Positions 1-22,749 of a DNA stretch of 22,749 nucleotides are shown in pieces. Position numbers and translations under genes: made by a program. The stretch is from a virus. The stretch's first letter is position 1, and each line of letters opens with the position of its first letter. The stretch covers positions 1 to 22,749 of the IMG/VR virus record IMGVR_UViG_3300028675_000008; one strand, 5' to 3'. Under the pieces are notes generated by a model, which was given only the letters and a program-made list of their open reading frames with translations, ran no database searches and had not been told where the DNA came from.

Positions 1-595
1 TCTTGGCCCCGCCCAGGTAGAGCTCCAGCGTGGTGCCGGGGCGCAGAGCGGGGTCCATGACCACCCCCCAGGCCCCGTGGCCCACCTCTTCCACGGCGTA
101 GGCCGGCCCCAACGCGGCCCAAGCGGGAGCTACGACCTCTACCTCCCCTTTCTCGTTGATCCGCCAGACCTTCTTCTCTGGGGTCAAGAGCTCCAGGAGG
201 TCCGCCAGGGGCGTGGCCCGTCGGACGTACCGGGTGGCCACGCCTTCCACCTCCAGCTTTCCGGGCCGCTCCCCAGCCTCGCGAATAGCGTCCGCCAGCA
301 CGGTGCGGTAGGGGATGCCTTCGTAGTAGCGGGGCCGGAGGGGCCTCTCTAGTCCGTCCGCCCCGCCCACGAAGCGGGCCACCGTCCAGCCCTCGGGGTG
401 GGGAGAGAGGCGGACGGTGCCCTGCCAGGTGCTCACCTGGTCGTCCAGCTCCATGCGCAGAGTGGCCTGTCCGTCCTGAAGCCGGCGCTCTTCCCAGGGT
501 TCGGCCACAATGAAACCCCCCACAGGCCTCCCCCGGAGGGGCAGGCTCAGGTACCCCGAGGCGATGGGGCTGTCGTTTAGGGTGAAGGCGGGCAT
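1..595 (-). CDS. Baseplate/tail hub-like protein, C-terminally cut by window edge
   Basis: Partial gene: 198 codons are visible from ATG 595 and the frame is still open at base 1. The start lies one base after the stop of the upstream tail gene (TGA C ATG), which indicates tight co-translation. The N-terminus begins MPAFTLNDSPI. The protein has alternating beta-type segments, a segment typical of hub proteins (YYEGIPYRTVLADAIREAG, about residues 110-128) and an acidic/basic mix. By position, directly after the tape measure and one further tail gene, it corresponds to the XkdQ/Mu gp44-type hub that joins tube to baseplate. I assign this mainly by gene order and by the small-domain pattern of the visible part; no diagnostic catalytic motif is seen. 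It would act in the virion at the distal end of the tail tube. Confidence 0.6.
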   Translation of the reverse strand, partial: MPAFTLNDSPIASGYLSLPLRGRPVGGFIVAEPWEERRLQDGQATLRMELDDQVSTWQGTVRLSPHPEGWTVARFVGGADGLERPLRPRYYEGIPYRTVLADAIREAGERPGKLEVEGVATRYVRRATPLADLLELLTPEKKVWRINEKGEVEVVAPAWAALGPAYAVEEVGHGAWGVVMDPALRPGTTLELYLGGAK

Positions 596-596
596 G

Positions 597-1133
597 TCAG
601 GGTTTGGGTGGGGACTTGGACGGGCGGTCCACTTCCAGGACGCTCACCCCGGTCCCGAGCATGGGCTCCTCGCCGGTGCCGCCCTTTTGAGCCGTTGCCT
701 TTTTGGTGGTCCGCTTGGTCTCCGGCCACCACTCGCGGAAGGTCATGGTGAGCCGGTAGCCCTCCTTCCAGGAGAGGGGAGCTTCCTCTATGTCGGTCAG
801 GTACACCTCCGCAATCCCCCACCGGCGGGTAGCGGGGTGGACTATCTGCACGGGGTCATGTTTTTGCGCCCCCCGCCTGTTCCGGTGGTGTTCGGCGAAC
901 TGGCGGAGCCGATCCAGCTGGCGGAAGTCCGCTACTCGCACCTCTACCGTCACTTCGGCGGGGGCGTAGCCCAGGCGGGTAGCGACCACGCCGTCCTGAC
1001 CTGGCACTTCCACGCTGGATTCCCGAAGCCCTCCACCCCGCACCGTCACCCGGCACTCCCCCACGATGTCCGCTCGGGGGTCAGGAGCTATGCGCCAGCG
1101 GCCCTGGCCCACGATGACGACTTCGTCATGCAT
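597..1133 (-). CDS. Tail protein between tape measure and hub (XkdP/Mu gp43 position)
   Basis: 178 residues, starting MHDEVVIVGQG. The ATG at 1133 overlaps the tape measure stop by 8 nt. The first 125 residues are beta-rich, with a conserved-looking core (VRVADFRQLDRLRQFAEHHR) and a following segment HPATRRWGIAEVYLTDIEEAP, then WKEGYRLTMTFREWWPETK. The last 40 residues are a low-complexity K/T/P-rich tail (TKRTTKKATAQKGG and onward). In PBSX-like and Mu-like contractile tails this slot holds a small adaptor between tape measure and hub. No LysM motif is visible, so it is not a plain XkdP. Role in baseplate or tube-tip assembly is inferred from position; the family itself is not recognised with confidence. 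Confidence 0.6.
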   Translation of the reverse strand: MHDEVVIVGQGRWRIAPDPRADIVGECRVTVRGGGLRESSVEVPGQDGVVATRLGYAPAEVTVEVRVADFRQLDRLRQFAEHHRNRRGAQKHDPVQIVHPATRRWGIAEVYLTDIEEAPLSWKEGYRLTMTFREWWPETKRTTKKATAQKGGTGEEPMLGTGVSVLEVDRPSKSPPKP

Positions 1134-3474
1134 GGCCGTCCTCCAACGCCAGGAACTCCAGGCCCCGCACCACGATGCGCCCGGCAGCCCACTCGTCCAG
1201 GGCCTCTACCACTTCCCTAGCCACGGCTTTGGGGTCCCGAGCCCCGTCCACGTGGATGTTCACCACCACGCTCCGCTCTGCCATCCCGGGGGCGGCGAGG
1301 GTGGGCGAGGGCGGGCCGAATACGGGGGCCCCTACCTCGGGCACCACCTGCCGCACGGAGGCCTCCATGACCCGAGCCACCGCCGGGACCATGGCGGTGG
1401 CCCCTAGAGCCAGGCCCGCCATGGCCATCCGCCCGTAGTGGGCAAAGAGCCTGGAGGGGGAGCGCACCTGGAGCACGTCTTTCGCCCCCCGGGCCAGGGC
1501 TCCGGCCACCGTGGCCCCGGCCTCCCACACCCGCCGAACCCCAGCGGTGACGCTGGTGAGGGCCCGGAGGACGAGCTCACCGCCGGGTACCCGAGCCACC
1601 TCGGCCTTGACGGCCTCCACCAGCTGGCCCCCCAGGCCTTTCAGCCCTTCCACGATGCGGCCCGGAAGCCCCTTGAACCAGTCCACAATGGAGCTGACGA
1701 CCCCGCCCACCGTGTCTCGCAGCTCCTGCCAAGCGCCCTTGGCCGCGGCCAGGACGCCCTGCCAGGTGGAGCGGGCCCTATCCGCCAGGGCGGAGAACCA
1801 GCCCGTGGTTTTGGCCCAGGCCCCACTGGCCGCCTGGGCCACGCCGTCCCAAGTGGACTTCGCCCACCCGGACACGGCGTCCCACGCCCCTTTAAACCAG
1901 CTCTTAATCCGGTCCCAGTTTTTGACGATGAGATAGCCCGCCGCAATGGCCCCGCTCACCAACCATCCCCACGGCCCCAACCCCATGATGAGCCGCCCCG
2001 CCCCCATGAGGATGCGAGGGAGAAAAACCCTCAAGATACTCCACGCTTGAACCAAGGCCGGGCGAAGTCCAGGAAGCAGGCGCACAGCCCCCACCCGCAG
2101 GAGCGCCGCGCTCAGCCGCAGAAGGGCGCCAGGTAGGCCCAGGGTCAGAACGTTGAGGAGCTTCCAGGCCGCTACCATCCCCAGAGCCGCCCCGGCCAGG
2201 CGGGTGAAACCCGAGGCCGCCCCCGCCGCTTGAACCTCGGCGTCCCCAAGGGGACGCACCAGGCCACTCACGAAGGCCAAGACGGGGCGCAGATAGCCCC
2301 AGGCCTCCCGCATGATGGCGAAGGCGTCCTTGACCCCGGCCATAAACTCCCGCACCTGCGCCCAGGCTGAGCGCAGGGCGGGCCCTAACTGCCTGGCCCA
2401 CCCCTTGAGCTGGTCTAGCCAAGCGGTGAGGGCGGGCTCTAGGGCTCTGGGGTCCGTGGCCTTGGCCAGGGGGCCGAATATGGCCTCCACGCCAGCCCCG
2501 ATAACGCTTTCTACCTGGGCTTTAAACCGTTTCCCCAGGTCGGAGTTCGTGTCGGTGATGGCCACCAGGTTGCGCAACAGGTTCTCCAGAGGCCCGACCT
2601 GAATGTCTTTGAAGAGCTCAAAGGGCCGGCTTCGGAGGGTGGACCACAACCCCGTCAGGGTGGCCGAGAACTCCTCTGTGAGCCTGCCCAGCCTCCCTCC
2701 GGATATCGTGTCCCGAATAGCTTCCAAGACGGCCACAATGCCCAGGTCGGCGGACACGCGCCCAGCTCCAACAAGCTTTTGGGCTTCCTGGGCCGTCACG
2801 CCTAGGCGGGCGCCGATGCGCTCGTAGATTTTAGCTTGCGGTGCCCCAACTTGGGATAGCTGATTGAGCTCCTCTTTCATTAGCCGGCCTATAGAGCGAA
2901 TCTGGCTAAATGCTGTGATGATCTGATCCACGGCCTGCTGAGAAAAACCTTTCATGACCGACAGGTCACCAATGGCTCTTAGAAGGACGGGAACCTCCAC
3001 TGGCTTGAACTGAGAGACAACTAAACGCGTATACGCATCCATCACCTGCTGCGTGGTGAATGGGGTACGGGAGGCGAACCTCATGACCTCTTCAAGAGCT
3101 TGACTGGCGGCTTCGCGAGAACCCAGGACGGTCTTGAGGGCCACCTCGGTGTTTTGCCGGAAGGTGACGGCGTCCAGCACCATCTTGGCCCCAAGGCCCA
3201 CCGCCCCCGCTGTCACTAGGCCGGGGAGGGAGGTGATCTGGCGAACGGCCCAGCCCGCCGTCCCGGCCAGCCTGCGGTAGCCCCCTTCAACGGCGGAAAG
3301 ACCCGCCAGCACCGAACCCACCCCGGTCAGGTACAGGCGGGGCAGGGCCGTCCTGGCGCTGGAGGCCCGAACGCCCTCCAGGGACTTTTGCACCCGGGTC
3401 AGGTCCGCCACGGCGGCCCGGATGCCCGCCACCTGGGCCTTGACCCGGAAGATCCACTCCAGGGCGTTATTCAT
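1126..3474 (-). CDS. Tail tape measure protein
   Basis: 782 residues. It sets tail length during assembly and is expected to be threaded through the tube and pass with DNA into the cell. It is the longest gene of the tail block and lies just after the tail assembly chaperone, the classic position. The N-terminal half is helical, with a tape-measure-type stretch of short alpha-helical segments (TPFTTQQVMDAYTRLV, residues about 135-150; ELNQLSQVGAPQAKIYERIG, about 200-220). A hydrophobic segment follows (GAGRLIMGLGPWGWLVSG and onward, about residues 485-515). After it come Trp-spaced repeats (WDAVSGWAKSTW, WDGVAQAASGAW, WQGVLAAAKGAW) typical of the C-terminal half of these proteins. ATG 3474 overlaps the end of the frameshifted chaperone frame by 8 nt. 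No peptidase or lysozyme domain is evident. Confidence 0.92.
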   Translation of the reverse strand: MNNALEWIFRVKAQVAGIRAAVADLTRVQKSLEGVRASSARTALPRLYLTGVGSVLAGLSAVEGGYRRLAGTAGWAVRQITSLPGLVTAGAVGLGAKMVLDAVTFRQNTEVALKTVLGSREAASQALEEVMRFASRTPFTTQQVMDAYTRLVVSQFKPVEVPVLLRAIGDLSVMKGFSQQAVDQIITAFSQIRSIGRLMKEELNQLSQVGAPQAKIYERIGARLGVTAQEAQKLVGAGRVSADLGIVAVLEAIRDTISGGRLGRLTEEFSATLTGLWSTLRSRPFELFKDIQVGPLENLLRNLVAITDTNSDLGKRFKAQVESVIGAGVEAIFGPLAKATDPRALEPALTAWLDQLKGWARQLGPALRSAWAQVREFMAGVKDAFAIMREAWGYLRPVLAFVSGLVRPLGDAEVQAAGAASGFTRLAGAALGMVAAWKLLNVLTLGLPGALLRLSAALLRVGAVRLLPGLRPALVQAWSILRVFLPRILMGAGRLIMGLGPWGWLVSGAIAAGYLIVKNWDRIKSWFKGAWDAVSGWAKSTWDGVAQAASGAWAKTTGWFSALADRARSTWQGVLAAAKGAWQELRDTVGGVVSSIVDWFKGLPGRIVEGLKGLGGQLVEAVKAEVARVPGGELVLRALTSVTAGVRRVWEAGATVAGALARGAKDVLQVRSPSRLFAHYGRMAMAGLALGATAMVPAVARVMEASVRQVVPEVGAPVFGPPSPTLAAPGMAERSVVVNIHVDGARDPKAVAREVVEALDEWAAGRIVVRGLEFLALEDGHA

Positions 3475-3923
3475 CTCCGCTGGGGATGGTGCTCAGGTAG
3501 TGGGCGGCGGTCAGGACGGCCCCGGCCCCTGCCTCCTGGTCCCGGTAGCCCCGGGCGTAGGCCCAAAGCGCCCTCGCCGCCGCCACCAGGTCCCTCCGCT
3601 TCAGAATCTCCGCGGCCCTTTCAGCCGACGCGCTCCAGAAATCGGGCCTCTTCGTCCTGGGCCAGGGCGATGAGGTCGGAGGCTATTTTGACCACTAGGC
3701 CGGGTTTCTTGGCGATTATCTGAGAGAACGTCTTCCGATCCGGCTCCACCAGGCAGTCCATGACCAGGGCCTTCTGGGCGGCGTACAGGTCCGCCCCGTC
3801 CCGGGCGCTGGTGGCCACGAACCGGCGGAACTCGGGCTCCTGGGGTGGCCGGAACTTGGCCTCACCCCAGGAGCCCTTAGCCAGGTACAACTCCTCGCCC
3901 TCTAGACGCTCCAGGGTCTCCAT
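3467..3923 (-). CDS. Tail assembly chaperone, predicted frameshifted long form
   Basis: Predicted fusion of the 100-codon chaperone with a 56-residue extension in another frame, as in lambda G-GT and the PBSX/Mu equivalents. The extension frame (AERAAEILKRRDLVAAARAL ... LSTIPSGDE) has no good start of its own, is coding-like, and ends at TAA 3469-3467, overlapping the tape measure ATG. The extension is +1 (equally -2) relative to the first frame. An in-frame stop at 3685-3683 and the zero-frame stop at 3623-3621 confine the slip to 3682-3621. My best slip site is TTT C at 3641-3638 (CGA TTT CTG; tRNA-Phe could re-pair on TTC), giving 95+56=151 residues. The exact site and whether the shift is +1 or -2 are inference. 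Confidence 0.6.
3621..3923 (-). CDS. Tail assembly chaperone, short form (XkdN/gpG-like)
   Basis: 100 residues, ATG 3923, two bases after the tail tube stop (TAA GC ATG). It starts METLERLEGEELYLAKGSW, has a central FRRFVATSARDGADLYAAQK segment and ends DEEARFLERVG. The size, acidic helical character and position between tube and tape measure match the short form of tail assembly chaperones. These bind the tape measure during tube polymerisation and are absent from the finished virion. The sequence after the stop is a second open frame that lacks its own start, so the gene probably makes two products by ribosomal frameshifting. The family call rests on synteny and size rather than on a strict motif. 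Confidence 0.75.
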   Translation of the reverse strand: METLERLEGEELYLAKGSWGEAKFRPPQEPEFRRFVATSARDGADLYAAQKALVMDCLVEPDRKTFSQIIAKKPGLVVKIASDLIALAQDEEARFLERVG

Positions 3924-3925
3924 GC

Positions 3926-4357
3926 TTACCTAGCCAGGGGGTTCTTGCTTCGAGGCCAGACGTCCAGGGCCTTGCCCTTCAGCTCCACCACCACGGGCTC
4001 CGCCCCCTTGGACACGCTCACGCTCTCGGAAGTGGGGCGGAACTGGCGGATGAGGTCCACGGTGGTCATCCCGTCGGTATCGGCGTAGATCACCTGGATG
4101 TCAAACTCCTTCATCCGGTAGTCGTTGCCCCACTTGTCCAGGAGCTGGTGCCAGATGTCAGCGGGGAGCTTGACCGTCACCTCCACGGGCTCCTGCATGC
4201 CCGGCGTCCTGGCCACGGGCTTGCCCCGCTTGTACAGGTACTCCTCCTGGAGCTCTGGGACGGCGTACTCCACCTCGGCGTCCACGGGGATGGTCTCCCC
4301 GTCGATGACCAGCTCCACGGCCTGGTAGTCGTAGGCCCGCTTGGGATTCAGCTGCAT
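3926..4357 (-). CDS. Tail tube protein of contractile tail (XkdM/Mu gpM-like)
   Basis: 143 residues, ATG 4357 with a GGAGG motif just upstream. It follows the sheath gene by 11 bases. The sequence is rich in beta strands (YDYQAVELVIDGETIPVDAE; PVEVTVKLPADIWHQLLDKW; GAEPVVVELKGKALDVW), as expected for the small tube protein of myovirus tails. That protein stacks in hexameric rings inside the sheath and forms the channel for DNA. The pairing of a sheath gene followed directly by a ~140-residue protein is the PBSX XkdK-XkdM and Mu L-M arrangement. The domain is full length for the family, and nothing in it looks broken. Confidence 0.85.
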   Translation of the reverse strand: MQLNPKRAYDYQAVELVIDGETIPVDAEVEYAVPELQEEYLYKRGKPVARTPGMQEPVEVTVKLPADIWHQLLDKWGNDYRMKEFDIQVIYADTDGMTTVDLIRQFRPTSESVSVSKGAEPVVVELKGKALDVWPRSKNPLAR

Positions 4358-4368
4358 GCCTCACCTCC

Positions 4369-5781
4369 TCACTTCACCGCCAGGGCGGGGTTCTCAAAGC
4401 CGATGGTCACGCTGATGTACTTGGCGTACCCGAGGGGCACGATGGCGATCTCCACCGGGAGGCGGCGGCTGGAGAGGATGTTCTCGGTGCGGTCCACCGT
4501 GACCCGCACGGCGGGCTGGCCGCCGTCCTCAGAGACCTTTCCCTTTAGAGCTGTGGCCAGCATGCCCCGGATGTAGGCCTCCACCTTTTTGGCGTCCCGG
4601 TCGGCGATGCCCCCGGTGGCGGGGTCCACCTGAATGGACTCGTTCACGAACCTGAGCCCGGCCTGGTACGCCACGGTGCAGGCCAGGTCCATCACGCTCC
4701 GGTACTGGTCCAGCTCAAAGTCGCTGCCCGGGGGGGCCATGATGCGCCCCTGGGTGAGGAAGTGCCCGGCGTAAGCGGGGTAGGTGCGGGCGGTGGTGAA
4801 GCGGGCCTCGTCCAGCCCCGGGGTCACATACTCGTCCCGGTGCAGCTTCACCACGCCCACCAAGGGGCCGGAGGCCACCCGGCCCACGTCCTCCTGGGCG
4901 GGCCTGGCCGCCCGGCGTCCGGCCCAGAGCCAGGCGATGGGCCTGCGGTGGACGCGGCCCGTGAGGGGGCTCGCCACCTCGGCGTAGCCCGCCCCCACGC
5001 CCACCCGGACACTAGCGAAGCTGGCCCAGGCGGTGCGCAGATCGCTGTCGCTCAGGTCCTGGGCCTCCAGCATGGCCCAGATATACCGGTGGGCCTGAGC
5101 GGCTTCCCCCATGCGGGCGTCCACGGCGGCGGCCACGGTGGGAGTGGCCGCCCCCACCACGTGAATGAACTGGTAGCGCAGCTGGGCCTGAGCGAAGAGG
5201 GCGTCTATGGCGGCGTTCAGGTCAGCGAGGGAGTAGGCGGGAGCGGTGGCGGTGAAGGTGTAGGCGTCCCCTACCTCAAAGGAGGTGCCGCTAGCCCCGT
5301 CCGTGAAGGTGAGGCTGATGCCGGTGCCCGGGATGGCGTAGGTGCCGCCGGAGGGGATGGCGACCTCCGGAGAGTAGGTGTCACCTCCGTCCAAAGAGTA
5401 GATGAAGGCGGCGGTGCCCCTACCTCCGGCCCGGGTGATGCGGACCACCACCTCGTAGGCGTCGTTGGGGCTCCCGGAAGCCGTAAGGGTGCCCGTGCCC
5501 GTGCCCGTCTTCTGCACCGTGCCGATGGTGCCCGCCACGCTGGCGCTGGCCCGAACGGCGTAGACCAGCCCGGCCCCCTGGGCGATGGCCACGGCGATGG
5601 CCTCGGGCAGGGGCCCACCCCCAAAAAGCTCCCGAGTCTGCTTGGTGGACGTGATGGCCAGGACCTCGTTCACAGGCCCCTGCTGGGCCACGCCGATCTT
5701 GACGTGAACCCCCTCCCCCAGGGCGGGGAGGACGCCCAGGTTGCCGTCCTGCACGTTTATGCTCACACCCGGCAGAGGCAT
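4369..5781 (-). CDS. Contractile tail sheath protein (Mu gpL/XkdK-like)
   Basis: 470 residues. It forms the contractile outer layer of a myovirus tail. The N-terminus MPLPGVSINVQDGNLGVLPA is a typical sheath start (Pro-Gly-Val followed by beta strands). The middle holds an inserted beta-rich surface domain with repeated Gly/Thr turns (TGTGTLTASGSPNDAYEVVV, about residues 95-115; SLDGGDTYSPEVAI, about 130-145). The C-terminal third carries the conserved sheath core (RFVNESIQVDPATGGIADRD, then VEAYIRGMLATALKGKV and VEIAIVPLGYAKYISVTIGF), the strands that link neighbouring subunits. The ATG at 5781 shares one base with the upstream stop (TAATG), indicating coupled translation. The presence of sheath plus tube shows that the tail is contractile. 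Confidence 0.95.
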   Translation of the reverse strand: MPLPGVSINVQDGNLGVLPALGEGVHVKIGVAQQGPVNEVLAITSTKQTRELFGGGPLPEAIAVAIAQGAGLVYAVRASASVAGTIGTVQKTGTGTGTLTASGSPNDAYEVVVRITRAGGRGTAAFIYSLDGGDTYSPEVAIPSGGTYAIPGTGISLTFTDGASGTSFEVGDAYTFTATAPAYSLADLNAAIDALFAQAQLRYQFIHVVGAATPTVAAAVDARMGEAAQAHRYIWAMLEAQDLSDSDLRTAWASFASVRVGVGAGYAEVASPLTGRVHRRPIAWLWAGRRAARPAQEDVGRVASGPLVGVVKLHRDEYVTPGLDEARFTTARTYPAYAGHFLTQGRIMAPPGSDFELDQYRSVMDLACTVAYQAGLRFVNESIQVDPATGGIADRDAKKVEAYIRGMLATALKGKVSEDGGQPAVRVTVDRTENILSSRRLPVEIAIVPLGYAKYISVTIGFENPALAVK

Positions 5782-5975
5782 TAGCGGATCACCTCCTTGA
5801 GGGCGGCCTCAACCGCCCGGTCGTACTCCCGCTCCGTCACCTCCTGCCCCAGCGCCCACCCGGCCTTGACCCGGGCGGCGGCGAGGAGCCAGGGAGGAGA
5901 GCCCTTCTGGGCCGCCCACTCCTCGTGGGGGCGGCGGACATCCTCTTGCGTCTGCGTCTCCTTCTCCTTCGGCAT
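5781..5975 (-). CDS. Small helical protein upstream of sheath (Mu gp38 position)
   Basis: 64 residues starting MPKEKETQTQEDVRRPHEEW. It has a charged N-terminus and a helical C-terminal half (PPWLLAAARVKAGWALGQEV, then TEREYDRAVEAALKEVI). ATG 5975 is preceded by a strong GGAGG at good spacing, and its stop overlaps the sheath ATG by one base. Mu encodes its small gp38 in the same slot between tail terminator and sheath, but the residues here do not resemble the gp38 (DUF2635) consensus as I know it, so only the position is shared. The function is unknown; a small tail-assembly or connector role is possible. Coding is well supported by tight packing and the ribosome site. Confidence 0.75.
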   Translation of the reverse strand: MPKEKETQTQEDVRRPHEEWAAQKGSPPWLLAAARVKAGWALGQEVTEREYDRAVEAALKEVIR

Positions 5976-5976
5976 A

Positions 5977-6420
5977 TCACCCTCCTAGGCCACCGCACCT
6001 CTGGGCGATGGCCTCAAGCGTCACGTAGGTGCGCGTCTCCGCCACGGGCATACGCGCTCGGATGTCCAGGACGTAGGCCACTCCTCGGGAGATGACCCCA
6101 CCCTCTTCCCATCTCCCCCGCTCCAGCTCTACCACCCCGGGGCCGAACGTCCGGCGCAGAGCGGTGATGACCTCGGCCAGCATCCCCTCCACTTCTTCGT
6201 ACCCCTCGCCCCAAAGCCAAAGCTGGAGCCCCACCAACCGGGTGGCGAAGCTGGCTGGAACCTGGGGGTAGGTGAGGGCGCTGACAGGGGCGAACCCCTC
6301 GTCCGTGGGCACCAGGACCAGCCGAGGTGGGGCGGCCCGCTCGCCCAAGGCGTCCGCCCCCAGGTAGAAGGGGAGGGCGGGCAGGGCGGCCTTGAGGGCG
6401 GTGTAGAAGTCGCCGATCAT
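5977..6420 (-). CDS. Tail terminator/completion protein (Mu gp37-like position)
   Basis: 147 residues, MIGDFYTALKAALPALPFYL at the start. ATG 6420 overlaps the upstream gene's stop in an ATGA quartet, and the stop is one base before the next gene's ATG. The pattern of an N-terminal helix, then beta strands (APPRLVLVPTDEGFAP), a central strand-helix (LVGLQLWLWGEGYEEVEGML, AEVITALRRTFGPGV) and a final strand (GVISRGVAYVLDIRARMPVA) fits the small alpha/beta terminator proteins that cap the tail tube at the head-proximal end. Position between the gpG-like protein and the sheath agrees with Mu gp37. The assignment rests on size, fold pattern and order. Confidence 0.68.
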   Translation of the reverse strand: MIGDFYTALKAALPALPFYLGADALGERAAPPRLVLVPTDEGFAPVSALTYPQVPASFATRLVGLQLWLWGEGYEEVEGMLAEVITALRRTFGPGVVELERGRWEEGGVISRGVAYVLDIRARMPVAETRTYVTLEAIAQRCGGLGG

Positions 6421-6947
6421 CCGAGCGTCCTCCTCAGGTAGGCCTGAATGGCCTCGGCCATGTGGGGGGCGTAGCGGCCCAGGTCGTTCCCCTCGGGGAA
6501 GAAGGGACGGGCGGGGAGGTCCACCCTGGCAACCGTTACCCAGCGCCCCTTGCCGCCCTTCCGCTTCCCCCGCCCCCCGGCCAGGCGGAAGCGGAGGTAA
6601 CGGGCCCGCTTGGGGACGATGGTGGCCCCGAACTGATGGGGAGCGGCGTAGCGGACGTTGGTGCCGATGGTAAACCCACGGGGGCCGGCGGCTCGCACGC
6701 TGAAGCTCCTGCGGAGCCGCCCAGTGTCCGAGAGGGTCTGCCCGCCCTCCAGCTGGGCGCGAAGGGAGGGCTTCCAGGGCTGGCCCTTAGGGTCGGTGGC
6801 GGTGGCAAAGCGCTCCTCCAGGGCGCTCATGGCCCCCCAGGCCGCCGCCTTCACCACACCGGCCTGGCCCTGGAGCGTGGCCAGGTGGCGGGCGGCGCGG
6901 ATGAGCCGCCTGAGGCCGGCGAAGTCGCCAATGAGGGAGGCGCTCAC
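6417..6947 (-). CDS. Phage virion morphogenesis protein (Mu gpG-like)
   Basis: 176 residues from GTG 6947 (first residues MSASLIGDFAGL). I chose this start because GTG overlaps the upstream stop as GTGA and has GAGG five bases upstream. The frame is open much further but the extension is Pro/Arg/Gly shadow sequence. The protein has the family pattern: an N-terminal helix, a central WKPSLRAQLEGGQTLSDTGR followed by LRRSFSV (residues about 70-100; linker, then substrate-like 'L.dTG.L..S'), then NVRYAAPHQFGATI and PARPFFPEG near the C-terminus. These are the signatures of the Mu G/P2 S-type morphogenesis family, which act at head-tail joining or tail completion. In Mu the gene lies between F and I; here it has moved downstream of the gp36-like gene. 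Confidence 0.85.
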   Translation of the reverse strand: MSASLIGDFAGLRRLIRAARHLATLQGQAGVVKAAAWGAMSALEERFATATDPKGQPWKPSLRAQLEGGQTLSDTGRLRRSFSVRAAGPRGFTIGTNVRYAAPHQFGATIVPKRARYLRFRLAGGRGKRKGGKGRWVTVARVDLPARPFFPEGNDLGRYAPHMAEAIQAYLRRTLG

Positions 6948-7336
6948 GGCCACCTCTTGGGGCTGGTCACGGCGGAAAACGCCCCTTCGCGCACGTCGGG
7001 GGTGGAGTCCTGCACCTCCGGGCTCACCGCCCCGGCGGCCACCCGTTCCAGCCAGCGGATGGCGTCCTCGTAGCGGAGCCGCAGCACCTCGTCCGCCCCC
7101 CGGGCCGGGTCGTAGCCCCGGACCGCCATAAGGTCGTAGGCGGCGATGGCGGCTACCGCCCGGGTCAGGGCCTCGTCCCAGGCGGTGAGGGGAAGGGCGT
7201 AGCGGGCCCGGAGATAGGAGTCGGCCAGCCGGGAGGCCGCCTCCAGCGCCTCCTCTATCGTGGACGGCGAGACGCCCCTGAGGGCTCCCTCGGGTAGCCC
7301 CAGGCGGAAGAGGTCGTCCTGGGTGGCGTAGGTCAT
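6944..7336 (-). CDS. Head-tail adaptor (Mu gp36-like, DUF1320)
   Basis: 130 residues, MTYATQDDLFRLGLPEGALR at the start. The opening 'M.YAT..DL..r.g', the helix (EEALEAASRLADSYLRARYA) followed by LPL, the central AIAAYDLMAVRG and the tail RYEDAIRWLERVAAGAVSPE are the DUF1320/Mu gp36 pattern. This is a helical connector protein that sits below the portal and joins head to tail. The ATG overlaps the upstream stop as ATGA, and its own stop overlaps the next gene's GTG as GTGA, so three genes form a translationally coupled string. Length matches the family (about 130-150). I see nothing anomalous. Confidence 0.88.
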   Translation of the reverse strand: MTYATQDDLFRLGLPEGALRGVSPSTIEEALEAASRLADSYLRARYALPLTAWDEALTRAVAAIAAYDLMAVRGYDPARGADEVLRLRYEDAIRWLERVAAGAVSPEVQDSTPDVREGAFSAVTSPKRWP

Positions 7337-7581
7337 TCAGACTCCAGGGCCTGCAGAATCTGCTTGGCCAGCTTGGGTCCAATCCCCTTGATGGCGATGA
7401 GGTCGGCCTCGCTGAGGCCGCGGAGGCTCTCCAGCGTGGTGTACCCCGCGGCCGACAGGGCCGACGCGCCGGGGAATCCCGGGGGCAGAGGGGTGGCGGG
7501 GGCAGGGGCAGCGGGTTGCTGGTCCTGCGTCTTTTCTGCCTGCCCCGCCAAAACCCCGATGTAGCTGCGCCTGCGTCCCAT
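7333..7581 (-). CDS. Helix-hairpin-helix protein in head module
   Basis: 82 residues. The N-terminus is basic (MGRRRSYIG), followed by a Pro/Ala/Gln linker (QDQQPAAPAPATPLPPGFPG, residues about 20-40). A compact C-terminal domain comes next: LSAAGYTTLESLRGLSEADL then IAIKGIGPKLAKQILQALES. The latter is a clear helix-hairpin-helix motif (KGIGPKLAKQI) like those of DNA-binding repair proteins. It sits between capsid and gp36-like adaptor, the slot of Mu gp35 and its relatives, where small proteins with HhH/SAP-like ends are common. It may be a head decoration or DNA-contacting adaptor protein; the function is inferred from domain and place only. ATG 7581 follows the capsid stop by 11 bases, with only a weak ribosome site. 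Confidence 0.75.
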   Translation of the reverse strand: MGRRRSYIGVLAGQAEKTQDQQPAAPAPATPLPPGFPGASALSAAGYTTLESLRGLSEADLIAIKGIGPKLAKQILQALESE

Positions 7582-7592
7582 GACTCTCTGGC

Positions 7593-8450
7593 TTACTGCG
7601 TGATGAGGCGAACCACCGGGGGTTTGTCGTGCTGAGGCAGCCTCTTGTAGCGGTGGGCCACGAAGTAGGTGTTGATGACCAGTTCGTCCCTATCGCGCTC
7701 TGGGACCCTGCTCCTCTCAATCGTGGGCTCCCCGTTGTACCAGAGGGCGAGGGCACTTTGCAAGATGAACAGCGTCACGTATTTGGTGGGGGTGCCGCTC
7801 ACGGTGGGAACCCGGTCGGAGTTGATGATGGGCAAGCCCAAAACTCTGGGCAGACCACCCTGCTGGGCATCAACAAAGATAGGGAGGCCTCCAAGGTCTT
7901 TCAGTTTACGGAGGTCCGCCAGGACCTTAGAGTGCACCACCACGGCGGCCACGTCCACCTGCGCGTCCCCAAACGCGCTCAGGGCGTCCACGATGGCGTC
8001 GTAGGTGATGGTCTCGCTGCTCCGGTCTACCGTGGTCTGCCCTGCTCCCGATGCGTTGGCGGCGGCGACTAGCGCGGCGTCAAACCGCCTCTTGACGGCG
8101 TCCATGAACTGGCGGCTTACCTCAGCGTAGGGGTCCGCATAGCGGGTGGATATTTCCGCCAGGACGCTTATGGGCAGCCGCTTACCCGCTCGCTGGACGG
8201 TGGCCTCCTCGGAGGTCATGGTCAGCTTGACGGGCGGTAGCTCCTCGTCTTCGCCCACATCGTCCAGCTCGCCAATGATTTCAAAGTAGGGGACCTTGAT
8301 CTTGGTGCCGCCCCTCGCCCCGCCAGGCAGGGTAGGGGACTCCACCACCGCTGGGGTGCCCTCCAAGGCGATCCGGTTAGGCCAGGCCGCCTGGATGGCG
8401 TCCGCCAAAATCTCGGGGATGATCAGGTCGTTAACGGTCGTCACGGGCAT
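7593..8450 (-). CDS. Major capsid protein
   Basis: 285 residues, MPVTTVNDLIIPEILADAIQ at the start. It follows the protease/scaffold gene, with GAGGAGG five to six bases upstream of ATG 8450. HK97-fold features are visible: an N-terminal arm, a strand-turn segment (KIKVPYFEIIGELDDVGEDE, residues about 50-70), the helix with TRYADPYAEVSRQFMDAVKR (about 105-125), the A-domain segment VVVHSKVLADLRKLKD (about 165-180), PIINSDRVP and the final strands DELVINTYFVAHRYKRL. It has the length of the T7/Mu-type short capsid proteins. It forms the icosahedral shell. The family is not separately named here because several HK97-fold capsid families share these traits. Confidence 0.9.
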   Translation of the reverse strand: MPVTTVNDLIIPEILADAIQAAWPNRIALEGTPAVVESPTLPGGARGGTKIKVPYFEIIGELDDVGEDEELPPVKLTMTSEEATVQRAGKRLPISVLAEISTRYADPYAEVSRQFMDAVKRRFDAALVAAANASGAGQTTVDRSSETITYDAIVDALSAFGDAQVDVAAVVVHSKVLADLRKLKDLGGLPIFVDAQQGGLPRVLGLPIINSDRVPTVSGTPTKYVTLFILQSALALWYNGEPTIERSRVPERDRDELVINTYFVAHRYKRLPQHDKPPVVRLITQ

Positions 8451-8451
8451 C

Positions 8452-8934
8452 TCACTTCCTCCTCGTCAGCGCCTGCATGCGCCGGTAAAGGTCAGGGTTT
8501 TCCCGGTAGATGCGCTCCTTCTCCTTGTAGGAGAGCTTGCTCCACTCCTCCAAGGAGAGCTCGTGCGCGGGCTCCCGGACCCCGTCTCCCACGATGCGAG
8601 GAGCGGCCTCCAGGAAGCCCTTGAGGGTCTTCAGGTCCACCTCCCTGGCCCACCGCTCCAGGGCGGGGGTGAGCTTCCCATCGGCCTTGCCCTGGCGGAT
8701 CAGCTCCTCCCGCTCCCGGGCCTCCCGCTCGGCCTCCAGCTCCCGGACCCGGGCGGTGAGGGCCTCCACCTGGCGGGCGGCCTCCTTCCAGGCCCGGATT
8801 ACCCCTACCGCCTCGGCGGGGTCCTCCTTGCCGGTGAGGGCCACCACCTCGGCCAGCCCCGCCCTGAGGCGGGCGATGGCCTCAAGAGCGGCCACCTCGT
8901 CCTCTACACCTAGAGCCGTCAGAACTCGCGTCAT
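8452..8934 (-). CDS. Nested scaffold protein, internal start of protease gene (Mu gpZ-like)
   Basis: An in-frame internal ATG at 8934 (codon 273 of the protease) has a very good ribosome site, GAGGAGG, five bases upstream; the main ATG at 9750 has none of comparable quality. Translation from it would give 160 residues, MTRVLTALGVEDEVAALEAI and on, comprising only the helical, charged scaffold part. Mu makes its scaffold gpZ in just this way from the 3' part of gene I, so a second product is expected by analogy. A scaffold directs capsid assembly inside the procapsid and is then cut by the protease. The site is seen in the sequence; the separate product is inference. Confidence 0.6.
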   Translation of the reverse strand: MTRVLTALGVEDEVAALEAIARLRAGLAEVVALTGKEDPAEAVGVIRAWKEAARQVEALTARVRELEAEREAREREELIRQGKADGKLTPALERWAREVDLKTLKGFLEAAPRIVGDGVREPAHELSLEEWSKLSYKEKERIYRENPDLYRRMQALTRRK

Positions 8935-9750
8935 TTTCGCCTCCTCGTCCCTTTCCCACGGGGCTTTCTCGCCCCATTGGTGGTAGTGCTGGGCGATGTG
9001 CCGCTTGACCGCGGCCAAATCCGAATCGGGGATGTCCACGCCGCCCCTGGCCCCCTGCAGGGCCGCGGCGGCGGCCATCACCCCCCTTTTGTGGACCACC
9101 AGCTCCCCGTCCCGCACGTCGTGGTGGGGGAGCTTGTAGGACCCGAAGTTTTCGGGGTCGCCGGCGTCGTACCAGGCGAAGGCCTGGCGGTACTTCTCCC
9201 AGTCAATAGTGCCCTTTTCCCCGGACCCGTCCCGGGAGGCCCACCGCCGCACCCGGGCGATGGCGGCGTCCGCGTCCCAAGAGCCGTCCACCACCTCGCC
9301 CCCCTTGAAGGGCACCGCCTTGGCCACCAGGGGCTGCAGGCGTTTGGTGGCGGGCAGGTTGGTAAGGGCGATGTTGATGAGCTCCACGATGTGGCCGTCC
9401 TCTACTCGGAAGGCAGGGGAAAAGTACCTGTACTCCCGGTTCCGCAGGAGCTCCAGGGCCCGAGGCGTCCACTCCACGTTGACCGCCCACAGGCCGTCCG
9501 GGCGAATCTCCAGGTCAAACCACCCCGCCGCCGGGGTGGGGCCGTTGGCCACGGGCTCCAGGGCCTGGTGCTCGTAGTCCAGGGAGAGGCGGTTCCCCCA
9601 GTCCCGCCAGGCCTGGAGGACGCGCTGGGCGTCCTCGGGCGTGAAGAGGAAAACCCCCTTGGTGGTCTCCACCTTTCCGAAGGGGAAGATGCGGAACTCC
9701 CGCGGGACGCCAGCGGGAATCTCCGTGGTGAACGAGCTCAAGACCTTCAT
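8452..9750 (-). CDS. Head maturation protease with scaffold region (Mu gpI-like)
   Basis: 432 residues. The N-terminal 150 match Mu gpI: LSLDYEHQ (55-62, His61), AAGWFDLEIRPDGLWAVNVEW (74-94), WTPRALELLRNREYRYFSPA (94-113, Ser111) and NIALTNLPA (126-134). It cleaves the scaffold and itself during head maturation. Unusually, residues about 157-265 carry a block (DGSWDADAAIARVRRWASRD, then FGSYKLPHHDV, RGVMAAAAALQGARGGVDIP, AVKRHIAQHYHQ) that I know from other prohead-protease-type proteins rather than from Mu gpI. The last 160 residues are a charged coiled coil ending in GKADGKLTPALERWAREVDL, typical of Mu gpI/gpZ. ATG 9750 has no good ribosome site, and it lies about 55 bases below a promoter. 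An internal start at 8934 probably makes the scaffold alone. Confidence 0.9.
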   Translation of the reverse strand: MKVLSSFTTEIPAGVPREFRIFPFGKVETTKGVFLFTPEDAQRVLQAWRDWGNRLSLDYEHQALEPVANGPTPAAGWFDLEIRPDGLWAVNVEWTPRALELLRNREYRYFSPAFRVEDGHIVELINIALTNLPATKRLQPLVAKAVPFKGGEVVDGSWDADAAIARVRRWASRDGSGEKGTIDWEKYRQAFAWYDAGDPENFGSYKLPHHDVRDGELVVHKRGVMAAAAALQGARGGVDIPDSDLAAVKRHIAQHYHQWGEKAPWERDEEAKMTRVLTALGVEDEVAALEAIARLRAGLAEVVALTGKEDPAEAVGVIRAWKEAARQVEALTARVRELEAEREAREREELIRQGKADGKLTPALERWAREVDLKTLKGFLEAAPRIVGDGVREPAHELSLEEWSKLSYKEKERIYRENPDLYRRMQALTRRK

Positions 9751-9811
9751 GGCGGCACGAAAAATCCCCCGGGGTGAACCCGGAGGTCTAGAGTACGCCG
9801 ATTCTAGCCCT

Positions 9812-9840
9812 AGCCTAGCACAGAGCGGAGCCTAATGCAA
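9812..9840 (-). promoter_or_regulatory. Promoter of head/tail operon
   Basis: On the minus strand, TTGCAT (9840-9835) and TAGGCT (9817-9812) are separated by exactly 17 bases. They resemble housekeeping -35 and -10 elements (4 of 6 matches in each). The expected start point is about 9805, giving a 55-base leader to the protease gene. It lies in the only wide gap (205 bases) inside the structural region, so the protease-capsid-tail genes can be transcribed apart from the packaging genes. Confidence 0.55.
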
Positions 9841-9886
9841 GCCCCCGTTTACTCCCGGCGTGGGGCGTGGTAAGATAGGGCTAACC

Positions 9887-9921
9887 CACCGGGGTGGGCC
9901 TGGGTTCCCGATACCCCGGTG
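9887..9921. terminator. Strong stem-loop between head operons, possible terminator
   Basis: CACCGGGGT (9887-9895) pairs perfectly with ACCCCGGTG (9913-9921), nine GC-rich pairs. An inner GGG/CCC pairing sits within the loop. A second hairpin lies at 9928-9952 (GCAGC/GCTGC and GGCT/AGCC, one bulge). Both sit just downstream of the gpF-like gene's stop (9956) and upstream of the promoter at 9812-9840, where transcription of the packaging operon would be expected to end. No run of U follows on the minus strand, so it is not a canonical factor-independent terminator. Confidence 0.4.
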
Positions 9922-9955
9922 CAGGACGCAGCGGCTTCCAGGAGCCGGCTGCCAG

Positions 9956-11113
9956 CTACTTAGCGAAACGAAGAAACCCCTGCCGTTGCTTGTTGATGTA
10001 CTTCTCATCGCTCGTTTCAATGAACGTGTACCCCGCCACCAATACCCCCTTTTGGAACTCCCCCACAAGCAAGACGTTCCGCAGGCGCTCGTGCTGGTAA
10101 ACTTTGACGTAGCGCAGGCGAAACACCACGGCTCGCCCGTCCACCTTCCGCATGGGCACCAGCCAGATTTCCTCCGGGTTCCGCACCAGGTCTGGGAGCC
10201 AAGAGAGGAAGCGCTCTCGCCCATCAGGCTTCAGGTGGCTGAGAAACGCCTCGTCCAGGAGGGCCATCATGCCTGTGGGGTCCTGGACGTAGAGCGGCAC
10301 AGCCCCCCAGGCGCCCTCAAGGGCCTTCCTGAACCCCTCCTTCCCCGCTTCCTCCACCGTGGGCAAGAGGGGAGTGGGAGGGGGGTGAACGGGTAAGCGC
10401 TCCGGGCGGTCATACGTCCGCCAGTCCGGGGGCGGGCCGATAAACGCGGGCTCCCACTGCCCCGGCTTGGCGGTGTCCGTGACGCCTCTGGCGTAAGCAC
10501 GTCCCCACTCGGCGAAGTCAGGGGCGAGGCCAAACCCTTGCTGAGGAGGCTCGGAAGGGGGTTCCTGGGCCACTCCCCTTCGCCTGGCCTCGGCCTCGGT
10601 GAGGGGCCTCACCCCACTGCGGCAGTTGAAGTGGAGGGGAGGCCAGTTCCAGCGCCACCACGGGTCATCGGCTGGTAAGACGGTGCCGTTTCGTGCCCGG
10701 CATATCTCCGTGGTGCGGCTGTCCAGGACGGCGTCGTACATGAGGTAGGGATGGGTAGCCCGCACCTCGGGGTCCTGGAGCTGGGCCCAGCGCCCCGACT
10801 GGTAGGCCATCTGGACGTTGGTGCGGAAGATGGTCTCCACCCGCTGGCCGTCCCTCCTCCCCCAGACGCCCTCTAGCTTCTGCCGCACCCCTCTCTTCCA
10901 CTCCTCGTAGGGGGTGCCCTCTTGCAGCGCCCGGACCAGGGACTCCCACACCTCGGCCAGAAGGTCTAGGGAAGCCACGCCGGCCACGGTGAAGGCCCTC
11001 CGCCTCGCCGCTTCCCGCAGGCGGGTCCACTCCTCCTTGCGGAGGGGCACCCGGGCCCGGAACCAGGCGATGGCCTCCTCGGGCCGAGTGGGGTCAGCGC
11101 TGACCCGCCACAT
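9956..11113 (-). CDS. Mu gpF-like head morphogenesis protein fused to PBECR-like nuclease domain
   Basis: 385 residues. Residues 1-180 are a Mu gpF/SPP1 gp7-type minor head protein: FRTNVQMAYQSGRWAQLQ (96-113), DAVLDSRTTEICRARNGTVL (127-146) and PPLHFNCRSGVRPLTEAEA (158-176) are the family signatures. After a Pro-rich linker (183-250), residues about 255-385 form a second domain. It contains LPDLVRNPEEIWLVPMRKVD (306-325), FRLRYVKVYQ (331-340), VLLVGEFQKGVLVAGYTFIE (347-366) and YINKQRQGFLRF (372-383). This pattern agrees with the PBECR (phage Barnase-EndoU-colicin E5/D-RelE-like) nuclease family, known as C-terminal fusions to phage head proteins. It may enter the cell with the DNA. ATG 11113 overlaps the portal's end by 20 bases. 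The gpF call is firm; the nuclease call is from remembered patterns. Confidence 0.85.
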   Translation of the reverse strand: MWRVSADPTRPEEAIAWFRARVPLRKEEWTRLREAARRRAFTVAGVASLDLLAEVWESLVRALQEGTPYEEWKRGVRQKLEGVWGRRDGQRVETIFRTNVQMAYQSGRWAQLQDPEVRATHPYLMYDAVLDSRTTEICRARNGTVLPADDPWWRWNWPPLHFNCRSGVRPLTEAEARRRGVAQEPPSEPPQQGFGLAPDFAEWGRAYARGVTDTAKPGQWEPAFIGPPPDWRTYDRPERLPVHPPPTPLLPTVEEAGKEGFRKALEGAWGAVPLYVQDPTGMMALLDEAFLSHLKPDGRERFLSWLPDLVRNPEEIWLVPMRKVDGRAVVFRLRYVKVYQHERLRNVLLVGEFQKGVLVAGYTFIETSDEKYINKQRQGFLRFAK

Positions 11114-12575
11114 CCCGCGCCACCGCGTACCGCCCCGCCAGTTCCGAGAGGAGGAGGGCGGCTTCCAAGAGGCCGGCTAACTCGCCAGGGCCGGCCTCGG
11201 GGATGAGGTCTATGAGCCTTTGGCGAAGGGCCTCGTAGTCCCCGGCTTCCGCCACAGCCCGGAGAACGGCGTCCAACTGCCTGCGCAGGAGGGGTATGGC
11301 CGCCCTAATGGCCTCGTCCGCTACCCGGTCGGCATAGAGCTGCCCCTGGACAAAACCGCTGGAGAGGACCGCCCGGTCCCCAGAGGCCAGACGCACAGTC
11401 TGGGTGGAGGCCTCCTGGGCCACCGGCACCCCGTAGGCCTCCAGGATGGCCCGGAGGTCCACCGGCGCCCCGGCCTGGGTAAGCCCCTGGATGGCCTGGG
11501 CCAACTTAGCCAGGGTCTCAGCCCCCACCTGGCGGTCCTCGGGGGGCGTGGTGTCCCACTTGGGCCAGGGGGCGAGGCGGGCGGAACCCCAGTTGTACTC
11601 GGCCCACCAGCGGACGACCCCTTCCCGCAGAGAAGTGGCCAGGGCCTCGGCGTCCGCCTCCAAGAGGTCCTGGCGCACCATGTGGTGCACCTGGGCGGCG
11701 GCGTAGGAGCCACCTTGGACCTCGGTGGTGAGGTTCTGGCCCAGGACGGCCACGGCGATGGCCCGGTCTGCCCAGGCGATGGCCGCCTCCCGGCCCCGCC
11801 ACACCTCCCCCGAGGGCGAGAGGATGTCCATCTCGTAGCCCGGGGGGAGGACCAGCCCGGTGTCAGCTCCCATGTCGGCCAAAAGCCGGGCCAGGGCCTC
11901 CCGCTCCTCCTGAGCGCTCATCTCCCCGGCCTTGGCCACCCGCACCGCCCCCACCTCGTTGTCCCGAGCCCAGTACCGGGCAGCGTCTAGCTTGATGAGC
12001 CAGGGCAGGGCGATGGCCCGCCACAGGCCCATCTCCCAGGGCCGCCTGGGACCGTAGGGGGTGTAAAGCCACCAGGCCCCCTCCTTCAGGGGGTGCCTAG
12101 GGTCCTCCCGGGTCCGCACGTACCAGCGCTCTTCCTGGGGATCCCAAAAAAGGTTCCGGGGATGCCAGGGCTCCAGGTGGGGAAGGAGCCTCCCCGTCTC
12201 CTCGTCCTCCCGCCAGTCCAGGCGGGCCAGACCCACCCCCAGGAGGAGCCCCCAGGCCAGGACCTGGTAGAGGGCGTCCTCGGGGGCGAAGTGGAAGAAG
12301 TCCACCTCAAGGGCCCGGGCGATGGTCTTCCCTTCCCGGTCGTTGGGCCGCTCTACGAGGAAGGGCAGGCCCAAAAGCCCCCGCACCCGCACCCCCACCG
12401 TGGCCGCCACCCGGTCGTCCGCCAGCATGGCGCCCACCAGGTCCGCCGCCGGGAGGAGGTTTCCCCCCATGGCGGCCCGGGTGGCGTAGGTCAGGTCTAC
12501 GGGGGCCCACTCCCGCCACCCCCACGGGGAAGGCTCCCGAACAAGGTCACTTAAGCTTCGTGGATTCTTCGCCAT
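11094..12575 (-). CDS. Portal protein (Mu gp29-like, DUF935)
   Basis: 493 residues starting MAKNPRSLSDLVREPSPWGW, with GGAGG four bases before ATG 12575. DUF935 features run in order: NLLPAADLVGAMLADDRVAA (residues about 39-58), then RVRGLLGLPFLVE. Next is a helical block with LAWGLLLGVGLARLDWRED (about 105-123), then WHPRNLFWDPQEERWYVRTR (about 134-153). LWRAIALPWLIKLDAARYWA (about 183-202), then LVLPPGYEMDILSP and VLGQNLTTEVQGGSYAAAQV (about 275-295) follow. The portal is the dodecameric ring at one head vertex through which DNA is pumped by the terminase. Full family length, no defects seen. The gene order terminase-portal-gpF is the usual Mu one. Confidence 0.95.
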   Translation of the reverse strand: MAKNPRSLSDLVREPSPWGWREWAPVDLTYATRAAMGGNLLPAADLVGAMLADDRVAATVGVRVRGLLGLPFLVERPNDREGKTIARALEVDFFHFAPEDALYQVLAWGLLLGVGLARLDWREDEETGRLLPHLEPWHPRNLFWDPQEERWYVRTREDPRHPLKEGAWWLYTPYGPRRPWEMGLWRAIALPWLIKLDAARYWARDNEVGAVRVAKAGEMSAQEEREALARLLADMGADTGLVLPPGYEMDILSPSGEVWRGREAAIAWADRAIAVAVLGQNLTTEVQGGSYAAAQVHHMVRQDLLEADAEALATSLREGVVRWWAEYNWGSARLAPWPKWDTTPPEDRQVGAETLAKLAQAIQGLTQAGAPVDLRAILEAYGVPVAQEASTQTVRLASGDRAVLSSGFVQGQLYADRVADEAIRAAIPLLRRQLDAVLRAVAEAGDYEALRQRLIDLIPEAGPGELAGLLEAALLLSELAGRYAVARDVAGQR

Positions 12576-12835
12576 ATCTCCTCCAACTTTGGCCGGGCCA
12601 GAGCGTACTCCACCAGGGTGGGGCGGTCGGCGTGCAGGAAGCGAGCCAGGTCCAGGGCCTCTGAGCTGCGCTCCTCCTCGGGTAGGTGGAGCTCCAGGGC
12701 CTCCCGCAGGACCAGCCGCACGCGCTCCCAGGGGTACCAGCGCCCGGCCACGCGGATCCAGTAGCTTCCAGGCCGTCCCGTCACGGGCTCAACCCCCGCT
12801 TCCCACTTGCTCCCAGGCGGTCCCGCCCGCCGCAT
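12551..12835 (-). CDS. Small arginine-rich protein of unknown function
   Basis: 94 residues from ATG 12835: MRRAGPPGSKWEAGVEPVTG and on. I took this start rather than the upstream ones in the same frame because AGGAG lies four bases before it and it directly follows the stop of the zinc-ribbon gene (TGA at 12846-12844). The longer version would overlap that gene by 170 bases. The N-terminal half is beta-like (SYWIRVAGRWYPWERVRLVL), and the C-terminal half is helical (SSEALDLARFLHADRPTLVE, YALARPKLEEIWRRIHEA). Its 3' end overlaps the portal gene by 25 bases. I do not recognise the family. By position it could be a packaging accessory protein. Confidence 0.65.
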   Translation of the reverse strand: MRRAGPPGSKWEAGVEPVTGRPGSYWIRVAGRWYPWERVRLVLREALELHLPEEERSSEALDLARFLHADRPTLVEYALARPKLEEIWRRIHEA

Positions 12836-12843
12836 CCGGCTCC

Positions 12844-13062
12844 TCAGCGCTCCGTGGAAGGCGAGGGCCCAGCGCTCCCGGGCTCGTCCGCCACCTCGTA
12901 TGTCACGAAGGTAAACCCGCAACGCCTGCACGTGTACCGCCTCACCAACACCACGTCCGGCCATACCCCCTCCAATCCCACGCGACCGCGGGACTCCACT
13001 TCCCCGCTCCCGCACCTAGGGCAGGGCACCTTGGCGTAAACTATGCCGATTCTACGAGGCAT
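12844..13062 (-). CDS. Zinc-ribbon protein (NrdR/Ogr/Com-like)
   Basis: 72 residues. CPRCGSGEVESRG (from residue 13) and YTCRRCGFTFVTYEV (from residue 42) give two CxxC pairs about 30 residues apart, plus the 'RR..C..C...F.TYE' ending. That ending is shared by the zinc ribbon of NrdR repressors and, more loosely, by P2 Ogr late activators. The remaining 15 residues are polar. ATG 13062 shares a base with the large terminase stop (TAATG). There is no ATP-cone, so it is not a full NrdR. It may bind nucleic acid, either as a transcription factor for late genes or as a packaging-associated protein. The motif is seen; the role is inference. Confidence 0.75.
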   Translation of the reverse strand: MPRRIGIVYAKVPCPRCGSGEVESRGRVGLEGVWPDVVLVRRYTCRRCGFTFVTYEVADEPGSAGPSPSTER

Positions 13063-14342
13063 TATACACCACCCCGGAGCCCGCTCCAGCGCCCCGGCAC
13101 TTTAAGAACCTGCCCGGTCCCCTTCGAGGCCCTCGCCGCGTCCAGGGCCAAGGCCAGGGCCATGACCAGGTCGTCGTGAAGCCCCTCGGGGGCGGAGTAG
13201 GCGTAGCCCACCGAGGGTAGAGGACGGGCCTCAAAGGCCCTCAGCTCGGCCAGGAGTTCGGGGTGGGGGTAGAGGAGGAGCTCCTGAGTCTCCAGGGCCG
13301 ACTGGAGGCGCCCCACCAGATTCTCCTTGGACCTGGTGTCCCGCCCGTCGTCCCTACCCCCGGTGATGCGGATGGGCCTCACCCGCGGCCACTCGGCCCG
13401 GATGCCCTCCCAGGCGGCGTCCCCCACCCCGGTGGCGTCCACGTGGGCATAGGCCTCGTAGCGGGCCAGGAGGGCCGCCACCTTCCGGGCGGTGAGGGTG
13501 TAGGAGAGCCCTCGCCACCTCTCCACCCGCACCAGCTCTAGCTGCGTCCCCAGGCGCAGAACCGCCACGGCGGTGTAGTCCTGGCTCCGGGCCAGGTCCA
13601 CCCCGGCGGCGTAGCGCTCCCCCGGCCTCGGGTCTTCGGGGCCTTGAAGGAGGAGGGCAGCCTCCAGGGCGTCCTCGCTGAAGACCCGGCCCTCGGCGTC
13701 CACCCACTCGGCCAGAATCTCCTGGCGGTAGCGCTCCCGGGTCATGGTAGCGGCCATGCGGGCCAGCTCCTCCTGGGAGAGGAAGGGGTTGCGGTGGGAG
13801 GGCTCGTGGAAGTGGGCCCACGCCGGGTCGTCCAGGGTCAGGTTCCACAGCTCATAGAAGGCGTTCCTCCCCTTGGGCGTGGAAGCTATCCAGGCCGAGC
13901 CCAAGCGGTCCAAGAGGGTGGGGAGGATGGCCTCCTCCCAGACCCGTGCTAAACTGGGGGCGAAGGCGGCCTCGTCTATGATGGCGAGGTCGTAGGCCCT
14001 TCCACGCCCTGGCACGTCCTTGGAGTCCAGGGACCAGAACTCTATGCGTCCCCCGGAAGCGTAGCGGATGACAGGCTGGGGCCGCTCGGCGGCTCTGACC
14101 ACCCCGGACCTGGTCCGGCGCAGAAGCTCCTCGTAGGCCGGGGCCAGGAGGGAGTAGATGGGGGCGAACCAGCCCACCGCCCGCCCCCGCTCCGCCGCGG
14201 CCTGGGCCGCCAAGCGGAGGAGCAACGTGGTCTTCCCCCAGCGCCTCCCGCACCGGAGGATGTTGAAGCGCCGAGCGGCCCCCACCACCTCCCGCTGGGC
14301 GGGGTGGGGGGGCGGAAAGACCAGGGGGATGACCCGCTTCAC
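13062..14342 (-). CDS. terL: Terminase large subunit (TerL)
   Basis: 426 residues, GTG 14342 overlapping the small subunit's stop as GTGA. It is the ATP-driven packaging motor and headful nuclease. ATPase motifs: CGRRWGKTTL (31-40, Walker A of the arginine-containing terminase type), DLAIIDEAAF (119-128, Walker B and catalytic Glu) and STPKGR (155-160, coupling motif). The RNase-H-type nuclease has GVDLARSQDYTAV (about 248-260, first Asp), HVDATGVGDA (about 301-310, second Asp) and LHDDLVMALALAL (about 389-401, third acid). All key residues are in place. This is the terminase architecture that works with the gp29-type portal. Confidence 0.97.
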   Translation of the reverse strand: MKRVIPLVFPPPHPAQREVVGAARRFNILRCGRRWGKTTLLLRLAAQAAAERGRAVGWFAPIYSLLAPAYEELLRRTRSGVVRAAERPQPVIRYASGGRIEFWSLDSKDVPGRGRAYDLAIIDEAAFAPSLARVWEEAILPTLLDRLGSAWIASTPKGRNAFYELWNLTLDDPAWAHFHEPSHRNPFLSQEELARMAATMTRERYRQEILAEWVDAEGRVFSEDALEAALLLQGPEDPRPGERYAAGVDLARSQDYTAVAVLRLGTQLELVRVERWRGLSYTLTARKVAALLARYEAYAHVDATGVGDAAWEGIRAEWPRVRPIRITGGRDDGRDTRSKENLVGRLQSALETQELLLYPHPELLAELRAFEARPLPSVGYAYSAPEGLHDDLVMALALALDAARASKGTGQVLKVPGRWSGLRGGV

Positions 14343-14659
14343 CCGTCCACTACCTTGAGCTCAACGCCCTCCAGGCTCACCTGCTCCACCCGCTCGGTGT
14401 AGCCCCGCTCCTTGCCGATGGTCTTCAGGACGAACATGACGGCCCAGGGCTTCCCCGCCAGGGCGGCCTGGATGAGGCGGCTTTCCACATCGTCCAGAAA
14501 CTCCTCCCGGACCTCCCGCAGGAGGCCTTCCAGGCCGTGGCGCTGGATGGCGGCGTAGAGCCCCTGCCTGGTCACGCCCAGGGCCCGCGCGGCCACGGCC
14601 AGGACGCCCCGGGAAGCACGGATGGCCTCCTCCACCTTCTTCTTGGTCAGCTTCTCCAT
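14339..14659 (-). CDS. Terminase small subunit-like protein with HTH
   Basis: 106 residues. An N-terminal helix-turn-helix of Fis/TerS type (VEEAIRASRGVLAVAARALG, then VTRQGLYAAIQRHG, residues 9-43) is followed by a helix rich in charged residues (LLREVREEFLDDVESRLIQA) and the conserved AALAGKPWAVMFVLKTIGKE segment (about 66-85). It then has RGYTERVEQVSLEG. The combination of HTH, oligomerisation helices and 'G...A..f.LK..g..rGY' is the pattern of small terminase proteins that recognise viral DNA. ATG 14659 has a GGAGGGGATATGG context. Direct coupling to terL supports the call. Confidence 0.85.
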   Translation of the reverse strand: MEKLTKKKVEEAIRASRGVLAVAARALGVTRQGLYAAIQRHGLEGLLREVREEFLDDVESRLIQAALAGKPWAVMFVLKTIGKERGYTERVEQVSLEGVELKVVDG

Positions 14660-14684
14660 ATCCCCTCCTGTGTGTCAAAGCCAG

Positions 14685-15041
14685 TCAACTCCGCTCCACC
14701 TCCCCCACCACCAGCCGCACCTTGCCCGGCCGCTCGGGAAGGTTTCGTTCTGCGTGCAGCACGGCCACCTGGTAGTCGTCTTTCAGGACTCCAGCCTTTA
14801 CAAGAGCGTCCAGAAGGGCCTTTGTGATGTTGTCCAGGTCCCGCTTGCGGCGGTCTGGTGGGTAGGCGAACACGTAGACCGCCACCTCCCCCGAGTACCG
14901 CACCCCCCAGGCCTTCAGGACCGCCCAGGCCTCCTTGTGCCACCGACGCGCCTGGGGAGAGAGGTAGCGGCCCCGACCTTTAGCCCCCCAATAGTGGTTG
15001 ATTGAAGGGGGCCAGGGCAAAAGCACGTCCAGGGTCTTCAC
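14685..15041 (-). CDS. rusA: RusA-type Holliday junction resolvase
   Basis: 118 residues from GTG 15041, which has GGAGGTG five bases upstream. The start LPWPPSINHYWGAKGRGRYL (8-27) and the core PPDRRKRDLDNITKALLDAL (61-80) followed by KDDYQV (87-92) are the RusA pattern. The acidic residues D68, D70 and D88/D89 correspond to the metal ligands of the family. RusA cuts four-way junctions. In phages it resolves recombination or replication intermediates so that branched DNA can be packaged, which fits its place just before the terminase genes. Length equals the E. coli protein (about 120). Confidence 0.93.
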   Translation of the reverse strand: MKTLDVLLPWPPSINHYWGAKGRGRYLSPQARRWHKEAWAVLKAWGVRYSGEVAVYVFAYPPDRRKRDLDNITKALLDALVKAGVLKDDYQVAVLHAERNLPERPGKVRLVVGEVERS

Positions 15042-15231
15042 GCCTCACCTCCTTTCCCCTCCTCCCGCGGGACCCCCCGGCCCCCCGAGGCCCCGCAGAG
15101 GAGGGGTGCTAGCCCCAAGTTATGGAGGAGCCCCGTGGGTGAGGGGGCGGGGCCACCCCCCGAGTAGGCCGGTACCTCGGGCGTGACGCCCGTGAGGATC
15201 AACACTCGCCGCGGCCAACGCAACGCGCAAA
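15042..15231. other. GC-rich gap with small inverted repeats, no clear gene
   Basis: 190 bases between the small membrane protein and rusA. It contains cgggcgt/acgcccg around 15178-15192, ggggtgctagcccc around 15105-15118 and a gggggcggggccaccccc block near 15142-15159. An open frame (stop at 15038) crosses it, but it is Pro/Gly-rich, has no ribosome site and overlaps the membrane protein, so I do not call it. It may hold a structured leader for rusA. Confidence 0.3.
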
Positions 15232-15402
15232 TCACTTCAGCGCTCCCCATATCAGGGCGATGACGCCCCACCAGAAGAGGAGGATCCACATGTACCCCAC
15301 CACCGCCCCCTCAGGGACCTGCCTGCCGCCCCTGAGCGTCCAGGCCACAGTGGCGATGGTGGCCAGAAGGGCTAGGAGGTAGCTAACCAGGATAGCCATC
15401 AT
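15232..15402 (-). CDS. Small two-TM membrane protein, 56 residues
   Basis: Starts MMAILVSYLLALLATIATVA. Two hydrophobic segments (residues about 3-22 and 36-54, the second with MWILLFWWGVIALIWG) flank a short polar loop (LRGGRQVPEG), and it ends LK. GGAAGGTGAT precedes the paired ATGs (15402 and 15399), a usable ribosome site, and it lies 24 bases after the stop of the upstream gene on the same strand. Size and topology resemble class II holins, but it sits in the early/replication region and no endolysin is adjacent in this window, so a holin role is not established. Other options are a superinfection-exclusion or membrane-anchor peptide. Confidence 0.65.
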   Translation of the reverse strand: MMAILVSYLLALLATIATVAWTLRGGRQVPEGAVVGYMWILLFWWGVIALIWGALK

Positions 15403-15426
15403 CCCTATCACCTTCCTCTCCCTCCT

Positions 15427-16104
15427 TCACGCCGCCTCTTCCCTGAACACCAGCCTCCACGTCCGCCCGTGCTTGGCCAACAGGCGGACCCACGGGCTCA
15501 GGTCCGCCCACGGATCCAGCCGGCTCACCCCACGCCGGTTGCGGATGGCCAGGGCCACCAGCCAGGCCCGCCAGGCCCAGGCTTCGGCCTCGTTGGCCAG
15601 CTCCTCCTTCTTCTCTACCCAGGCCGGCTCCTCAAACCGCAGCGCGGCGAGGTGGGCCTCTCTGGCGAGGTGGGCCTGAGCCCACCGCTCCAGGGCCCTG
15701 ACCTCTAGAGCCACGTGCTGACCCTCCTCCACGGCCTCCAGGAGGGCCGCCCAGGTGTAGCGCTCCAGGCCCCAGCGGACGTAGCCCGAGAGCGCGTCGG
15801 TGAGGAGGCACCAAAAGGCGTAGGCCAGCCAGTAGGGCACGTTCCGCCCGATCTCCTCCTCCGCCTCGGCCCGCAGTTTGGCCTCGTAGGCCAGGGCGAA
15901 CGCCTCTCGGGCTTCCTGGGTGTCGTCCTGGGTGGTGACGAAGAAGTGGGCCAGGAGGTCCCGGTAATGGGCCATCTCCTCCCGGTGGCGGGCCAGAAAG
16001 GCCCGGGCGGCCTCAAGGTTCCCCACGAACTTGGGCCGCCCATCCTCCACGGCGAGGGTCAGCCCCTCCTCGTCCAGCGCCTTCACCAGCTCCACCAGGC
16101 TCAT
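15427..16104 (-). CDS. TubC-domain (N-terminal docking-like) protein
   Basis: 225 residues from ATG 16104 (MSLVELVKALDEEGLTLAVE). I prefer this start to the one 39 bases upstream because it overlaps the helicase stop as ATGA and has GGAGGT six bases before it. The first 55 residues (LVKALDEEGLTLAVEDGRPKF, then LEAARAFLARHREEMAHYRD and LLAHFF) look like a TubC N-terminal docking domain. That domain occurs on primases and replication-linked proteins of plasmids and phages. The rest is long, Trp- and Glu-rich helices (AEAEEEIGRNVPYWLAYAFW, ELANEAEAWAWRAWLVALAI) with no catalytic motif that I recognise. Coupled to the helicase, it may dock onto the replication complex. Confidence 0.7.
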   Translation of the reverse strand: MSLVELVKALDEEGLTLAVEDGRPKFVGNLEAARAFLARHREEMAHYRDLLAHFFVTTQDDTQEAREAFALAYEAKLRAEAEEEIGRNVPYWLAYAFWCLLTDALSGYVRWGLERYTWAALLEAVEEGQHVALEVRALERWAQAHLAREAHLAALRFEEPAWVEKKEELANEAEAWAWRAWLVALAIRNRRGVSRLDPWADLSPWVRLLAKHGRTWRLVFREEAA

Positions 16105-17726
16105 ACCCACACCTCCCCCCAGTACTCGCCCACTCTCGGCCACGGGTAGCCGTGCGGGGCCTTCCCCTGGTCCATGAGAACCACCCGCTGCCGAGCCCTG
16201 GTCACCGCCACGTACATCAGGCGGTGAAGGGCGTCCGGATTCTCCCGAAGGCCTTCAGCCGCCTTGCGAGTGTAGCCGGGCCAGACGTAGACGTGGTCGG
16301 CCTCACCGCCCTTCACGGAGTGGACGGTGCCGATCCAAACCAGGGGCTTCCCGTGGAGGACCAGGTCCGGGTGGCGCGTGGCCACCATGAGGGCGCTCCG
16401 CATCCCCTTTGGGGCGCTCCCCAGCAGGTGGTCCAAAAGCCACTCCGGGTCCCTGGCCGCAATGTGGGGGCGGTGCTCCGGCCTGAAGACGCCCCAGATG
16501 GGGTGGTCGTCGGGGATAACCGCCTCGTCCGGGAGGGCGGCGATGGCCTCCAGGGCCTCCGCCTTCTTCCCCAAGAAGGGGACCCGGGTCAAGTACTTGG
16601 CCCAGGCCTTCACGTCCTTCCCCAGGCGCTTCGGGAAGAGGAAGGCCCTGGCCTTCTGCCACCCGGCCCGCTCGTCATCGGGGAAGAGGTTGAGGCTGGG
16701 CCGCTTGGGGGCGTAGGGGTTCCCCCACGGGAGGCCCTTCTCGGCCAGAACGCCCTTCAGATCCTTCAGGTAGTAGCGCGTGGTGGCCAGGAAGAGCACG
16801 CTCTCCCCCCGCCGAATCGCCCCCTCGGCGTCCTCCACGGCCCAGCGGGGGGCATCGGGGGGCACGCGCAGGTAGGCGACCTCCCCCTCCTCCGGCCGGG
16901 GCTTGTAGCGCTTCTCGGCCCGGTTCCGCGCCCTCCCGATGATAGACTCGGCCAGGGCCTGGACCTTCGCCGGCACCCGGTAGGACTGGGAGAGCACGAT
17001 CTCCCGGTCCACCGGGAAGGAGAGGAAGCTGGTGCCGTCCGCCCCCAGGTGGGCGTAGATGCTCTGGTCGTCGTCCCCCACCAGCGCCGTGTAGCGTGCG
17101 CCGGCGGCCCACTTCTTCACCAGCTCCAGCTGCAGGGGCGTCAGGTCCTGGGCCTCGTCCACGAAGAGGTAGTCCACGCCCAGGCCCGGCAGGACGAGGG
17201 CTCTCTCCAACATGGCCGGGAAGTCCACCAGGCCCTCCTGGCTCATCCAAGCCCTCCAGCGGGCCCAGAAGGCCCGCACCTCCTCGGGCCACTGGGCCAT
17301 GGGCCGCGTGGTGTTCCTGAGGTAGACCAGCTGGTCGTAGATCTGGTCGCCGGGGAGGCCTCCTTCCTCCTCGCTGTAGGGGTCCAGGGCGTCCACGGTG
17401 TTCCCGCGGTAGTCCACCCGGGGCGTCAGCCGCCACGTGTCCGGGACCTGGGCGTTCCACTGGGCGATCCGCTCCTTGGTGAGGGCTAACTCGGGGTTCC
17501 CCAGGGCGCGGTAAGCCAGGGAGTGGATCGTGCCCAGGTTGTCCCGAGGCACCTGCCCGCCGATCCTAGCGGTAAACTCCTTGAACGCCGCCCTGGAGAA
17601 AGACGCCACGGCGATCGCCTCTCCGGGCACTCCACTTGTGACAAGCTTCTCCACCTCGCCGGCCAACCAGGTGGTCTTCCCGGTGCCCGGCGGTCCGTAG
17701 ACCCTCACGCGGCTAGAACCAGTCAT
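16101..17726 (-). CDS. UvrD/PcrA-type superfamily 1 DNA helicase
   Basis: 541 residues from ATG 17726 (MTGSSRVRVYGPPGTGKTTW). Frames extend upstream into the repeat array, but this start has a purine-rich AAGGGGGGG motif and only a 14-base overlap with the preceding gene. Motif I is GPPGTGKTT (11-19). Motif II is VDEAQDL (about 207-213) and motif III GDDDQSIYAHLG (about 233-244). Motif V is GTVHSVKGGEADHVYVWPG (about 462-480) and motif VI RLMYVAVTRARQRVVL (about 501-516). It is shorter than UvrD (about 720), with reduced 1B/2B domains. It probably unwinds DNA in phage replication, possibly as the phage's main replicative helicase since no DnaB-like gene is in view. Confidence 0.92.
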   Translation of the reverse strand: MTGSSRVRVYGPPGTGKTTWLAGEVEKLVTSGVPGEAIAVASFSRAAFKEFTARIGGQVPRDNLGTIHSLAYRALGNPELALTKERIAQWNAQVPDTWRLTPRVDYRGNTVDALDPYSEEEGGLPGDQIYDQLVYLRNTTRPMAQWPEEVRAFWARWRAWMSQEGLVDFPAMLERALVLPGLGVDYLFVDEAQDLTPLQLELVKKWAAGARYTALVGDDDQSIYAHLGADGTSFLSFPVDREIVLSQSYRVPAKVQALAESIIGRARNRAEKRYKPRPEEGEVAYLRVPPDAPRWAVEDAEGAIRRGESVLFLATTRYYLKDLKGVLAEKGLPWGNPYAPKRPSLNLFPDDERAGWQKARAFLFPKRLGKDVKAWAKYLTRVPFLGKKAEALEAIAALPDEAVIPDDHPIWGVFRPEHRPHIAARDPEWLLDHLLGSAPKGMRSALMVATRHPDLVLHGKPLVWIGTVHSVKGGEADHVYVWPGYTRKAAEGLRENPDALHRLMYVAVTRARQRVVLMDQGKAPHGYPWPRVGEYWGEVWV

Positions 17727-18633
17727 CGTCCACCCCCCCTTGGGCCGGTGGCGTTGCCACATCGCCACTTCCCTCAAAAGAAGTGGCAACGGGGTTTATG
17801 CCGTTCAGGACACGCTTTTCTCCCCCGGTTGCCACATTGCCACTTCCTTTTTCTTTTTCCGGGTCCCCACCCCGGGAATCGTCACGAAGTGGCAATGTGG
17901 CAACGCCCTCCTTTTTCTCCGTGCTGGACGGGGCGGAGAGCGTTGCCACTTCTCCGCGGAGAAGTGGCAACGTGGCAACACCCGTGAAATCTGTCTCGGC
18001 CTCGCCCTGCCCGTCCAGCAAGGAAGCGGGCAGGGCCCAGTAACGCCTGTGCACGTACCCGCTGGACCTCAGCGCCAGCCGGACGCTCTCCGCCCCATAC
18101 CGGCGCAGGAGGTAGGCCATCTCCCGGGGGCGAATCCGCTGCCCCCGGTTCTCCGTGCTCCACTTGGCCAAGTGGGTGGCGTGCACCAAGACGCTGCCTC
18201 CCCGTTCCACCGGGAGCTCCATGCGCACGTGGCTCTTCCAAGCGGCCTCGTCCTCCTCGCTGGCGGGCTTGTAGGCGTCCAGGTAGGCCTCCAAGAGGCT
18301 CACCAGCCAGTCCAGCTCCTCGGCCTCCGGGGCCTCGTAGTCCACGGTGGCCTGGGCGATGACCTGGACGACGATGTCCCAGTAGCGCTGGTCCACCCAG
18401 CGAAGGAGGTGATGCGTGGCCTGGAAGACGCTGAGGCGGAGGCGCCGCTGGTTGAGCAGGGCTTCCGCCGTCCCCAGCTCCACGTGCCGCCCGTTCACCA
18501 CGGCCACGTAGCGGGGCGGCGTGGAGAGGTAGCGGCGGATCTCCTGCAGGCCGGGCCAGCCCCACTCGTCCCGCAGGTAGGCCAGGGCCTCTTCCCTAGT
18601 CATCTCGGGGGGCTTCAAGGCGCCGGCTTCCAT
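17713..18633 (-). CDS. Replication initiator candidate with origin-like repeats in 3' end
   Basis: 306 residues, MEAGALKPPEMTREEALAYL at the start; GGAGG lies five bases before ATG 18633. Residues 1-215 are helical with an HTH-like start (LAYLRDEWGWPGLQEIRRYL), a central VFQATHHLLRWVDQRYWDIV, and a winged-helix-like segment (HLAKWSTENRGQRIRPREMA, then YLLRRYGAESVRLALRS). From residue 219 the protein is low complexity, with repeated G/N/D-VAT motifs (GVATLPL, EVATL, NVATG, PVATS, DVATP). These come from a DNA repeat array at 17753-17979. No known family is recognised. Phage initiators such as lambda O carry their origin inside their own gene, and the next gene is a helicase, so I infer an initiator. 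The repeat-coded tail may be only tolerated protein. Confidence 0.65.
   Translation of the reverse strand: MEAGALKPPEMTREEALAYLRDEWGWPGLQEIRRYLSTPPRYVAVVNGRHVELGTAEALLNQRRLRLSVFQATHHLLRWVDQRYWDIVVQVIAQATVDYEAPEAEELDWLVSLLEAYLDAYKPASEEDEAAWKSHVRMELPVERGGSVLVHATHLAKWSTENRGQRIRPREMAYLLRRYGAESVRLALRSSGYVHRRYWALPASLLDGQGEAETDFTGVATLPLLRGEVATLSAPSSTEKKEGVATLPLRDDSRGGDPEKEKGSGNVATGGEKRVLNGINPVATSFEGSGDVATPPAQGGVDDDWF
17753..17979. repeat. Alternating iteron array, putative replication origin
   Basis: Six copies of GAAGTGGCAAYGTGGCAAC, whole or half, alternate in orientation. They are 17753-17772 (minus, one change), 17780-17790 (plus, half), 17828-17847 (minus), 17886-17904 (plus), 17942-17952 (minus, half) and 17961-17979 (plus). 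They form three inverted pairs. The middle pair matches over 19 bases around a 38-base loop. Each full copy is itself two tandem GTGGCAAY blocks. Short T-rich tracts lie between (17844-17860, 17910-17919). The array sits in the 3' end of the initiator candidate and ends just before the helicase start. Confidence 0.8.
17942..17971. repeat. Perfect 30-bp palindrome in the iteron array
   Basis: The fifth and sixth repeats meet tail to tail to give a perfect palindrome with CCGCGG at its centre and GTTGCCAC/GTGGCAAC at its ends. It could bind a dimeric initiator or extrude as a cruciform. The other two pairs have spacers of 7 and 38 bases. Confidence 0.9.
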
Positions 18634-19241
18634 CCTTCCCTCCTACCCCCCTTGGGGCGGAACACCGGTTCGGCGGGCCGCTTCTTCCCAGCTTCCAGGC
18701 CTGACCGCGCCGTCCCCTCCACCTCACCCCGCTCCGACGGGGCGAACACCGAGGAGGCCTCCCCGAAGATGAGCTCCCTGGCCTCCTCCTCCGAGATGAG
18801 CCCGCCGCCCACCAGCCTCCCCAGCTGGTAGGCCATGCGGTTCAGGGCGTTGTTGCGGTTGCCGGGGTGGGCGTTCTGCTTGAACTCGTTGACAATGCGG
18901 GCCAGGGCCGCCTCGGCGTAGCGCCGGATGAGGTAGCCGGGCTCGTCCTGGTTAACGTGCGTCCGCACGTAGCCCCGCAAAAACCCCTTCCGGATGGCCT
19001 CGGGGCCGTGGCGGGCCACCAGGTGCACCTCGTAGGCGTCCAGGAGGTAGCCCTCGCGCCGAGTGGGGTGCCACGCCGCCAGGAGAATGCCCTCTTCAAG
19101 CAAGGTGGCGTGGCTCTCCACTTCAAAACCTTCGGCCTCAAGGGCTATCCTGGCCCACCGCACCGCCTCGGGGGCGAATGCCCGGTACCTCCACCTGTGC
19201 GGCTCGCGGTCGTAAAGGGCGCGGTGGGCCATGGCGCTCAC
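18615..19241 (-). CDS. PriCT-like primase-associated protein
   Basis: 208 residues from GTG 19241, which overlaps the upstream stop as GTGA (an ATG three codons later is also possible). The middle has a GYVRTHVNQDEPGYLIRRYA segment. Residues about 125-160 read HPGNRNNALNRMAYQLGRLV, then GGGLISEEEARELI. This 'G.RN..LN..A..LG.L...GL' block is the helical element common at the ends of phage and plasmid primase-polymerases and primase-helicases. No primase catalytic acidic motif is seen, so it is likely a stand-alone accessory domain. The C-terminal 40 residues are basic and low complexity. It lies in the replication block and probably assists initiation or priming. The role is inferred from motif and place. 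Confidence 0.6.
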   Translation of the reverse strand: MSAMAHRALYDREPHRWRYRAFAPEAVRWARIALEAEGFEVESHATLLEEGILLAAWHPTRREGYLLDAYEVHLVARHGPEAIRKGFLRGYVRTHVNQDEPGYLIRRYAEAALARIVNEFKQNAHPGNRNNALNRMAYQLGRLVGGGLISEEEARELIFGEASSVFAPSERGEVEGTARSGLEAGKKRPAEPVFRPKGGRREGWKPAP

Positions 19242-19813
19242 CAGAGGGAATCGGCGACCTTGGCGGCTTGGGCCTTGGTCTTCTTCCTAGGCACCGGGGC
19301 GTACCCGGTGATGACGTTCACCTCCCGGTTCTGCCCGGGCCGCTTGGCCACGGTGACCAGGACGGGCCGCCCGGCCTCGGAAATGACCTCCCCGCCCACG
19401 CGGATCACCACCCCCCGCACGGGCTCCTGGTCGGGCACGAAGAAGTGGGGAAGCCGGGCCAGGTCCTCCGGGGAGTTCACCCCGGGGATGTCCATCTCCA
19501 GGGCCGGGGCGTCCTCCTCGTTCACGATGCGGCCCCACAGGGCCCCCACCACTTCCCAAAAGCGGCTCTTCTCGTTCCACCTGAGGCCGTACTCTCCGCT
19601 GGGCAGCCGGACCAGGGCGGGGATGTTGACGATGTCGGAGAGGCGCCCCTCCTCGTCCTCCCAGATGAAGCGGAGAGCGGGCTTGGGCTCCTCCTGGAAC
19701 TTGGTGTCCCGGAGGCCCGCCTGGACCTCCACCAGCCGGAACTCGTAGGTCCCGGGCTCCCTGAGCGTGAACTCGCCGTTCTGCTGGACTACCACTCCTT
19801 TAAAGATCCCCAT
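19238..19813 (-). CDS. Possible ssDNA-binding/replication protein
   Basis: 191 residues, MGIFKGVVVQQNGEFTLREP at the start; AAGGAGG lies five bases before ATG 19813. The N-terminal 110 residues are beta-rich (TYEFRLVEVQAGLRDTKFQE, then PKPALRFIWEDEEG, SDIVNIPALVRL) and the C-terminal part has RGVVIRVGGEVISEAGRPVL then VTVAKR. A basic tail (APVPRKKTKAQAAK) closes it. Layout and position in front of the primase-associated gene resemble the OB-fold-like DNA-binding proteins that many phages carry in place of SSB. I do not recognise a named family, and none of the usual SSB aromatic signatures is certain. Expressed from the early operon and coupled to the next gene. Confidence 0.45.
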   Translation of the reverse strand: MGIFKGVVVQQNGEFTLREPGTYEFRLVEVQAGLRDTKFQEEPKPALRFIWEDEEGRLSDIVNIPALVRLPSGEYGLRWNEKSRFWEVVGALWGRIVNEEDAPALEMDIPGVNSPEDLARLPHFFVPDQEPVRGVVIRVGGEVISEAGRPVLVTVAKRPGQNREVNVITGYAPVPRKKTKAQAAKVADSLW

Positions 19814-19844
19814 GGTTCCTCCTTTCGCCCATCCTGGGCATTCG

Positions 19845-20357
19845 CTACTGGGCTTCCCGCCCGTCGTAGCCCTCGTCCAGAAGGCCGAACTCCTGGGCCA
19901 AGTCCCCGCTGTACAGCTCAGGGGGCCAGTCCCAGGAGATGTCCGCCGTGCCCTCCGGGGTCATGGCCCGGAGAACCTCCTCCGTGTCCTCGTCCAGGAA
20001 AAGCCGCACCACGCCCTCCCCCCGGCACGTGGGGCAGTCGCCCCAGTCGTCGTCCGGGGGCAGGGTCCGGGGCGTGAGGGGGCTCCGGCCCAACGGCACG
20101 GGGCTGACCCCCGTCCCCTCGCAGAAGGGGCAGGGGCGCCGCGCCCTCACCTTCAGGCCGGGGCGGTCCATCACGGGGGCCGTCGTCACGTCCCGGACCA
20201 CGCCCTCCCGGAAAAGGGGGTGGGCGTTGGCCAAAGCCCCCTCCGCCCAGCGGCGGGCCAGGTCCTCCCGGCCCTCCAGCCGGGCCTCCCAGGCCCGGGA
20301 GATGAGAGAGCGCCCGGACAGCCTCCAGGCCCACACGGCTTTGGCCAGGCGGGTCAT
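19845..20357 (-). CDS. Zinc protein with two DnaJ-like CxxCxGxG motifs
   Basis: 170 residues from ATG 20357, which overlaps the upstream stop as ATGA and has AAGGAGG about seven bases before it. Longer readings upstream are Gly/Pro shadow sequence. Residues 1-50 are helical (AVWAWRLSGRSLISRAWEAR). Two motifs, CPFCEGTGV (76-84) and CPTCRGEGVV (108-117), form a DnaJ-type zinc centre with a 28-residue Pro/Asp loop. The C-terminal 50 residues are acidic (FLDEDTEEVLRAM and onward). It has no J domain. Proteins with one such zinc pair occur in phage early regions and as chaperone-like or nucleic-acid-binding factors. The function here is unknown. Confidence 0.65.
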   Translation of the reverse strand: MTRLAKAVWAWRLSGRSLISRAWEARLEGREDLARRWAEGALANAHPLFREGVVRDVTTAPVMDRPGLKVRARRPCPFCEGTGVSPVPLGRSPLTPRTLPPDDDWGDCPTCRGEGVVRLFLDEDTEEVLRAMTPEGTADISWDWPPELYSGDLAQEFGLLDEGYDGREAQ

Positions 20358-20635
20358 GGCCGCACCTCCTTCAGCCGCCGCTGGAGGGCGTAGGCCATCT
20401 CCCGCAGGACTTCCCGCTCCTGCTGGAGGTAGGCGTAGTGCTCCCGGGCCTGGGCGGTGTAAACGAGCATCATGGGGTTGTGCTGGTACTGGGCGGGGTT
20501 CACGAGGAGGGGCGACCCGCCCCAGCCCTCCTCCATCGCCCGAAGCTCCCGCTCCACCTCTTCCAAGCGCCAAAGGACCTTCTGGAGCTTGGTTTCCAAC
20601 TTGGCCGCCTTCGTGCTATCCTGGGTCTTGAGCAT
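20354..20635 (-). CDS. Small coiled-coil protein
   Basis: 93 residues from ATG 20635 (MLKTQDSTKAAKLETKLQKV). An in-frame GTG seven codons earlier is less likely because GGAGG, eight bases before ATG 20635, would then be coding. Residues 10-36 and 62-90 form long charged helices (LETKLQKVLWRLEEVERELR and EHYAYLQQEREVLREMAYAL). Between them is a loop with GGSPLLVNPAQYQHNP. It looks like a helical hairpin or coiled-coil dimer. No family recognised. It is translated together with the zinc protein by overlap, so the two may act together. Confidence 0.65.
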   Translation of the reverse strand: MLKTQDSTKAAKLETKLQKVLWRLEEVERELRAMEEGWGGSPLLVNPAQYQHNPMMLVYTAQAREHYAYLQQEREVLREMAYALQRRLKEVRP

Positions 20636-20658
20636 CCTATTGCCCTCCTTTCGCACAG

Positions 20659-20682
20659 GGGCCCTACCCCCGCAGGGCCCCG
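20659..20682. terminator. GC-rich hairpin over the end of the Xis-like gene
   Basis: GGGGCCCT (20659-20666) pairs perfectly with AGGGCCCC (20675-20682), leaving an 8-base loop. It covers the stop codon of the Xis-like gene on the minus strand. There is no U-tract after it, and genes continue on the same strand, so it is more likely an attenuator or mRNA-stabilising stem than a full terminator. Confidence 0.35.
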
Positions 20683-20903
20683 TCGTGCCTATCGCGGACC
20701 GGGGCGGGTTCCAGCGAGGCCGCGCCCCCGGCGAGCACGAACTCTTCCAGCGCCTTGACCGGGATGAGGACCCGGTCGCCCACGCGGGCGTGGCGGAGCT
20801 TCCCGGCGCGGATCAGCTTCCACATGGTCCTCTCGCTGACCCCGATGGCCTTGGCCGCCTGGGGCACCGAGAGGGCGATGACGGGAAGCGTGGGTTCAAG
20901 CAT
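20664..20903 (-). CDS. Excisionase-family HTH DNA-binding protein
   Basis: 79 residues. LSVPQAAKAIGVSERTMWKL and IRAGKLRHARVGDRVLIPVK (residues 11-50) are a complete MerR/Xis-type winged HTH: the helix-turn-helix, the 'I..G.L.....G.....v....' wing and the following helix ALEEFVLAGG. AGGAGG lies about six bases before ATG 20903, which overlaps the Cro-like gene by 8 bases. Such proteins serve as recombination directionality factors with tyrosine integrases or as simple regulators. An integrase begins at 22647 on the opposite strand, so an Xis role is plausible: made early in lytic growth, when the integrase-containing operon is off. A plain regulator remains possible. Confidence 0.85.
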   Translation of the reverse strand: MLEPTLPVIALSVPQAAKAIGVSERTMWKLIRAGKLRHARVGDRVLIPVKALEEFVLAGGAASLEPAPVRDRHDGALRG

Positions 20904-21117
20904 GGGGGGCCTCCTGGTTGACTACAGGTAGTAGTTCATCAAGCGAAACAGAAAGAGCCCTTGCGAGAGCTACCAGAGCCCTTTTCCCAGGCTCTTTCCT
21001 GCCGGCTTCTACCTGCCAGATGAAGCCCTGGGTGAGGCCTGCCCGCCTAGCAAGCTCACCCTGGGAAAGCCCCCTCTTCAACCGCATCTCTTTGATGCGC
21101 TCACCTATCCCGGTCAT
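20896..21117 (-). CDS. Cro-like HTH regulator
   Basis: 73 residues from ATG 21117, MTGIGERIKEMRLKRGLSQG and on. Residues about 5-60 are a standard XRE/Cro-CI helix-turn-helix: RLKRGLSQGELARRAGLTQG, then FIWQVEAGRKEPGKRALVAL, ARALSVSLDELL. It has no peptidase domain. The -10 element of its promoter lies only nine bases upstream, so the ATG falls at or within two or three bases of the predicted transcription start. The mRNA is probably leaderless, which is common in Thermus-type bacteria. A GTG one codon earlier is the alternative; a TTG at 21147 would lie upstream of the promoter's -10. As first gene of the lytic operon, divergent from the CI-like repressor, it should act as Cro. Confidence 0.88.
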   Translation of the reverse strand: MTGIGERIKEMRLKRGLSQGELARRAGLTQGFIWQVEAGRKEPGKRALVALARALSVSLDELLPVVNQEAPHA

Positions 21118-21119
21118 CA

Positions 21120-21132
21120 CTACCAATGGTAG
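21120..21132. promoter_or_regulatory. Operator 1 of the lysogeny switch
   Basis: CTACCAATGGTAG, a palindrome with half-site CTACC/GGTAG and three central bases. It covers the -10 element of the leftward Cro-like promoter, so repressor bound here would block lytic transcription. It is the most symmetric of three similar sites. Confidence 0.65.
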
Positions 21133-21154
21133 CACCTCGGAAACCAAAAGTCAA
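21126..21154 (-). promoter_or_regulatory. Leftward early promoter (PR-like)
   Basis: On the minus strand, TTGACT (21154-21149) and TACCAT (21131-21126) are separated by 17 bases: 5 of 6 and 4 of 6 matches to the housekeeping consensus. The predicted transcription start is about 21119-21117, on the Cro-like ATG itself. Operator 1 overlaps the -10 and operator 2 touches the -35. Confidence 0.7.
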
Positions 21155-21166
21155 TACCACCGGTAG
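21154..21166. promoter_or_regulatory. Operator 2 of the lysogeny switch
   Basis: ATACCACCGGTAG, same TACC-N3-GGTA arrangement as operator 1. Its centre is 34 bases from the centre of operator 1. It adjoins the -35 of the leftward promoter. Confidence 0.6.
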
Positions 21167-21177
21167 TCGTTTGCCTA

Positions 21178-21190
21178 TTACTCTAGGTAT
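21178..21190. promoter_or_regulatory. Operator 3 of the lysogeny switch
   Basis: TTACTCTAGGTAT, a weaker copy (TACT-N3-GGTA). Its centre is 24 bases from that of operator 2 and it lies just upstream of the CI-like gene, where binding could autoregulate the repressor. I could not identify a convincing promoter for the rightward gene; a weak, repressor-activated one would be expected here. Confidence 0.5.
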
Positions 21191-21206
21191 TGAGCGGGGG
21201 GAGACT

Positions 21207-21866
21207 ATGACAGCAAGCTTTGTGGATTCAGCGGTCCCCATCAAGAGGCGACTGAAGCAGCTTGGGCTAAGCCAGGCGGATTTTTCAAAGCGCCTCGGTA
21301 AGAGCCCTGGTTGGGCGGCCGCTCGGTTTTTCCCTGACGTGGAAAGGGCGGTGCGGTACCTCGCCTATAGGGACCCTGAGACGCTGGATCGGATGTTGTC
21401 TGTTCTTCGCTGGACCCCCGAGGAGTTCGCCAGGGAGACCGGGATCCACATCCCCTTGGAAGCCCCTCACCCGGACCTCAGCCCCGTGGCGCGGTATCGT
21501 ATACCCGTCGTGGACGCCGGGGCTGGTCCCCCTATGTGGAGCGAGGAGGCCGAGTACATCGTCCTCCACATCCCCGAGCTTCGCGGGAAGTCGGAGCGGG
21601 AGCTCTTCGCCGTCAGGGTCCATGGGGACTCCATGGAGCCCACGCTGAGGGAGGGGGACGTGGTGGTGTTTTGGACCCAGGGGGCGGTGGAGCCTGGGCG
21701 CATCGTGGCCGTGCACGTCCACTGGGACGGCGTGGTCATCAAGCGGCTTCAGCGCCACGGCGACACCTGGTACCTCTACTCCGACAACCCCGAGCACCCG
21801 CCCGTCCCGCTGCTCGAGGCGGACAAGGTCTTGGGGGTGGCGGTCAACCTGGTGCGGAAGATCTGA
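21207..21866 (+). CDS. CI-like prophage repressor with LexA/S24 autoprotease domain
   Basis: 219 residues from ATG 21207 (MTASFVDSAVPIKRRLKQLG), which has GGGGGGAG nearby; a longer reading from 21126 would be coding through the operators. Residues about 12-75 hold a divergent HTH (RLKQLGLSQADFSKRLGKSP, then GWAAARFFPDVERA). The C-terminal domain is a complete S24/LexA peptidase: RVHGDSMEPTLREGDVVVF (137-155) with Ser142, and VVIKRL (176-181) with Lys179. A cleavage site of Ala-Gly type lies at VVDAGAG (Ala104-Gly105). It should repress the leftward early promoter through the three operators and self-cleave on RecA activation. Prophage induction by DNA damage is therefore expected. Confidence 0.93.
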   Translation: MTASFVDSAVPIKRRLKQLGLSQADFSKRLGKSPGWAAARFFPDVERAVRYLAYRDPETLDRMLSVLRWTPEEFARETGIHIPLEAPHPDLSPVARYRIPVVDAGAGPPMWSEEAEYIVLHIPELRGKSERELFAVRVHGDSMEPTLREGDVVVFWTQGAVEPGRIVAVHVHWDGVVIKRLQRHGDTWYLYSDNPEHPPVPLLEADKVLGVAVNLVRKI

Positions 21867-21876
21867 AGGGGTTAGC

Positions 21877-22650
21877 ATGCTCGCTATCGGCGTCATCCTT
21901 ACCCTGCTGGGCGTCCTCGGCATCCTCGCGGGCCTCGTCATGTGGGCGCTCAGGTTGAAGAACTCTAAGGTCTTCCTCCGGAACGGCGTCATCGCCTTCC
22001 TTTTCGGGGGGGTTTTCACCATAGTAGGAGCTCCCCCTTCACAGCCCTCGCAACCCACGCAACCTGCCCAATCCGCCCAAGCCGCCCAAGAAACCCAAAC
22101 CACTCAACCAGCGCAGCCAACCCCCCAGGAGAAAGAGGTTCAGGCGAACGCCGCTCAAGAGGAGAAGCCCGCTCAAGGGGACGAGCTCGCCCCTCCGGTC
22201 ATACCCGGACTCCATTGGGTAGACATCACTCTCAATCTGGAAAGGGAGCCTTTTGGCTTCCGGTTTACCCTGGAGCGGAACAAGCTCACGCCCACCTTTG
22301 AGCGAAGGGCGAAGAACGTAGACCCGGACACCGGGGCGGAGATGTTGGTCAGGGTCGTTTCCTACGGGGACAAAGTGGTCTTGTACGAGGCCATGGTTTC
22401 GGGGCTGGGGGCTGACCTGACCGCGACCTGGTTTATCCCCCTCCTCGCCACTGCTCCCTTTGACGGCAACCCCCAGGTGGAGAGCAAGCGGTGGGCCGAG
22501 GAAGCCCTGGGGAAAGTGCGGCGGGGGCGGCCCGTGGAGCGAAGGGTGGGGGAGGTGGTCATGGAGCTTTCAGGCAACCCGCCGTCCCTCTACACCTTAG
22601 AGGTTAGCCACAAGGGCTACAAAGCTTACCTCAGTAAGGTCCTGCGATGA
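21877..22650 (+). CDS. Two-TM membrane protein with Q/P/A-rich linker, in lysogeny operon
   Basis: 257 residues. Two membrane segments (residues about 3-25, LAIGVILTLLGVLGILAGLV and on; about 37-52, GVIAFLFGGVFTIVG) are followed by a linker rich in Gln, Pro, Thr and Ala (about 54-105, QPSQPTQPAQSAQAAQETQT and on) whose DNA is richer in A than the surroundings. Then comes a C-terminal domain of beta strands (WVDITLNLEREPFGFRFTLE, MLVRVVSYGDKVVLYEAMVS, RRVGEVVMELSGNPPSLYTL). No family recognised. It starts 10 bases after the repressor stop and overlaps the integrase start by 4, so it is expressed in the lysogen. That suggests a lysogenic conversion or superinfection-exclusion role, which is inference. 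Confidence 0.75.
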   Translation: MLAIGVILTLLGVLGILAGLVMWALRLKNSKVFLRNGVIAFLFGGVFTIVGAPPSQPSQPTQPAQSAQAAQETQTTQPAQPTPQEKEVQANAAQEEKPAQGDELAPPVIPGLHWVDITLNLEREPFGFRFTLERNKLTPTFERRAKNVDPDTGAEMLVRVVSYGDKVVLYEAMVSGLGADLTATWFIPLLATAPFDGNPQVESKRWAEEALGKVRRGRPVERRVGEVVMELSGNPPSLYTLEVSHKGYKAYLSKVLR

Positions 22651-22749
22651 CCCGCCCCAGAGTCCACCGCTCCCCCGGCGAGGGCTCCATCTACCAGCGG
22701 AAGGACGGCTGGTGGGTGGTGGCCGTCACCGTGGGGTACACGCAGAGCG
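22647..22749 (+). CDS. int: Tyrosine integrase, N-terminal fragment at window edge
   Basis: Only the first 34 codons are in the window (MTRPRVHRSPGEGSIYQRKD, then GWWVVAVTVGY). The 'GEGSIYQRKDGWWVVAV' block is the N-terminal AP2-like, arm-site-binding domain found at the start of many phage integrases. The ATG overlaps the upstream stop as ATGA, putting repressor, membrane protein and integrase in one rightward operon. The catalytic domain (Arg, His, Arg, Tyr) lies outside, so the call depends on the N-terminal motif and context. It would integrate the phage at a host att site, with attP probably close downstream. Confidence 0.8.
   Translation, partial: MTRPRVHRSPGEGSIYQRKDGWWVVAVTVGYTQS

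Follow-up and report, generated by a model that had tools for sequence, protein, structure and literature searches.

Fusions of MuF head proteins to PBECR domains were described by Iyer et al. in 2017 (PMC5512222, drawn on here in part), who predicted active orthologues of phage Mu gp30 to be RNases and described Mu's own gp30 copy as inactive. Since such fusions and their predicted RNase were published then, the core of the finding reported here was already known. A second described group, the MuF polymorphic toxins (Jamet et al. 2017, PMC5576092), couples a MuF N-terminus to a variable C-terminal effector module with the portal gene adjacent, and a small open reading frame (ORF, under 150 aa) directly downstream is the candidate immunity gene for 89% of these toxins. 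A precedent for the travel of a MuF protein is SPP1 gp7, which is directed via the portal into the procapsid and helps infection to get started (PMC6316719).

The window analysed here is the whole of IMG/VR virus record IMGVR_UViG_3300028675_000008, 22,749 nucleotides in length, and contains the following head genes:

9956-11113, minus strand: minor head protein of the MuF/gpF type with C-terminal PBECR2; ORF of 385 aa, Pfam Phage_Mu_F and PBECR2, phrog_220
11094-12575, minus strand: portal protein gene, directly upstream of MuF; Portal_Mu, E 8.2e-64
8452-9750, minus strand: Mu gpI-like head maturation protease gene, downstream of MuF; Mu-like_Pro, E 3.5e-49

The MuF-PBECR2 gene is flanked by genes that Pfam assigns to a Mu-type portal and a Mu gpI-like protease, and phrog_220, the PHROGs match of the 385-aa MuF protein, is the family of minor head protein and DNA pilot. 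The locus resembles the fusions of Iyer et al. in its PBECR2 domain (PF18810), in the joining of that domain to MuF and in its position beside phage head genes. It differs in belonging to a Thermus/Meiothermus phage, and neither the cassette exchange nor the abutting small RNA described below is mentioned in the part of that paper drawn on here. As in the MuF polymorphic toxins, a MuF domain is followed by a C-terminal effector domain and the gene adjoins that of the portal (Pfam); however, the PBECR2 allele has no small downstream ORF and the phage is not a Firmicutes phage. The gp30 (gpF) of phage Mu likewise joins MuF to a PBECR-type domain at its C-terminus and belongs to a Mu-like head module, but its domain is described as inactive whereas the window protein retains R299, T363 and R377.

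Among isolates, the closest MuF proteins are those of Meiothermus phages MMP7 and MMP17, 70.9% identical along the whole length, and that of Thermus phage Riverbug, at 58.2%. The Thermus-type origin suggested by the first-pass annotation was therefore correct, and the PBECR2 domain may be thermostable, as it supposed. Elsewhere in the window, a UvrD-type helicase is encoded at 16101-17789 on the minus strand, and an S24-type repressor-like protein at 21126-21866 on the plus strand suggests a temperate phage. Just ahead of the protease gene lies a terminator-like hairpin with a T-run (9766-9786, minus strand), which comes after a shared promoter-like stretch and is a possible attenuator.

The PBECR2 domain and its predicted role

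The first-pass annotation had placed a PBECR domain at the end of the gpF-type protein from the segments NPEEIW, YVKVYQ, GYTFIE and YINKQRQGF, all of which lie in the minus-strand ORF at 9956-11113. The Pfam profile search that it proposed bore this out and identified the family as PBECR2 (PF18810), which scored 71.6 bits where the curated cut-off is 27.1 (E-value 8.3e-20). This is far above chance, and 34 of 34 homologous domains in the alignment fall in the same family. The span first assigned to the domain, 9956-10400, does contain it but runs over the stop codon on one side and into the Pro-rich linker on the other. The protein is organized as follows:

10616-10951, minus strand: Phage_Mu_F domain, residues 55-166; Pfam PF04233, E 1.4e-20
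10331-10615, minus strand: linker, residues 167-261, partly Pro-rich; interval between the two Pfam matches
9968-10330, minus strand: PBECR2 domain, residues 262-382, predicted metal-independent RNase; Pfam PF18810 and AlphaFold model
10217-10219, minus strand: R299, candidate catalytic Arg, opening the helix that precedes the strands; Arg in 52/56 homologues, model residue 61, helix 61-73
10025-10027, minus strand: T363, candidate catalytic Thr, in strand 4 after the helix; Thr in 49/56, model residue 125, strand 125-128
10058-10060, minus strand: E352, conserved acidic residue in strand 3; Glu in 43/56, Asp in 5/56
9983-9985, minus strand: R377, conserved C-terminal Arg of an R-x-G-x-L motif; Arg in 53/56, gap in 3/56
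10235-10237, minus strand: H293, His; His in 26/56, gap in 20/56

These counts come from an alignment of 56 distinct PBECR2 domains drawn from viral contigs, bacterial genomes and phage records. R299, T363 and R377 occur jointly in 48 of the 56, and the most constant positions are G281, R299, P313, E315, W317, R377 and G379. Conservation of H293 is confined to the Thermaceae-type branch, where it extends to nearly all homologues. Neither NCBIfam nor PHROGs gave the C-terminal part a name of its own.

In the account of Iyer et al. drawn on here (PMC5512222), BECR domains consist of a helix and four or five strands, with a Ser or Thr in strand 4 and a His in the helix, the latter replaced by Arg in a sixth family. 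The AlphaFold model of the PBECR2 domain (34-sequence; pLDDT 86.9, pTM 0.84) contains a helix at 61-73 and strands at 77-84, 91-103, 107-116, 125-128 and 142-146, compared here by order along the chain only. In the model T363 starts strand 125-128 and R299 begins the preceding helix, so that the predicted domain fits the described BECR layout with Arg in place of His. It is thereby predicted to belong to the BECR class of metal-independent RNases and to have RNase activity. A sequence and profile search of the PDB matched nothing, and in the comparison with nuclease folds that had been suggested, one Foldseek search of the model against the PDB gave no match at E <= 0.001 and thus no solved nuclease fold; profile, strand order and conserved residues nevertheless support the assignment.

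The domain is under purifying selection, with dN/dS of 0.08-0.24 in all measurable pairs, a constraint like that on the head part. Compared with three relatives (L004, L005 and L006), dS was 0.45-0.51 in the PBECR2 domain and 0.14-0.17 in the N-terminal part; this excess suggests that recombination swaps the tail even among PBECR2 alleles. In one close relative (L114), PBECR2 is shortened and T363 missing while the frame is still open, so T363 has been dispensable at least once; the small RNA is also absent there.

Taken with the exchange of the tail described below, the MuF minor head protein and its PBECR2 tail are probably a virion-borne, early-acting predicted RNase, one of several exchangeable modules. 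By analogy with SPP1 gp7, the portal-associated MuF part would most likely carry a few copies of the protein into the head, and because of this MuF precedent the PBECR2 tail would be expected to enter the cell together with the DNA. There it would cleave an RNA of the cell or of the phage in the early phase of infection, R299, T363 and R377 being placed in or near the active site. Carriage in the virion and action on RNA, both put forward by the first-pass annotation, correspond to the published prediction for such fusions (PMC5512222, in part) and the conserved residues fit them, at the level of prediction.

The presence of the domain is no proof of activity, given that the C-terminal PBECR domain of Mu gp30 is described as inactive. 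A BECR fold could instead act by binding RNA or DNA, or play a structural part during packaging or ejection, along the lines suggested for the inactive Mu domain; the similar constraint on PBECR2 and head domain and the lack of an immunity-like ORF would both suit such a non-catalytic function. It is nonetheless rather unlikely, as few positions are better conserved than the putative catalytic residues and relatives live without PBECR2, having another module or a short MuF protein. The viability of these phages indicates that the domain is not a required part of the head, and a catalytic tail remains the preferred interpretation.

Exchange of the MuF C-terminus

Comparison with related phages delimits a replaceable segment in the window:

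9846-10580, no strand assigned: cassette replaced in related phages, comprising the MuF codons from about 178, the stop codon and the small RNA gene; blastn against L107 and L111

The relative L107 is 93-96% identical to the window in most 300-bp bins on both sides (blastn), with lower identity in the MuF N-terminal part (80-90%) and further downstream (83-89%). Positions 9846-10580 have no counterpart in L107 or L111 although both flanks align. In L107 their place is taken by a MuF tail with an HExxH motif and a 109-aa ORF overlapping the MuF stop codon, and the tail of L111 is replaced in the same way. The HExxH module had no Pfam match over the cut-off, giving only weak ones to M48 and MPTase-PolyVal. 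A third C-terminal module is present in L112, L113 and L021, followed in L112 by a 91-aa ORF; a structure model of this module was unusable (pLDDT 43).

Traces of earlier exchanges are visible downstream of some alleles. Behind the HExxH module and its ORF, L108 carries a displaced remnant (L108 4424-4842): part of the third module, 63 codons long in the ORF list, together with the 91-aa ORF. In L109 the HExxH module and its ORF precede what is left of PBECR2, its final residues, and the conserved small RNA element. When PBECR2 presence was placed on a tree of the N-terminal part, five changes resulted, at least three of them forced by well-supported branches, with some distant rows long-branched. 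The C-terminal module of the window is therefore an exchangeable cassette, one of several in Thermus/Meiothermus phages. The exchange, with an HExxH module and a 109-aa ORF standing in the place of PBECR2, is new here; both it and the small RNA gene had been missed by the first-pass annotation. A MuF protein with a zincin-type metallopeptidase tail in the place of PBECR2 was also observed in Myxococcus phage Mx4 (L016 2968-4377).

Such clean replacement of the C-terminus is what a true polymorphic toxin would display, directed against competitor bacteria or rival phages and accompanied by an immunity factor, as in the MuF toxin proposal (PMC5576092). Two of the modules bring a small ORF (109 aa after HExxH, 91 aa after the third module), and the orphan third-module piece behind an HExxH allele and the PBECR2 remnants behind others are arranged as in polymorphic toxin loci. 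The window itself departs from this pattern, since its 205-bp gap before the protease gene contains no ORF of at least 15 aa in the MuF sense, whereas the HExxH and third-module alleles do have the small downstream ORF. As the immunity-ORF rule is statistical (89% of toxins), this absence lowers the standing of the window protein as a MuF toxin rather than abolishing it, and a toxin in the strict sense is distinctly unlikely. The label 'toxin-like' given to the tail earlier is less secure than the family call: no immunity-like ORF follows the gene, although the tail occupies a slot filled elsewhere by other modules. The interpretation as a virion-borne predicted RNase carried as an exchangeable module is retained.

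A candidate small RNA gene and its copies at CRISPR arrays

The unexpected part of these findings, also new here, is that the PBECR2 cassette, while lacking an immunity-like ORF, holds a convergent structured candidate small RNA gene, recognized from aligned sequences:

9877-9952, plus strand: candidate small RNA gene, convergent with MuF, with hairpins A and B and a kissing loop; 32-sequence alignment, model R1 99.9 bits, ends inferred
9848-9876, plus strand: candidate promoter of the small RNA; TTTACT, 17 nt, extended -10 TGG-TAAGAT; TGGTA-ACT-like motif aligned across copies

Nearly all of the Deinococcota PBECR2 alleles examined have a conserved element after the MuF stop codon. On the plus strand, its extended -10-like motif (TGGTA-ACT) precedes hairpin A, and hairpin B comes next; many copies then have a T-run, which the window copy lacks. 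A strict sigma-70 scan did not report the candidate promoter. Across the 32-sequence alignment, standard pairs occupy 98.2% of pair cells, both partners vary in 13 of the 22 pairs, and the covariation score is 0.447 against 0.162 for shuffled alignments (0/500). The loops of hairpins A and B can pair with each other over five positions, which are kept in every sequence and two of which covary, the variants being CCUGG/CCAGG, CCCGG/CCGGG, CUCGG/CCGAG and CUUGG/CCAAG. Read on the plus strand the alignment contains 23 G-U cells versus 8 A-C cells, which points to this as the RNA strand. Folding energies of single sequences were not unusual (z -0.24 and -1.12), so the case for the small RNA rests on covariation. 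An Rfam search of the element returned no family and a tRNA search found none.

Two other readings of the element were set aside. A structure in the mRNA sense with an H-type pseudoknot (AACC/GGTT) loses its pairing in L009, L023, L120 and L121, and the wobble pairs favour the other strand; stop-codon read-through does not agree with a distance from stop codon to element that varies by non-multiples of three. A different conserved downstream element (ACTGTGCAGTAGCG...), hairpin-forming and without an Rfam match, is common to five proteobacterial MuF-PBECR2 loci (L072 5290, L081 5310, L086 5300, L089 5291 and L093 3608).

Of 111 Deinococcota genomes, 21 contain the small RNA according to the covariance model, whose clear matches (E up to 6e-8) are well separated from the next ones (E 0.004 and above). 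Some copies adjoin intact MuF-PBECR2 genes and others stand solo in chromosomes. The edges shared by solo copies fall at the terminator T-run and at the promoter, so that mobility, though conceivable, need not be invoked to explain them. That the RNA is the cognate partner of PBECR2, as RNA antitoxin, inhibitor or substrate, is improbable: it occupies the cassette position that a small ORF takes in other alleles, accompanies nearly all intact Deinococcota PBECR2 alleles examined and is absent from L107, L111, L112, L021 and the degenerate L114, but many chromosomal copies are solo and one PBECR2 locus (L183) has no such RNA directly after it.

Beyond the phage cassette, the small RNA recurs in Deinococcota genomes several times at CRISPR arrays, which is likewise new here, with copies inside or beside arrays and sometimes with PBECR2 remnants. 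In Meiothermus luteus a 2.7-kb phage fragment comprising the portal end, the whole MuF-PBECR2 gene, the small RNA and the start of the protease gene lies between CRISPR repeats (L020 2933-5639, equal to L240 7451-10157). Shorter pieces of the same phage locus were found at two further arrays, a 390-bp phage piece with the small RNA between type I-E-like repeats (L228) and a 163-bp piece with it between two CRISPR repeats (L231). Long-insert capture, recombination or assembly error could account for these fragments. Elsewhere, a copy immediately follows a CRISPR repeat (L230), another directly adjoins an array next to a lysS-like gene (L234) and has likely orthologues at a distance of about 1 kb from arrays (L235 and L237), a PBECR2 remnant with the small RNA lies 116 bp from an array (L306) and a further copy 298 bp from one (L308).

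For the background rate, 794 kb of Deinococcota DNA was sampled, of which 1.0% falls no more than 1.1 kb from a repeat cluster. Among the first 13 non-prophage copies, 6 lie within 1.1 kb of repeats (binomial ~2e-9), or 4 of 11 once likely orthologues are merged (3e-6), both figures being post hoc, from a small sample unmatched by genome, and from draft assemblies that could misplace repeats.

Phage small RNA genes with a promoter-like motif of their own and a CRISPR context are known from the RNA anti-CRISPRs (Racr, PMC10651486), which the window RNA resembles in these respects. It differs in its kissing-loop architecture and in having no significant similarity to the five CRISPR repeats compared with it, where 45, 100, 56, 221 and 134 of 300 shuffles scored as high, so that mimicry of CRISPR repeats is unsupported. 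The small RNAs of L230 and L020 scored better against the repeats of their own loci, with 4-5 of 300 shuffles as high. A broader proposal, and a long shot, is that the small RNA represents an undescribed family in Deinococcota phage-CRISPR conflict, which phages would carry next to a virion-borne RNase and hosts would retain at arrays, and which would act as a partner of PBECR2.

The function of PBECR RNases in phage heads has so far been an open prediction. Riverbug, MMP7 and MMP17 are isolated and culturable and carry the intact domain, which makes direct testing possible, and natural phages that are near-identical but differ in whether they have PBECR2 lend themselves to comparison. The small RNA gives a clue as to the target of the PBECR2 domain, and its presence at CRISPR arrays would bear on the 2017 suggestion that such RNases might target CRISPR RNAs.
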